This document shows positions 1-52,225 of a DNA stretch of 52,225 nucleotides, piece after piece. The stretch lies in the NCBI GenBank assembly GCA_021790995.1, contig JAJYFA010000008.1, positions 1 through 52,225 on the forward strand, in the 5' to 3' direction. A program made the translations under genes and the position numbers. Position 1 is the first letter of the stretch, and every line of letters begins with the position of its first letter. The stretch is from Acidobacteriota bacterium (GTDB taxonomy: Bacteria; Acidobacteriota; Terriglobia; Terriglobales; Acidobacteriaceae). The notes beneath the pieces were generated by a model. That model saw only the letters and a list, made by a program, of their open reading frames with translations, did not search any database and was not told the origin of the DNA.

Positions 1-92
1 AGCGAAACAAAAGGGGCCGAAAAGAGCAGGCAATAGCGGACCCCTCACTTTCACCAGGAATACCCGGCAGTAAACTCGACCACAACGTTTAC

Positions 93-319
93 TCAGGGCA
101 ATCGCATGAACGGTTTGTACTGGTGTCGCTGTTGACGAACAATGCTCCAAGCGTACATTTATGTGCCGTGATTGAGGGGGCATGGAGAAGATGGCACGTG
201 ACGCGCTCAAAAATCAGCGGCTTTTTAGGGGTGGTCTTCTAAAAAACAACAATAACCGCCTCGCGATCCGTCTCTAGGCGTTCGGCGGAATCGTACCGGC
301 GTTCATGCGATTGCCCTGA
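93..319. repeat. MITE-like element with perfect 20-bp terminal inverted repeats
   Basis: TCAGGGCAATCGCATGAACG at 93-112 is repeated as its exact reverse complement at 300-319. The 187 bp between them hold no credible ORF. The arrangement is that of a miniature inverted-repeat element or a deleted insertion sequence. The bases directly outside the two ends do not form an obvious target duplication, so the element may be old. It lies about 80 bp upstream of the isomerase gene and could affect its promoter. Confidence 0.7.
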
Positions 320-399
320 CAACATCGCGAGCGGCGCGATGTCCCTCATCGCACCTGCTACCCTATTAAGTCCGGCTGTGCTGGATAAGGAGTGCATGC

Positions 400-1365
400 G
401 TGGCGGAAATTGCGCCGTTTGGGATCAGGCCAGAGATCTCACCGCGCCCATGGGGCTTTCGCGATCTGCGTCCGTGGTACGATCTTGTGGCCGAGGGCGA
501 TCCCATCGGTGAGGTTTGGCTCACGGGCGACGATTGCCGGGTTTCAACCGGTCCTTATGCGGGCAAGCGGTTGGCCGCGCTGTTTGCCGAAGAGCACGAG
601 GCGCTACTCGGCGCCAGCGCGCCATCGCCAGACTCACCGCTGCTGATCAAGACCATCTTCGCGCGGGAAAAACTGAGCGTGCAGGTGCATCCCGACGACA
701 GGATGGCGCAAAAATACGGCGATCCGCGCGGCAAGACCGAGTGCTGGTACGCTCTCGCCGCCGAGCCGGGCGCAAAGGTCGCTCTGGGTGTGAAGCACGG
801 CACGACAGTTGCCCAGATCGAGCAGGAGATTCATGACGGCACGCTCGAAGCGAGTCTGAATGCGGTGCCGGTTGCAGCCGGCGACATGATCTTTGTCGAC
901 GCGGGCACCATTCACGCCATCTGGCCGGGATCGATCCTGATGGAGACGCAGCAGAACTGCGACCTGACCTATCGCATGTTCGACTACGGCCGTCCACGCG
1001 AGTTGCACATCGCAAAATCGATCGAAGCCACCAAACTCACGACGCGCGCCGGAAAAGTCGCGCCGCAAGTGCTTGCCGACCGCACAGTACTGATCGACGT
1101 CGAGTACTTCCGCGTGGAGCGGATTCCCGTAGAGGGCCGCCGTTCAGGCGAAAGCCTCCGCGGAGATCGGCAGCCGGGCCTCGCTTACCTGTTCGCCGCC
1201 GCCGGATCTGCGCGGCTCCTGGGACCAGGCTTTGAGCCGCTGGAACTGCCGTCGCGCGGCGTTGTCGCCGTGCCCGCGGCGTCACCCGAATTTGTGCTGG
1301 AAGATACAAGCAAGCCGGGCGAAAAGCTGGACATGATCCGCATCACGCCCAACTGGCCGAAGTGA
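400..1365 (+). CDS. manA: Class I mannose-6-phosphate isomerase-like protein
   Basis: The 321-aa product resembles type I phosphomannose isomerases, cupin-fold zinc enzymes that interconvert mannose-6-P and fructose-6-P. The metal-site signatures are visible: QVHPDD near residue 100, GKTECWYAL near 114, and an FVDAGTIHAI stretch near 165. The length fits the short bacterial (Bacillus-like) forms. The start is GTG, chosen because AAGGAG lies 7 nt upstream. It stands alone, with a mobile element upstream and a gene-poor region downstream. A role in GDP-mannose or mannose metabolism is inference. Confidence 0.85.
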   Translation: MAEIAPFGIRPEISPRPWGFRDLRPWYDLVAEGDPIGEVWLTGDDCRVSTGPYAGKRLAALFAEEHEALLGASAPSPDSPLLIKTIFAREKLSVQVHPDDRMAQKYGDPRGKTECWYALAAEPGAKVALGVKHGTTVAQIEQEIHDGTLEASLNAVPVAAGDMIFVDAGTIHAIWPGSILMETQQNCDLTYRMFDYGRPRELHIAKSIEATKLTTRAGKVAPQVLADRTVLIDVEYFRVERIPVEGRRSGESLRGDRQPGLAYLFAAAGSARLLGPGFEPLELPSRGVVAVPAASPEFVLEDTSKPGEKLDMIRITPNWPK

Positions 1366-2256
1366 ACGGGAAGAGCGGCGTCCGCGGAGCCAGAGGATTG
1401 CGTCTTCCGCGAAATCGGCTGGCGAATGTGGCGGGGAGTCTCTCTGGCGGAGCGAGGTCCGGTGGCGCAGAGATTCGCGCGGAGCGCGAGCTGTTTACCA
1501 CTTCGTCACCTACCCTCCCCCTCCCCCATTCTTTTGGACGATGTTCCTTGTTTTCAAAGGCTTAGACCATGATTTGCGGTTCAGGTTCCTGATATCAAAG
1601 AAGTTAAAGGCAAAATCGTCAAGAGTAAGAGGTTACGGATGGTGTTTCGGGACGGTTGCGCCTGTTTCAGAGGGCCTGCGCTTCGCCGGTGGGGCGGTCT
1701 CAGAGGGCCGGTTCGGCGCTCGTGATTCCGTCTGAGATCATGGTAGCGGTTTTGGAGAAATACTCTGCAAAGATTGGGATGGAAATCGGAGGCAGCCGGT
1801 TCACCTGCCCGGTGACAACTGAAGGTGACGAAGTGGAGCGCATCTCTGCCTTGTGGAAGCGTTTTAGACCGCCTGGCAGGTGGGCATGTTCGTGCGGCGA
1901 CGATCTTCACGCAACGCCCGCTCATCGCAAAGAACGCGATGAACGGGCCACAGCTTCGTCGAACTCAGCGCACTTCTTCACGGCTTTTGACCTGAGGGCC
2001 ACCTGCCCGAGAGACGCATCTCAACCCAGCGGCTGTTCGGTTTTCACCCTCAGTGCAGCTTCGGCGAAAGGAGAGCATACCGGAGAACCAGAATCTTCTG
2101 AAAAACAGGAATGTTTGAAGTGGTGGCCAGGGACGGGATTGTTCTAACTCATCGTGCTGATTCTAAACATGTTATTGAAAACTATAGGTGCAGGATTGCG
2201 CCACAACCTACCGATACGCGGTTTCGGAGTACGTATTGAGTACACGGGGTTTTGCA
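1366..2256. other. Gene-poor region with degenerate sequence
   Basis: About 890 bp lie between the isomerase gene and the HNH gene without a convincing intact gene. ORFs here are low in complexity, have no recognisable domain and overlap one another. It holds a probable transposase relic (listed separately) and short inverted repeats such as CACCTGCC (from about 1803) and GGCAGGTG (about 1875). It looks like decayed mobile DNA. Confidence 0.5.
1740..1850 (-). pseudogene. Possible relic of a REP-associated tyrosine transposase (Y1/IS200-like)
   Basis: On the minus strand 1809-1838 reads LHFVTFSCHR, which strongly resembles the conserved N-terminal HFVTFSCYR stretch of REP-associated Y1 transposases. 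The downstream residues only loosely follow the family, and the HUH motif region (PEHVHLL-like) is not found. If real, it is a short decayed fragment. Chance similarity cannot be excluded. Confidence 0.3.
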
Positions 2257-2919
2257 CTAAAGCACGTTGCTCTTACCAAGATTGCATGTCTCGCACAGGG
2301 TTTGGAGGTTCTCCTCGACGGTTTCGCCGCCAACACTCCAAGCGGTTATATGGTCAACGTGCAGTTCGAGGCCTGGCGTTAATACCGGACTTGCCCCGCA
2401 AGCTCGGCATGAGAAGTTATCCCGTTTGAGGATGCGGTACCGTAACCTCAAAGAAGGATCGCGACTTGTTCGATGCCCACTGGCCACCTCTATTGGAGTC
2501 GGAGGATCTCTATCTTGTAAATTTGCGTATTCAACAAACTCTTCAAGCGCCTTTGTCCAAGAGCCAAAGCGGCGAATGTACGGCCTCTCGGAAATCGCGG
2601 ACGGCGGATGAGCCGTCTCCCTGCGCTTTGGTTGTCGTCCGTAGTGTTCCCACAAAACCATCAAGTTTTCGAATAGGCGCTCGTCTGAAATATGGACCTC
2701 ATTCAAAATCTCTAGCCCAGCCTCTTTGAGCGCTTGGTTCCATGAGCCGAAGCGTTTGCTCACTGTGATGGCGGAATACCTCCCAAATCTTGGATACAGT
2801 CTGCTACTTATACTTTTGGTTCCAGCGGCTTCGGCAGCGCGTTGAAGATCGCCCAACAATTCAGCGCTGGATACAGCCGCATTGGGTGATCGACTTAACT
2901 GGAATTTCGACTCGCTCAT
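2257..2919 (-). CDS. HNH endonuclease with N-terminal homing-associated repeats
   Basis: The 220-aa protein has two copies of a short repeat, RFGSWNQALKEAGL near residue 57 and RRFGSWTKALEEF near 115, typical of the HNH-associated repeat thought to bind DNA. The C-terminus carries a complete HNH nuclease domain: CRACG, then LHVDHITAWS, then an N and CETCNLGK. All zinc-site and catalytic positions look intact. No strong Shine-Dalgarno is seen before the ATG. It neighbours a broken methyltransferase and IS fragments, which fits a selfish or phage-derived nuclease. Substrate unknown. Confidence 0.8.
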   Translation of the reverse strand: MSESKFQLSRSPNAAVSSAELLGDLQRAAEAAGTKSISSRLYPRFGRYSAITVSKRFGSWNQALKEAGLEILNEVHISDERLFENLMVLWEHYGRQPKRRETAHPPSAISERPYIRRFGSWTKALEEFVEYANLQDRDPPTPIEVASGHRTSRDPSLRLRYRILKRDNFSCRACGASPVLTPGLELHVDHITAWSVGGETVEENLQTLCETCNLGKSNVL

Positions 2920-3027
2920 GACTGACCCAATCGGGGTCGAACCTCCACTCCCCTGTGCATAAGTGTACTTGCAATTTCTTGCCAGTGTGCTTTGCTTAAG
3001 GTATCCCGAAATTAAACATCACCCTGC

Positions 3028-3282
3028 ATGGAGGTCGAACGAAGTAATAAAGACAAGATCATTCTGCATCTCTGTGCCTCGAAGTACGGAAGCGACACGC
3101 GAGACTATCGCGAGGCTAGATACGATGTCCGGCTCATCACGAAAGAGATCGGCGTCGAGAACTACCATCCGCCGAAAGGGGTCTATGGCATCATCGCCAA
3201 TCCTCCGTGCACGATGTTCTCCATTGCACGCTCAAGAGCCAAAACGCCCCGTGATCTTCGTGAGGGAATAAGGCTAGTGTAG
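3028..3282 (+). pseudogene. N-terminal fragment of a phage-type DNA (cytosine) methyltransferase
   Basis: The 84-aa ORF reads like the start of phage-encoded SAM-dependent DNA methyltransferases. KIILHLCAS is at the SAM-binding beginning, and GIIANPPCTMFS carries the PPC motif IV of C5-methyltransferases. Family members continue well past PRDLREGIRLV. Here the frame stops immediately, exactly where IS630-like sequence starts. The protein therefore lacks the target-recognition and C-terminal parts and is presumably inactive. Confidence 0.65.
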
Positions 3283-3286
3283 TGCG

Positions 3287-3422
3287 TCATGCAGATTGAC
3301 CGTTATGCAGGGCCGCCCGAGCGCGCTTGACCTTCTCCAGGATGTCGGCGGCCTTGGCGGTCCAGATGAAGGGTTTGGGGCTTTCATTGTGATGGTCGAT
3401 GTAATCGAAGATGGGCAGGTTC
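3287..3422 (-). pseudogene. IS630-family transposase, C-terminal remnant
   Basis: The minus strand encodes NLPIFDYIDHHNESPKPFIW followed by TAKAADILEKVKRARAALHN and a TGA stop. This is the characteristic C-terminal tail of IS630/Tc1-like transposases. The end of the element falls at or near a TA in the methyltransferase, as expected for TA-targeting IS630. The N-terminal part, including the DDE core, is absent. The fragment ends at 3422, where the IS110-type element begins. Confidence 0.75.
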
Positions 3423-3432
3423 TATAAAAGGG

Positions 3433-3811
3433 GATGTCAAGTAAAAACACTTTCCCTCAACCGCCCGTGGAAGGATTTTTTCTGACATCCAGCCCCTGTT
3501 GGCGGCGGCACTGGTCTTGGCTTGGGCGCGGCGGTGCTTTTTGCCGGGTTGTGCGGCGTGGGGATTCATACTTGCGTTTGTCGCGCGGCGTCTGCGAGCG
3601 TCATCGAAAGCAGCGTGTCGGCTATGCGCCAACCATGGTTCTATCTGAGACTCATTGGCCTATGGCTTTGTTGGGTTGTCCGAGGAGGCATACGGTGGCC
3701 CTTGAGACTTGGAAGCCTAAACCCGCCATGGATACTCGTCCTCGAACCCGGACGCTGGCTGGCCGAGCGGCAAAGCATTTTCCCTTTTAGCCGCTTTTGG
3801 GCGAGCCGCGC
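3433..3811 (-). ncRNA. Candidate guide (bridge-type) RNA region of the IS110 element
   Basis: No credible gene lies between the transposase stop and the element end. In IS1111-type relatives the guide RNA that pairs with target and donor DNA is encoded downstream of the transposase, which matches this position. Near the end, GGGGATGTCA and TGACATCC form inverted arms around about 45 bp. The RNA itself is not demonstrated; this is placement by analogy. Confidence 0.3.
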
Positions 3812-4879
3812 TTAAGCTGCTTGTGCGCTCACATATTCCGCTTGAAAAACCTCTCCTTTCTTCCAGATCTTCAGCGTGATGGCGGCGATCTTGCGGGCTA
3901 ACGTGAGCCGCGCCATCTCCGGACGCATGTTCTTGCTGAGCAGCCCGCGATAAAACTCGCCGAAGACGCCCGGCGAAAAGCTGGCCGTGGTGGCCGCGGC
4001 CTTGAAGACATTTTTCAGTTCGTGGTTATGATTCCAGTTCAAGCCGCGAATCTGCGCTGGCCGCTTCTTCCGTTCCAGTTGCCCGTCGACCACGCGATAC
4101 TCGGCGCTGTCGCGGGTCTCCACGCCCAGCCCGCAGTAAGTCCAGAACTGCCGCTTGGTGCGGAAGCGGTGCGGCGTCTGCACACGACCGATCAGCACGG
4201 CTGCGCGCAGTGGACCCAGAAACGGCACCGTTTGCAGCCACCGGGCCGCCGGGTGCTTGCGGCACTCGACGATCAGATCGTGTCGTGCCTGTCGGCGCAG
4301 TTTCTGTAGCGCGTCCAATTGCTGGTAAAGGCACTCGGCGCGGCGCCGCAAAGCGCAAGCGCCGAGTGCCGCCAGATACTCGCCGCGATGCTTGCTCCCA
4401 TATAACTTCTTTCCCGCATAGCCGATCGCCTGGCCCCGAAACACGGCCTTCAACCGCCCCATCACGCGCGTGGTGTCTTCGGTGAGCATCAGGTAACTGC
4501 GCACCAGGTGTTGCACCTCCAACGCGCTGGTCTCACCGTGATAGACCGGCGACAACATATCTGCGCGCAACAACTCGGCCAGCTTGCGCGCATCGATTGC
4601 ATCGCCCTTGTTACCCGACTTCAGCAGCGCGTTCTTGCGCGGATTGCACACCACCAGCTTCTCCACTCGCCGGGACAAAAGATCGTAAAGCCAGGCCGAA
4701 TGGGTGCCTTCTTCAAAGGTCACCCGCACCGTGCCCTGCACTCCGCCGATGAAATCCAGAATCGCCGCCGCCCGCGTCATCAGTACCGACTGCTGGATCA
4801 GCCGGCCGCTCTCGTTGAGTACCGCCGCCGAGATCGTGTCCCGGTGGACATCGAGCCCGATATATCTCACACTGTTCAT
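3812..4879 (-). CDS. IS110-family transposase (DEDD recombinase)
   Basis: The 355-aa protein begins YIGLDVHRDTISAAV, the N-terminal RuvC-like DEDD domain with its first Asp. GNKGDAIDARKLAELLR follows near residue 90. The C-terminal Tnp20-like part includes FRTKRQFWTYCGLGVETRDS and LNWNHNHELKNVFKAAA. Length and both domains are those of a complete IS110 transposase. The ATG at 4879 is preceded by AAGGAGG at a normal distance. No frameshift is seen, so the element may be active. Confidence 0.92.
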   Translation of the reverse strand: MNSVRYIGLDVHRDTISAAVLNESGRLIQQSVLMTRAAAILDFIGGVQGTVRVTFEEGTHSAWLYDLLSRRVEKLVVCNPRKNALLKSGNKGDAIDARKLAELLRADMLSPVYHGETSALEVQHLVRSYLMLTEDTTRVMGRLKAVFRGQAIGYAGKKLYGSKHRGEYLAALGACALRRRAECLYQQLDALQKLRRQARHDLIVECRKHPAARWLQTVPFLGPLRAAVLIGRVQTPHRFRTKRQFWTYCGLGVETRDSAEYRVVDGQLERKKRPAQIRGLNWNHNHELKNVFKAAATTASFSPGVFGEFYRGLLSKNMRPEMARLTLARKIAAITLKIWKKGEVFQAEYVSAQAA

Positions 4880-4899
4880 CTGGGTGTTCCTCCTTGATG

Positions 4900-4934
4900 G
4901 CTGCGGTTGTCTGCTTCAGCACAGCAACCGCAGC
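4900..4934 (-). promoter_or_regulatory. Hairpin in the transposase leader
   Basis: GCTGCGGTTG (4900-4909) and CAACCGCAGC (4925-4934) form a perfect 10-bp stem with a 15-nt loop. It sits just upstream of the Shine-Dalgarno of the transposase and within about 20 bp of the element end. Possible roles are blocking read-through transcription from outside, or recombinase recognition. This is inference from structure only. Confidence 0.5.
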
Positions 4935-4960
4935 TTACAAGAAAGGGGCGCCCTTTTATA

Positions 4961-5306
4961 TTGCGTGGCCCAGCCAAGCTATTTCTGGATGCTCGATTTC
5001 CCCCGATGGGAAGCACTGCCCTTTCTCGGGCGACTGACGCATCGGTGGTTTCCCACGACTGAGGGTGTGACAGAGGGTGGGCTGGCACATCAGAACCTCG
5101 GCGCTGATCCGCAAAACGCAAGTCAAGGTCGTCGAATCGCAGTTTCCGTGGCGCTTCAGGTGGAGTAAAACGCCAAACCGTGCGACCTCAGGTGTACGGT
5201 TTCGCATCTCCCAAAAACCGCCCGTTTCCCCCTTGCGGCGGGTGCCCCGGTCTTGCAGCCCTGAGGCTCCTGCACTCCGGGATCCCCGCTTCTCCGTTCT
5301 TGCCTT
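4961..5306. other. Non-coding gap beside the IS element
   Basis: About 350 bp without a convincing gene; the minus-strand ORF across 4956-5207 shows no recognisable domain. The missing front part of the IS630 transposase is not found here. The one clear structure is AAACCGT (5175-5181) paired with ACGGTTT (5196-5202), a 7-bp stem that could end transcription of the YnfA-like gene. It lacks a T-run. Confidence 0.4.
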
Positions 5307-5666
5307 TCAGCCTCTCCAGAACGCCATCAGCAGGCCGCCGGTGACGATGAGCGCTCCGCCTGCGTAAACGGGCGGGGTGGGCGCGTGGCCGAAGCGGACT
5401 TTGTTGAGGATCTGCGCCATGAGAAAGAACATGGCCACGTAGACGCCGATGAGGCGGCCAAAGTCCCAGCGCGGCGCATTGACGATGGAGCCATAAGCTG
5501 CCAGCATGACGGCTCCGGCAAGGAACGCGAAAACGCGACTGGCCCCCGAGGAGCGATAAAAGCTGGTCTGGAAGAACGAGTCGCCCAGGGCTTCAAGAAA
5601 GGCCGCAAACGCGAGCGCGGCGAGTGCGCCCAGGGGGTTCGAGACAAGACGGCTGGCCCATTGCAT
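5307..5666 (-). CDS. YnfA/UPF0060-like small integral membrane protein
   Basis: The 119-aa product is almost entirely hydrophobic, with about four membrane segments. The stretch MLAAYGSIVNAPRWDFGRLI followed by GVYVAMFFLMAQIL matches the conserved YG..FGR..A.Y pattern of UPF0060 (YnfA), a family in the drug/metabolite transporter superfamily. Function is unknown, though small multidrug-type efflux has been suggested for relatives. The N-terminus is longer than usual. It is divergent from the Amt operon. Confidence 0.65.
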   Translation of the reverse strand: MQWASRLVSNPLGALAALAFAAFLEALGDSFFQTSFYRSSGASRVFAFLAGAVMLAAYGSIVNAPRWDFGRLIGVYVAMFFLMAQILNKVRFGHAPTPPVYAGGALIVTGGLLMAFWRG

Positions 5667-5879
5667 CGGGGATCTCCTCGGTGGGGTTGAAACTCAAGTA
5701 GGCAACGCACCTTCCTCAGATGGCGCAGCCCAGCGCAATTCCGATGCTAACCAATCAATCGTTTAGAATTCGTAAGGACGGAAGGGTCGTTTTCAGCAGC
5801 CTGTAAAGCTCCGTTGATTTTCTGCCACTCGCGGCACGCGACCCACGCACTGCGCGAAGCTCGCGTTTCGGCCTAGCTG

Positions 5880-5911
5880 GCCGTGTTTGCCGCAGCTTTG
5901 CGGGACACGGC
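5880..5911 (+). promoter_or_regulatory. Stem-loop in the leader of the small ORF-amt operon
   Basis: GCCGTGT (5880-5886) pairs with ACACGGC (5905-5911), and inside it CCGC pairs with GCGG around a short loop. It ends about 33 nt before the start of the 59-aa ORF. No T-run follows, so a simple terminator is unlikely. A translational or attenuation role is possible but unproven. Confidence 0.35.
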
Positions 5912-5944
5912 TTCCGTGCCGGGCGCGACAGGGAGAGGAAGCGC

Positions 5945-6124
5945 ATGAAGTACGCCGGATTGCTGGTGATGCCAGCGGGATTCTTTCTTACGCTCGCTGC
6001 CCTCGTGCTGTTCGCCGATGCCACGCGGCGGATGGCGTTTGTGCTGTGCGGCCTTGCGGTTGTGGCGCTGGGCCTCGGGGTCGTGGCGCGCGGCCACATG
6101 CCGGTGCGTGGAGCCAGCCGATGA
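5945..6124 (+). CDS. 59-aa two-helix membrane protein coupled to Amt
   Basis: The ORF was below the track cut-off. It reads MKYAGLLVMPAGFFLTLAAL at the start, and a second hydrophobic helix AFVLCGLAVVALGLGVVA follows. GGGAGAGGAAG lies just upstream as ribosome-binding site. Its TGA overlaps the ATG of the amt-like gene (ATGA), which indicates translational coupling. No family was recognised. A small accessory subunit or regulator of the transporter is a reasonable guess but unproven. Confidence 0.65.
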   Translation: MKYAGLLVMPAGFFLTLAALVLFADATRRMAFVLCGLAVVALGLGVVARGHMPVRGASR

Positions 6125-7431
6125 GCGCCGCTGCTCCCATCACACAAGCCCCCGCGGCGGCAATGAGCGAGGCCGTCTTTGCCCTCACGTTTGCCCTGTT
6201 GCTGATTGCGCCGCTGGCGCTGGCCGGCGTGGCCCTGATCAATACCGGACTTGGACGGTCGCGTTCGGCGGCGCAGGCCATGCTGGGCAGTCTTGCGGTC
6301 CTGGCTGTGGCCGCGATTGTCTTTGCCTTCTGGGGCGCGTCGCTGGCGGGCGCGCCCGGAGCGCGGGAGCTTGCGTTTCACGCCGCCGGAAAGAGTTGGG
6401 GCGTTCTGGGGCTTGGGCCGTTGCTGCTGCGCGAGCTTGGATCGGCCGCGCCGCAGAGGCAGCTTGCGCTGCTCTTCGAGTTCCTGGCTGTTGCCATGGC
6501 GGCGATGATTCCGTGGGGCTCGGGCGCCGACCGCTGGCGGCTCGCGGCTGGATGCGCGGCGGCGGCGGTGATCGCGGGCCTGGTGTTTCCTTTGGCGGCG
6601 CACTGGATCTGGGGCGGCGGGTTTCTGGCTGCGCTGGGTGCCAACTTCGGACTGGGAGCGGGAGTTCTCGATGGCGGAGGCGCGGCCACGGTGCATGCGC
6701 TGGGCGGGCTGGCGGCGCTGGCGCTGGCCTGGATCGCGGGACCGCGCAGAGGCAAGTTCCCCAAAGAGGGCCTGTCGACGGCGATGCCGGGCCATAATGC
6801 CATTTATGTTTTGTTCGGCTGCCTGCTCGCGCTCGTGGGGTGGCTTGCGTGGAACGCAGCCGGTGCGGTCATCTGGCTGCATGCGCCCTTGGCGGAGCTG
6901 CCGGGAACGGCTATGAATACATTGCTCTCGGCCGCTGCTGCGCTGCTGATGACCTTTGCCATCACGCGCGTGCGCTTCGGCAAGCCGGATGCGAGTCTCT
7001 GCGCCAACGGATGGCTCGCGGGACTGGTGACCTCGACCGCGTGCGCCGCCGTGGCGACGCCGTTTGAAGCGATCTTCGCCGGAGCCGTGGCGGGAACTGT
7101 GACGCCGCTGCTGGTGGAGTTGCTGGAGCTTGCCCTCTCGATCGACGATCCCTCCGGCGCAATCGCGGTGCACGGCGCCGCGGGACTGTGGGGACTGGTC
7201 GCCGCCGGCTTCTTTGCCGCCCCGAGCGGGCAGCTCGCTGCGCAACTGGTGAGTGTGGCGGCGCAGGTCGGCGTTTTGCTGCCGCTCATTTATCTGCTCT
7301 TCGCGCTGCTCAACCGCGTAGTCGCCTTCCGCGTCGATCCCGATGGCGAACGAATTGGCATGGATCTGCACGAACTGGGCGGCGGAGCCTATCCCGAGTT
7401 CGTGATTCACCGCGACGAATCGTACCGATAA
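6121..7431 (+). CDS. amt: Atypical ammonium transporter (Amt/MEP/Rh family)
   Basis: From the ATG at 6121 the product is 436 aa with about 11 membrane helices. Family marks include AAHWIWGGGFLAALG, then LDGGGAATVHALGG, whose Asp and His sit 8 residues apart like D160/H168 of AmtB. IDDPSGAIAVHGAAGLWG supplies the second pore His. The segment equivalent to AmtB WFGFNAGS reads WLAWNAAG, so the F215 and S219 positions look like W and G. The ORF-track start at 5887 is rejected because it reads through the upstream small ORF. No PII (glnK) gene is adjacent. Substrate could differ from ammonium. Confidence 0.8.
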   Translation: MSAAAPITQAPAAAMSEAVFALTFALLLIAPLALAGVALINTGLGRSRSAAQAMLGSLAVLAVAAIVFAFWGASLAGAPGARELAFHAAGKSWGVLGLGPLLLRELGSAAPQRQLALLFEFLAVAMAAMIPWGSGADRWRLAAGCAAAAVIAGLVFPLAAHWIWGGGFLAALGANFGLGAGVLDGGGAATVHALGGLAALALAWIAGPRRGKFPKEGLSTAMPGHNAIYVLFGCLLALVGWLAWNAAGAVIWLHAPLAELPGTAMNTLLSAAAALLMTFAITRVRFGKPDASLCANGWLAGLVTSTACAAVATPFEAIFAGAVAGTVTPLLVELLELALSIDDPSGAIAVHGAAGLWGLVAAGFFAAPSGQLAAQLVSVAAQVGVLLPLIYLLFALLNRVVAFRVDPDGERIGMDLHELGGGAYPEFVIHRDESYR

Positions 7432-7620
7432 GGCGAAGCCGCAGGCGAGGATTCTTTCATGCCCTTCGATCATGGTTCCCAAAAAGGTGTTTGGGTTTGC
7501 AGATAATTTCTCCGCTTCGCGGTAGGATCGATTTTGTTAAGAGATTGCAGGCAGTTCAATGGCGCCGATTGAGCCTTGATCTCGTGAAGTAGAACTAACG
7601 GCGGAAAGTTTTGACGATTC

Positions 7621-7652
7621 AAAAAGGCATGGCTCAAGGGCTGTGCCTTTTT
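7621..7652 (+). terminator. Hairpin with flanking A and T runs, before the phage-like cassette
   Basis: AAAAAGGCA (7621-7629) pairs with TGCCTTTTT (7644-7652) around a 14-nt loop, giving a bidirectional intrinsic-terminator shape. It is 190 bp after amt and about 40 bp before the portal gene, so it separates the two transcription units. The rest of 7432-7690 holds no gene. Confidence 0.6.
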
Positions 7653-7690
7653 GTTTGTGGAGAGCTTGTTTTTGAGCAAGGAAGGTGCGC

Positions 7691-9001
7691 GTGAGTGTAG
7701 GGGAGCAGTTGCGGGAGATGTGGCGGCAGGCGCGTGGCGGCGGACGATACGGTCGCGGCGCGGATACGCGGGCCGCGGAGCTGGCGGCGGCAACCGAGGC
7801 GGAGCGCAAGACGCTGGCTATGCCCGCGATCCTGAGTCCTGTGCAGTTTCCGGGGCGGCACCTGCCGAAGCCGACGCCGATGAATCTGCGGCGGTTTGCG
7901 GAGACGCCCGTGGTGCGGCGCGCGATCAACGTGATCAAAGATCGCATTGCGGCGATGGACTGGCAGGTGCGGGTGCGGCGTGGTGTGGAGCCTGGGGATG
8001 TGTCGTTTCAGGCGCGGAAATTGCGGGCGTTGCGGCGGGTGCTTGAGGAGCCGAATCCGACGGACAGCTTCAGGACATTGATTGAGCAGGCGATTGAGGA
8101 TGCGTTGACGGGCGGCTATGGAGCAATCGAGATGGAGCCGACGGGCGATCCGGAACGGCCAGCGATGTTGTGGTCCGTGGATGGAGCTTCGATCCGCATC
8201 AACGCCAAGTGGGACGGGCAGGAAGACATGCCGCGTTACGCGCAGGCAGTGGCGGGGCAACTTGAGTCGAGCGCGGTGGAACTGCTCGACAGGCAGTTGA
8301 TGTACATCCGTATGAACCCGCGGAGTTTTACGCCATTCGGACTGGGACCGCTGGAGGTAGCGTTCGAGACGGTGAATCAGTTTTTGAGTGCGCACCGCTT
8401 TGCGGGGAAGTTGGCGGCAAACTCGGTGGCGCAGTATGCGCTGTGGCTGAACGAGGCCACGCCAGCGCAGCACGACCGGCTGATCCGCTGGTGGCAGGAC
8501 GAGATCGAGGGCACGGGAAGGGTGCCGCTGCTCTCGACCGAGCAGAAGCCGGAGGTGCTGCGATTTGCGCAGGGTACAGACGCGGATCTGCGACTGGCAT
8601 GGCAGGAGTTCCTGATCCGGATGGTGGCGAACGCTTTTGGATTGCCGCCGTTGATGCTGGGGCTCGAGGCCGATGTGAATCAATCGACGGCCTCGGAGAT
8701 GGCGGATGAGGCGTTCCGAGGAGCGATTTCTCCGCTGGCGCTGCTGCTGGCGCAGCACATTACGCGGGACCTGTTTGGGAAGTGTGTCGGCTGGCGCGAG
8801 TTCGAGTTTGTCTTCAACGAGCTGAGCGCACGGGACGAGATGACGGAGTTGCAGGTGCAGGTGCAACTGCTTCAGGCTGGCGTACTGACGGTAAACGAGG
8901 TTCGGGCCATGCGGGGGCTGGCGCCGATGGAGGCAGGGATCGGGGAGCAGGGGTCAGTTGAACACCAGGGCAAACCCAGATTCCTGAAACCTTGTCCCTG
9001 A
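7691..9001 (+). CDS. Phage portal protein
   Basis: The roughly 436-aa product fits HK97-type portal proteins, the dodecameric channel for DNA entry at the capsid vertex. Seen are VVRRAINVIKDRIAAMDWQV near the N-terminus, DALTGGYGAIEME, the long hydrophilic stem region, and FGLPPLMLGLEADVNQSTAS near residue 330, typical of portals. GTG 7691 is preferred over GTG 7685 because AAGGA then lies at a proper distance. It is the first gene of the virion cassette; no terminase gene precedes it. The last residues are encoded by a 7-bp repeat array, suggesting an altered C-terminus. Confidence 0.85.
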   Translation: MSVGEQLREMWRQARGGGRYGRGADTRAAELAAATEAERKTLAMPAILSPVQFPGRHLPKPTPMNLRRFAETPVVRRAINVIKDRIAAMDWQVRVRRGVEPGDVSFQARKLRALRRVLEEPNPTDSFRTLIEQAIEDALTGGYGAIEMEPTGDPERPAMLWSVDGASIRINAKWDGQEDMPRYAQAVAGQLESSAVELLDRQLMYIRMNPRSFTPFGLGPLEVAFETVNQFLSAHRFAGKLAANSVAQYALWLNEATPAQHDRLIRWWQDEIEGTGRVPLLSTEQKPEVLRFAQGTDADLRLAWQEFLIRMVANAFGLPPLMLGLEADVNQSTASEMADEAFRGAISPLALLLAQHITRDLFGKCVGWREFEFVFNELSARDEMTELQVQVQLLQAGVLTVNEVRAMRGLAPMEAGIGEQGSVEHQGKPRFLKPCP

Positions 9002-9007
9002 ACCCTA
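8979..9007. repeat. Heptamer array at the portal 3' end
   Basis: ATTCCTG AAACCTT GTCCCTG AACCCTA is a run of 7-bp units of the CCTGAAN kind. It overlaps the final codons and stop of the portal gene. It belongs to the same repeat family as the arrays in the downstream gaps. Confidence 0.65.
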
Positions 9008-9020
9008 GCGAACGGAGCGA

Positions 9021-9530
9021 ATGACGATGCGACTGGAAGCGATGGCGGTGGAGATTCCTCATGTGGACAAGCACCCGAACCGGGTGCCGTTCGAGGGCGT
9101 GTTGACGGTGGTGAATGCGGCCAGCGACAGGGCTCCGGCGGGAGCGCGAGGGCATCGCGTGATGCTGACGAAGGATGCGACGGAGAAGGGGCTGGCGTCG
9201 CTGGTAGGCATGGCGGTGGATTACCGGCCCGGATGGGACGGGCACGACGCGCGGCGCAAGATCGGCCTGCTGACCGAGGCGAATGTCATTGGGCAGCGTC
9301 TGATGGTGCGCGGGTATCTCTACGCGCGCGACTTTCCCGAGGTGGCGGAGGCGATTGCGGCCCAGGCGCCGGGGGCAATGGGGATGAGCTACGAGCTGGC
9401 AGATGCGCACGTGGAAGACATGCGGGCCGAAGTGTGGAAGCTGACGCGCGTGACTTTTACCGGAGCGGCGATTTTGCTGCGCGACAAGGCAGCTTATCGG
9501 GCGACTAGTTTTCGGATGCGGCGGAGTTAG
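9021..9530 (+). CDS. Prohead (capsid maturation) protease
   Basis: The 169-aa product looks like a phage prohead serine protease. It has GHRVMLTKDATEKGLASLVG, then GHDARRKIG with the likely catalytic His, then GAMGMSYELAD with the likely catalytic Ser. FTGAAILLRDKAAYRATSF closes the domain. Such enzymes cleave scaffold and capsid during maturation. GGAG precedes the ATG. Position between portal and capsid genes fits the standard order. A clear intrinsic terminator follows the gene. Confidence 0.75.
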   Translation: MTMRLEAMAVEIPHVDKHPNRVPFEGVLTVVNAASDRAPAGARGHRVMLTKDATEKGLASLVGMAVDYRPGWDGHDARRKIGLLTEANVIGQRLMVRGYLYARDFPEVAEAIAAQAPGAMGMSYELADAHVEDMRAEVWKLTRVTFTGAAILLRDKAAYRATSFRMRRS

Positions 9531-9561
9531 AAAAGGCAGCAAGTCGGCGAGTTAGCCAATG

Positions 9562-9590
9562 AGGCTCCGAGCGGCGGGGCCTTTTTTATT
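9562..9590 (+). terminator. Intrinsic terminator after the protease gene
   Basis: AGGCTCCG (9562-9569) pairs with CGGGGCCT (9575-9582), one G-T pair included, around AGCGG, followed by a T-run (9582-9587). This is a textbook rho-independent shape. It divides the cassette into a portal-protease unit and a downstream unit that would need its own promoter or read-through. Confidence 0.8.
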
Positions 9591-9678
9591 GACTGGAAAA
9601 GCAGGAAAGAAGCGGGCAAGAAGCGCGGTTTGCAGAGTCTCTTTGCAAACGGGTTTGCCGGGGCGCCAAGGAGCCGAT

Positions 9679-9706
9679 CACTTACCGCTTACCACTTATC
9701 ACTGAA
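9679..9706. repeat. Heptamer array before the scaffold-like gene
   Basis: CACTTAC CGCTTAC CACTTAT CACTGAA are four 7-bp units in register, placed just ahead of the ribosome-binding site of the next gene. The unit differs from the GGNNTCA type, but the 7-bp periodicity is the same. Confidence 0.6.
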
Positions 9707-9718
9707 GAAAGGAAGGAC

Positions 9719-10117
9719 ATGGAAAACGAGGAGAAGAGCGTTGTCGAGCGGCTGGAAGCCGCGACTGCCTTGCTTGAAGGTGCGCTGAACTGGCTGGAAG
9801 AACGCCAAGGCGCGCTGTCGGGCGAGGTGGAGAGAATCTCGGCCACGGTGGAGCAGAGCCGGCGGGAGGCTGAACTGGTCGAGAAGCTGGCAGCGGCCGA
9901 GCAGGAGTTGGCCGAGTTGAAAGCCGCATCGGCGCAGAATGTGCTGACCCCTATACGCCGGACTATGCCCGCGGCAACGGCGGAGATGCTGGCCAAGCAC
10001 GGCATCGGCGAAGGGCCGGTGGATGTGCGCGCGCTGGATGCGGCGCTCGCGGGGCTAAGCCTGGAACAGCGCATCGCGGTGAAGACGCAACTGCAGCGGG
10101 CAGGCGCGATTTCCTAA
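9719..10117 (+). CDS. Coiled-coil protein, probable capsid scaffold
   Basis: The 132-aa protein is rich in Glu, Ala and Leu, with long heptad-like helices (ERLEAATALLEGALNWLEER and EKLAAAEQELAELKAA). It has no enzymatic motif. Size, charge and place between protease and major capsid gene are those of a phage scaffolding protein, which shapes the procapsid and is then removed. AAAGGAAGG precedes the ATG. The assignment rests on position and composition, not on homology. Confidence 0.5.
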   Translation: MENEEKSVVERLEAATALLEGALNWLEERQGALSGEVERISATVEQSRREAELVEKLAAAEQELAELKAASAQNVLTPIRRTMPAATAEMLAKHGIGEGPVDVRALDAALAGLSLEQRIAVKTQLQRAGAIS

Positions 10118-10120
10118 AGA

Positions 10121-10212
10121 CAGGGATCAGGTTTCAGGGGTCATGGATCAGATTTGTCAATCTGTTCCTTGCTACGGGCCACTGAACCCTGACGACTGAA
10201 ACCTGAAACCTT
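10121..10212. repeat. Heptamer arrays with complementary arms before the capsid gene
   Basis: The left part reads GGGATCA GGTTTCA GGGGTCA TGGATCA; the right part reads CACTGAA CCCTGAC GACTGAA ACCTGAA ACC. GGNNTCA on one side and TGANNCC on the other can pair, so the gap could fold into a large imperfect hairpin. Confidence 0.75.
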
Positions 10213-10247
10213 TTAACCACGGCCCCATGGAGGGGGCGGAGAGAGCT

Positions 10248-11228
10248 ATGAACGCAACCTTTGCAGATATTCACGCGGCAGCGGATTTCATTGGGCCGGG
10301 TGCAGTTGAAGTCCCGTTATATCAGACGGAGATCTTCGATATTTGCCGCCGGTCGAGCCCCTTCGGGCAACGCATCAAGCAGGTACCGGCGACGGGCCAT
10401 CCCTCACGGTTCTTCGAGGAGACGGCGATTCCCAATCCGGGCACGGCCGGCTTTGTGAATCCGCGTAGCATTTCGCCCACGGTGGTCAGTCCGACGCGCA
10501 TCGAGCTGAGCGTACCGCTGAAAGCGATTGTGGCGCAGATCAACTACAACCTGTTCGACATCGAGCTGGGGGACCAGCAGAAGCAGTTCGCCTACTTGCA
10601 GGCCAAGGATCTGGTGGATACGGTGAGCGGCGTGATGGTGACGCACGACGTGGCGCTGTGGCAGGGCAATGACACCAGCCTGAGCTCGCCCACGACTACT
10701 CAATACATGGGATGTGCGGCGCAGATCGCGGGCAGCGGTAACACGGTGACTGTAGCCACATCGATGAAGATCGTGGACACGATCAAGACCACGATCGCGC
10801 AAATGGTGGCCAACACAAATTATCGTGTGCGGCCGACGGCCATCTATGCCAACCCGGTGCTGCTCGATCTGATCGACCAGGAGATGAAGAGCGACTACAA
10901 CGTGGTGCTGAATACCGACCAGATCACAGGCGGATTCCGCGTGAAGATGTTGTCGACGCAGGCAGGCGATCTGCCGCTGATTCCTGACTGGAGCCTGCCG
11001 TATACGCCTGGAAGCGGTTCCGGTTCCAGTTACGTGCCGGGCAGCTATCCGGCCTACATCGTCACCGAGGATTTGATCGAGTATCACTGGCTCGGCGATC
11101 CGGCTCCGCGCATCTTCCAGCTCGGTCTGCCGAATTCGATGACTTACCAGTACGTTGCGGTCAAGTTCGGAGCGCCGGTGGTCAAAGGCGCGAACTTTGC
11201 GCACTACCAGGTGATTGTGGAGCGGTAG
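10248..11228 (+). CDS. Putative major capsid protein
   Basis: From ATG 10248 (GGAGAGAG upstream) the product is 326 aa. It follows the scaffold-like gene and precedes the connector genes, the usual place of the HK97-fold capsid subunit. Visible features are an N-terminal helix, a long beta-rich middle, TAIYANPVLLDLIDQEMKSD as in capsid A-domains, and a C-terminal strand region SMTYQYVAVKFGAPVV. Assignment is by synteny and general character; I do not recognise a named subfamily. It carries no visible decay. Confidence 0.65.
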   Translation: MNATFADIHAAADFIGPGAVEVPLYQTEIFDICRRSSPFGQRIKQVPATGHPSRFFEETAIPNPGTAGFVNPRSISPTVVSPTRIELSVPLKAIVAQINYNLFDIELGDQQKQFAYLQAKDLVDTVSGVMVTHDVALWQGNDTSLSSPTTTQYMGCAAQIAGSGNTVTVATSMKIVDTIKTTIAQMVANTNYRVRPTAIYANPVLLDLIDQEMKSDYNVVLNTDQITGGFRVKMLSTQAGDLPLIPDWSLPYTPGSGSGSSYVPGSYPAYIVTEDLIEYHWLGDPAPRIFQLGLPNSMTYQYVAVKFGAPVVKGANFAHYQVIVER

Positions 11229-11232
11229 GAAA

Positions 11233-11354
11233 GACAGGGGTCAGGTTTCAGGAATCAGCGGTCAGGGGCGGACCAGCCAGCAACTCGCCTGAACGGCTTT
11301 CGACACCCGAACTCTGAGATCTGAACCCTGAACCCTGACACCTGAACTCTGAGG
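11233..11354. repeat. Heptamer arrays between capsid and connector genes
   Basis: GGGGTCA GGTTTCA GGAATCA GCGGTCA GGGG lies near the capsid stop. GATCTGA ACCCTGA ACCCTGA CACCTGA ACTCTGA lies near the next start and runs into the GAGGAG ribosome-binding site. The arms are complementary in type. Confidence 0.8.
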
Positions 11355-11362
11355 AGATCTTT

Positions 11363-11986
11363 ATGGCTTATCTTGAGCCAGCGGATTACATGAATTACGG
11401 ATTGCCTGCCGGGACCACGGCGGACTGGATTACGGCCGCTACGGCATTGATCAACAGCTACTGCCGGCGGCCGGACCTGAATGTGGTGCAGTACGTGGAG
11501 CGCCTGCGAGTGGTTGCGGGAGCGCATACGGTGGTGCTGAGCTATCTGCCGCTAGCTGTCCTGGCGCCGGCTACATCGCCGCTCGTTGGCATCCAGGGCC
11601 GCTACACATGGCCGCGGCGCGGTGCTGTTTTGCCCGAGCCGGTGAACGAGATGGTGTGGGCGTTTGCGCTGCCAGGACAGTGGACTGCGATCGATCCGAC
11701 GCTGGTGGACTTCGATCCAGCGACCGGCGAACTGACGCTGCCGGTGAATGTGTTGTGGCTGCCTTACAACGAAGTCCAGGTCACGTATACGGCCGGTCTG
11801 ACGACGATCGGCGACGACGTGAAGTCGGCGTGCGCGCAGATCGTGCGCAACGCTCAGGCTACGCCAGCGCTGAACGCCAGCATGACGCGGGTCGACACGA
11901 TGTGGGTGAAGTATTTCTCAAGTTCGTTGATCGACGAGACTGTGCAGGAGTGGCTGAAGCCGTACGTGGCAAGCCGGCTGGGATAA
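11363..11986 (+). CDS. Head-tail connector (gp6-like adaptor)
   Basis: The 207-aa protein begins with a helical segment (YLEPADYMNYGLPAGTTADW followed by an INSYCRRPDLN stretch) resembling phage adaptor proteins that stack on the portal. It continues with a beta region, and helices return near DDVKSACAQIVRNAQATPAL. SD is GAGGAG. Location straight after the capsid gene fits an adaptor. Similarity is moderate; function is by analogy. Confidence 0.55.
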   Translation: MAYLEPADYMNYGLPAGTTADWITAATALINSYCRRPDLNVVQYVERLRVVAGAHTVVLSYLPLAVLAPATSPLVGIQGRYTWPRRGAVLPEPVNEMVWAFALPGQWTAIDPTLVDFDPATGELTLPVNVLWLPYNEVQVTYTAGLTTIGDDVKSACAQIVRNAQATPALNASMTRVDTMWVKYFSSSLIDETVQEWLKPYVASRLG

Positions 11987-11989
11987 AGG

Positions 11990-12066
11990 CAGGTTTCAGG
12001 GATTAGGGATCAGGACGCATGGTGACGAGATTACTTTCGTCTGAACCCAGCCACCTGAAGCCTGTT
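11990..12066. repeat. Heptamer arrays in the gap after the adaptor gene
   Basis: GGTTTCA GGGATTA GGGATCA GGA is on the left. TCTGAACCCAGCCACCTGAAGCCTG is on the right. It is weaker and shorter than neighbouring arrays but of the same consensus. Confidence 0.65.
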
Positions 12067-12088
12067 CACTGGAAAATGGGAGCGAGTT

Positions 12089-12523
12089 ATGAGCGATACG
12101 GAGCCGCGCCGCCCGAGAGGTGCGCCGCAGATGCTGGCCGACGCCCTGCTGCGCAACGCGGCGGGTACCACGGCGTTCTTTCGTGTGACCGGCGTGAGCA
12201 CAGACACCGTCACATCGGAGGTAGGGCTGGTGGCCACGACCTTTGCGGAGGTTCCAGTGAGTCCGGCGGTGATGCGACGAGTGGAGCCTGGCTGGAAGGA
12301 AGGCGGGCAGACGAAGTGGGAGTTGCTGGTATCAGCCACTGGCGTCGAGCAGCAGGTGAACGCGCTGAATCTCGCGTCGGCGCAGTCGCTGTTTGCCATG
12401 GCGCTGGCGGTGACGGTGGGCGAGCAAGACTACCTGATCGAATCCATCTCCTCGAATGAGGCATTTGGACAGGTGTACATTTACCGGCTGCTGTTGCGCG
12501 AGGCGCGGCAGCAAGGGGTGTGA
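12089..12523 (+). CDS. Small virion protein, possible head-tail stopper
   Basis: The 144-aa protein has no motif I recognise. It is a mixed alpha/beta protein ending in YLIESISSNEAFGQVYIYRL. GGGAGCGAG precedes the ATG. It lies between the adaptor and a second connector-sized gene, where stopper or head-completion proteins are normally encoded. Function is inferred from gene order only. Confidence 0.4.
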   Translation: MSDTEPRRPRGAPQMLADALLRNAAGTTAFFRVTGVSTDTVTSEVGLVATTFAEVPVSPAVMRRVEPGWKEGGQTKWELLVSATGVEQQVNALNLASAQSLFAMALAVTVGEQDYLIESISSNEAFGQVYIYRLLLREARQQGV

Positions 12524-12527
12524 GAGC

Positions 12528-12671
12528 AGGTTTTAGAGGTCAGGTTTCAGGGTCGAGCGGCCCAATCGACTCGTGGTCAAGATTGCGCGGGCCGGAAAGG
12601 TGGACGGGAAGCAAGGAGCAGAGGTTGGGAGGCGTTTTTCTGGTCCCTGGCCCTGCCCCCTGTTCCCTGTT
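12528..12671. repeat. Two heptamer arrays before the next connector gene
   Basis: GGTTTTA GAGGTCA GGTTTCA GGGTC follows the previous stop. CTGGTCC CTGGCCC TGCCCCC TGTTCCC TGTTG ends 4 bases before ATG 12675. The second array argues that the upstream in-frame start at 12573 is not used. Confidence 0.65.
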
Positions 12672-12674
12672 GTT

Positions 12675-13160
12675 ATGCAGAACGCAAAAGACTCGTTTTA
12701 TATGGCGCTGCGCACGCGCCTGTCAGCCATCAACCCGGAGCGGACGATTCTGCTGCGTGGCGCAGTGCGGCCGGGAATTCTGGTGGAAGAAGCCGAAGCG
12801 CCCTACGCGCAACTTCCCGACGATGTGTTCATTTTGCGCTGGATGGGGCTGGCGACGGACGTGGAACTTGCCGCAACGATGGCGGCCGAACAGTGCGAGA
12901 TCGTCTACCAGACCTGCGGAACGCAGGGCTTTGGCGGGCTGGATCGCGGGCGCGCGCTCAGCCAGATGGATAAAGAGCTGCTGGGGATGCTGCAGCCGTT
13001 CTCGACGCCGAAGCTCAATTACACGGCGACTCCGCCGGCTGCTATGCTGACGCAGATCTTCTGGGACGAGCCGGTTTTTGGGCCGGTGACGATCAACCGT
13101 GACCGGCTGAGCCGTGCGGCGATTGTGACGATGTACAGCTACGAGGAGCCGGGGGAGTGA
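12675..13160 (+). CDS. Small virion protein, possible tail terminator or completion protein
   Basis: From ATG 12675 the product is 161 aa. The longer track ORF starts inside low-complexity repeat DNA and is rejected. The protein has MQNAKDSFYMALRTRLSAIN at the N-terminus and a C-terminal TINRDRLSRAAIVTMYSYEE. No family was recognised. It sits directly before the tail-tube-like gene, the usual place of a tail terminator. No clear ribosome-binding site is visible because the repeat occupies it. Confidence 0.4.
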   Translation: MQNAKDSFYMALRTRLSAINPERTILLRGAVRPGILVEEAEAPYAQLPDDVFILRWMGLATDVELAATMAAEQCEIVYQTCGTQGFGGLDRGRALSQMDKELLGMLQPFSTPKLNYTATPPAAMLTQIFWDEPVFGPVTINRDRLSRAAIVTMYSYEEPGE

Positions 13161-13169
13161 AGGCTTCGC

Positions 13170-13279
13170 CAGGAATCAGGTTTCAGGGGTCAGATTTCAG
13201 TTTTCGGTATCACGCAGATGGTGGGAGATTGCCGATCACTGTTCACAGACCCCTGATGCCTGAAACCTGATCTCCAGAG
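13170..13279. repeat. Heptamer arrays before the tail-tube-like gene
   Basis: GGAATCA GGTTTCA GGGGTCA GATTTCA is on the left and CCCCTGA TGCCTGA AACCTGA TCTCC on the right. The arms form one of the clearest complementary pairs in the cassette (AATCAGGTTTCAGG against CCTGAAACCTGAT, for instance). Confidence 0.8.
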
Positions 13280-13285
13280 GATTTC

Positions 13286-14395
13286 GTGATGACAGCAACA
13301 TGGTTTTCCGCTCCGGCGCCGGTGGCGCGGCGGGTGCGCGCCTATTTTGCGCCCGTGAATCGAGCCGCGCAGGCGCCGGTGCTCTTCGATCCATCGCAGC
13401 AGAGTGGGTTCAATCTGGATGCGCCGCCCGTGCCGTGGATCGACCTGGGATGGATCCAGAATTTCGTGCGCACGTCGCAGAGCCAGTCGGCGCCTCTGCT
13501 CACGGGCATTCCGGCCGCAGCTCTCGAACAGGTGCGGCAAACGCTCGAGGCGCAGGTGAGCCTGGAGTTTTTGAGCTGGACCAAGCTGACGATGGCGTTG
13601 GCGACCGGATCGCAACACATGAATGTGCTGGCCGTGGCAAGCGGCGCCACGGCAGCGGCCGACGGGGCGCAGGCTGTGGCTGCCGTCGTGCCGCAGAGCG
13701 GTTCGACCAGCACATCCATTTTGCTTGCGTCGTCGGACGCAGCCAAGTTCACTGCGGGCTCGATTGTTGCGGTGGACGTGGATTACACGGGTCAGACGGG
13801 CTATGTGGGCAGTCCGGTGGCAGGCGCGTATGTGAGGGGGGCGTTGACAGATGTAGATTACATCCGGCGCGTGACTTTCAATGTGGCGCTGGCGGCCGAA
13901 ACCAGCTCCAGCGGATTGACGCTGGCTTCTCCGCTGCCCGGAGGCGCGCCGGCCACAGGCGCAAAGGTGCAGCCCGTCGTGGGCTTTGTGGATCGCGAAG
14001 GCGGCAGCTTTTACCAGGAGTGGTCGGCGCTGTTTGTGATGCAGGGCAGCCAGGGAGAGCGAATCATCTTTCACTATCCGCGACTGCAACCGGCAATTAG
14101 CGGTGAAGAAACAGTGTTGCCGCTCGATGAACGGGCAGCCCCTTCGCGTCGCAATGCGGGCGGCAGGGCGACGGTGCATGTAGCTCAAATGTCACAGGCA
14201 GCAGGAAAGCGCGGCACTCAGGATGCGGTTCACCGCTCCGTCTCGGTACACCAAGCCTCGGGAAATTCCATCAATGGTCAGTCGCGCGTCCTGCTCAAGG
14301 CGCAGTTCATGGCGCTGCCGGTGACGGATCCTCTCGATGGGGAGCGGGTGGTTTGCTACAGGAGCTTTGTGCCTGCGCCGAATGCTCTGGTGTGA
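13286..14395 (+). CDS. Putative major tail (tube) protein
   Basis: The 369-aa product (GTG 13286 or ATG 13289) starts with RVRAYFAPVNRAAQAPVLFD and PPVPWIDLGWIQNF. It is rich in beta structure, with Ala/Gly/Ser-rich loops and a FLSWTKLTMALATGSQHMN helix region. This resembles siphophage tail-tube proteins in size and layout, and its place after the connector genes agrees. The segment near residues 285-325 is unusually basic and could mark an old frameshift or insertion, but the frame is intact to the stop. Confidence 0.5.
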   Translation: MMTATWFSAPAPVARRVRAYFAPVNRAAQAPVLFDPSQQSGFNLDAPPVPWIDLGWIQNFVRTSQSQSAPLLTGIPAAALEQVRQTLEAQVSLEFLSWTKLTMALATGSQHMNVLAVASGATAAADGAQAVAAVVPQSGSTSTSILLASSDAAKFTAGSIVAVDVDYTGQTGYVGSPVAGAYVRGALTDVDYIRRVTFNVALAAETSSSGLTLASPLPGGAPATGAKVQPVVGFVDREGGSFYQEWSALFVMQGSQGERIIFHYPRLQPAISGEETVLPLDERAAPSRRNAGGRATVHVAQMSQAAGKRGTQDAVHRSVSVHQASGNSINGQSRVLLKAQFMALPVTDPLDGERVVCYRSFVPAPNALV

Positions 14396-14430
14396 GAAGG
14401 CAGGAATTGGAACTGCGGGACTACGAAAAC

Positions 14431-14467
14431 ATTCGACCACGAACCACTGACCATGATTCACGAGAAA
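14431..14467. repeat. Heptamer array before the tail hub gene
   Basis: ATTCGAC CACGAAC CACTGAC CATGATT CACGAGA shows 7-bp periodicity right up to the next start. It is more diverged than the GGNNTCA arrays. Confidence 0.5.
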
Positions 14468-14471
14468 CACA

Positions 14472-16781
14472 ATGAAGATTACGATCCAAGGGCAGGACTA
14501 CACGGTGGCGCTCGATGCCGCGCGTCCGTTGACGATCGAGCGGAAGATGAATGAGCCTTCCGTCTGCCAGCTGTGGCTGAGCCTCGCCGCCAATGGGAGC
14601 CTCGCTGCGCCCGCGCGTTACCAGACGCTCGCGGTGACGGGCGACGACGGCACGCAATATTTCACGGGATACATCGCGGTGAGCCCGCTGCCGGAGTACG
14701 CGGGGATGGGCCTTGAAGGTCCGCGCTATCGCACGGCGATCCAGGCCGTGAGCGATGAGTGGCTGCTTGACCTGGCGCTGATGCCGCCGAACATCAGCCT
14801 TAGCAACCTGACCGCGGGCCAGGTGCTGGCTCTGCTCATCGAAGAGTCCGGCTCGGCGGCGCTCACTTCCACGGGGCTCACTCTCGGAACGCCGCTTGGC
14901 AGCTTTGCCCCCGAGCACGGCGCGAGCTGGAGCAGGAGCGCCGGTGAGGCTGCAAACATGGCGCGGGCCGCTTATCGCGCTCTCAACGGGACTGTTTTGC
15001 TCAACTCCGTGCAGTCGACGGTGCATCCGCTCAACGAGACCGATGGCAGCCTGAATCTTGCCGACCTTTCGCTTACCAGCGGCGTGAAGCGCGGGCTGGC
15101 GAACGATGTGACGGTGTGTGGCGAAGAAGAGCCTGTGGTGTATGTGACGGAGTATTTTCTGGGCGACGGCGCGACAACGTATTTTGTTTTGTCGGAGGAC
15201 CCGTACTTTCAACCCGCATCGAGGACGATTCTGATCTACGAGCTCTTCAACGGGCCGGGGATCGATCCTGTGCTTTGGTCGGTGAACGGCAAAAGTTACT
15301 TTAGCCTGGGCGCCAACGGCCTCACCGTCAACGGCGGCAACGGCTACGACGGGCAGACCACGCTTGCCTGGCTCAATCCCATCGAGATGGGCGGCACGCT
15401 GCTGCTTGAGTTGGTTGGCGTAACGCTTGCCGCGGGCAGCACGGGTATTCTGGGGGGATTTTTCAACGGATTGCCGGCTGCGGCCGATTGTGCCGTGGGC
15501 TTCCAGGCTATGGCGCAGCAAGGCACAGGGACCGTGACGCTGCAACCGATCATCATGGGCTCGGCAGCGGGTTCCACCTTTGCGGTGAATTCCGCCAATG
15601 AGTACACGCTGCGCATCCGCATTCATTGCCCCGAGAGCAATCGTGCCGGGGCGATGTTCTACTCCTACGGAGACAACGGACTGATCGGCGTGGGCGGCGC
15701 ATGGGTGATGGCTCCGGGCAAGATTCAGATGGAGGTGCAGGAGTTCGTCAACGGTGTTGGCGCTACGCCCGTCACGCTTTACGACGGCGGGATCGCGAAT
15801 CTTCCCGCGCCCTGCAATCTGATTCCGGTCAGCAGCATGGATATGACGGGCACGATCCGCGCCATTCATCTGACCGATATGGGATCGGGCTGGGTGGTGA
15901 GCACGCCGCCCAGCAGCGGCGCTTACACGCGGCGTATCGGCCCGACGGAGGTGGCAGGCGAATGCCACGTCGAGCGCACGGGCAGGCTCGTCTTCTACAC
16001 CGGATACACGCCGGTTGCAGGCGAGCAGATTGCGGTGAGTTACCGCACCATCCGGCGCGCCGTGGGACGCGCCGTGAACACCGCCAGCCAGCAGGCGCTC
16101 GAGCAGGCGGGATCGCCGTGGTCGGCGGCGTGGATTGGATCAGTGACCAGGCCGCCGGCGCGCAGTTCGGAAGATTGCCGTAATGCGGCGCAGGTGATGG
16201 CGCAGGCCGCGGCCAGCGTGAGCGCGCTGTGGAGCGGGACGTATAAGGGGAACCGCACGAGCTTTGCCAGCGACGTGTGGCCGGGCGATGCGCTGCTTCT
16301 CAACGCGCCTTCAACGAATCTCGACGCGCAGGTGGTGGTGCGCGCGGTCAAGTTGAGTTATGGCGCGAGCTCGCCCGATCTTGTGGACTACGAGATCGCT
16401 TTTGCAAACGACTGGGCCGACGACCTGGCGATCAAAACCAGCACGGTGGTGCCGGCCAAGACATGGCTTCCAGCTCCGGTAAATCCCACCTGTCTCGCGA
16501 ACCTGAACAATCTCTCCGTGACGGCGCTCAGCGGCAGTACGGTGACGGTGAATACGGGCGTTGTGCCACCTGCCGGCGGCGGCTTCGAGGTTCGCCTGCG
16601 CGACTACTCGTTCCAGGCCGGCGAAGATCCGACGCTGGTGCTGCGCGGTTCCGGGCAGACGCTTACGTTCACGCGGGTCTCGGCAAGCGACCGGTTTTAT
16701 ATACGGATGTACGACGGCTCCACGCCGCCGAATTACTCGGAGTTTTCCGCGGCGCTGTTTATCAATTTGCCGCTGGGATAA
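14472..16781 (+). CDS. Large tail hub or host-recognition protein
   Basis: The 769-aa protein starts MKITIQGQDYTVALDAARPL, continues with a baseplate-hub-like region, and contains a Gly-rich beta region near residues 255-450 that could be a lectin-like insert. A second hub-like region follows (AVSYRTIRRAVGRAVNTASQ, then SDVWPGDALLLNAPS and LVDYEIAFANDWADD). It ends in a beta-sandwich domain of FN3 type (about 675-769). These traits fit a tail tip protein contacting the host. No tape-measure gene precedes it. It is the largest gene in the cassette and is intact. Confidence 0.55.
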   Translation: MKITIQGQDYTVALDAARPLTIERKMNEPSVCQLWLSLAANGSLAAPARYQTLAVTGDDGTQYFTGYIAVSPLPEYAGMGLEGPRYRTAIQAVSDEWLLDLALMPPNISLSNLTAGQVLALLIEESGSAALTSTGLTLGTPLGSFAPEHGASWSRSAGEAANMARAAYRALNGTVLLNSVQSTVHPLNETDGSLNLADLSLTSGVKRGLANDVTVCGEEEPVVYVTEYFLGDGATTYFVLSEDPYFQPASRTILIYELFNGPGIDPVLWSVNGKSYFSLGANGLTVNGGNGYDGQTTLAWLNPIEMGGTLLLELVGVTLAAGSTGILGGFFNGLPAAADCAVGFQAMAQQGTGTVTLQPIIMGSAAGSTFAVNSANEYTLRIRIHCPESNRAGAMFYSYGDNGLIGVGGAWVMAPGKIQMEVQEFVNGVGATPVTLYDGGIANLPAPCNLIPVSSMDMTGTIRAIHLTDMGSGWVVSTPPSSGAYTRRIGPTEVAGECHVERTGRLVFYTGYTPVAGEQIAVSYRTIRRAVGRAVNTASQQALEQAGSPWSAAWIGSVTRPPARSSEDCRNAAQVMAQAAASVSALWSGTYKGNRTSFASDVWPGDALLLNAPSTNLDAQVVVRAVKLSYGASSPDLVDYEIAFANDWADDLAIKTSTVVPAKTWLPAPVNPTCLANLNNLSVTALSGSTVTVNTGVVPPAGGGFEVRLRDYSFQAGEDPTLVLRGSGQTLTFTRVSASDRFYIRMYDGSTPPNYSEFSAALFINLPLG

Positions 16782-16782
16782 T

Positions 16783-16876
16783 GAGCGAGTCAGCAGATCA
16801 GCGAGCAAGAAGGTTGGCGGGTTGGCGAGCCTGCGGTTGAGTGATTTCTGACTTCTGATCCCTGAACCCTGCTCGG
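16783..16876. repeat. Heptamer arrays after the hub gene
   Basis: The left part (GAGCGAG TCAGCAG ATCAGCG AGCAAGA AGGTTGG) is diverged. The right part TTTCTGA CTTCTGA TCCCTGA ACCCTGC is a clean four-unit array ending at the GGGAG ribosome-binding site of the next gene. Confidence 0.65.
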
Positions 16877-16884
16877 GAGTGTAC

Positions 16885-17112
16885 ATGCGCATGATGAATG
16901 AATTCGAAGCCCAGGTACTGAGCGATCTGAGTGTGTTGAAGTCGCAGATGAACAGTCTGATGGGCGACGGCAACGGCGGGCGCCTGGGCGATCTGGAGCG
17001 GCGCATGGACCGTCACGAGCAGAACTGGCAGCGCGCCAAAGGATTTCTGGCCGCGGTCAGCGTGGTGTTCGCCGTGCTCGAGGTTGCCGTGGAGGCGTGG
17101 CGCCGGCACTAA
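16885..17112 (+). CDS. Holin-like small membrane protein with coiled coil
   Basis: The roughly 75-aa protein has an N-terminal amphipathic helix (FEAQVLSDLSVLKSQMNSLM), a charged linker DLERRMDRHEQNW, and one C-terminal hydrophobic helix AKGFLAAVSVVFAVLEVAV. This is the layout of XhlA-like phage membrane proteins tied to lysis. ATG 16885 is chosen over GTG 16879 because GGGAG lies 6 nt before it. No endolysin gene accompanies it. It ends the cassette; its TAA touches the purE region. Confidence 0.55.
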   Translation: MRMMNEFEAQVLSDLSVLKSQMNSLMGDGNGGRLGDLERRMDRHEQNWQRAKGFLAAVSVVFAVLEVAVEAWRRH

Positions 17113-17118
17113 ATGGCG

Positions 17119-17151
17119 TTCAAGCCAAGTGAATCTTCGTATAATCTCCCC
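17119..17151 (+). promoter_or_regulatory. Candidate promoter of purEK giving a leaderless mRNA
   Basis: TATAAT at 17140-17145 ends 6 nt before ATG 17152, with a weak TTCAAG-like -35 region about 16 bp upstream. A transcript starting about 7 nt after the -10 box would begin at or next to the ATG, leaving no ribosome-binding site. None is visible either. Confidence 0.45.
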
Positions 17152-17655
17152 ATGAGCCAACAACCGCTGGTCGGCGTTGTGATGGGCAGCAAGAGCGACT
17201 ACGAGACGCTCTCGCCAGCCGTGGAGATTCTGACCATCCTCGAAATTCCTCATGAAGCGCGCATTGTGAGTGCGCACCGCACGCCCGATTGGCTTTTTCG
17301 CTACGCGGAGACGGCGCGCGAGCGTGGCCTGTGCGCGATCATCGCCGGGGCCGGCGGCGCGGCGCATCTGCCCGGCATGCTGGCGGCCAAGACGCTGGTT
17401 CCCGTGCTTGGCGTGCCTGTTCCCGCAACCCAACTGAATGGCCTCGATTCGCTGCTTTCGATTGTGCAGATGCCCAAGGGCGTTCCCGTGGGTACATTCG
17501 CCATCGGCAAGGCGGGCGCGGCTAATGCCGCACTGTTTGCCGCGGAGATTCTGGCCGCGACCGACGCGACACTCTACGAGCGGTTGGCTGCGTGGCGCGC
17601 CGCGCGCACCCAGGAAGTACTCGACCAGACACTGGGCGAGGAACCGTCGAAGTGA
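17152..17655 (+). CDS. purE: N5-carboxyaminoimidazole ribonucleotide mutase (PurE class I)
   Basis: The 167-aa product carries VVMGSKSDYETL at the N-terminus, SAHRTPDWLF with the catalytic His near residue 45-50, and AGAGGAAHLPGMLAAKT, all hallmarks of PurE. It converts N5-CAIR, made by PurK, to CAIR in purine synthesis. The track start at 17113 would abut the previous stop, lacks a Shine-Dalgarno and adds residues not typical of PurE, so ATG 17152 is preferred. It overlaps purK by 4 nt. Confidence 0.93.
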   Translation: MSQQPLVGVVMGSKSDYETLSPAVEILTILEIPHEARIVSAHRTPDWLFRYAETARERGLCAIIAGAGGAAHLPGMLAAKTLVPVLGVPVPATQLNGLDSLLSIVQMPKGVPVGTFAIGKAGAANAALFAAEILAATDATLYERLAAWRAARTQEVLDQTLGEEPSK

Positions 17656-18797
17656 CTGGCTCATCTGTTCTGAAACCCGAAAAAACTTTGCTTGCCATTC
17701 TTGGTGGCGGCCAATTGGGCCGCATGACGGCGATGGCTGCGCGCACCATGGGGTATCGCGTGCGCGTGATGGACCCCGAGGCATCCTGCCCGGCGAGCTT
17801 TGTTGTCGATGAGACCATTGTGGGCCGCTGGGACGATGTCGATGCGGCGCGGAGGCTGGCCACGGGCGCCGATGTGGTCACGCTCGAGATTGAGCAGATT
17901 GGCGTCGACGCTCTGCGCGTGGTTGAGAGCCTGGCGCCGCTTCGTCCCGGCGTCGAGCCCATCCGCATCATTCAAGACAAGACATTGCAGAAACCCTGGC
18001 TCGCCGAGAACGGTTTTCCCGTGGGATCGTTTCGCGTGGCGCGAAGCGAAGACGGGCTGCGCGAGGCGGTGACTGCGCTCGGCGGTGACGTGTTTGTGAA
18101 GACCGGCCGCGGCGGCTACGACGGCCGCGGCCAGGTGCGCATCCAGCCGAATGACGGCGCCGATCTTGGTGTTGCGTGGCGCGCGCTGGGCGAGCGTCCC
18201 GCGGTCGTCGAAAAAGCCCTTGACCTCGACTGCGAGATCAGCGTGATGGCCGCGCGCAGTCCGTCGGGCGAAGTGCGCGCTTTCCCGGCAGCGCGCAATC
18301 ATCACGAAAATCAGATTCTGGCCTGGAGCGTGCTGCCGGCCGGCGTTGCGCCGGAGATGGAAGCCCGCGCCGAAGCCCTTGCCGCGGAGATGGTGGCAAA
18401 GCTCAACCTGGTGGGTTTGCTCTGCGCCGAACTCTTCGTTACGCGCGCGGGCGAGATCTTTGTGAATGAGCTTGCGCCGCGTCCGCACAACAGCTACCAC
18501 CAGAGCGAGCGGGGGTGCGCGACCAGCCAGTTCGAGCAACTGGTGCGCGCGGTGTGCGATCTGCCGCTGGGTTCGGCGGAGCTGATTGCGCCGTGCGCGA
18601 TCGCCAATCTACTTGGCGATCTGTGGCTGGGCAAGGATCCCGATTTTGCCGCGGCTCTCGCGGTGCCGGGCGTGCGTTTGCACTTGTACGAGAAGCACAC
18701 GCCGCGAGCGGGGCGGAAGATGGGGCACTTGTCGGCGGTGGGGGCGACGGCGGAAGAGGCGCTGGAGCGGGTGTTGGAGGCGAAGCGGCGGATTTAG
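17652..18797 (+). CDS. purK: N5-carboxyaminoimidazole ribonucleotide synthase (PurK)
   Basis: The product is 381 aa from GTG 17652, whose GTGA overlaps the purE stop. AILGGGQLGRMTAMAA is the N-terminal nucleotide-binding loop. The ATP-grasp domain includes QDKTLQKPWL, FVKTGRGGYDGRGQ and NELAPRPHNSYHQSE. PurK ligates bicarbonate to AIR using ATP and hands the product to PurE. Length and motifs are complete. The upstream start at 17592 lies inside purE and is rejected. Confidence 0.93.
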   Translation: MTGSSVLKPEKTLLAILGGGQLGRMTAMAARTMGYRVRVMDPEASCPASFVVDETIVGRWDDVDAARRLATGADVVTLEIEQIGVDALRVVESLAPLRPGVEPIRIIQDKTLQKPWLAENGFPVGSFRVARSEDGLREAVTALGGDVFVKTGRGGYDGRGQVRIQPNDGADLGVAWRALGERPAVVEKALDLDCEISVMAARSPSGEVRAFPAARNHHENQILAWSVLPAGVAPEMEARAEALAAEMVAKLNLVGLLCAELFVTRAGEIFVNELAPRPHNSYHQSERGCATSQFEQLVRAVCDLPLGSAELIAPCAIANLLGDLWLGKDPDFAAALAVPGVRLHLYEKHTPRAGRKMGHLSAVGATAEEALERVLEAKRRI

Positions 18798-18952
18798 GCC
18801 TGGTGAAAAGCGACCGCCGCCACTCATGCCTCTATGGGGTCCCTGAGAGGATGAAAGTATCGCCATACAGCGTAGGCGCGCTAGTCTGGAGACCCGCACG
18901 ACAACCGGTCTGGCGACCTGCGCTACCGACCTTGATCCTCAATCCTGCTGAT

Positions 18953-18977
18953 GCTATTGCTCGCCGGCGGCAATAGC
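18953..18977 (-). terminator. Stem-loop across the typA stop codon
   Basis: GCTATTGC (18953-18960) pairs with GCAATAGC (18970-18977) around 9 nt, overlapping the last codons of typA. It lacks a T-run. It lies in the convergent gap with purK and may act as a 3' stabiliser or weak terminator. The 155-bp gap holds no gene. Confidence 0.35.
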
Positions 18978-20786
18978 GGATTTTTCCCAGCGTTTGGGCC
19001 GCTTATTCTGCTGCAGGATCTTCTTGCGCAGGCGCAGCGACTTCGGCGTGACCTCCACGAACTCGTCGTCGGCGATGAACTCGATGGCCTGCTCCAAATT
19101 GAGCGTGGTGTAGGGAACAAGGCGGATGGCATCGTCGGCGGTCGAGGCGCGCATGTTGGTCATCTTCTTTTCGCGGACCACGTTCACATCCAGATCGTTG
19201 TCGCGCGAGTGTTCGCCGACAATCATGCCCTCGTAGACCTCGACGCCGGGACCGACGAAGAGAATGCCGCGCTCCTGCAGGCCGTTGAGCGCGTAGGTCG
19301 TCGTCGGCCCCTGCCGGTCGGCGATGAGCGCCCCGGTGGGCCGCTGCGGAATCTCGCCCTGGTAGGGGATGTAGCCGTCGAAGAGCGAATTCATCACGAT
19401 TGTGCCGCGGGTCTCGGTGAGCATTTCGCTGCGCAAACCGATCAGCCCGCGGCTGGGCACGCGGAACTCCAGACGCACGCGGCCGGAGCCGTGATTGTGC
19501 ATCTTGGTCATCTCGCCTTTGCGCGGCCCGAGTTTTTCGATCACCACGCCGGTGTACTGCTCGGGGATGTCGATGGTGAGGTGCTCGACCGGCTCCATAC
19601 GCACGCCGTCTACCATGCGCGTCACAATCTCCGGCCGGCCGGCCATCAGCTCGTAGCCTTCGCGGCGCATCATTTCGATCAGAATCGCAAGTTGCAGCTC
19701 GCCGCGGCCGAGTACTTTGAAGGCGTCGGGCGATCCAGTGTCTTCCACGCGAATGGAAACGTTGGTGAGCAGCTCTTTTTCGAGGCGCTCGCGCAGATTG
19801 CGACTGGTGACGTACTGCCCTTCGCGGCCAGCGAAGGGCGAGGTGTTCACGTTGAACTGGATGGCGATGGTCGGCTCGTCGATGACGATCAGCGGCAGCG
19901 GCGCGGGATTTTCGACGCTGGTGATGGTTTCGCCGATGGTGATGCCCTCGACGCCGGCGACGGCCACAATGTCGCCCATTGTGGTCTCTTCTATCTCCGT
20001 GCGCTTGAGACCGGCGAAGGTGAACAGCTTGGTGATCTTCGTTTTGTAGAGCGAACCGTCGCGGCGCGAGATGTTCACCTCATCGCCCACATGCAGCGTG
20101 CCCTGGAAGACGCGGCAGATGGCGATACGGCCGAAGTAGTCGGAGTAGTCGAGGTTGGTAACGAGAATCTGCAATGCGCCCGCGGCGTCGCCGGTGGCCT
20201 CGGGGATGGTGTTGACGATGGCCTCGAAGAGCGGCTGCAAATCCGTGCCGGGCCTGGCTGGATCGGTGGTTGCCGTTCCTGCCTTTGCGACCGCGTAGAG
20301 CACGGGAAAATCGAGCTGCGATTCGTCGGCGTCGAGATCGATGAAAAGATCGTAAATTTCGTTGAGCACTTCCTGCGGACGCGCGTCGGGCCGATCGATT
20401 TTGTTGATGACGACGATCGGAGGGAGCTTGGCTTCAAGCGCCTTCGAGAGCACGTAGCGCGTCTGCGGCAGCGGGCCCTCGGCCGCGTCCACCAGCAGCA
20501 TCACTCCATCGACCATCTTAAGCGCGCGCTCCACTTCGCCGCCGAAGTCGGCGTGGCCGGGCGTGTCGACGATGTTGATCTTGCCTCCGCCGTAGTTGAT
20601 GGCCGTGTTCTTGGCGAGAATCGTGATGCCGCGCTCGCGCTCGAGTTCGTTCGAGTCCATTACGCGCTCGGCCACCTGTTCGTTGGCGCGGAAGGTGCCG
20701 GCCTGGCGCAGCATGGCGTCGACGAGGGTGGTCTTGCCATGGTCAACATGGGCGATGATGGCGATATTGCGTATCGTCTGGCTCAA
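18954..20786 (-). CDS. typA: TypA/BipA ribosome-associated translational GTPase
   Basis: The 610-aa product has all GTPase motifs: [15 protein letters not shown] (G1), RGITI (G2), [12 protein letters not shown] (G3), NKIDR (G4). Domain II, EF-G-like domains and the TypA-specific C-terminus follow; [20 protein letters not shown]-type sequence is seen near residue 445. BipA binds the ribosome and supports 50S assembly and growth at low temperature. The start is TTG, with AAGGAA about 10 nt upstream. It stands alone between a convergent purK and a divergent exported MBL-fold gene. Confidence 0.93.
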
Positions 20787-20971
20787 AAGTAAAAATTTCC
20801 TTCTCTAGCGGATTTGGCCGCGCGGGCCCTCGGATCGGTGAGGAGAGTAAGCTGCCGTGCAGCCGCGCATCGCTGCTGTTTCTATTTTATCAGGCGAAGA
20901 CTGTTTGCCTAAGCTCATGCGGGATTTTCTGTTTTGCGGAATTCGCGGGAGAGAGTACACTTTCTGCGCAG

Positions 20972-22072
20972 ATGAAAACCGTTAATTTCTGCCGCTTGCA
21001 GTCCATGTCCTGTAGCCGGTTTGTCCGGCTCGTGCGCGCCTTCGCCGTTTTGCTCGCTGTTGGCGTGTCGTGCGGTGTCTTTGCATTGGCACACGCCCAA
21101 GCGACGGCCGCGACGCCGCATGGCAAGCTGCTGATCGAGTCGATCGATGTCGAAGGCGGACAATCGACGCTGCTGGTCGCGCCCTCCGGTCAATCGCTGC
21201 TGGTCGATACCGGCTGGCAGGACCACAACGGCCGCGACGCGGAGCGGATTGCCGCCGCCATGCACGAAGCCGGCATCACGCGCATCGATTACGTACTGAT
21301 CACCCACTTCCACGACGACCACGTGGGCGGCGTGCCGGCGCTCGTGGCGCGCGTGAAGGTGGGCGAGTTCCTCGACCACGGCGAGAACCGCGAAGACGCA
21401 GCCGCCACACGCAACAACTACGCGGCTTATCTGAAGGCCATCGCCGGCCATCCCCGCCGCATTGTGCATCCCGGCGACACGATTCCGATCAAGGGCCTGA
21501 ACGTCGTGGTTCTTACCGCCGACGGGCAGCACATCTCCGCGGTTCCGGGGATCAAGCCTGTGCCCAATCCCTGGTGCGCCGGCGAACACCCCTGGCCCGA
21601 CGATCCCACGGAAAACGCGCGCTCGGCCGGCATTCTCGTGACCTTCGGCAAGTTCAAATTTCTCGATCTCGGCGATCTGACCGGCAAGAAGGAAGTAGCG
21701 CTGGTCTGCCCGGCGAATCCCATCGGGAAAGTCGATCTCTATCTCGTTACGCATCACGGCATGGATTGGTCGAACTCGCGCGCCATCGTCTACGCGATCT
21801 CTCCGCGCGTGGCCATTATGAACAACGGAGCGCACAAGGCCGGCAAGCCGGCGGCGTGGGAGATTGTGCACACCAGTCCGCGCATCGTCGACCTGTGGCA
21901 ACTGCACACGGCCGAAGACTCCGACGCCGCGCACAACAGCCCCGAGGCGCTGATTGCCAATCCCAAGGGGGACGGCGACGGCCATGCGTTGAAGGTTGTT
22001 GCTTTGCGTAACGGAAGCTTTTCCGTGACCAACACGCGCACGGGTCAAACGAAGCAGTATCCGCACCAATAG
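20972..22072 (+). CDS. Exported metallo-beta-lactamase-fold hydrolase (ComEC C-terminal-like)
   Basis: The 366-aa product begins with a positively charged stretch and the hydrophobic core FAVLLAVGVSCGVFALAHAQA, a signal peptide. The MBL metal-binding motif THFHDDHVGG lies near residue 110; GDLTGKKE and LVTHHGMDWSNS supply further ligands. The domain resembles the hydrolase part of ComEC and related stand-alone enzymes. It probably acts in the periplasm; its substrate is unknown. Only 28 bp separate it from the next exported gene, suggesting an operon. Confidence 0.8.
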   Translation: MKTVNFCRLQSMSCSRFVRLVRAFAVLLAVGVSCGVFALAHAQATAATPHGKLLIESIDVEGGQSTLLVAPSGQSLLVDTGWQDHNGRDAERIAAAMHEAGITRIDYVLITHFHDDHVGGVPALVARVKVGEFLDHGENREDAAATRNNYAAYLKAIAGHPRRIVHPGDTIPIKGLNVVVLTADGQHISAVPGIKPVPNPWCAGEHPWPDDPTENARSAGILVTFGKFKFLDLGDLTGKKEVALVCPANPIGKVDLYLVTHHGMDWSNSRAIVYAISPRVAIMNNGAHKAGKPAAWEIVHTSPRIVDLWQLHTAEDSDAAHNSPEALIANPKGDGDGHALKVVALRNGSFSVTNTRTGQTKQYPHQ

Positions 22073-22100
22073 GACGTAAGACACTTTTAGGAGAAACTGT

Positions 22101-23090
22101 ATGTCGATTACTCGAAGAGAATTTGTCTATGGGGCAGGCGCTGCGGCTGCGCTGGCTGTTGGAGCACGCACGGCTCAGTCTGCTTCCACATGTCCATTTC
22201 GTCTTTCCGTCATCAACGATGAGATTTCCCAGGACTTCGATCATGCCTGCTCGGTGGCAGCCAACGACTTCGGTCTGCACTGGATCGAGATACGCGGCAT
22301 GTGGGGCAAGAACGCGACCGACCTGAAGGATGACGAGATCGCTCGCGCGCAGAAAATCCTGGCAAAGTACAAGCTGCGCGTGACGGACATCGCCAGCCCG
22401 CTCTTCAAAGTTCACTGGCCGGGCGCGCCCATGTCGAAGGTAGGTCCGCACCGCGACGAGTTTCATGCGAGCTTCGACTTCAAGCAGCAGGACACCGTGC
22501 TGGATCGCTCGATCGAACTTTGCAAGGCCTTTCAGACAGACCGTATTCGCTGCTTCGACTTCTGGCGGCTTGAGGATCCCAAGCCCTATCGCGCGGCGAT
22601 CAACGACAAACTGCGCGAGGCGGCGCGCACCTGCGCCAAGCACAATCTAATCCTGCTGCTCGAGAACGAGATGGCCTGCAATACGGGCAGTGGCAAGGAG
22701 GCCGCGGAGACGATGGCCGCGATCACCGAGCCCAACTTTATGCTCAACTGGGATCCGGGCAACTCCGCGACCTTCCCGGGCGACACGCCTTATCCGGACG
22801 ACTACAATCTGCTGCCCGTGCATCGCATCGGCCATTGCCATTGCAAGGATACGATTCGCAAGCCAGACGGCAAGTTTGCCTGGGCGCCGGTGGGCGGCGG
22901 CATGATCGACTGGGTGGGTCAGTTCCGTGCTTTCAAGCGCGACGGGTACCACTACGCAGTGAGTCTGGAGACGCACTGGCACGGCGGCGTGCCGCCGGCG
23001 GGGTCCACGATGAGCGTCTCCGAAGCCTCGACCCGCGCGAGCATGAAGGGACTGAAAGAGACACTGGCCAAAGCCGGATTCAGTTGCTGA
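22101..23090 (+). CDS. Tat-exported sugar phosphate isomerase/epimerase-like TIM barrel
   Basis: The 329-aa product starts SITRREFVYGAGAAAALAVG, a twin-arginine (RR.F) signal. The mature part is an AP-endonuclease-2/xylose-isomerase-like barrel: FRLSVINDEISQDF, LLLENEMACNTGSGKEA, NWDPGNSATF, and GHCHCKDTIRK with likely metal ligands. Such proteins act on sugars or inositols in the periplasm. AGGAGAAAC precedes the ATG. Substrate cannot be told from sequence. A strong hairpin follows the gene. Confidence 0.82.
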   Translation: MSITRREFVYGAGAAAALAVGARTAQSASTCPFRLSVINDEISQDFDHACSVAANDFGLHWIEIRGMWGKNATDLKDDEIARAQKILAKYKLRVTDIASPLFKVHWPGAPMSKVGPHRDEFHASFDFKQQDTVLDRSIELCKAFQTDRIRCFDFWRLEDPKPYRAAINDKLREAARTCAKHNLILLLENEMACNTGSGKEAAETMAAITEPNFMLNWDPGNSATFPGDTPYPDDYNLLPVHRIGHCHCKDTIRKPDGKFAWAPVGGGMIDWVGQFRAFKRDGYHYAVSLETHWHGGVPPAGSTMSVSEASTRASMKGLKETLAKAGFSC

Positions 23091-23112
23091 GGGAAGGCAG
23101 ATGGTAGCGTGT

Positions 23113-23172
23113 AGCCGGTAGCTTGCAGATCCTAGTTTCCGGCCAGGATCTGGAAGCTCCTGGCTACCGGCT
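23113..23172 (+). terminator. Long hairpin after the TIM-barrel gene, built from 7-bp units
   Basis: AGCCGGTAGC (23113-23122) pairs perfectly with GCTACCGGCT (23163-23172). Inside, AGATCCT (23127-23133) pairs with AGGATCT (23145-23151). The left side reads GGTAGCG TGTAGCC GGTAGCT in 7-bp steps, and the right side GGAAGCT CCTGGCT ACCGGCT, linking it to the heptamer family. No T-run follows. Confidence 0.6.
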
Positions 23173-23325
23173 TCAGTATTCTTGCCGCATTCTGCGGCGC
23201 GAGAGCTTTCAACCGGCGTTCACATTTGCGGCGTGGCTGGCCCGCTACGATGGAGAACAAAGTTATGCCTGACGGTGCACGCACAGTGCGCCGCATTGGC
23301 ATCGATCTCCATGCGGCGAGTCGAT

Positions 23326-23598
23326 TTATTTCAGATAGGCGCGCACCAGGTCGATCAGGTCTTCGGCGAGATCGGGAGCAATCTGCTCCTTGGCGCCGTC
23401 GACCAGATGGAAGCGAATGTGGGTTTCAAGCACTTCGGCCATCAGGCTGTTGATGCCCCCGCGCACCGCGGCCAGCAGCATCAGTTGATCTCCGCAGTCC
23501 CCTTCGCCGGAGAGCGATCGCTCCACGGCTTCGAGTTGTCCACGGATTTTTTTTATGCGCTGCAGTAGTTTTGCTTTTTCCCGTTCAGGATGCGGCAT
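23326..23598 (-). CDS. RcnR/FrmR-type (DUF156) metal- or formaldehyde-sensing repressor
   Basis: From ATG 23598 (GGGAG upstream) the product is 90 aa, the usual size for the CsoR/RcnR family of all-helical repressors. It starts MPHPEREKAKLL and contains RIKKIRGQLEAVERSL and LAAVRGGINSLMAEVL. Potential ligands fall at His3, Cys35, His60 and His64, matching the nickel/cobalt site of RcnR rather than the C-H-C copper site of CsoR. Pro2 and Cys35 also fit formaldehyde-sensing FrmR. It is divergent from a porin gene with shared promoter DNA. The longer track ORF is rejected because it reads through that promoter. Confidence 0.87.
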   Translation of the reverse strand: MPHPEREKAKLLQRIKKIRGQLEAVERSLSGEGDCGDQLMLLAAVRGGINSLMAEVLETHIRFHLVDGAKEQIAPDLAEDLIDLVRAYLK

Positions 23599-23614
23599 CG
23601 TTGGATCTCCCGGC

Positions 23615-23659
23615 TTGACAATACCAACCTGGGGTATGGTATCAACCCAGTAGGGGTAT
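23615..23659. promoter_or_regulatory. Shared divergent promoter with two palindromic operators
   Basis: On the plus strand TTGACA (23615-23620) is followed by TATGGT (23635-23640). On the minus strand TTGATA and TATTGT are similarly spaced over the same DNA. ATACCAACCTGGGGTAT (23621-23637) lies exactly between the plus-strand -35 and -10, and GTATCAACCCAGTAGGGGTA (23639-23658) follows. Both are AT-ended palindromes with G/C tracts, the style of RcnR/CsoR operators. Confidence 0.65.
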
Positions 23660-23679
23660 AGTTGCTCCTCTTCCATTCT

Positions 23680-25248
23680 ATGCTGTTTCGCAACCCCAAT
23701 CCGTTAGGTTCGGCGGCAGCCGGGTTGGCTTGCGCCTTTCTGCTCACGGGCATTTACGGTGTGGCGCAGTCGTGTTCCCGTGTGCCATCGGCGCCAGAGC
23801 CGCGGTTGCGGCCGCAGGGGTGGTACCAATCGGGGAACCCGATCCAGCTTGCGTATCAGCCCCTGCGCACAGGTTTTTCCGCGGTCATCGACGCCGCCGG
23901 TCCTGAAGGCGATGCGGCAGGCGACCGGCAAGCGGAGACAGAACCCGCTCTTACCATGGCGCCGCACTCGGCGAGCGCACGCTACTGGGTCTCGGGCCAG
24001 GCCAACAGCATCTTTCAGGCTCACGGCTATTTCCACTCGCCTTACCAGGGGACGAACAGCCTCATCGACGATTTGGAGACCAAAGCCTCCGAGGTAGGGA
24101 CGCTCTATCTTGGCTACCAGTTACGTCCGAACTCGCGGTACAACACCGATCTGATCGTCGATTTCGAGAACGCGGGCGGGCGCGGGATCTCCCAAGCGCT
24201 CGGACTGGCCGGCGCGACCAATCTCGATGTGGTACGCAATCCAAACCTGAGCAGTGCGCCCTATCTTGCGCGCGGCGAGATCCACCAGACCATCGGCCTG
24301 ACGGACGAGATGGTCGATCAGGATCGTGGGCCGCTGGCGCTCGCGACCAAAATGCCCGCGCGGCGGTTCGAGATCCGCATCGGCAAGATGACGCTTCCCG
24401 ATACCTTCGATGTGAACTCCGTCGGGTCGGATAGCCATTTGCAGTTCACCAACTGGACGATCGACAACAACGGCGCCTGGGACTATGCGGCCGATACGCG
24501 CGGCTATACGGTCGCCGGCATTCTGGAGTACGACGACAAGGTGTGGTCGGCGCGGTACGCCATCGCCGCCATGCCGACGGTGGCCAACGGCATGGACCTC
24601 GACTGGGCTATCAGCCGCGCCAACGGACAGAACGGAGAGTTCGAGTTACGCAAGGGGCTGCTGGCTCCCTTCGTGAAGTCGAAGCGCGAAGGCGCGATAC
24701 GCATTTTGAGTTACGTCAACCATGCGCACATGGGCGACTACCGCGCGTCGGTCGAGCAGTATCTGGCAGGCAGGATCGCCAGGCCGAGCATTATTGCAAC
24801 TGAACGTTTCGGCGCGGTGAAATATGGCTTCGGATTCAACACGGAACAGGAAGTTACGGACAGCCTGCGGCTCTTCGGGCGTTTTGGCTGGAACGACGAC
24901 CGCAATGAATCTTTTGCGTACACCGAGGTCGCACAGACGGTTCTCTTCGGCGGCGACTACAACGGCCACGACTGGCGCCGACCGAACGACAAGGTCGGCG
25001 TGGCCTTCGTGTCGAACGCCATCAAGCGCGATCACCAGAATTACCTGCACTACGGCGGGCTCGGCTTCCTGCTGGGTGACGGTAACCTGAATTACGGCCG
25101 CGAGAACATTCTCGAGTGGTACTACAACGTCCACATCTGGCGCGGGCTCTACGGAATGCTGGGCGGGACCGAGATCGCCAACCCCGGCTACAATCGCGAC
25201 CGCGGCCCAGTGTACGTCTCAACGGTGCGCGCGCACATCGATTTCTAA
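23680..25248 (+). CDS. OprB-like outer-membrane porin
   Basis: The product is about 522 aa from ATG 23680, with a hydrophobic N-terminal export signal (AGLACAFLLTGIYGVAQS). The body is beta-rich with alternating pattern, and the C-terminus reads GDGNLNYGRENILEWYYNVH, IANPGYNRDRGPVYV and ends in Phe (RAHIDF), typical of OprB carbohydrate-selective porins. The ORF-track start is a TTG at 23662. Promoter DNA shared with the RcnR-type gene suggests metal- or aldehyde-responsive control. Substrate is unknown; metal uptake is a possibility raised by the regulator only. Confidence 0.8.
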   Translation: MLFRNPNPLGSAAAGLACAFLLTGIYGVAQSCSRVPSAPEPRLRPQGWYQSGNPIQLAYQPLRTGFSAVIDAAGPEGDAAGDRQAETEPALTMAPHSASARYWVSGQANSIFQAHGYFHSPYQGTNSLIDDLETKASEVGTLYLGYQLRPNSRYNTDLIVDFENAGGRGISQALGLAGATNLDVVRNPNLSSAPYLARGEIHQTIGLTDEMVDQDRGPLALATKMPARRFEIRIGKMTLPDTFDVNSVGSDSHLQFTNWTIDNNGAWDYAADTRGYTVAGILEYDDKVWSARYAIAAMPTVANGMDLDWAISRANGQNGEFELRKGLLAPFVKSKREGAIRILSYVNHAHMGDYRASVEQYLAGRIARPSIIATERFGAVKYGFGFNTEQEVTDSLRLFGRFGWNDDRNESFAYTEVAQTVLFGGDYNGHDWRRPNDKVGVAFVSNAIKRDHQNYLHYGGLGFLLGDGNLNYGRENILEWYYNVHIWRGLYGMLGGTEIANPGYNRDRGPVYVSTVRAHIDF

Positions 25249-25262
25249 AGACAGGAAGGAAG

Positions 25263-25646
25263 CTACTTCGTCGGTTGTGGCTGCGCGGGGAGCCTGTAGA
25301 TCACTTCTCCGGGCTTGGCGTAGTGCAACTTCTCCCGCGCCTCGCGTTCAATCTCATCAGGATCCGATTGGAGCCGCTGAATCTGCTGGCGCATCTGCGC
25401 GTTTTCCTGTTGCAGGTCTTTGATCTGCTGCTGCAGGTGGCGATCTTCGGTACGTTTATGCTGCCAGACCGAGAGGCCGTGCTTTCCATAGACCACGTGC
25501 CAGGTCACGAGCAGCGTCAAGCTGATGGCGAGCACCGTTCCTGCCGGCTGCCAGAGCCTTTGCGCCCAGGCGGCGGCGCGCTTACCAAGCGGCGCCTGAG
25601 GCTTGCCGGCTGCCGTCTTTTCTGTTTGCGCGGTCTGTTGCGCCAT
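25263..25646 (-). CDS. ftsB: FtsB/DivIC-like septum formation initiator
   Basis: The 127-aa protein has a cytoplasmic N-terminus, one membrane helix (AGTVLAISLTLLVTWHVVYG), then a coiled coil LQQQIKDLQQENAQMRQQIQ. It ends with the family-typical block DEIEREAREKLHYAKPGEVI. FtsB-type proteins link early and late division proteins at the septum. It lies 104 bp downstream of the phosphohexomutase on the same strand and ends 14 bp from the convergent porin stop. Confidence 0.83.
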   Translation of the reverse strand: MAQQTAQTEKTAAGKPQAPLGKRAAAWAQRLWQPAGTVLAISLTLLVTWHVVYGKHGLSVWQHKRTEDRHLQQQIKDLQQENAQMRQQIQRLQSDPDEIEREAREKLHYAKPGEVIYRLPAQPQPTK

Positions 25647-25750
25647 TGAATCACAATCCTTCTATGTGGGAGGTGGTGCGCTCAGGATGACAGGTTCGTG
25701 GTTCAAAGAACTGCTGCATCAGGACACCCACTCCGACTCCCCGGCTTGTT

Positions 25751-27154
25751 CTAGCCGAGAACGAATCTTTCGGCTGCCGAGCGCAGGGCCTGCACCTCGT
25801 TTTCGTTGCGCGCTTCACTATAGGCGCGCACCACCGGTTCAGTTCCTGAAAGCCGGTAGCAGACCCACGAGCCGTCGTCGAGAATCAGCTTCAGCCCGTC
25901 GGTGCGCACCACGTTCACGACTTTGTGTCCTCCCAGGTCGCTGGGATCGGCCTTCAACTTCTCAGTGAACGCGGCTTTCTGCTCCGCGGTCAAGTGAAAG
26001 TTCTCGCGAACCGGGTAGAAGGAACCAACCTTGGCAAAAAGCGCCTTCAATTGTGCGCCGAGGCTGGCGCCGCGAGTGGCCACCATCTCGGCGACCAGCA
26101 GCCCGGCCAGAACGCCGTCCTTCTCCGGCACGTGGCCTCGGATCGTTAGCCCCGCTGATTCCTCGCCGCCGATGGCGATCTTGTCCTGGTTGATCAGTTC
26201 GCCGATGTACTTGAAGCCGACAGGAGTCTCGTAGAGGGGCACCTTGTGGTAATCGGCCAGAGCGTTGATGAGGTTGGTGGTCGCCACGCTCTTGGCCACG
26301 CCATTCTTCCAGCCGCGTGTCTCCACCAGATAGTCAAAGAGCAGCGCGATGATGTAGTTCGGCTGGATGAAGGTTCCGTCGCCATCGACCACCCCGAAGC
26401 GATCCGCATCGCCGTCGGTGGCGATGGCAAGCGAGGCGCCGATCTCTTGCATCTTTTTCTTGGCGTCGGTGAGCAATTCGTCGGAAGGCTCCGGCGCGTG
26501 GCCGCCAAAGAGCACGTCGCGGTAGTCGTGTACGCACTCGACCGTCACACCGTACTCGCGCAGCAGGTCGGAGGCATAGCCGCGTCCCGCGCCCCAAAAC
26601 GGGTCGTAGACCACTTTGATGCCCGCCTTGGCGATGGCTTTAAGATCAACCAGTTCGGTGAGCCGCTTGAGGAACGCGGGTTTCACATCAACCGTTTCGA
26701 ATTTTTCGGCAGAGGACATTGGAACGCCGGCTCCGCTGGCGGCGAGCTTTTCCGCCGCGGCCTCAATCTGCTTTGTTGCTTCAGGCAGCGCAGGCGCGCC
26801 ATCGGGTGTCGAGTACTTGATGCCGTTGTACTCCGGGGGATTGTGCGACGCGGTAAAGTTGATGGCGCCGCATGTCTTGAGCGTGCGCACAGCGTACGCG
26901 ATGGCAGGCGTGGCCGCGGCCTCGGAAATCACGATAGGCGTGACGCCCGCCCCGGCCAGGACTTTGGCCGCCTCGGCCACAAAGCTCTCGCCAAGGAAGC
27001 GCGGATCGCGGCCGACCAATACCCGGTGCGGTGCGGGCAGAGTCTTCACATACGCAGCAATGCCGCCCACGGCCAGCCGGATGTTCGCTGTCGTAAATTC
27101 GTCCGCTACAATCGCCCGCCAACCCGAAGTGCCAAATTTAATCGCTGTCGCCAT
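25751..27154 (-). CDS. Phosphoglucomutase/phosphomannomutase family enzyme
   Basis: The product is 467 aa from ATG 27154. IKFGTSGWRAIVADEFT opens domain 1. TASHNPPEYNGIKYS near residue 100 carries the phospho-serine. DGDADRFGVVDGDG near 245-250 is the magnesium site. GGEESAGLTIRGHVPEKDGV is the sugar-binding loop, and YRLSGTEPVVRAYSEA the C-terminal phosphate-binding loop. It interconverts hexose 1- and 6-phosphates; glucose or mannose preference cannot be decided. The track start at 27178 is slightly too long. Confidence 0.88.
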   Translation of the reverse strand: MATAIKFGTSGWRAIVADEFTTANIRLAVGGIAAYVKTLPAPHRVLVGRDPRFLGESFVAEAAKVLAGAGVTPIVISEAAATPAIAYAVRTLKTCGAINFTASHNPPEYNGIKYSTPDGAPALPEATKQIEAAAEKLAASGAGVPMSSAEKFETVDVKPAFLKRLTELVDLKAIAKAGIKVVYDPFWGAGRGYASDLLREYGVTVECVHDYRDVLFGGHAPEPSDELLTDAKKKMQEIGASLAIATDGDADRFGVVDGDGTFIQPNYIIALLFDYLVETRGWKNGVAKSVATTNLINALADYHKVPLYETPVGFKYIGELINQDKIAIGGEESAGLTIRGHVPEKDGVLAGLLVAEMVATRGASLGAQLKALFAKVGSFYPVRENFHLTAEQKAAFTEKLKADPSDLGGHKVVNVVRTDGLKLILDDGSWVCYRLSGTEPVVRAYSEARNENEVQALRSAAERFVLG

Positions 27155-27322
27155 CGCGTTTTCTCCGCCTTGCTGCAATTTGCTTCCAATTCAATCCTGC
27201 AATACCGCGCCCGGATCGGCAAGCTATGTTGCATTTGTGCGTGAGGATTTCAGTCGGGTTCGCCGCCTGGCCCGATTCGGACGTACGCTGTTGAGAACGT
27301 AGTCTTCATCCGGAGGGGGCTT

Positions 27323-27673
27323 ATGCTCGAAGCCACATCGTTCGCTCGTATTGTTTTGACAACGGCCGCCAACGCCGAGGAAGCAGCGCGGCTGGGCCGT
27401 ACGCTCGTCGAGGATCGTCTGGCCGCGTGCGCCACGCTGCTGCCGGCCGCGCATTCGATCTATCACTGGCAGAGCCAGATTGAGACTTCCGACGAGTGTG
27501 TGCTTCTGCTCAAGACGGTTGCCGGACGGCTGGCCGCACTGGAAGCCCGGCTTCACGATCTCCACAGCTATGAGACGCCGGAGTTTCTGGTGCTTCCGGT
27601 CGAAGCGGGCAGCCATGCCTATCTTGCGTGGCTTCAAGCCAGCCTGCATGAGCCAGAGAGCAGATTTATCTGA
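27323..27673 (+). CDS. cutA: CutA1-like divalent cation tolerance protein
   Basis: The 116-aa protein matches CutA1: IVLTTAANAEEAARLGRTLV at the start, then LAACATLLPAAHSIYHWQS, DECVLLLKT and ETPEFLVLPVEAGSHAYLAW. These small trimeric ferredoxin-like proteins are tied to copper tolerance and signalling, though the mechanism is disputed. GGAGG precedes the ATG. It is divergent from the phosphohexomutase and followed by a small membrane ORF. Confidence 0.88.
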   Translation: MLEATSFARIVLTTAANAEEAARLGRTLVEDRLAACATLLPAAHSIYHWQSQIETSDECVLLLKTVAGRLAALEARLHDLHSYETPEFLVLPVEAGSHAYLAWLQASLHEPESRFI

Positions 27674-27753
27674 GCCGAAGGATTCCGCACCCGCGCGTGA
27701 TCGTGTGGATGCCAGCCGGCGCGCACTCTGGTATTCTTTGAGGAGTCTGCCTC

Positions 27754-27915
27754 ATGCGTTGGCTCCTCATTGTCCTGCTCGTCTCGCTTGCAGGGCTGCT
27801 TATTGCGGCCGCGGGCGTGGCATATCACATCTGGAAACAGCGGTTTGGGCGCGGCAGCGAGGCGCCTGTCGCGGTTGATCCGGCTGAGGAGCCGAATCTG
27901 GAAGTGGAACCCTGA
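27754..27915 (+). CDS. 53-aa single-helix membrane protein
   Basis: The ORF, too short for the track, reads MRWLLIVLLVSLAGLLIAAA at the start. A short basic region (HIWKQRFGRG) and an acidic tail DPAEEPNLEVEP follow. GAGGAG lies 8 nt upstream of the ATG. It looks like a membrane-anchored small protein or lipoprotein-free signal anchor. No family recognised. It sits between cutA and mqnD on the same strand. Confidence 0.6.
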   Translation: MRWLLIVLLVSLAGLLIAAAGVAYHIWKQRFGRGSEAPVAVDPAEEPNLEVEP

Positions 27916-28040
27916 TTTGCCCCGCGATTTAACATCATCGAGAAATGAGAAGAGTATGCGGACGATTCCAGATCGCCGATGCCGCATCTAACTTACAGGG
28001 GATCAAAGATATTTTTTTGCTGAAAGGAATTTTGCCTGCC

Positions 28041-28922
28041 GTGAGCACACAAACACCTGAAACTGCAAGCCCTGTAGCCAGTCCCGCCGTCAAGGAAATC
28101 TCCATTGCGCACAGTCCAGACTCCGATGACGCCTTCATGTTTTACGGGCTGGCGACAAATAAAATTCGCGTGCCCGGCTATCGCTTCACGCATACGCTTT
28201 GCGATATTGAGACCCTCAATCGCCGAGCCCGCGACGAAGCATTCTACGACGTAAGCGCCATCAGCTTTCACGCTTATCCCTATGTGCAGGAAAACTACAC
28301 GCTCATGGGCTGCGGGGGCAGCGTGGGTGAGGGCTACGGGCCCATGGTCGTCTCCAACCGCAAGATGGAACCGGGCGAACTCGACCGTATCCGCGTGGCC
28401 ATTCCCGGCACGCTCACCACGGCCTATCTGGCTCTGAAGATCTTCAACCCGAAGATTGAGACCCAGGTCGTTCCCTTCGACCAGATCATTCCGGAGATTC
28501 TGGCCGGCAAGTACGATGCGGGCCTCATCATCCACGAGGGGCAGCTTACCTACACGACGAACGGCCTCCACAAGATCATCGATTTAGGCGTGTGGTGGCG
28601 CGAAACCACCGGTCTTGTGCTGCCTCTGGGCGGCAACGCGATCCGGCGCTCGCTCGGCGCCAAATCGCACAAGATCATCTCCAAGGCGCTGCGCGACTCC
28701 ATCAACCACGCCCTCGACCATCGCGAGGAGGCGCTGGAATACGCCATGCAGTTTGCGCGCGACCTGGACACGGGCCTGGCAAGCAAATTCGTGAGCATGT
28801 ATGTCAACGAACGCACGCTTGACTATGGCGCCGACGGCCGCGAGGCCATCCGCAAGCTGCTGGATCTCGGCCACGAACGCGGCGTGATCCCCATCTCGCC
28901 CAAGGTCGACTTCGTGGATTAG
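28041..28922 (+). CDS. mqnD: MqnD-like 1,4-dihydroxy-6-naphthoate synthase (futalosine pathway)
   Basis: The product is about 293 aa from GTG 28041; TTG 28032 is also possible, with AAAGGA upstream. The MqnA/MqnD periplasmic-binding-like fold is visible: ISIAHSPDSDDAFMFYGL, YDVSAISFHAYPYV, GEGYGPMVVSN, IPGTLTTAYLALKIF, and DAGLIIHEGQLTY. It belongs to the futalosine route to menaquinone, converting cyclic dehypoxanthinylfutalosine to dihydroxynaphthoate. MqnA is the alternative, but the SPDSDDAF start favours MqnD. Other pathway genes are not in the window. Confidence 0.82.
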   Translation: MSTQTPETASPVASPAVKEISIAHSPDSDDAFMFYGLATNKIRVPGYRFTHTLCDIETLNRRARDEAFYDVSAISFHAYPYVQENYTLMGCGGSVGEGYGPMVVSNRKMEPGELDRIRVAIPGTLTTAYLALKIFNPKIETQVVPFDQIIPEILAGKYDAGLIIHEGQLTYTTNGLHKIIDLGVWWRETTGLVLPLGGNAIRRSLGAKSHKIISKALRDSINHALDHREEALEYAMQFARDLDTGLASKFVSMYVNERTLDYGADGREAIRKLLDLGHERGVIPISPKVDFVD

Positions 28923-28943
28923 TCCCGCAATCCGATCACGGTA

Positions 28944-28981
28944 CTCCCATCCTTGTGCGCAATCCCGCGAAAGGATGGGAG
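28944..28981 (+). terminator. Perfect 11-bp hairpin after mqnD
   Basis: CTCCCATCCTT (28944-28954) pairs exactly with AAGGATGGGAG (28971-28981) around 16 nt. It starts 22 bp after the mqnD stop. No T-run follows, so it may be a rho-dependent or mRNA-stabilising element. Confidence 0.55.
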
Positions 28982-29158
28982 GCCAACGCGCTACTCTTCC
29001 CGCTTCCATATCCTGTGCTGTTCGCAGCCCTCGCCGTGACATGGACCTTTGGGTGCCTGGACCTGCACGAAGGTCATCCAGCCGGCCTAACAATCTTTCC
29101 GTGAAACTCTAAATATTTCCTAATGCGCGTCGATACATCCGGCAGGAGCTACCTCTGG

Positions 29159-30142
29159 ATGCATGCTCAACCGACCTTTCTCGTCGCATCGGCGGATACG
29201 AACCTGCTGCGTGCCATTGAGCCTACGCTGCTCGCCGCAGGTGCGCGTATCGAAGTTGTTCTCTCCGCGGAGGCCGCGCTGGCTTCAATCTCCGGCCCTC
29301 ATCCACCCAACCTGATTCTTCTTGACGTCGATCTGCCGGGCATGCCCATGGGGCAGTTGCTGGCAGCTCTTCGCGCCAGGACGGAGAGCTCCGGCCTTCC
29401 CGTCGTGCTCATCGCCGATATGGTGACGCAGGATTGGATCGATCGGCTTGCCGAGGGCGCAATCGACGAACTCATTCCGCGTTCAGCTGAGTCCACTTAT
29501 TGGCAGTTGCGTCTGGACATGGTGCTGCGCAATCAGCGCATGGCGCACGAGTTGGACTCCTTGCGCGATGTGGTTCTGCGTAGCGCCCAACTCGATCGCC
29601 TGACCGGTGTCTACAATCGCGAAACCCTGCTGGCCATGCTCTTTCGCGAAACCGATCGGGTGCAGCGCAATGGCAGTCCGATGTGTCTGGTGCTCTTCGA
29701 TATCGACGATTTCGGCCACTGGAATTCGCGGCTCGGCGTGGATGCCTGCGACGAACTGCTTTGCCAGGCGGCCAGCCGCACCGCGGCCCTGTTGCGCAGC
29801 TACGATGTGCTGGGACGGCCGGGCATGGACGAGTTTCTGGTCGCATTGCCCTCCTGCACTCCGGCCAATGCCATGGCTCTCACTGAACGGCTGCGCGTTG
29901 AGGTATTTTCCAAACCCTTCCACGTAGCCGGCGAAGCCATCCGGCTCTCCGCCTGTTTCGGCATTGCCGTGAGCCACGGCCGTTCGCCGGTGGTGGTGCT
30001 ACTGGAAGCGGAAAAGGCTATGGAGTTGGCCAAGGCGTCCGGCCCCGAATCGATCCAATGCTTCGGCAGCCCATCGCAAACCGCGCCGTCTCCCGTTACC
30101 TTTCTTTCCGCAAGTTCGGGAGATGAGTTGCTCGCCTGGTAA
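29159..30142 (+). CDS. Receiver-GGDEF protein with degenerate GMDEF signature
   Basis: The product is about 327 aa from ATG 29159 (AGGAG 10 nt upstream); ATG 29123 is the longer alternative. Residues 1-120 are a receiver-like domain with LILLDVDLPGMP holding the phospho-acceptor Asp. A helical linker leads to a GGDEF domain starting DRLTGVYNRETLLAMLFRE. The active-site loop reads GRPGMDEFLVALP, so the second Gly of GGDEF is Met. The protein may bind rather than make cyclic-di-GMP, or have low activity. It is a single-gene unit ended by a strong hairpin. Confidence 0.85.
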   Translation: MHAQPTFLVASADTNLLRAIEPTLLAAGARIEVVLSAEAALASISGPHPPNLILLDVDLPGMPMGQLLAALRARTESSGLPVVLIADMVTQDWIDRLAEGAIDELIPRSAESTYWQLRLDMVLRNQRMAHELDSLRDVVLRSAQLDRLTGVYNRETLLAMLFRETDRVQRNGSPMCLVLFDIDDFGHWNSRLGVDACDELLCQAASRTAALLRSYDVLGRPGMDEFLVALPSCTPANAMALTERLRVEVFSKPFHVAGEAIRLSACFGIAVSHGRSPVVVLLEAEKAMELAKASGPESIQCFGSPSQTAPSPVTFLSASSGDELLAW

Positions 30143-30162
30143 CCCAAAGGCCAGACGAGCTG

Positions 30163-30192
30163 GCCCCGGATTCTCTCTCCGGAATCCGGGGC
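30163..30192. terminator. Strong bidirectional hairpin between convergent genes
   Basis: GCCCCGGATTC (30163-30173) pairs perfectly with GAATCCGGGGC (30182-30192) around 8 nt, between the GGDEF gene and hemW, which converge. T-runs are absent on both sides, but the stem is very stable. Confidence 0.65.
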
Positions 30193-30232
30193 GGATGCTT
30201 CGCAAGCGGACAGGCTGAAAAACGCGAAAGCG

Positions 30233-31549
30233 CTACGTGGCGTGTCTTGTTTCCGCATTCTCAGGGAGTAGAAATTCCTGAAAGACTTCGTTTGAAATCA
30301 GCCGTCCGCGCGCCGTGAGCCGTGCTCTTTCGCCATCGAAGATGAGCAGCTCATCTTCGGCAAGCCTTTTTGCCGTTCTGATGGAAGCTTCAACGAGGCT
30401 CGAACCGAATTCTGTTCGCAGTTCGGCAACATCCACGCCGGCATTTGTGCGCAACCCCAGAAACCACGCTTCCTCGTGCTGCCGCTCGCGCGCGAGCCAC
30501 TCCATCTCGACCGCTTCTGCGCCGTCCAGATACACTCTCAGGTCTTCGGTCGTCGTCGCGCGTAATACCGAACCAACCGTGCCCCATTCATTTCGCGTGC
30601 CCTGCGAAATGGATGAGAGATCTCCACATTCCCGCTTTGCCCCCGATTCTCGCCCGATTGACGTACAAGCGGCAACTGCGGAATCGCGCAGCATAGACGA
30701 CGCATCCAGCCCCACGCCGAGATACGGCCGCCGCTGCCAGTAGCGCAGGTTGTGGCGCGATTCCATTCCAGAGCGAGCAAAATTCGAAATCTCGTACTGC
30801 CGCAGTCCGGCGCTCTCAAGCCGCTCGATGGCTCGCTCGTACATCTTCACAATCGCGTCTTCGCCCGGCACCAGTTCGGCGTGGTACCGTGCGCCGCCCT
30901 TGAGCATCTCGCGCCCCAGCCGCGAATCCTCGTCCACCTCCAGCATGTAGATGCTGGCGTGCGGAACCTCGGAGGCCAGCAGCGCATCGAGCGATTCCTC
31001 CCACGAGTCGAGGGTTTGTCTGGCCAGTCCCGCAATCAGGTCGAGGTTCAGATTCGAAATTCCGGCCGCACGCAGTCGCCGGAGGTCTGCTTCAACGGCG
31101 GCGCGGTTGTGCAGCCGCCCGCTCGCGTGCGCCTCGCTGTCCACGAACGACTGCACGCCCAGGCTCGCGCGATTCACGCCCGCGGCTGCCATGGCTTCGA
31201 GGGTCGCGGCGGCCAACTGTCCGGGCGCGCACTCCATGGTGATTTCGGCGTCCGCGTCGAGATCGAACTCCCCGCGCAGGGCTGCGAAGAGCCGCATTAC
31301 GAGATCTGGCGCGAGCAGCGATGGCGTTCCCCCGCCCAGGTACACCGTGTCCACGCGCTGCGGCAGCTCGGCTCCCACGCTCTGCGCCCACGCGCGTGCG
31401 CCGGTCAGATCGGCGATTACCCTCTCCACATAGCGAGCGTGTTCCGCGACCGGATACACCCCCGACGCAAAGTTGCAATAGGTGCACTTCGACCGGCAAA
31501 AAGGAATGGAAACGTAGACCCCAAGCGCATTGCCGGCCGAGCGACTCAT
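30233..31549 (-). CDS. hemW: HemW-like radical SAM protein (coproporphyrinogen oxidase-like) with an in-frame insertion
   Basis: The 438-aa protein has VSIPFCRSKCTYCNFASG with the radical-SAM CxxxCxxC, followed by DTVYLGGGTPSLL and NLDLIAGLARQTLDSWEESL, and the HemW-type C-terminal winged region. HemW is a heme chaperone often misnamed HemN. It is longer than the usual 380-400 aa because about 35 residues are inserted after GVGLDASSMLRD; the DNA there carries a 12-bp palindrome. The frame stays open, so the protein is probably made. It is divergent from the metallophosphoesterase. Confidence 0.85.
   Translation of the reverse strand: MSRSAGNALGVYVSIPFCRSKCTYCNFASGVYPVAEHARYVERVIADLTGARAWAQSVGAELPQRVDTVYLGGGTPSLLAPDLVMRLFAALRGEFDLDADAEITMECAPGQLAAATLEAMAAAGVNRASLGVQSFVDSEAHASGRLHNRAAVEADLRRLRAAGISNLNLDLIAGLARQTLDSWEESLDALLASEVPHASIYMLEVDEDSRLGREMLKGGARYHAELVPGEDAIVKMYERAIERLESAGLRQYEISNFARSGMESRHNLRYWQRRPYLGVGLDASSMLRDSAVAACTSIGRESGAKRECGDLSSISQGTRNEWGTVGSVLRATTTEDLRVYLDGAEAVEMEWLARERQHEEAWFLGLRTNAGVDVAELRTEFGSSLVEASIRTAKRLAEDELLIFDGERARLTARGRLISNEVFQEFLLPENAETRHAT
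30585..30615. repeat. Palindromic element inside hemW
   Basis: CATTCATTTCGC (30585-30596) and GCGAAATGGATG (30604-30615) pair at 11 of 12 positions around a 7-nt loop. It lies in the part of hemW that encodes the extra residues, suggesting a repeat inserted in frame. I did not notice a second copy in the window. Confidence 0.5.
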
Positions 31550-31624
31550 GAAGAGATTGTTGCACGCACGGTTGCCGCCGCTATCGGCTGCTGCTCATGC
31601 AATGATGAAGAAGAGGAGATCCGC

Positions 31625-32746
31625 TTGAAGCTCTGGCCTGCTCTGGCAATCGGCGTCATCCAGGGCACTCTTATTCTTGCTCACTGGTTCATTTTCACGA
31701 CCTGGATTGCCTTCTGGCCGGGCGAGATTGCGGACCCTCCTGCCGGGCTGCGCGTGGCCATGCTGGTGCTGGCCTTCAGTTTCGCCGCAGCAACGCTGCT
31801 CGCGCTCCGCTTCTCGAATGCCGTTGTTCGCGCCGTTTACTGGCTCGCGTCCCTCTGGCTCGGCCTTGTCAACCTCTTTTTCTGGACGTCGTTTCTGGTT
31901 TGGACGGCCTGGCTTGTGCTGCGGTTGATGCATCCCGCAGTCCATTCCGGGGCAGTTCGGCCGATTCTTGCCGGCGTACTCTACGGCATGGCGGCCCTTC
32001 TTGGCCTTTGCGGCATCATCAATGCGCAGATCCTTCGCATCCGCCATGTCGCCATCGCGATTCCCAACCTTCCCACATCATGGAAGGGCCGGCGCGCGGT
32101 TCTGCTCAGCGATCTGCACCTCGGACCGATCAACGGCATGCGTTTTTGCCGCCGCATCGCAGCCAGAGCCGCAAAATTCAAGCCCGACGTGGTCTTTCTT
32201 CCCGGCGATCTCTTCGACGGCACAAAAGGCGACCTTGATCGACTTGCAGCACCGCTCAAGCAGCTCACGCCGCCGCTCGGCATCTACTTTTCCACAGGCA
32301 ATCACGAGGAGTTTACCGATCCTGCGCACTATGTCGAAGCCATTGCCCGCGCAGGAGTTCGCGTTCTCCGCGACGAGATGGTCTCGATCGAGGGCGTGCA
32401 GGTTGCGGGCGTGTATTACCACAGCAGTTCGTCGCCGCTGCGGATGAAGGCCGCGCTCGATCGCATGAATCTCGACCGCACACGGCCCGCGATTCTGCTG
32501 AACCACGCTCCCACCCGCCTGCCCACAGTGGAACAGGCCGGCTTCAATCTCCAACTCTCCGGGCACACGCATGGTGGGCAATTCCTGCCCTTCACGTGGA
32601 TCACACGCGGCGTTTACGGTCGCTTTACCAGCGGCCTGCAGCGCCACGGTTCACTTCAGGTCTACACGTCAACTGGCGCCGGAAGCTGGGGACCGCCGAT
32701 GCGCCTGGGCACGCGGCCGGAGATGGTGATTCTCACCTTCACATAA
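31625..32746 (+). CDS. Membrane-anchored metallophosphoesterase
   Basis: The product is about 373 aa from TTG 31625, preceded by GAGGAG at 6-7 nt; the long track ORF runs antisense through hemW and is rejected. Four hydrophobic helices fill the first 130 residues. The calcineurin-like phosphoesterase domain follows: LLSDLHLGPING, FLPGDLFDG, STGNHEEF, ILLNHAPT and LSGHTHGGQF, all metal ligands present. It resembles YkuE/YaeI-type membrane phosphatases that may act on lipid substrates. Substrate is unknown. Confidence 0.88.
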   Translation: MKLWPALAIGVIQGTLILAHWFIFTTWIAFWPGEIADPPAGLRVAMLVLAFSFAAATLLALRFSNAVVRAVYWLASLWLGLVNLFFWTSFLVWTAWLVLRLMHPAVHSGAVRPILAGVLYGMAALLGLCGIINAQILRIRHVAIAIPNLPTSWKGRRAVLLSDLHLGPINGMRFCRRIAARAAKFKPDVVFLPGDLFDGTKGDLDRLAAPLKQLTPPLGIYFSTGNHEEFTDPAHYVEAIARAGVRVLRDEMVSIEGVQVAGVYYHSSSSPLRMKAALDRMNLDRTRPAILLNHAPTRLPTVEQAGFNLQLSGHTHGGQFLPFTWITRGVYGRFTSGLQRHGSLQVYTSTGAGSWGPPMRLGTRPEMVILTFT

Positions 32747-32949
32747 CAGCCTGTGATAAGAGTCGAGAGCGCGCCGGAAGGCGATCTTCCTACCGTCGTG
32801 ACACGAAACTTCTCCCGCTCCAGATAACTGGCGTCTCATAATTTGATCCGTGGCGTTATGAAGTGGTGTGCGCATCGGCACAGAAGACATTTGTATGCGA
32901 GCTATGATGGATACGCAATTGCGAAGAGTGTCTTCGAGGAGAGAACGCA

Positions 32950-34674
32950 ATGAGTTCTGAATCTTCTGTTTTGGGCCGTTCCGGTGCCACCGTTATTCGT
33001 ACCAGCCTGTCCGGGCGCGACCTGCTCATGAATCCACGCCTTAACAAGGGAACCGCATTTACCGCAAGCGAGCGCGATACCTTTGGTCTGCACGGTTTGC
33101 TGCCGCCTCACATCGGAACGCTGAAAGACCAGCGCGAGCGCCGCAAGCGCGTCCTCGACAGCCGGCCCACCGCCTTCGGCAAATACTCGAACATGCGCGA
33201 TCTGCAGGACAACGATGAGACACTGTTCTATTCCCTCATTGAGCACAACATCGAAGATCTGCTGCCGATCGTCTATACGCCGGCCGTTGGCGAAGGGTGC
33301 CAGCGATTCAGCGAGATCTGGCGCAAACCGCGCGGACTTTTTCTCAGCTATCCCAACAAGGATCGCATCGAACAGATTCTTGCCAATCCGTTGTACGACG
33401 GCGTGCGCTGCATCGTGGTGAGCGACGGGGAACGCATTCTGGGTCTCGGCGATCAGGGCGCGGGCGGCATGGGGATTCCCATTGGCAAGATGGCTCTCTA
33501 CACCGCGCTGGGCGGCATTCCGCCGGAGCAATGTCTGCCAGTGCTGCTCGACGTGGGCACCGACAATGAGGCGCTGCTCAGCGATCCGATCTACGTCGGC
33601 TGGCAGCACAAACGCATCCGCGGCGAGGAGTACGACGGCTTTGTCGAAACCTTCGTGAAGGCTGTCGAGAAGCGCTGGCCACACATTCTTCTGCAGTGGG
33701 AGGATTTTGCCGGATCGAACGCGGCTCGCCTTCTCGATCGCTATCGCAACCGTCTCTGCACGTTCAACGATGACATTCAAGGGACCGCGGCTGTGACCAC
33801 GGCGACTCTGTTTGCGGCCGTCAAAGCGACGGGAATTCCGCTGCGGGAGCAGACGATTGCCATGTTTGGCTCGGGGTCGGCAGGCATTGGCATTGCCGAT
33901 TTGCTGATCGCCGCCATGAAGGAAGAGGGACTGAGCGAACAGCAGGCGCGCAGCCGCATTTTCGGATTCAATCGTTACGGCCTGCTGGTCGAGGGCGGCA
34001 AGGGGATTCGTACCGAGCAGCAGCCGTTCGCGCGTAAGCAAGAGGACTTGGCGGGGTGGAAGCTGACACCGGGAAGCCTGGAAAGTGGAGCGATTTCGCT
34101 GCTCGACGTGGTGCGCAACGCCGGCATCACGGTGTTGGTCGGCGTCAGCGCCCAGGCAGGAACATTTACCGAAGAGATTGTGCGCGAGATGGCTCGCCAC
34201 ACTCCGCATCCCGTTATCTTTCCGTTGTCAAATCCGACCTCGAAATCCGAGGCCGCGCCTGCCGATCTGCTTCGCTGGACCGAAGGCCGCGCGCTGGTGG
34301 GCACGGGCAGTCCGTACCCGCCGGTCGAATTCAACGGCAAACCGGTCCGCATCTCCCAGGTCAACAACTCCTTCATCTTTCCCGGCGTGGCTCTAGGCAT
34401 TCTCGCTTCACGCGCCAGGCGCGTCACCGGCAATATGATGATGGCTGCCGCCAAGGCTCTGGCCGCGTTGTCGCCGGCGCGCGCCGATCATTCCGAGCCG
34501 TTACTGCCGCCCATCGCCGATGCGCGCAAGGTGAGCCTGGCGGTAGCCGCATCCGTGGGCCGGCAAGCCATGGAAGATGGAGTTGCGAACCCCGTGGAGG
34601 AAGCGCCATTTGCCGAGATCCTTCGCGATTATGTGTGGGAGCCGGAGTACGTGCCGTACGAGCGGATTCCTTGA
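32950..34674 (+). CDS. maeA: NAD-type malic enzyme
   Basis: The 574-aa product has the long malic-enzyme layout. LPIVYTPAVGEGCQRFSEIW holds the catalytic Tyr region, ERILGLGDQGAGGMGIPIGK the malate site, and TFNDDIQGTAAVTTATLFAA the metal-binding Asp pair. MFGSGSAGIGIADLLI is the dinucleotide loop and FPLSNPTSKSEA follows. It oxidatively decarboxylates malate to pyruvate. The 203 bp upstream hold no gene. GAGGAG precedes the ATG. A clear hairpin follows. Confidence 0.93.
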   Translation: MSSESSVLGRSGATVIRTSLSGRDLLMNPRLNKGTAFTASERDTFGLHGLLPPHIGTLKDQRERRKRVLDSRPTAFGKYSNMRDLQDNDETLFYSLIEHNIEDLLPIVYTPAVGEGCQRFSEIWRKPRGLFLSYPNKDRIEQILANPLYDGVRCIVVSDGERILGLGDQGAGGMGIPIGKMALYTALGGIPPEQCLPVLLDVGTDNEALLSDPIYVGWQHKRIRGEEYDGFVETFVKAVEKRWPHILLQWEDFAGSNAARLLDRYRNRLCTFNDDIQGTAAVTTATLFAAVKATGIPLREQTIAMFGSGSAGIGIADLLIAAMKEEGLSEQQARSRIFGFNRYGLLVEGGKGIRTEQQPFARKQEDLAGWKLTPGSLESGAISLLDVVRNAGITVLVGVSAQAGTFTEEIVREMARHTPHPVIFPLSNPTSKSEAAPADLLRWTEGRALVGTGSPYPPVEFNGKPVRISQVNNSFIFPGVALGILASRARRVTGNMMMAAAKALAALSPARADHSEPLLPPIADARKVSLAVAASVGRQAMEDGVANPVEEAPFAEILRDYVWEPEYVPYERIP

Positions 34675-34698
34675 TCCGTTGTTGCGGAAGCTGGCTTT

Positions 34699-34732
34699 GT
34701 GAAAGGGCGCGACTTCAGTCTCGCCCTTTCAC
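34699..34732. terminator. Hairpin between convergent malic enzyme and kinase genes
   Basis: GTGAAAGGGCG (34699-34709) pairs exactly with CGCCCTTTCAC (34722-34732) around 12 nt. It sits midway between the two stop codons and could serve both strands. No long T-run is present. Confidence 0.65.
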
Positions 34733-34761
34733 GTAAGTGTCGCATTGATTGGTACCGCGCG

Positions 34762-37251
34762 CTACCCTTCGCCGGGCACCTGCTCCAGCAGCCGCTTCCA
34801 TGTCTTCTGGTTTCGTCTGAATCCCCTCTTCAGATCTTCGAGAATGCGCTCGAAGTCGGAGTTGGTGCGAAGGTTGTTCCATGCGGGATTCTTCTGGAGC
34901 CACGGGTAGTTTTCGTTGCCAAGATAGATGGCGCGGCGCAGCCAGTGCAGTGCCTCGCTGGCATCGCCCTCGACGGCGAAGTATGTCGCGAGCCGGTAGG
35001 CCATTTCGTTGTCGGCCTCGGCCGCGGCCAGGGTGTCGTCTTTGAGCAGCGCCGTGGCGCGTTCGCGCGCGCCCGCCTGAACGTAGCAGATGGCGAGCGT
35101 CGGCACGGCGATGCGCATCGAGGGGTCGTCGGCGATCACGCTTTCCAGGGTCTTGATGGCCGCGTCCAGATTGCCCACTCGCATCCGCTGATAGCCGGCC
35201 GAGGTGCGCAGCAGCGGATGACGCGGTTCCAGCGCCAGGCCCTTTTCCAATTCCTCGCCGGCAAACTCGATCTGGTTCTGATAGTGATACACGCGAGCGC
35301 GGTGGTTATAGAGCAGCGCCGCATTGGCCGGGTTCAGCTTCAGCGCCCGGCTGAACTCGTCCAGTGCCTCGCTGTACATCCCGTCGCCGCGCAGCGCGAG
35401 CCCCGCCACCATGCGCACATTCCAGTCATTGCCCGCAGTCGTGAGCAGGTTGGCAATGCCGTGCCGCGCCGACTCCTTTTCGCCACGCGAGAGCAGCATG
35501 TAAATGCGGTAGAGATTTGCCTCGGTCGATGCCGGATCGAGCTTGAGCGCTTCGTCGAAGGCGCGCCGCGCGCGCATCACGTGAATCTGTCCGCCAAAGC
35601 CGTGGCGCGTGTATTGCAACTCGGCAATGCCCAACCCGGTCCATCCCGCGGGAAACGCCGGATCGGCCGCGGTGACGCTCTCGAACAGCGCATGGGCGCG
35701 GTCGAGATCGGCGCGCGCGCCCGTGCGCGCCATGAAGGAACTCAACAGCGCCCGCGCCTGCAGGTATTTTTCGCTTACCGGTCCGGGCAGAGATCCGTCG
35801 CGCGCCGCGGCGCGCGCGATGGTGGCGCCCGCATGTGCCTGTGCCGCTTCAATGCCCTCTGCGGGACCCATCCCCAGCAATGTGGCAAAGACCTCGTTGG
35901 AGATTTCGCTCTGCACGGCGATCAGATCGAGCGACGAAACATGAATTGACCCGCCTGTGCGCACGCTTTGCGAGGTCACGTCGAGCAGTTGCCAGTTCAG
36001 ATCGAATCCGCTCCCAGAGCGCACAAAGCTGCCGGCAAGCACAAACCTTGCCAGCAGCTTTTGCCCCACGGCCAGCGGATCGAGTTGCGCGATGGGCAAT
36101 CGCATGAGCGCGCTCGAAGGCCGCACCACGAGCGATGGAATCCGCGCCAGTCGGGCCGCGATCGCATCGGCCAGGGCATAGCCATAGAGTGGCGCCGCTT
36201 CCGCCGTTCCCATGTTTGTGAAGGGCAGCACGACCAGGGAATTCTCCGTTGCGTGCTCGCCGGTCGACTCGCGGAACCGTTCCGCCAGCATCGAAAGCAA
36301 TCCGGTGGCGCGCTTCTCCGCCTCAGGGCCAGTGACTGGCAGGTTCGCAGCCACGTCGCTGGGAATGATGCCTGTCTCAATGCTGAGCGCCTTCATGATG
36401 GTCTTCAGCCCCTCGCGCACCTCGGCCGCCGACGCCGTGCGCGCGCCGGGATTTTTTTCGAGGCAGGCGAGAATCACGCTCTTCAGCTCCGGTGAAATTC
36501 CCGGCACGATCTGGCTCAAATCCGGCGGATCGAGGAACTGGATGGCGCGAATGGCCTGGAAATCCTCGGCGTCGGGCCGCGCAAACGGATGTCTGCCGCT
36601 GGCCAGTTCGTAGAGAATGACTCCAAGCGCCCACACGTCCGACTGCACGCTGGAGTGCCCGGTGACAAACTGCTCAGGTGCCATGTAACGGATGGTTCCG
36701 CCGCGCGCGGTGTAGGCGGTTGCGGCAGAGACATCCTTGGCGAGCACCGGACGCGCCGGGTCGAAGCGCGCATCTTCGGGCGCGAGCCGCCGCGCCAGGC
36801 CGAAGTCGAGAATCTTCACCAGGCCGCCATCAGTCAGCATCACGTTCTGTGGCTTCAGGTCGCGATGAAAGATGCCGAGGGCATGTGCCGCCTGGAGGCC
36901 GTCCGCAATCTGGATGCCGACCGAAAGCACCAGTTGCAGACTTGCCGGTCCGCGCTCGATCAGCTTGTCGAGCGGCTGGCCGGGAACAAACTGCATGGCG
37001 ATGTAGGCCTCGTCGCCGCTTTCGCCCACCTCGTAGATCGCGCACACATTGGGATGCTCGATGGCAGATACCAGCCGCGCCTCGCGCAGCACCGTCGTCC
37101 GCATCTGCTCGGCTGTGAGCACGCCGGCGTGCAGCATCTTCAACACCACCGGCCGCTGCAGCAGCGTGTCGTTGGCTGCGTAGACCACGCCGCTGCCGCC
37201 TGCGCCCAGCCGCCGCAGAATCTCGTAATGTGCAATCGTCTTGCGCTTCAT
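34762..37251 (-). CDS. PknB-like Ser/Thr kinase with TolB-like and TPR domains
   Basis: The 829-aa protein starts with a complete kinase domain: RRLGAGGSGVVYAA (Gly loop), VVLKM (Lys), GIFHRDLKPQNVML (catalytic loop), ILDFGLARRL (DFG) and RYMAPEQFV. From about residue 335 a TolB/FlgO-like segment, SLVVLPFTNMGTAEAAPLYG, occurs as in signalling TPR proteins. The remaining 350 residues are TPR repeats (for example SEALDEFSRALKLNPANAAL). No membrane helix is evident, so a cytosolic scaffold kinase is likely. Substrates unknown. Divergent from the retropepsin-fold gene. Confidence 0.9.
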   Translation of the reverse strand: MKRKTIAHYEILRRLGAGGSGVVYAANDTLLQRPVVLKMLHAGVLTAEQMRTTVLREARLVSAIEHPNVCAIYEVGESGDEAYIAMQFVPGQPLDKLIERGPASLQLVLSVGIQIADGLQAAHALGIFHRDLKPQNVMLTDGGLVKILDFGLARRLAPEDARFDPARPVLAKDVSAATAYTARGGTIRYMAPEQFVTGHSSVQSDVWALGVILYELASGRHPFARPDAEDFQAIRAIQFLDPPDLSQIVPGISPELKSVILACLEKNPGARTASAAEVREGLKTIMKALSIETGIIPSDVAANLPVTGPEAEKRATGLLSMLAERFRESTGEHATENSLVVLPFTNMGTAEAAPLYGYALADAIAARLARIPSLVVRPSSALMRLPIAQLDPLAVGQKLLARFVLAGSFVRSGSGFDLNWQLLDVTSQSVRTGGSIHVSSLDLIAVQSEISNEVFATLLGMGPAEGIEAAQAHAGATIARAAARDGSLPGPVSEKYLQARALLSSFMARTGARADLDRAHALFESVTAADPAFPAGWTGLGIAELQYTRHGFGGQIHVMRARRAFDEALKLDPASTEANLYRIYMLLSRGEKESARHGIANLLTTAGNDWNVRMVAGLALRGDGMYSEALDEFSRALKLNPANAALLYNHRARVYHYQNQIEFAGEELEKGLALEPRHPLLRTSAGYQRMRVGNLDAAIKTLESVIADDPSMRIAVPTLAICYVQAGARERATALLKDDTLAAAEADNEMAYRLATYFAVEGDASEALHWLRRAIYLGNENYPWLQKNPAWNNLRTNSDFERILEDLKRGFRRNQKTWKRLLEQVPGEG

Positions 37252-37396
37252 CGCTTAGCTCAAGTGTATCGGTCATTGGGTAAAGACCGTGTGAATGATC
37301 GTGAATGCCGTACTTCCGCGGCCGCCGGTCGAATCTGTTAACGTCGAAGTGGCGATGATTTCCTTTCGCGGACAAACCAGAACAGGCAGGCAACGC

Positions 37397-38929
37397 ATGG
37401 CGGTTCATCCAGGGGGCGAGCTGCCGATTGCTGTTGTGGCCTTCGCGTTCGTGCTTGTTCTGTTCGCGGCTGTGCTCGCCCCGGCGCAGCAGGACGCGGT
37501 CCAGCAGCACGCACAACAACAATCGCTCGCGCCTGCTGCGCAGCCGCCGTCCTCGCAACCGCAGCAACCCGGCGCGGGAACGCAAGTGCAAACCGGAACT
37601 TCGAGTGGTCTCACCGTCGATGCGCGCGTCCAGAATCTCCTCGCCGACCACCAATACGCGCGCGTGGCTGCGCAGCTCAATAAGCTTCCGCCGGAGGAAG
37701 CGCAGTTGTATCGTGGCGTGCTGGCGAATCGTTCGAACGATCTCAAGCAGTCGGTTGCGTTCCTGGAGCCGCTCGTCGATCGGGTGACGGCCAGCGGAGA
37801 CACCGCGCACGAAAAGCTGCTGCGTGAGGCGCTGGCAGAGGACTATCTGCGGCTGGGCGACTGGGCGAAGGCCGCCAAAGCGTACAAAGCTCTCGACACG
37901 CGCCTGCACACAAAGCTCACGCCTGACGAGCAGGACCAGATCGAGATGCCGCTCAAGCTGCTGCCGCTCGCCGAGAATGATCCGCCCGAGACCGTCGATC
38001 CATGCGATCCGTTCGAACTCCAGATCACGATTGATCCACTCGGCCTGATCGACGTGCCCGTTTTTGTGGATGCCGATTCGCACAGTTGGATGTTGGATCC
38101 CACGCTGCCCTTCAACCTGATCGCGCGCTCCACGGCAAAAGCGGTGGGTCTCAAGTTGTCTGACGAAGCGGCGACGATTCGCACGCTTACGGGGCGGCCG
38201 ATCAAGGTTCACGTCACCGTGGTTCCGCGCTTCACCATCGGCGGCCGGCTCACCATTCGCAATATGACAGCCTTCGTTTTCGACGATGCCGACTATTCCT
38301 TCCCGCGCTCCGGCTACCAGGTGGAAGGTGTGCTGGGCTACCCGGCGCTCGCGGCCATCGGCAGCCTCACCGTCAATGCCGACGAAACCATCGATGTGCG
38401 CCCGGCCATGCAAATTGCGCCTCCTGCGAAGGACGACCGGCTCACCGGCGGCGCCCCGTTCTATCTCGATGGCGACCAGGTGATTGTTGCGCTCAAGCGT
38501 GTGCGGCAGGCAGGCGAGCAAGCTGCGGATTCTGCCGCACCGCCCGATCCCACCGCGCAGGCTGGCGCAACGGCTGCATCCGCGCTCAGCGACGATCGCA
38601 TGTACGTGATCGACGCCGGCGGGCAGCAGACCTATCTCACCTCGCGCTACTTCGACGAGCACGCCGCTGCGTTCAACAACATGAAGGTGAATCTTTACAC
38701 ACCGCAGGGCGAGTCGTCCGGACCGCAACCCTCCTACGTCGCCGAGACGGTTCCGCTCCGCATCGGGAACGCCACCATCGACCTGCACTACATCCGCGTG
38801 TTGACCGAGCCGCTCGGTTCGAGCGCACTCGACGATGTGTACGGCGTGCTCGGCGCGGACGCCCTCGGCCAGCTCAAGAGCTACACGTTCGACTACCGGA
38901 CGATGCGGTTCAATGCTATGGGGCAGTGA
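37397..38929 (+). CDS. Exported retropepsin-fold protein without a DTG catalytic motif
   Basis: The product is about 510 aa from ATG 37397, with the signal-type helix LPIAVVAFAFVLVLFAAVLA. A Gln/Pro-rich linker and a TPR-like helical region (about 75-190) follow. Two retropepsin-like domains come next: SWMLDPTLPFNLIARSTAKA, then GVLGYPALAAIGS, and later MYVIDAGGQQTYLTSRYFDE. Retropepsins need D-T/S-G; here the positions read D-P-T and D-A-G. Proteolysis is therefore doubtful. A binding role in the periplasm is possible. Confidence 0.6.
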   Translation: MAVHPGGELPIAVVAFAFVLVLFAAVLAPAQQDAVQQHAQQQSLAPAAQPPSSQPQQPGAGTQVQTGTSSGLTVDARVQNLLADHQYARVAAQLNKLPPEEAQLYRGVLANRSNDLKQSVAFLEPLVDRVTASGDTAHEKLLREALAEDYLRLGDWAKAAKAYKALDTRLHTKLTPDEQDQIEMPLKLLPLAENDPPETVDPCDPFELQITIDPLGLIDVPVFVDADSHSWMLDPTLPFNLIARSTAKAVGLKLSDEAATIRTLTGRPIKVHVTVVPRFTIGGRLTIRNMTAFVFDDADYSFPRSGYQVEGVLGYPALAAIGSLTVNADETIDVRPAMQIAPPAKDDRLTGGAPFYLDGDQVIVALKRVRQAGEQAADSAAPPDPTAQAGATAASALSDDRMYVIDAGGQQTYLTSRYFDEHAAAFNNMKVNLYTPQGESSGPQPSYVAETVPLRIGNATIDLHYIRVLTEPLGSSALDDVYGVLGADALGQLKSYTFDYRTMRFNAMGQ

Positions 38930-38933
38930 GGCA

Positions 38934-38960
38934 GGGAATAGGGAATAGGGAATAGGGAAT
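38934..38960. repeat. Tandem GGGAATA heptamer array
   Basis: GGGAATA is repeated three times exactly, plus GGGAAT, in the gap after the retropepsin-fold gene. The 7-bp unit size is the same as in the arrays of the phage-like cassette, but the unit differs. Confidence 0.85.
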
Positions 38961-38988
38961 GACCGCTCGATGATCTTCTCCCAGCACT

Positions 38989-39282
38989 CTAATTTCTGTT
39001 TCCTGCACGCTCCAATTTCATCTGCGCGCGCCGGCCAAGGGCCAGCATCGCGATTCCAAAGACAAGCATCGCCAGGCCGCACCAGAGATTCGCGTCGATG
39101 CCCAGGCTCTTCACGTACAAATCGGCGCGGTCGCGGGTGGAGTAGCCGAACGCCGAGAGGATTGTTCCCGTGAGCGTAAAGAACATGCCAACCGTGATGC
39201 GCACATCCACATCGAGAATGGAGCGGATGGTTGGTTTCGCCGCAGATTGAACGGTCAGTTCCCTTTTTGCCTTCTTCGCCAT
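38989..39282 (-). CDS. Small two-helix membrane protein of unknown function
   Basis: The 97-aa protein has a basic N-terminus, a helix VGMFFTLTGTILSAFGY, a polar loop with RDRADLYVKSLGIDANLW, and a second helix CGLAMLVFGIAMLALG with a basic tail. It lies 12 bp downstream of the symporter gene on the same strand, so co-expression is likely; it could be an accessory subunit. Family not recognised. Confidence 0.7.
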   Translation of the reverse strand: MAKKAKRELTVQSAAKPTIRSILDVDVRITVGMFFTLTGTILSAFGYSTRDRADLYVKSLGIDANLWCGLAMLVFGIAMLALGRRAQMKLERAGNRN

Positions 39283-39294
39283 GGTTCGCTCCTC

Positions 39295-41124
39295 TCACAG
39301 AAAGATCAGATTGACCGCAATTGCTGCCAGAAGAATCAGCGCAGCCGCAACCGTTTCTGGCTGCTTCCACCAACTCCCCCTGGACGGCTCCGCCGCGCGC
39401 ATCAGCCCAGCCAGTTTCGTTTCCGGTCTCGGCCTGGTGTAGAAGCTCACAATCGTCGTCACGATCAGGCTCACCGCGAAAGCCAAAGCCGCCGTGCCAA
39501 TCGCGAGCGCCAACTCGTTTGCAGGCCGATCGGCCACTGCGATCCATCCGCCATGGATGCCGCGCCGATCGCCCCGAGGCAGTGCCGTTCCATGATTGAG
39601 CAGCGCGGCCGCCACGCCAGCAAGCAGCCCCGCAAATGCCCCGTGTCCCGTGGCGCGCTTCCAAAAGACGCCCAGGAGCAGCGCGGCAAAGAGAGGCGCA
39701 TTCACCATCGCGAAGACCAGCGCCACCGTGTCGAGCAGGCTGTTCGTATGAATCGCCGCGCACGCCGCGGCAACGGCCAGCGCCATGCCGCCAGGCGCCG
39801 CCCATCGGCCCGCCTTCAGAATCTGTTTGTCGTCCGCATCTTTGTTGAGAAATGCATGGTAGATGTCGCAGGCAAAGACCGTGTTCGCGGCAGCGACGCT
39901 CGCCGCGACGCCGCCCATCAGGCAGGCCAGCAGCGCGGCCAGGCCGATTCCCATCAGGCTTGGAGGCAGAGACGCCAGCACCACGTTCGGCATTGCCATC
40001 GCGTAGTCGAGCACTGCCTTGCCGTTCGCGCGCTTGATGGGTTTACCGTTCGCGTCGGCCTTGGCTGGAACCAGCCCTTGACCCGCCTCAATGGCTGGAG
40101 GAACCACCGTGATCTCGTGGTAGATTGCGCCGTTCTCGTTGTGGATCATGATGGTGGTGTGCGGCGTCGGCAGGCTCAGGGCGAACAATCCCGGCAGAAT
40201 GAGCAACAGGGGAACGAAGATGCGCAAGGCCGCTGCGATCAGCGGCGCGCGGCGCGCGGCGGCAACATTCTTTGCCGCCATCGGCATTTGCAGCAGCCGG
40301 AAATCTGCGCACCATGTGCTGCCGCCGAGCACAACTCCCGCGCCCAGCACGAGCTCCACGGCGCCAATGCCCATAGACAGGCCACCGGCGCGCGCCGGCC
40401 CGCTCCATGCATGGAGAAAGCCAGCCGGAACCACTGCCACCAGCCCAGCCCAACCGCCGGCACGCTTCAATCCCAGCAGAACCACAGGCAACATCGCAGC
40501 CACGACCATGCAAAACTGGAGCACCTGGTTGTACATGGCTGCCGCCAGCCCGCCAAGCAGCACGTAAACAAGCACCAGCACCGCCGGCAATGCGATCGCG
40601 AGCAGCAGATCTCCCCTGGGCGGCAGGTGCAGGCTGTTGCTGACGCTGTCGAAGATACGCAGCGCCACCAGGACGCGCGCCATGGCATAGAGGGCAATGC
40701 CCGCGCTGAACAGCGACATGGCGATGAACAGAACGGCATTGAGCGCGCGCGTCTTCTGGTCGAAGCGAAGCCCAAGGTACTCGGGAATCGATCGCACAGG
40801 CACGCCCGGAGCCGATTCAGCTCCATAAAAAATCGGCATCAGGACCAGCGCCGCAAAGAGCATGGCGGGAATCGAGCCCAGCACGAAGAAGCCCATGCTC
40901 GCCATGCCAAAGCGGGCTCCCGCGGCGCCCATGCCAAGCACTTCAAGCGATCCCATGCTTGCGCTCACGAGCGCCAGCCCGCTCAGCCAGCCCGGCAATT
41001 TTCGCTCGGCCTGCAGGTATGCGCGGCTGCTCGTCATGGTGGGCGCGAGCGAGAGACCCGCCGACAACACAAAAAAGCCGTAGATCAAGAGAAGCAGCCA
41101 GTCGGCGGAGGAAAGTACAGGCAC
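39295..41124 (-). CDS. Sodium/solute symporter (SSS family)
   Basis: The product is about 609 aa from GTG 41124, with AAGGAG 5 nt upstream; the track's earlier start adds 58 non-membrane residues. About 13-14 membrane helices are visible. SSS marks include RAYLQAERKLPGWLSGLALV, SASMGSLEVLGMGAAGARFG, IPEYLGLRFDQKTRALN and LLACLMGGVAASVAAANTVF. Substrates in this family include sugars, amino acids and vitamins; this one is undetermined. A long soluble loop near 345-415 is a mild oddity. Confidence 0.88.
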   Translation of the reverse strand: MPVLSSADWLLLLIYGFFVLSAGLSLAPTMTSSRAYLQAERKLPGWLSGLALVSASMGSLEVLGMGAAGARFGMASMGFFVLGSIPAMLFAALVLMPIFYGAESAPGVPVRSIPEYLGLRFDQKTRALNAVLFIAMSLFSAGIALYAMARVLVALRIFDSVSNSLHLPPRGDLLLAIALPAVLVLVYVLLGGLAAAMYNQVLQFCMVVAAMLPVVLLGLKRAGGWAGLVAVVPAGFLHAWSGPARAGGLSMGIGAVELVLGAGVVLGGSTWCADFRLLQMPMAAKNVAAARRAPLIAAALRIFVPLLLILPGLFALSLPTPHTTIMIHNENGAIYHEITVVPPAIEAGQGLVPAKADANGKPIKRANGKAVLDYAMAMPNVVLASLPPSLMGIGLAALLACLMGGVAASVAAANTVFACDIYHAFLNKDADDKQILKAGRWAAPGGMALAVAAACAAIHTNSLLDTVALVFAMVNAPLFAALLLGVFWKRATGHGAFAGLLAGVAAALLNHGTALPRGDRRGIHGGWIAVADRPANELALAIGTAALAFAVSLIVTTIVSFYTRPRPETKLAGLMRAAEPSRGSWWKQPETVAAALILLAAIAVNLIFL

Positions 41125-41262
41125 AAAAACTCCTTCTCTCCCGATGTTACCGAACCGGATTGGCGTTGAGCAGGGTCTCTTGCACCGATTTCGCGAAGAA
41201 CGCGAAATGAAGATGGCGCAGGCGGCATCGAGCGCCGCGGAGTAAACGCAAAAATGAGAAAT

Positions 41263-41289
41263 GGCGGAGGGAGAAGTTTCCCTGCCGCC
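41263..41289 (-). terminator. Hairpin downstream of the Spy-like gene
   Basis: On the minus strand GGCGGCAGGGA pairs with TCCCTCCGCC with one bulge, and ATTTCTCATTTTTG follows. This is a plausible intrinsic terminator for the sigma factor operon. The rest of 41125-41397 holds no gene. Confidence 0.55.
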
Positions 41290-41397
41290 GTACCTCAATT
41301 CATTTTTCCGCTTTTCTGTCGAAGCTGAAAGTCCGCTGCTCCACAGATTCGCACGCAGACACCCCGTTTCGCTGCATCGCCGCCGCCCGCGGCACGA

Positions 41398-42039
41398 TTA
41401 CTGCGGCGTTCCTGATTCCGGAGCAGGCGCAGGAGCCGACTGCGGCGCGCTGGCCGGCGGCTGACCGCCCGGCGCAGGCTGGGGGAATGGTCCACCCGGA
41501 CCATGGAACTTGTTTCCCGGTCCCCATCCGCCGGGATCCCCGGCGTGCCGCTGTTCACGCTCCATCCGTTGCGCGCGTAGCGCCTGCAACTGCTTCCACT
41601 GATCCGGAGTCAACTGCATCCGGATGTCGAGCAAAAAGAGCGAATCGGCTTTTTCCAGATCCGCCCTCGCCGTTACGATCTTGTCAATTTGCGCCTCAAT
41701 CGTCTTCCGGTCGGGCGTATCGGCCTTGATCATCGGTTCTAGCTCGACCTCGGCCTTTTGCAGATTGGCGTGAAGGTCGATCAGCTTCATCCGGTGATCC
41801 TGCAGAATGCCGTCCATCGCCTTGCGCTGAACGTCGGTCAAATTCAACCGTTTCACCATGTTCGGATTGTTCCAGAACTGTCCATGCGCAAACCCGAACG
41901 ACTGTTCGATAGGCGGCCGATGCTGAGCGAATCCGGGTGACATCCCCTGTCCGCCAGGCATTTGCGCGCTGGCCAGGCCTCCCGCCATCAGAACTCCTGC
42001 TACCGCAAAAACCAATAGTGCAGTTTTCATTGCCTTCAT
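41398..42039 (-). CDS. Spy/CpxP-like periplasmic LTXXQ-type protein
   Basis: The product is 213 aa from ATG 42039 (GGAAAGGAGAAGG upstream). A signal peptide (ALLVFAVAGVLMAGGLASAQ) is followed by two copies of the family motif: LNLTDVQRKAMDGILQDHRM and MQLTPDQWKQLQALRAQRME. The helical core between is like Spy/CpxP/ZraP, which act as periplasmic chaperones or metal sensors. The C-terminus is a long Pro/Gly/Ala-rich tail. It is the last gene of the sigma factor operon. Confidence 0.82.
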   Translation of the reverse strand: MKAMKTALLVFAVAGVLMAGGLASAQMPGGQGMSPGFAQHRPPIEQSFGFAHGQFWNNPNMVKRLNLTDVQRKAMDGILQDHRMKLIDLHANLQKAEVELEPMIKADTPDRKTIEAQIDKIVTARADLEKADSLFLLDIRMQLTPDQWKQLQALRAQRMEREQRHAGDPGGWGPGNKFHGPGGPFPQPAPGGQPPASAPQSAPAPAPESGTPQ

Positions 42040-42108
42040 CGCCTTCTCCTTTCCCTCGCCAGGCAAGGGACTCCCTTTGTCGCCTTCGCGTTCAAAGGCT
42101 TCGCCATC

Positions 42109-42594
42109 TTACTGAGCTTCGTTGTCATCCATTAATTGCGCCAGCGGTTCCATGGCTTCGGGGACCGTGCGCGAGAGGGCTCTGTCCACAGATGCCAGCA
42201 GATCCTTGTCCTGTGCGCTGGCATTGCCTTTCACTGCTTTGGTTTCGGGAACAGACGCGGTTTCTGCTGCTTGCGCGCTGGCCGGCAGCGCAGTCTCCTG
42301 ACCGGAGGCTACCTGCTCGACAGCGGCTTGCTGCGCCGTCTTTTGCGCCGAGAGCTTTGCCATCTGCTGCCCGTGGTAGATCGCGTGGACCCCCACGGCC
42401 AGGCTGCCGGCTGCCAGCAGGCACCCCATCGCCCAGCTTGCCACTCTCCGCCAACTGTGCCGCACGGATGTTTTTGCCACCATCCGGGGCCGGCTCATTG
42501 CCGCATCGCTCCAGGTATCCATGCTGGTCTTGAAGTGTCTCAAGGCCTGCTTGAGCTCCTGGTCTTCTCCCGCCAAATCGTGTTCCCAGTTCAT
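42109..42594 (-). CDS. Putative membrane anti-sigma factor
   Basis: The product is 161 aa from ATG 42594, which overlaps the sigma factor stop as ATGA, so the two are translationally coupled. The N-terminal 55 residues are cytosolic (EDQELKQALRHFKTSMDTWS). One membrane helix follows (ASWAMGCLLAAGSLAVGVHA), then an Ala/Gln-rich external part. No zinc-binding HxxxCxxC is seen. Role is inferred from topology and coupling. Confidence 0.65.
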   Translation of the reverse strand: MNWEHDLAGEDQELKQALRHFKTSMDTWSDAAMSRPRMVAKTSVRHSWRRVASWAMGCLLAAGSLAVGVHAIYHGQQMAKLSAQKTAQQAAVEQVASGQETALPASAQAAETASVPETKAVKGNASAQDKDLLASVDRALSRTVPEAMEPLAQLMDDNEAQ

Positions 42595-43214
42595 GGTGTC
42601 CCTTTCAACTCTGTGCGTACTCGTCCCAGCGCGCGTGAAAGATGCGCCTTTACCGTGCCCTCGCTGAGTCCGGTCGCCTCTGCAATTTCGTTCAACTCCC
42701 GCTCTTCCACGTAGCGCAGCAGAAAAACTGTCCTCTGCCGCTCGCTCAATTTCTTCACTGCCCGCCAAACCTGCGCCACTTGTTCCCGCGCCAGCATCTG
42801 CTGCTCCGCATTGCGCTCACCGCTCGGCAACCATTCGCTGGCCTCGGCCAAATCGACGGTATTGGTTCGAGTCTGCCGCCAAAACTGGATGCGGCGGCTT
42901 CGCCAGTAGTCCTTTTGCAGGTTGATGGCGATCCGCATCAGCCAAGTCATTGCGCTCGACTCGCCCCGGAATTCTTTCCAGTTCCGGTGCGCCTTCAGAA
43001 AACACTCCTGCGTCAGCGTCTCCGCCAGATCCACATCGCGCAGCGACGCAAGCAGAAATCGGTAGATCTTGGGCCGATGGCTTGCGACGATCTGGGCAAA
43101 CTCTTCGGATGCGATCTCTTCCGCCGCTTCCGCCGTCATCGGGCTCACTGCTGTGCCGGCAGCCATCATCTTGGTAGACGCCTTCGTGCGCCGCAAGTTT
43201 ACATGCCTCCCCAT
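42591..43214 (-). CDS. ECF sigma factor (RpoE-like)
   Basis: The product is about 207 aa from ATG 43214. Region 2 reads RDVDLAETLTQECFLKAHRN followed by MTWLMRIAINLQKDYWRSRR. Region 4 is LSERQRTVFLLRYVEERELN and IAEATGLSEGTVKAHLSRAL. This is a complete ECF pair of domains. A TATACT box upstream on the minus strand makes the TTG at 43247 unlikely as start. Control of the downstream Spy-like gene suggests an envelope-stress circuit. Confidence 0.88.
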   Translation of the reverse strand: MGRHVNLRRTKASTKMMAAGTAVSPMTAEAAEEIASEEFAQIVASHRPKIYRFLLASLRDVDLAETLTQECFLKAHRNWKEFRGESSAMTWLMRIAINLQKDYWRSRRIQFWRQTRTNTVDLAEASEWLPSGERNAEQQMLAREQVAQVWRAVKKLSERQRTVFLLRYVEERELNEIAEATGLSEGTVKAHLSRALGRVRTELKGTP

Positions 43215-43338
43215 CGTTTGCGCGGATTCAAGGCTCAGTATAGGCAAGAATCATATTGCCAGTCGCCAGAAAAATGCTCCGGTTGCGGGACTGGATGGCC
43301 GCTTTTCGCCTCTCCGGCAAGCCTAGTGATGACAACTG

Positions 43339-43344
43339 TATAAT
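43339..43344 (+). promoter_or_regulatory. TATAAT -10 box before the oxidoreductase gene
   Basis: A perfect TATAAT lies 44 nt upstream of ATG 43389. The expected -35 position reads GGCAAG, a poor match, so an activator may be needed. The region is divergent with the sigma factor gene. Confidence 0.4.
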
Positions 43345-43388
43345 TTGGGGCGGCAAGTAATGCACTCAGAAAAGAAAGGGAAACCGAT

Positions 43389-44708
43389 ATGATCTCGCGC
43401 CGGCAATTCGTAAACGGTCTCGCCGCAGGTGTAGCAGGCTCGGCCATTTCTTCCACCGCTAAAAGCTATGCACAGATTCTGGGTGCGAACGACCGCCTGA
43501 ACTTCGCGATTAACGGATTGCACGGCCGGGGCTATGCGCACTTGTCGTCGCTCAAAGCCAACAGCAAGACAGCCCGTGTTGCCTATGTCTGCGATGTCGA
43601 TTCCGGCATTATGGCCAAGTTTGCGGCAAGAGCAGAGCAAGTGCTCGGTTATGCTCCAAAAGCTGAGGGCGACTTCCGGCGCATGCTGGAGTCGAAGGAT
43701 GTCGACGCGATCACGGTTGCCGTTCCCGACCACTGGCATACGCCGATGGCTGTGCTTGGCCTCAAGGCGGACAAGCACGTGTACGTCGAGAAACCCTCCA
43801 GCCAGAATCCCCGCGAAGGCGAGCTGCTGATCGCCGCGCAAAAGAAGTACGGCAAGATGGTCCAGGTCGGCGATCAGCAGCGATCCTCCGACTACACCAT
43901 CGAGCTCTTCGACAAGATCCACAACGGCTACATCGGCGAGACCTACATGGCGCGGGCCTGGTACGTGAACACACGCGGGGCCACATACTACGGCAAGCCC
44001 GGTCCGGCGCCCGCCACGCTCAACTGGGACCTGTGGCAGGGCCCGGCGCCGCGCAGCGAGTACAGAGCCAACATCCATCCTTATAACTGGCACTGGCTGC
44101 GTATCTACGGGACTGGCGAAGCCCTGAACAACGGAACCCACGAAGTGGATGTCTGCCGCTGGGCGCTCCAGGGAGGATTTCCCAAAGCCATCACCTCCAC
44201 AGGTGGTAACTACCAGTTCAAGGACGACTGGCAGTTCTACGACACGCTGATCACGAACTTCGAATACGAAGGTAAAATGATCTCGTGGGAGGGCCGGAGC
44301 CGCCAGGGTATCCGGGAGTTCGGCCGCGATCGCGGCTCGCTGATTATGGGAACCAAGGGTTCGGTCGTAATCGACCGCGGCGGCTACGATGTTTACGACT
44401 GGAAGGGCAAGCAGATCGATCAGTACCGCACCGGCCACCAGACCGAAACCACAGATGTCATCGGCGCCGATACGATGACCGACGCCCACTTCGCCAACTT
44501 TATCGGCGCCATCAAGGGCCAGGACAAACTGCACTCGCCCATTCCGGTCGCCAATGTCAGCGTCACTATGCTTCTGCTGTCGAACATCGCCTGGTTCGTC
44601 AACCGCAGGTTGAGTATCGACACGGAGACGGGGCACATCATGGACGACCCCGAAGCCATGAAGTACTGGGGCCGGACCTACGCGCCGGGCTGGGAAGTGA
44701 CGGTGTAG
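43389..44708 (+). CDS. Tat-exported Gfo/Idh/MocA family oxidoreductase
   Basis: The 439-aa protein starts MISRRQFVNGLAAGVAGSAI, a twin-arginine signal. The Rossmann part follows (FAINGLHGRGYAHLSSL), then VPDHWHTPMAVLGLKADKHV and the family signature YVEKPSSQNPREGE. The C-terminal beta-sheet domain contains NNGTHEVDVCRWALQGG. Such exported members act on sugars or glycosides with a bound NAD(H). Substrate is unknown. It heads three same-strand sugar genes. Confidence 0.88.
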   Translation: MISRRQFVNGLAAGVAGSAISSTAKSYAQILGANDRLNFAINGLHGRGYAHLSSLKANSKTARVAYVCDVDSGIMAKFAARAEQVLGYAPKAEGDFRRMLESKDVDAITVAVPDHWHTPMAVLGLKADKHVYVEKPSSQNPREGELLIAAQKKYGKMVQVGDQQRSSDYTIELFDKIHNGYIGETYMARAWYVNTRGATYYGKPGPAPATLNWDLWQGPAPRSEYRANIHPYNWHWLRIYGTGEALNNGTHEVDVCRWALQGGFPKAITSTGGNYQFKDDWQFYDTLITNFEYEGKMISWEGRSRQGIREFGRDRGSLIMGTKGSVVIDRGGYDVYDWKGKQIDQYRTGHQTETTDVIGADTMTDAHFANFIGAIKGQDKLHSPIPVANVSVTMLLLSNIAWFVNRRLSIDTETGHIMDDPEAMKYWGRTYAPGWEVTV

Positions 44709-44767
44709 AAAGCAGGCGACAGGGTCGGACTGCAGAATCCAGAGACTGTTATCTTTGAGAGGTGCAA

Positions 44768-45658
44768 ATGACTTCTACATCTGGAATTCTGCCTGCCGCC
44801 CAGGCCGGAACCATCGTTCTGGGCGGCGACCTGACCGTGAACCGCATGGGCTTCGGCGCCATGCGCATCACCGGCCCCGGCATCTGGGGCCCTCCTGCGG
44901 ATGTTCCCGGCGCCATCGCGACGCTGCGCCGCGCCGTGGAACTGGGCGTCAACTTCATCGACTCAGCCGACTCCTATGGCCCCGATGTCTCCGAGGAACT
45001 CATTGCCCAGGCTCTCTGGCCCTATCCTGCAGGGCTTGTCATTGCTACCAAGGTTGGCTGGACGCGTCATGGCCCCGGTGTCTGGCAGCACAACGCAGCG
45101 CCGGCGCACATTGAGCAGGCCATCAGCGGCAGCCTGAAGCGTCTGCGCCTCGAGCGCATCGACGTTTATCAGCTCCACATTCCAGATCCGGCCGTTTCCT
45201 TTGACGCCTCCATGGAAGCTCTCGCCCGGCTCCAGGAGCAGGGCAAGATCCGCCACGTCGCGCTTTCCAACGTCACTCTCGAACACATCCGGCGCGCTGA
45301 AAAAATCGTTCCCATCGTGAGCGTGCAGAACCGCTATAGCTTCTCCGATCGCGAGTGGGACTTCGTCGTCGACTACTGTACCTCGAAGGGAATCGCCTTC
45401 ATGCCATGGGGGCCGATCGCGCAGGCGCGCAAAGCCAATGAGGTCGTGGAAAAGATCGCCGCCGCGCGCGGCGTTTCGACGGCCGTGGTCTCGCTGGGCT
45501 GGCTGTTGCGCCGTTCGCCTGTGATCTTGCCTATTCCGGGCACCAGCAACGTCAGGCATCTCGAAGAAAACCTGAGCGCCGCGGCTTTCCGGCTCAGCGA
45601 CGGCGAATTCGCCGAGATGAATGCCGTGGCCCCAAAGCCTTACTGGTTGCGCGGGTGA
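44768..45658 (+). CDS. Aldo/keto reductase
   Basis: The product is 296 aa from ATG 44768 (GAGAGG upstream). The catalytic set is visible: FIDSADSYGPDVSEEL with Asp and Tyr, IATKVGW with Lys, and VYQLHIPDP with His. The NADPH-binding end is ILPIPGTSNVRHLEENLSAA. This is a complete AKR barrel. It likely reduces a sugar or aldehyde in the same pathway as its neighbours, 59 bp and 94 bp away. Substrate undetermined. Confidence 0.9.
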   Translation: MTSTSGILPAAQAGTIVLGGDLTVNRMGFGAMRITGPGIWGPPADVPGAIATLRRAVELGVNFIDSADSYGPDVSEELIAQALWPYPAGLVIATKVGWTRHGPGVWQHNAAPAHIEQAISGSLKRLRLERIDVYQLHIPDPAVSFDASMEALARLQEQGKIRHVALSNVTLEHIRRAEKIVPIVSVQNRYSFSDREWDFVVDYCTSKGIAFMPWGPIAQARKANEVVEKIAAARGVSTAVVSLGWLLRRSPVILPIPGTSNVRHLEENLSAAAFRLSDGEFAEMNAVAPKPYWLRG

Positions 45659-45752
45659 GCGGCGGCGGGATGGCGTGAAACAAGCAGTGAGCCTAGGGCT
45701 GCGCTGTTACACTGTCCCGTTCCACTCCTTTTGTGGATCGAGAAGGAAACCG

Positions 45753-46457
45753 ATGCTACTCGAAGCTCTTCGCAACGAAGTTCTCCGCGCCAACCAGGAG
45801 ATCGCTCGCCGCGGTCTCGCGCCCCACACCTTCGGCAACGCCAGCGGTGTCGACCGCTCCGGCGCAAAGCCCCTCGTCGTTATCAAGCCGAGCGGCGTCG
45901 ACTACGCCACCATGAAGCCCGCCGACCTGGTCGTCACCGATCTCGACGGCAATATCGTCGAGGGTTCGCTGCGCCCGTCGAGCGATCTCGACACGCACAC
46001 GTTCCTCTACCGCGAATTTCCCCAGATCGGCGGCATTGTTCACACCCACTCGGAGTTCGCCACGTCGTGGGCGCAGGCCGGGCGCGCCATTCCCTGTCTC
46101 GGTACGACTCACGCCGACTATTTTTATGGCCCGGTTCCGGTCACTGCGCCGCTCTCTGCGGAAGAGGTCGCCGAGGCGTATGTGCGCAACACAGGCGCGG
46201 TCATTACACGGCTCTTCAAGCAGCAGAATCTGGATCCTGCCGCTGTACCCGGCGTGCTGGTGGCCGGCCACGCTCCGTTTGCCTGGGGCAAGACTGCGGC
46301 CGATGCTGTCGAACACGCCGATGTCCTCGAGTACATTGCACGGCTGGCCTTCCGCAGCACGCTGCTCGGGGCGCCCGAAGCCGGCATTCCGCACTACGTG
46401 AAGGAGCACCACTACACACGCAAACACGGTCCCGGAGCGACCTACGGTCAGCGGTGA
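45753..46457 (+). CDS. araD: L-ribulose-5-phosphate 4-epimerase / class II aldolase
   Basis: The product is 234 aa from ATG 45753 (AGAAGGAA upstream); the track start at 45621 lies inside the previous gene. Motifs: HTFGNASGVDRSG, VIKPSGVDYATM, GIVHTHSEFATSWAQAGRAI with zinc-binding His residues, GTTHADYFYGPVPVT, and LVAGHAPFAWGKTAADAVEH. These match AraD, which links L-arabinose-type pentoses to the pentose phosphate pathway. Fuculose aldolase relatives are the alternative. Confidence 0.88.
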   Translation: MLLEALRNEVLRANQEIARRGLAPHTFGNASGVDRSGAKPLVVIKPSGVDYATMKPADLVVTDLDGNIVEGSLRPSSDLDTHTFLYREFPQIGGIVHTHSEFATSWAQAGRAIPCLGTTHADYFYGPVPVTAPLSAEEVAEAYVRNTGAVITRLFKQQNLDPAAVPGVLVAGHAPFAWGKTAADAVEHADVLEYIARLAFRSTLLGAPEAGIPHYVKEHHYTRKHGPGATYGQR

Positions 46458-46840
46458 GCAGGTCTCGCAATCTGCCGCCGCTTGCGGCCCATGCGCTCAA
46501 AAAGACAGCGAAAGCAGAAGCCGGAAACCGGGTCATAGGCAGCGGCTCCGAGCTGATCTGGCGCGCTTTTCGAAGTTGCCCCGTCATCAAAGGCACGATA
46601 AACTATGCAAGATGAGCAGTCTACAATTTTCCATACATGCCTTCTATTCTTTGGAGGCTGTTGCGCTGTTCCTCATCAGGCTCAAGTGACGTATCGCACA
46701 GCCGAGTGACATTTCGCGGAACTCCAAGTCCATATCTTGCGTAGTATCAAGTGATTGGCCTTCCGCCGCCGGGCGAGGGACAACCATCTTCCGCGTGGCA
46801 ACTCACGTGCTAGCATTCACCTTGTAGGACACCTCCCTCT
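46458..46840. other. Non-coding gap before the two-component operon
   Basis: The 383 bp hold no convincing gene; a 25-codon ORF near 46612 lacks a good ribosome-binding site. Near-repeats GTGACGTATCGC and GTGACATTTCGC occur around 46690-46720 and might be regulator sites. A sigma-54-type promoter is listed separately. Confidence 0.5.
46796..46811 (+). promoter_or_regulatory. Candidate sigma-54 promoter of the histidine kinase operon
   Basis: TGGCAACTCACGTGCT matches the -24/-12 form TGGCAC-N5-TTGCW, with GG (46797-46798) and GC (46809-46810) separated by exactly 10 bp. It is 30 nt before the kinase ATG. The second gene of the operon is a sigma-54 activator, which makes autoregulation plausible. 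Confidence 0.5.
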
Positions 46841-49771
46841 ATGGACAAAAGCCTCCTCAATCGCGTGCAGGCTACGTTGCTGGCTCTGGCGACTGCGGCT
46901 TTGTTCATGCTTGCCGTCTTTAATCTCCTTCAGGAGCGGGAGTTTCAGCAGCCCACCGATGGCGTGTGGTGGCACGAGGCGCAAGGGGGGTTGGTGGCCG
47001 ACCGTGTCCTGCCCGATTCGCCCGGTCAGCACGCCTTCATCCAGGTCCACGATCTTTTGACTGCGGTCAACGACGTTCCGGTGACCACGACCGCCGATCT
47101 CGAGCGCGCTCTTTACCGCGCCGGCAGTTACGTTCAGCTCCACTACAGCATCACGCGCGACGGCATTCCCATCGACACGCCGGTGCAGGTGATTCCAGTA
47201 CCCGCGGACCACAGCCTGCAACTCGGCCTGCGTGTCATCGGTCTCATCTACCTGATCATCGGCTTCTACGTTCTCTTCCGCCGCTGGGGCGCGCCCCGCG
47301 CCACGCACTTCTATCTCTTTTGCCTGGTGTCGTTTGCGCTCTACGCGCTCAAGTACTCGGCAAAGCTCGATCTGCTTGACTGGACAGTCTTCTGGACCAA
47401 CGTCGCTGCCGAAGCACTGCAGCCGGCGCTCTTTCTCCACTTTGCCCTCAGCTTCCCCGAGGAGCGCCTCAAGAGCGTGCGGCGCCGCTGGCTATTGCCG
47501 TTGGTGTATGCGCCGGGCGCCGGGGTGCTGGCGTTGTGGCTCTGGTCGATCAGTACGCGCGAAGCCACCAAGCTGCTTCTCGACCGTCTCAATCAGATCG
47601 CGACCGGCTACGACGCGCTGTTCTACATCCTGGCCGCATTGCTGTTTCTGCGCAGCTACAGCCGCGCCTCGACGCCGCTTCTGCGCCAGCAGTTGAAGTG
47701 GGTCACGCGCGGGACTCTGCTGGCGGTGCTGCCCTTCACGCTCTTTTACGCGGTTCCTTATCTGCTCCAGCTCAACCCGCCGCGCCTGCTGATGAATCTG
47801 GCGGGGCTCTCGCTGGTGTTTCTGCCCCTCACGTTCAGTTGGGCCATCGTGCGCTACCGGCTGATGGACACCGACCTGATCTTCAAGCGAGGCGTGGCCT
47901 ACACCCTGGCCACGACGTTGCTGCTCGGCGGTTACTTTGGCGCCATCGCTCTCATCTCGGTCCTGGCGCACAACGCCATGCCGCAGGCGGTGCGCCAGTG
48001 GGGCCTGGCCCTCGCCATTGTGATTACGGCCGCGGTCTTCGATCCTCTCAAGCGCCGCATCCAGGGCTGGGTAGACCGCGCCTTCGACCGCCATCGCTAC
48101 GACTACCGCAAGGCGCTGGTCGAGTTCGGCCGCGGCCTGAGTTCGGAAACCGACCTGCAGGCGCTGCTGAACGCCATTGTCGAGCAGTTGCCGCGTACCC
48201 TCCTCGTTGCCCGAGTGGCCATCTTCCTCGCTGGCGATTCGGGTGAGCTCCGTCTCGCTGCGTCGCACGGACTTCCTGAGGAAGTGGGTCCAAAAAGTGA
48301 AAGCGCGGAGCGCCTCGATCTCGGGTTCCTTCACTTCGACGGCGTCTCCGATCACTCGCACGTTTTCTTTGAAAACACCCAGCAGGCACTGCATCTGCCG
48401 CCGGCCCAGCAGCGCACCGCGGCGCTCCTCGATCTCAACTATTACCTTCCTTGCCGTGTCGCCGCATCTCCCTCCGACGAAAGCAACGGCAAACCGGCGC
48501 TCCGCGCTCCCGGGCTTCGGACGAATACCCAGCCGCTGGATGGCGCCGGCCGCACCATCGCCGTGATCGGTCTGGGCCGCACGCTGGGTGGCGACTTCCT
48601 TTCGAGCGAAGATGTGGAACTGCTGGAATCGCTCGCCAGCTACATCGGCATCGCCCTGCAAAACGCCAGCCTTTACGCGCGCCTCGAAGAAAAAATCGTC
48701 GAGTTCGAGCGCCTGAAAGAGTTCAACGAAAATATTGTCGAGTCCATCAACGTCGGCATTTTCGCCATCGACCTTGGCGACCGCATCGAGAGCTGGAATG
48801 CGCAGATGGAGGCCATGTACGCGCTCAGCCGCGCCGAGGCCATCGGCCAGGAGCTTCGTTCCGTTTTTCCTTTGGAGTTCATTGAGGCATTGCAAGAGTT
48901 CCGCGGCGAGGCGGGCGTGCATCATCTCTACAAGTTCCCTTTGACCACGCGCGCCGGCGAACTGCGCACCGCCAATATCGCCGTTGCTCCGCTGCTTTCA
49001 CGCGACTTTGTTCCCGTGGGCCGCATCGTTCTCGTCGACGACATCACGGAACGTGTCGCACTCGAAAATCAACTGGCGCAGGCCGACAAGCTCAGCTCCA
49101 TTGGCCTGCTGGCCGCCGGCGTGGCGCACGAAATCAATACTCCGCTCGCCGTCATCTCCTCCTATGCGCAGATGCTTTCCAAGCAGTTGCGCGCCGATGC
49201 CAGGCTGGGACCGGTGCTCGACAAGATCACGCAGCAGAGCTTCCGCGCCGCGGAGATCGCCAACGGCCTGCTCAACTTTTCGCGCACCTCCACCACGGAG
49301 CTCCGCGCGACCGACCTCAATCAGGTCATCCGCGACACGCTCTCCCTGCTCGAACACCAGTTCAAGACGGCGCAGATTCTCGTCGATCTGGATCTTGCCG
49401 AGGAGCTTCCGCCCATCAACGGTAACCCCGGGAAGCTGCAGCAGGTCTTCCTCAATCTGCTGCTCAATGCCAAGGACGCCATGCCTGGCGGCGGACGCCT
49501 GCGCGTGGCCACGCTTGAAAACGGCCATGTGGAAGCTCTGGTCTCCGACTCCGGTTCCGGCATCGCTCCCGAGCACCTCAAACGCATTTACGACCCCTTT
49601 TTCACCACCAAGAACATGCCAGGCGAGAGGCGCGGCACCGGCCTGGGGCTCGCCGTAAGCTATGGCATTATTCAGGAGCATGCCGGAAAGATTCACGTGG
49701 AAAGCGCGATTGGAACCGGCACGACCTTTCATCTTGAGTTTCCATTGTTGAGGAATTCTGTTCATGCCTGA
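46841..49771 (+). CDS. Membrane histidine kinase with PDZ, multi-helix, GAF and PAS domains
   Basis: The 976-aa protein has one N-terminal helix, then a PDZ-like periplasmic domain (LVADRVLPDSPGQHAFIQVH), about eight membrane helices (130-385), a GAF-like domain, and a PAS domain near 620-720. The HisKA box AAGVAHEINTPLAVISSYAQ has the phospho-His near 763, and the ATPase domain has NLLLNAKDAMPGGG, DSGSGI and GTGLGLAVSYGI. All kinase boxes are intact. Stop overlaps the regulator start by 8 nt. The combination suggests sensing of a protein or peptide end in the envelope. Confidence 0.9.
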   Translation: MDKSLLNRVQATLLALATAALFMLAVFNLLQEREFQQPTDGVWWHEAQGGLVADRVLPDSPGQHAFIQVHDLLTAVNDVPVTTTADLERALYRAGSYVQLHYSITRDGIPIDTPVQVIPVPADHSLQLGLRVIGLIYLIIGFYVLFRRWGAPRATHFYLFCLVSFALYALKYSAKLDLLDWTVFWTNVAAEALQPALFLHFALSFPEERLKSVRRRWLLPLVYAPGAGVLALWLWSISTREATKLLLDRLNQIATGYDALFYILAALLFLRSYSRASTPLLRQQLKWVTRGTLLAVLPFTLFYAVPYLLQLNPPRLLMNLAGLSLVFLPLTFSWAIVRYRLMDTDLIFKRGVAYTLATTLLLGGYFGAIALISVLAHNAMPQAVRQWGLALAIVITAAVFDPLKRRIQGWVDRAFDRHRYDYRKALVEFGRGLSSETDLQALLNAIVEQLPRTLLVARVAIFLAGDSGELRLAASHGLPEEVGPKSESAERLDLGFLHFDGVSDHSHVFFENTQQALHLPPAQQRTAALLDLNYYLPCRVAASPSDESNGKPALRAPGLRTNTQPLDGAGRTIAVIGLGRTLGGDFLSSEDVELLESLASYIGIALQNASLYARLEEKIVEFERLKEFNENIVESINVGIFAIDLGDRIESWNAQMEAMYALSRAEAIGQELRSVFPLEFIEALQEFRGEAGVHHLYKFPLTTRAGELRTANIAVAPLLSRDFVPVGRIVLVDDITERVALENQLAQADKLSSIGLLAAGVAHEINTPLAVISSYAQMLSKQLRADARLGPVLDKITQQSFRAAEIANGLLNFSRTSTTELRATDLNQVIRDTLSLLEHQFKTAQILVDLDLAEELPPINGNPGKLQQVFLNLLLNAKDAMPGGGRLRVATLENGHVEALVSDSGSGIAPEHLKRIYDPFFTTKNMPGERRGTGLGLAVSYGIIQEHAGKIHVESAIGTGTTFHLEFPLLRNSVHA

Positions 49772-51218
49772 TGGTACCGAGCAAGCACTGACCTTGAACG
49801 CATCCGATCCCGCCGCTGAGAGCAGTGACAATTCTCCTGTGGCCTCCATTTTGGTGGTCGATGACGAGGCCGGCATTCGTGAATCGCTGGAGGTGCTTCT
49901 CGGCCTTGAGAACTACGTGGTCAGGACCGCCGCCAACGGCGAGGAGGGGCTGAACTTCGTCGATCGCGAGAGCTTCGATCTCGTCCTGCTCGATCTGGCG
50001 TTGCCCGGCCAGAGTGGACTTGAGCTGCTGCCGCAGTTCAAGGAGCGCCATCCCAATCTGCCCATCATCATGATCACGGCCTATGGCACGGTGGAAAACG
50101 TCGTGGAGGCGATTCGTGCGGGCGCGGAAAACTTCATCCAGAAGCCATGGGATAACGAGAAGCTACTGGCCGACATCCGCTCGGCCATCGCCCGTCATCG
50201 CGCGGAAGAAGAAAACATCCAGCTCAAGCGCACCCTCAAGCAGCGCTACAACTTTGCCAACATTGTGGGCAAGAGCGAGTTGATGCTGCGCATCTTCGAT
50301 CTCGTGGGCCAGGTCGCGCCCAGCCGCTCCACGGTGCTGATTCAAGGCGAAAGCGGCACCGGAAAGGAGATCATCGCCAAGGCCATTCACGCCAACTCGC
50401 CGCGCCGCGACAAGCCATTCGTTCCCATCAACACCGGCGCCATGCCGTCGGAGCTGCTTGAGTCCACGCTCTTCGGCCATGTGAAGGGCGCATTCACGTC
50501 GGCGATCGCGTCCAAAAAGGGACTCTTCGAGGTGGCCAACGGCGGTACGTTATTTCTTGACGAGATCGCCACCATGGGCATCGACACGCAGGCCAAGATC
50601 CTGCGCGTCCTGCAGGACAAGCGCTTTATGCACCTTGGCGGCATCCAGGAGATTCAGGTGGACGTGCGCATCCTGGCCGCCACCAACGTTGACCTGCGCC
50701 AGGCCGTGCGCGAAGGCAAGTTCCGCGAAGATCTCTTCTACCGCCTCAACGTCATCACCATCGATCTGCCGCCGCTGCGCTCTCGCCGCGAAGACATTCC
50801 GCTGCTGGCCCAGCACTTCCTCGACTACTATGCCAGCGAAAACGGGTTCGCGCAGCGCAAGCTCTCGGCTGACGCCATGCGCGCCCTCATTGACTACGAC
50901 TGGCCAGGCAATGTCCGCGAGCTTGAGAACGCCATCGAGCGCGGTGTTGTGCTCTCGTCCGGCCCTGTGATCGGCGCCGATCTCCTGCCCGGCCACATCA
51001 CTGGCCGCAGCTTCCAGGACGCGCTGCTCGAGCACAATCCCAACTCCTCGCTCTTCGACATTCTCGAAGTCATCGAGCGCCGCATCATCGTCGAGAAGCT
51101 GGAGCGCTGCAACTGGAACCAGACCGAAGCCGCCGAGCAGTTCCACATCCCGCTCTCGACACTCAACCAGAAGATCAAACGCCTGAACATCGAGATCCGG
51201 AAAAAGGGCAGGGAGTAG
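49764..51218 (+). CDS. NtrC-family sigma-54-dependent response regulator
   Basis: The 484-aa protein has a receiver ([19 protein letters not shown]; phospho-Asp in VLLDLALPG near residue 76), then an AAA+ domain with [15 protein letters not shown] (Walker A), [11 protein letters not shown] (Walker B) and the sigma-54 loop GAFTSA in place of the usual GAFTGA. A Fis-type HTH ends it: [20 protein letters not shown]. It is cotranscribed with the upstream kinase. The GAFTSA variant may alter sigma-54 contact; related variants exist in the family. Confidence 0.92.
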
Positions 51219-51225
51219 AGCAACG

Positions 51226-51315
51226 ATCAGGTCTCAGGGCGCGGGTTGCTGACAGGATCGGCCGGCGTTCGTACACTGACACCTGAAATCTTAAACCTGA
51301 CACCTGAAACCTGAC
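51226..51315. repeat. Heptamer arrays before the EVE gene
   Basis: GATCAGG TCTCAGG is on the left; CACTGACACCTGAAATCTTA and AACCTGACACCTGAAACCTG are on the right, running up to the ATG. The consensus is the same as in the phage-like cassette, 35 kb away. Confidence 0.8.
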
Positions 51316-51696
51316 ATGACCTGCTACCTCTTCAAATCCGAGCCCGGCGTCTACTCCTTCGACGACCTCGTCCGCGAAGGCGAAACCATCTGGGATGGCG
51401 TGACTAATCCGGCCGCCGTCAAGCACCTGCGTGAGATGAAGCCGGGGGCGAAGTGGATCTTCTACCACACCGGCGACGAGCGCGCTGCTGTCGGCATGGG
51501 GACCGTTGTGAGCGTCGATGCGTCCGACCCCAAGGTGCCCATCGTTCGCGTGAAGGCTGGCAAGCGGCTGAAACACCCCAAGGCACTCCAAGTGATAAAG
51601 GCCGAGAAGGCATTCAAGGACTCGCCGCTCGTCAAGATCGGCCGCCTCTCCGTGGTCCCACTGACACTAGAACAGTGGGATTGGTTCGTGGTCTAA
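51316..51696 (+). CDS. EVE-domain protein
   Basis: The 126-aa protein matches EVE-domain (PUA-like) proteins: YLFKSEPGVYSFDDLV, WDGVTNPAAVKHLREM, GAKWIFYHTGDERAAVGMGT and VPLTLEQWDWFV. EVE domains have an aromatic pocket that can read modified bases in DNA or RNA, and several occur in restriction systems. No restriction partner is adjacent. Its stop overlaps that of the convergent DUF4180 gene by two bases. Confidence 0.88.
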   Translation: MTCYLFKSEPGVYSFDDLVREGETIWDGVTNPAAVKHLREMKPGAKWIFYHTGDERAAVGMGTVVSVDASDPKVPIVRVKAGKRLKHPKALQVIKAEKAFKDSPLVKIGRLSVVPLTLEQWDWFVV

Positions 51697-52070
51697 GGAG
51701 TTCGGTGCAGGCGGTCATTCAACTCTTCTAAGTTGCGCACGAACCACACAGCCGATCCACGGTTGCACTCGACCACAAAATCGTGCAGTGCCTTACTGGC
51801 GGCGCTGTGAGCAGCGATATCGCCTACAATGGCGATGCATAGGTGGTAGGTCGCAAATTTCTGCAGCACCTCGCCGGCAATGCCATTGTGCAGGTGGAAG
51901 AATTCGTCTCCCAACCGTTCAACCGGAATAGCCGCGAGTTCCGCTCGCTGGCTGGATGCCGCGCTGATGATCTCCAATGCAGCAGAGGCGTTGCCCATCG
52001 GCGAGCCCTCGGCTGGATATTCCAAAACCCGGCGGCCTTGCAACTCGCGAACTGAAATTTCCTGGTTCAT
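51693..52070 (-). CDS. DUF4180 protein
   Basis: The 125-aa protein carries the DUF4180 hallmarks: VLEYPAEGSPMGNASAALEI, AAIPVERLGDEFFHLHNGIA, GEVLQKFATYHLCIAIVGDI and FVVECNRGSAVWFV. Function is unknown. It follows a cut-off gene on the same strand and converges with the EVE gene. Confidence 0.82.
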   Translation of the reverse strand: MNQEISVRELQGRRVLEYPAEGSPMGNASAALEIISAASSQRAELAAIPVERLGDEFFHLHNGIAGEVLQKFATYHLCIAIVGDIAAHSAASKALHDFVVECNRGSAVWFVRNLEELNDRLHRTP

Positions 52071-52079
52071 CAGACCGCT

Positions 52080-52105
52080 TCCGGCTACTCCCTACTCCCT
52101 GTTTT
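52080..52105. repeat. Short TACTCCC heptamer run
   Basis: CTACTCCCTACTCCCTGTT contains two exact 7-bp units plus a partial one. It overlaps the last codons of the gene cut by the window end. Confidence 0.5.
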
Positions 52106-52225
52106 CCAGCCACGCCCGTGTATTCAGCAATTGCCGCTGGTCGAGCGCCCAGACTTTGCCAGTCAGCGCGTCTGGCGCGCGGCCTTCACGGGCCGACTTT
52201 TCGAATTCGCTCGCCATGGCCTGCA
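52092..52225 (-). CDS. C-terminal fragment of a gene cut by the window edge
   Basis: The visible 43 residues end KVWALDQRQLLNTRAWLENR E and a TAG stop. The pattern vaguely resembles the C-terminal helix of ArsR-type regulators, but too little is visible to assign. The stop lies within a 7-bp repeat run. Confidence 0.4.
   Translation of the reverse strand, partial: QAMASEFEKSAREGRAPDALTGKVWALDQRQLLNTRAWLENRE

Follow-up and report, generated by a model that had tools for sequence, protein, structure and literature searches.

In the gene transfer agent of Rhodobacter capsulatus (RcGTA; Rhodogtaviriformidae), the genes run in the order terminase, portal, protease, capsid, adaptor, neck, tube, and hub. 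RcGTA is endogenised and vertically inherited, and its genes are distributed over several loci (PMC9662315). Gene transfer agents (GTAs) are defined by six criteria: proteins derived from Caudoviricetes, endogenisation, mostly vertical inheritance, a genome that is not fully packageable, packaging of mostly random host DNA, and delivery of that DNA (Kogay et al. 2022, PMC9662315). According to the same 2022 classification, experimentally established GTAs occur in alphaproteobacteria, a deltaproteobacterium, a spirochete, and a methanogen. No GTA in Acidobacteriota was found in the literature searched, which was without bioRxiv and included few subscription papers. A related locus is listed as a predicted prophage, “Cluster 153”, at Terracidiphilus gabretensis contig_10, 700-740 kb (Eichorst et al. 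2018, PMC5900883). This interval contains the cassette considered here (L090, spanning 715148-736125), and the accessible portion of that paper describes no vertical inheritance, purifying selection, terminase relocation, or sister viral group for it. The cassette is most likely part of an undescribed GTA-like system in the Acidobacteriaceae, which are among the most abundant soil groups.

The window is the whole stretch of DNA analysed, 52,225 nt in length; it lies on contig 256 of a 4.15-Mb genome assembly (94% complete, 263 contigs). Reading of its ORFs, together with family matches, confirms the preliminary description of ten intact same-strand genes flanked by amt and purEK. The cassette (7685-17112, + strand) has no internal stops, contains no terminase, integrase, or endolysin, and has a GC content of 62.1%, versus 61.2% in the rest of the window. 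The cassette genes and their flanks are as follows:

5887..7431, + strand: amt, host flank outside the cassette (PF00909, E=1.8e-62)
7685..9001, + strand: portal protein, 438 aa (PF04860, E=1.2e-54; phrog_2662, E=7e-38)
9021..9530, + strand: prohead-protease-like protein, 169 aa (position; homology to part of a sister-viral ORF)
9719..10117, + strand: scaffold-like coiled-coil protein, 132 aa (position ahead of the capsid)
10227..11228, + strand: major capsid protein (weak match to phrog_264, E=0.0014; gene order; homology to viral capsids)
11363..11986, + strand: head-tail adaptor, 207 aa (phrog_442, E=2.1e-14)
12089..12523, + strand: neck protein, 144 aa (position between adaptor and terminator)
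12573..13160, + strand: second neck protein, tail-terminator-like (weak HMM matches; position)
13286..14395, + strand: tail tube protein, 369 aa (AlphaFold pLDDT 76; Foldseek)
14472..16781, + strand: tail hub with an inserted lectin/lyase-like beta-sandwich, 769 aa (AlphaFold pLDDT 88; Foldseek)
16879..17112, + strand: small membrane protein, 77 aa, with a C-terminal hydrophobic stretch and holin- or XhlA-like topology (no family match)
17113..18797, + strand: purE and purK, host flanks (purK by PF02222 and PF17769; purE read from its own sequence)

The protease-like protein is without a Pfam match and is presumed to have protease activity; it matches part of a 490-520 aa ORF in the portal-capsid interval of sister viral contigs, and in several of these contigs the protease-like and scaffold-like HMMs match one ORF, a fused gene. 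Comparison with relatives suggests that the true start of the capsid gene is likely the ATG at 10248, and that of the 12573 ORF likely the ATG at 12675, which would give a protein of 161 aa; its start, MQNAKDSFY, is conserved among relatives. The adaptor profile matches the adaptor gp8 of phage Mycofy1 (E=4e-4). The 144-aa neck protein is probably a stopper and has weak HMM matches in two sister viral contigs, whereas the putative terminator weakly matches the ORF immediately before the tube in two others (L328 and L338). AlphaFold models of the tube and hub were built from alignments of relatives. The tube model resembles siphophage tubes (Mystique, E=1.3e-7; SPR; YSD1; chi; Foldseek probability 1.0), supporting its prediction as a siphophage-type tail tube. 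The hub model resembles Mu gp44, VgrG, and contractile-injection hubs (E to 8.7e-8) as well as alginate-lyase/lectin folds, supporting a predicted hub of the Mu gp44/VgrG type. Profile searches of the PDB with the tube, hub, and terminator-like protein returned nothing useful. The last ORF had been called holin-like; its single C-terminal hydrophobic stretch may fit that name, but no Pfam or PHROG family matches it. It is 83-91% identical to its close relatives, with dN/dS of 0.06-0.13.

The cassette is widespread in one family. The capsid is present in 98 of 150 genomes of the order, always as a single copy and with 63-89% identity, and all of these genomes are Acidobacteriaceae, as are the named cassette-bearing relatives; the possibility, raised earlier, that relatives would all lack it can be set aside. 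A capsid profile search of 396 genomes of the phylum matched 40, again only Acidobacteriaceae. At every one of the 52 named loci that have all ten genes, these lie collinearly on a single strand, and this identity of content and order excludes chance. Linkage to purEK is common though not universal (at 35 of 51 named loci no more than 1.5 kb separates purE from the last cassette gene), whereas amt, the other half of the synteny proposed in the preliminary description, was not seen beside the cassette at any relative's locus. Gene order is permuted in some cassettes (L126, L131, L045, L177, L178, L181), which run from the protease-like gene to the tube and then to a large protein, TerL, HipA, and DUF3037; in L045, a locus that reaches that far, the portal comes after DUF3037.

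All ten genes are under purifying selection (NG86 dN/dS 0.06-0.24, window vs nearest relatives; portal 0.06-0.12 vs close relatives), in a range similar to that of purE/purK (0.09-0.19) and far below the value near 1 that relaxed selection would give. Across 50-odd genomes, in-frame stops occur only at alignment ends, with the exception of one hub (G103). For nine genes, protein distances are correlated with the distances of dxr, an unlinked marker located on a different contig from the capsid (Mantel r 0.78-0.92; 0 of 2000 permutations), and genus groups are largely recovered in both the capsid and dxr trees. The cassette is old and intact, and selection maintains it in roughly two thirds of the Acidobacteriaceae sampled. 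It probably encodes a host-inherited, domesticated phage-like particle that would package DNA and work like a GTA. Because about a third of the order is without the cassette, it is dispensable, a point that counts against this reading.

The cassettes sit in the interior of large contigs of the host or of chromosomes assembled as a single contig (G096, G111, G085, G082), with host genes on both sides. It is very improbable that they belong to a still-mobile prophage or phage-satellite family whose integration functions are supplied elsewhere, although one such locus appears in Eichorst 2018 (PMC5900883) as a prophage predicted by VirSorter/PHASTER, and IMG/VR lists cassette contigs as viral. 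That idea, already weak, is opposed by several observations: each genome has one copy, the trees agree with that of the host, the edges on either side are host genes, and the modules remain intact although split across the chromosome. An intact temperate prophage would have its own integrase, repressor, and replication genes, and none were seen in four 40-kb stretches plus the window, in which translations were read and few flanking ORFs were HMM-scanned. Nor is there a complete prophage of the same type elsewhere in the window's own genome, which has a single capsid copy.

A 500-aa terminase (TerL) lies upstream of the portal in 38 of the 47 named loci whose upstream sequence is long enough, and in most loci genes for a HipA_2 kinase-like and a DUF3037 protein come next. 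The lack of a terminase is therefore true of this cassette but is not a family trait, as the gene is adjacent in most relatives. The TerL profile matches the T4 gp17 nuclease (E=2.5e-13), and D360, E415, and D498 are invariant. The gene ahead of TerL usually encodes a very large protein, which resembles pectate lyases in some genomes and includes a GDSL lipase in another; its N terminus is sometimes signal-like. Among the 150 genomes, TerL and the capsid occur together in 96, the capsid alone in two (the window's genome and one remnant), TerL alone in five (three of them fragments), and neither in 47; thus the two co-occur in 96 of the 103 genomes that have either.

The packaging module has moved in the window's subclade. 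In G142, a block of spike, TerL, HipA, and DUF3037 adjoins cysS on a contig separate from the head genes; in G002 (L163), TerL adjoins smc, with HipA and DUF3037 absent nearby. Both unlinked TerL genes are intact and lie within housekeeping contigs, and distances to contig ends place the two modules, adjacent in most relatives, at least ~75 kb apart in G142 and at least 64 kb apart in G002. HipA and DUF3037 may be dispensable or regulatory, given the G002 TerL without them. Four other genomes (G092, G129, G136, G141) are ambiguous as split cases, and G093 was dropped, as its contigs break between DUF3037 and the portal. An IS110-family transposase (PF01548; window 3812-4879, - strand) lies upstream of amt and may be connected with the rearrangement by which the head and packaging modules came apart.

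The distant terminase anticipated in the preliminary description is thus present in these two relatives and only partly traceable in the window's own genome. There, DUF3037 and a HipA truncated by the contig end lie beside a dxr gene on contig C17; because the contig stops within HipA, where TerL should follow, TerL is expected just past that end, in an assembly gap. TerL protein searches did not find TerL in this assembly; they were used in place of a Terminase_6N search, which matched nothing in the own genome but also fails on a relative's TerL. The G142 spike as query gave no match in the own genome, in a search without a positive control. TerL could instead have been lost, which would count against the domesticated particle. 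Its absence from the assembly is one of two observations that might suggest a decaying prophage relic on its way out in the window species, the other being a real remnant in G066 from which the portal to most of the capsid has been deleted. Decay would bring broken genes and relaxed selection, yet the window has ten open frames with dN/dS of ~0.1 vs its nearest relatives, and HipA-DUF3037 is kept on a contig that ends where TerL should follow. Such decay is accordingly judged highly unlikely. A stable relic, the other option first proposed, is disfavoured by the same open frames and dN/dS and by the host-congruent trees; the selection, vertical inheritance, and unlinked TerL favour a domesticated particle with packaging genes elsewhere. 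In the G066 remnant (L180, G066:C4:2428000-2447900), the later genes persist beside purEK.

Three of the six published GTA criteria (PMC9662315) describe this system, and those about packaged DNA and its delivery concern particles, whereas only genes were read here. The proteins are Caudoviricetes-derived (PF04860 portal, gp17-like TerL, tube/hub folds, related viral contigs); the genes are fully endogenised in host-contig interiors, with a second locus in G142 and G002; and inheritance is mostly vertical with host co-diversification, as the Mantel correlations and the genus-level agreement of capsid and dxr indicate. The spacing of the two modules in G142 and G002 bears on whether the genome fits into one particle, although in most relatives the modules adjoin. 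The cassette is therefore most likely GTA-like and is not filed as a proven member of the GTAs. The Acidobacteriaceae system shares with RcGTA its head-tail gene order, endogenisation, vertical inheritance, and several loci, and its portal is weakly similar to Rcc01684 (E=0.0019). In contrast to RcGTA, it is without a tape measure, its packaging operon includes a HipA-like kinase and DUF3037, and it belongs to a different phylum. The homology of TerL and capsid to RcGTA that would mark membership of the Rhodogtaviriformidae was not found, as no RcGTA chain in the PDB was matched by the Acidobacteriaceae capsid, TerL, adaptor, tube, or hub profiles; the PDB may lack the RcGTA TerL.

A domesticated particle might also have another job: it might kill competitors, hinder incoming phages, or deliver some cargo that is not random DNA. 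This is unlikely, but the evidence for selection and inheritance fits it equally, the hub has a sugar-binding-type domain, and without a tape measure DNA injection via a normal tail is uncertain. On the other hand, the portal, capsid, and TerL with intact catalytic residues have been kept, and TerL and capsid co-occur; a headless killer needs none of these parts. Of the two functions first suggested, GTA-like is thus favoured and bacteriocin-like less likely, because portal, capsid, and packaging motor are retained. Two further points count against the GTA-like reading: neither a lysis enzyme nor a tape measure was found, and a full-size head might have room for the entire cluster, given that sister viral contigs reach 131 kb.

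As a GTA-like particle, the system would have arisen when an Acidobacteriaceae ancestor captured a phage virion module and then domesticated it. The host would pass the module on vertically and build tailed, DNA-filled particles, possibly switched on through the HipA-like kinase and its DUF3037 partner in the packaging module. The protease and scaffold would shape the head, and the terminase would load a headful of host DNA via the portal. Adaptor, neck, short tube, and hub with its sugar-binding-type domain would form a stub tail; its spike may be the large protein, pectate-lyase-like, whose gene precedes the terminase. Cells would then lyse, and the particle would bring DNA to kin. If true, this would add a phylum to those with GTAs and, across much of the Acidobacteriaceae, a route of soil gene exchange. 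Clean genetic tests are possible in genomes whose terminase is unlinked.

The capsid matches no INPHARED isolate, but searching IMG/VR with the capsid profile recovered viral contigs as long as 131 kb (many of 50-130 kb), whose capsids are 46-52% identical. These contigs (L320-L339) share the cassette's gene order, with homologues of its portal, protease-scaffold, capsid, adaptor, and tube, and they form a sister clade in the capsid tree (support 100/100), in which host branches are shorter. They differ from the cassette in having a larger portal, a protease and scaffold that are often one ORF, and two small tail chaperone-like ORFs after the tube, followed in L330 by a tape measure (phrog_8462, E=3.7e-23). 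In the cassette the tube runs straight to the hub, so the chaperone-like/tape-measure genes were lost or the hub was gained separately. As candidate viral relatives, these contigs allow steps of domestication (e.g., tape measure loss and the protease/scaffold split) to be compared directly. Other “viral” contigs in IMG/VR (L031-L047, L316-L318) are cassette copies like those of host genomes; IMG/VR and soil prophage counts include such host genes, which are a source of false virus counts in soil.

A solitary capsid gene occurs in four further viral contigs of 74-214 kb (L048:1495-2385, L049:10001-10966, L050:10001-10966, L319:8001-8966), with almost no other cassette gene. These capsids are 60-64% identical to the window's and form long branches inside a Granulicella-type host clade, but three AU tests did not reject a basal position (p 0.21-0.39). 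Possibly, phages captured a host particle gene. A broader and unlikely proposal is that the system is an independent GTA lineage dating from the base of the Acidobacteriaceae, in which the tape measure was lost, a stub tail injects, a HipA-type kinase gates the system, repeated relocation of the motor is tolerated, and large phages have captured the capsid, possibly poisoning particle assembly. Genes for a phage ligase, kinase, or helicase are present on two of the solitary-capsid contigs, L048 and L049.

Follow-up and report, generated by a model that had tools for sequence, protein, structure and literature searches.

A 31-nt palindrome within the hemW gene of a soil acidobacterium is, with a probability of roughly 0.85, a decayed copy of a dispersed repeat family (F1) that came to lie in frame in a surface loop which HemW can dispense with, likely moved by a RAYT/TIRYT transposase. 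The window in which it lies is the 52,225-nt stretch analysed here (contig JAJYFA010000008.1, assembly GCA_021790995.1). The finding extends in-frame palindromic-repeat insertion to the Acidobacteriaceae, where two families, F1 and a second one designated F2, are tied to RAYT-type transposases.

The host gene (30233-31549, minus strand) is an open reading frame of 438 residues encoding the radical-SAM heme chaperone HemW, with the element inside it and the frame kept. Its product scores 238 bits against the NCBIfam equivalog profile TIGR00539 (cut-off 205), and the radical-SAM cysteines C18, C22, and C25 are invariant in the alignment. Comparison with 80 named relatives, all from Acidobacteriaceae or other Acidobacteriota records, placed the extra residues in the loop between GLDASSM and LRATTT (approximately 30566-30687, minus strand; roughly residues 289-328). 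From GLDASS to TEDL, the loop measures 58 residues in the window HemW, against a median of 32 and a range of 23-100 over the 81 rows (window included); the extra length is thus confined to this segment. An earlier note made from the window sequence had put the excess at about 40 residues, which holds against the shortest relatives but shrinks to about 26 against the median. The same note had proposed a surface loop and had named two findings that would speak against an insert, residues conserved throughout HemW and a lack of further copies; both were checked, and neither turned up. AlphaFold2, run on an alignment of 41 HemWs, gave a mean pLDDT of 83.8 overall and predicted the insert loop to be disordered, with values below 50 at residues 298-323 between two confident strands; solved HemW structures cover only the core, the loop being absent from them. 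Across the 81 rows, the loop is hypervariable and its residues are unconserved. As judged from the alignment, it is a fast-diverging segment: the window protein and its nearest relative (L106) are identical at 15 of 38 loop residues versus 316 of 394 residues elsewhere.

The palindrome (30585-30615) consists of a left arm, CATTCATTTCGC (30585-30596), and a right arm, GCGAAATGGATG (30604-30615), which on direct reading are complementary at 11 of 12 positions and enclose a 7-nt loop, bearing out the near-perfect palindrome described earlier. By itself this is weak evidence, near the chance level, as the window holds five inverted repeats of comparable strength against 1.55 expected (sd 1.5, maximum 5; 40 shuffles). 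The hemW palindrome rises above chance because it matches F1. Covariance model R1, built from 55 aligned F1 copies of the genome that encodes L106 (G019) with no hemW copy included, matches its full 48 nt at 30577-30624 (minus strand) with 33.1 bits (E = 3e-5 across the whole own genome; E = 8e-7 in a small search), which supports the earlier reading of an inserted repeat. This match takes in the TGGGGCAC tag flanking the palindrome, and the element hence exceeds the 31 nt first noticed. Exact searches with CATTTCGC and a BLAST search with the 161-bp region had returned the hemW copy as the only convincing match in the own genome; that apparent lack of other copies was overturned by the covariance model, the simpler searches having misled because the arms vary by compensatory change. 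With R1, about 41 distinct copies were found in the own genome (E <0.01, both-strand duplicates removed). Elsewhere in the window, there is a weak intergenic F1-like copy at 28942-28982 (plus strand; 18.9 bits, E = 0.011 in the small search and 0.4 genome-wide) and an F2 copy at 34701-34749 (plus strand; 24.1 bits, E = 3e-4, or 0.003 genome-wide) just downstream of an ORF ending at 34674. Strong palindromes also occur at 1916-1948 (with weak F1 likeness, 14 bits), at 30162-30193 downstream of hemW, where it may be a terminator, and at 36027-36059.

The build of the family shows in a comparison of the window hemW with that of its nearest relative. L106, 76% identical at the protein level, carries F1 at the same position and reads CTTTTCGC-AAAGAGC-GCGAAAAGGATGGGGCACCC, versus CATTTCGC-AGGGCAC-GCGAAATGAATGGGGCAC in the window; between the stem pairs CTTTTCGC/GCGAAAAG and CATTTCGC/GCGAAATG both sides have changed and still pair, and the TGGGGCAC tag beside the stem is common to both. 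Searching congeners for a pattern with this tag gave copies by the dozen. Across 0.63 Mb of G019, a palindrome precedes 87 of 136 TGGGGCAC sites (64%), versus 0-7% for control motifs, and at least ten different arms stand before the tag (e.g., CCTTTCGC, CCTTTTCGC, CCTTTCCGC, CCATTCGC, and CCTAGCCGC). F1 is laid out as constant ends, TCCCA...TGGGGCAC, around a changing but self-complementary stem, in which pair 15-38 covaries TA/AT (in an alignment preselected for a paired core). F1 is a short palindromic repeat, dispersed in many copies, whose stem is kept by compensatory change, as in REP/RAYT systems. At E <= 1e-5, it was detected in all 29 same-genus genomes (2 to >100 copies per genome) and in 1 of 19 genomes outside the genus, the other 18 having none. 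Its 5' start is GTGC in 29 of 55 copies, GTGG in 12, and GTAG in none, the GTGG lying three bases off the stem; CGTC is absent from either end of the consensus of the 55-copy alignment. Many G019 copies sit at the centre of a longer element bounded by AGGTCTCTGACCGC...GCGGTCAGAGACCT. One example, L194:9826-9875 with its flanks, ends in AGGTCTCTGACCGCATGAATT and GCGGTCAGAGACCT and looks like a MITE built around F1.

F1 adjoins RAYT-type genes in four relatives and lies on both sides of the gene in three. The RAYT gene of G019 (L203:3741-4262, minus strand; NF047646, 117 bits, cut-off 80) has inverted F1 copies on both sides; comparison of positions likewise placed F1 in opposite orientation on both sides of the Y1-transposase genes G017:C130 and G011:C4, and F1 adjoins that of G003:C286. 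The RAYT gene seen in the own genome (L280:2217-2837, minus strand; NF047646, 112 bits) is flanked by inverted F2, not F1. Hence, copies of each family flank a REP-associated tyrosine transposase gene, F1 at L203 and F2 at L280. We class F1 as a REP/TIR-type non-autonomous element of this Acidobacteriaceae genus, and not as a Rickettsia RPE, because it combines a constant tag, variable self-complementary stems, and RAYT adjacency, all read from sequence; we infer that a RAYT/TIRYT transposase is its likely mover. As a separate observation, F2 copies at L280:2274-2383 extend into this RAYT gene at the 3' end of its coding sequence, which makes the tail of the transposase itself repeat-derived.

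The same HemW loop has received repeats in several relatives. By model score, F1 is present there in the window, L106, L167, and L124 (the last at only E = 0.006 to 0.02), and a decayed F1 can be made out by eye in L108. Six relatives carry F2 instead: L107, L169, and L170 in one orientation, L125 and L110 in the other, and G016. On a HemW tree computed without the loop, the F2 rows require five changes, falling in five separate places, whereas all F1 rows lie within one 10-row clade, for which one or two gains, with later loss or replacement, would be enough. L107, which has F2, branches next to the F1-bearing window and L106, a placement suggesting that one repeat replaced the other, or that the first was lost before another inserted. 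The loop in the window probably contains two tandem elements: the F1 unit of L167, and likewise the decayed units of L108 and L106, align with the first half of the insert, a stretch (30625-30687, minus strand) that no longer scores with the F1 model and would represent a badly decayed first unit. No pair of empty and filled sites that would display the exact insertion joint or a target preference was found in very close strains. Two further HemW genes show unusual arrangements. In L124:2872-2949 (hemW of JOPF070), F1 is split by the repeat-like GCAGGTCCTTCGACTGCGCTCAG with the frame kept, perhaps a nested insertion; in L026 (and in L129, which has the same HemW), a palindrome-like insert, GGGGTCCCCGCGGACAGGTCTTCGTCCGTGGGG, occupies a second site a few residues on, after LEGPEP.

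Housekeeping proteins other than HemW also host these repeats. F2, a repeat built of two hairpins (GAAAGGGCACGACTTNAGTCGTGCCG...GGGGCTTTAGCCCCTGAG), is represented by about 75 copies in the own genome. There, besides hemW, the genes for butyrate kinase, PriA, RecG, and a UbiD-type menaquinone decarboxylase hold in-frame F1, and those for a PcrA/UvrD-type helicase, AlaS, ArgS, and UvrC hold in-frame F2, which amounts to 5 of about 46 F1 copies (hemW included) and 4 of 54 surveyed F2 copies. In-frame copies were recognised from sequence further from the element; a strict codon-score filter was dropped since it missed even hemW, the insert itself scoring non-coding. Three candidate ORFs (L247, L192, and L210) were rejected from their translations as likely antisense or spurious, L272 stayed a candidate, and none of 56 strict F1 copies in G019 was convincing as an insertion inside a gene. 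G003 carries F1 and F2 in UvrC, as well as F1 at the UvrA C-terminus. At the RecG site, 13 congeners lack F1, and the own-genome RecG is the sole locus that scores; in G004, the same RecG loop holds a tandem pair of a different tagged palindrome, CCCAGGTC...GACCTGGGGCACCC, which may belong with F1 in one superfamily and differ from it in the stem. The second hairpin of F2, read from the consensus, has one open forward frame, the other two containing TAG and TGA; forward in-frame F2 copies therefore encode GHDFSRA-like peptides.

Repeats of this kind are already known, both as intragenic REPs and as RAYT-flanking repeats of acidobacteria. The earlier note had held in-frame palindromes to be rare outside Rickettsia; this is corrected by Di Nocera et al. 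(2013, PMC3733652), who list them in several species and describe REPs inside ORFs, many of them replication and repair genes (uvrA, uvrB, UvrD-type helicases) and tRNA synthetases. Like F1 and F2, those intragenic REPs are short palindromes lying in frame in housekeeping proteins, in places as tandem units, and the overlap in hosts (UvrABC proteins, a UvrD-type helicase, tRNA synthetases) is striking; the published families are tagged GTAG or CGTC, whereas F1 has no GTAG start and bears its constant tag, TGGGGCAC, on the other side. From the same phylum, tyrosine transposases flanked by inverted repeats (TIRYT) have been reported, with TIRYT/TIRtron hosts including Koribacter, Terriglobus, and Acidobacterium and with some repeats also dispersed (PMC3733652). 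F1 and F2 share this layout of inverted repeats around an HUH tyrosine transposase gene; the published GGGGWSAS motif, present in some TIRs only, is unlike GGGGCACG of F1, the comparison being at the level of the motif.

The REPtron/TnpA-REP systems of subclass 2.4, in which REPs lie within the transposase gene (PMC6006769), share with the present repeats a frame-keeping insertion into a coding gene, and F2, too, reaches into a RAYT gene, at its 3' end. Their REPs have a canonical 5' GT[AG]G at the hairpin foot, which F1 and F2 lack (GTGG being a minority start in F1, set off from the stem), and F1 does not carry CGTC at one end as CGTC REPs do. Lacking GTAG, GT[AG]G, CGTC, and GGGGWSAS, F1 is not filed in any of those tagged families, and would work like them. 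The likeness to the palindromic elements of Rickettsia that had been suggested is that both are palindromic repeats translated in frame in diverse proteins; the organism is different, R. conorii RPE-4 and RPE-6 are CGTC-type REPs without an associated RAYT (PMC3733652), and F1 and F2 adjoin RAYTs. Rickettsia RPEs, set apart here by their description, serve only as an analogy. A literature search covering few subscription journals and no supplements found no paper on in-frame repeats in acidobacterial proteins; both F1 as a family and the group that hosts it appear to be new.

A history of the hemW insert can be proposed from the repeat family and its distribution across the genus, the compensatory stem changes, the neighbouring RAYT genes, the in-frame location, and the sister insertions in other genes, all computed here, from which we infer mobilisation by RAYT, neutrality, and the order of events. 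RAYT/TIRYT would act as an HUH single-strand transposase that recognises, in single-stranded DNA, a hairpin together with the constant tag beside it, much as TnpA-REP acts on hairpins in such DNA (PMC6006769). F1, with its constant tag and self-complementary stem, matches what such a substrate should look like, and its location around RAYT genes agrees with a REPtron-like unit. For most insertions, intergenic sites alone would be tolerable, and those within genes would survive only where the length is a multiple of three, no stop falls in frame, and the loop is flexible; survivors would then drift. F1 would have entered hemW most simply in the common ancestor of the own genome and its nearest relatives, probably landing on top of an older, more decayed copy. 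The copy in hemW, itself decayed, would now be translated as about 16 amino acids, GDLSSISQGTRNEWGT.

Ordinary processes could in principle produce a long loop with an incidental palindrome. The HemW loop varies from 23 to 100 residues even without repeats, L136 shows a plain tandem duplication and L183 low-complexity repeats, and the number of comparable palindromes in the window equals the maximum among the shuffles; slippage, duplication, and drift might thus seem sufficient. The match to an independently built model, flanking tag included, largely refutes this explanation; F1 at the same place in the nearest relative also speaks against it, and unrelated genomes lack R1 matches of similar score and frequency. 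We consider a chance palindrome very improbable. Selection for a functional HemW extension, such as a partner-binding or heme-site segment in which the palindrome is incidental, would account for the long loops common to the nearest relatives and for the open frame. It is hardly compatible with the low loop identity between the window and L106, with relatives that swap the segment for unrelated F2-encoded residues, or with the predicted disorder, and is very unlikely.

Since REPs commonly appear in transcripts, where they are able to stabilise the mRNA or terminate transcription (PMC3733652, PMC6006769), and since the stems in the window and in L106 have both stayed paired, the element might instead serve as a hairpin in the hemW mRNA (stability, attenuation), its coding capacity being merely tolerated. 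The hairpin is not followed by a T run, lies late in the gene, and is missing from the HemW genes of most relatives, leaving such a role as improbable as a chance origin. Spread of the inserts by recombination of hemW alleles, in place of independent insertion, receives slightly more weight and is still improbable: the confinement of F1 to one 10-row clade and the UvrC F2 at the same site in two genomes speak for it, whereas F2 occupies five separate places on the HemW tree in both orientations, and both families occur at many sites outside hemW. In-frame insertion of a probably mobile F1 copy is the preferred reading.

That relatives hold other palindromes in the same loop suggests that small mobile repeats repeatedly write new stretches of protein here. 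One HemW loop with at least two unrelated families in full, decayed, and absent states offers a natural series from mobile repeat to protein sequence, and the aspect that merits further pursuit is how unrelated repeats have invaded a single loop again and again. A broader proposal, that in this genus a few permissive loops of essential proteins (HemW, RecG, UvrC, tRNA synthetases) are hit over and over, in either orientation, by several unrelated palindromic families, which thereby go on supplying new protein segments, some of them maybe kept by selection, is speculative and we hold it to be rather unlikely. The question raised is why replication, repair, and tRNA-charging genes recur as hosts. 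For annotators, the data are a warning that an unusual loop in these genomes can consist of mobile DNA.

Several smaller observations concern these other loops and repeats. The tandem copies of CCCAGGTC...GACCTGGGGCACCC in G004 recG (L348:3942-4079) are in frame and have different stems, and the HemW loop of L137 and L143 contains a similar palindrome, CCAGGTCCGG...CGGACCTGG. In the uvrC genes of L333 (G000) and L249 (G003), F2 is found shortly before the same conserved PSLxLIDGGLGQL segment, a shared position that reflects either an old shared insertion or a second hotspot. Finally, a GTCAGCGAGTCAGCAAGTC-like repeat seems to encode an ASRQV-like stretch both in the own-genome ArgS (L309), beside F2, and in the HemW loop of L115, and it also occurs beside F1 copies in G019.
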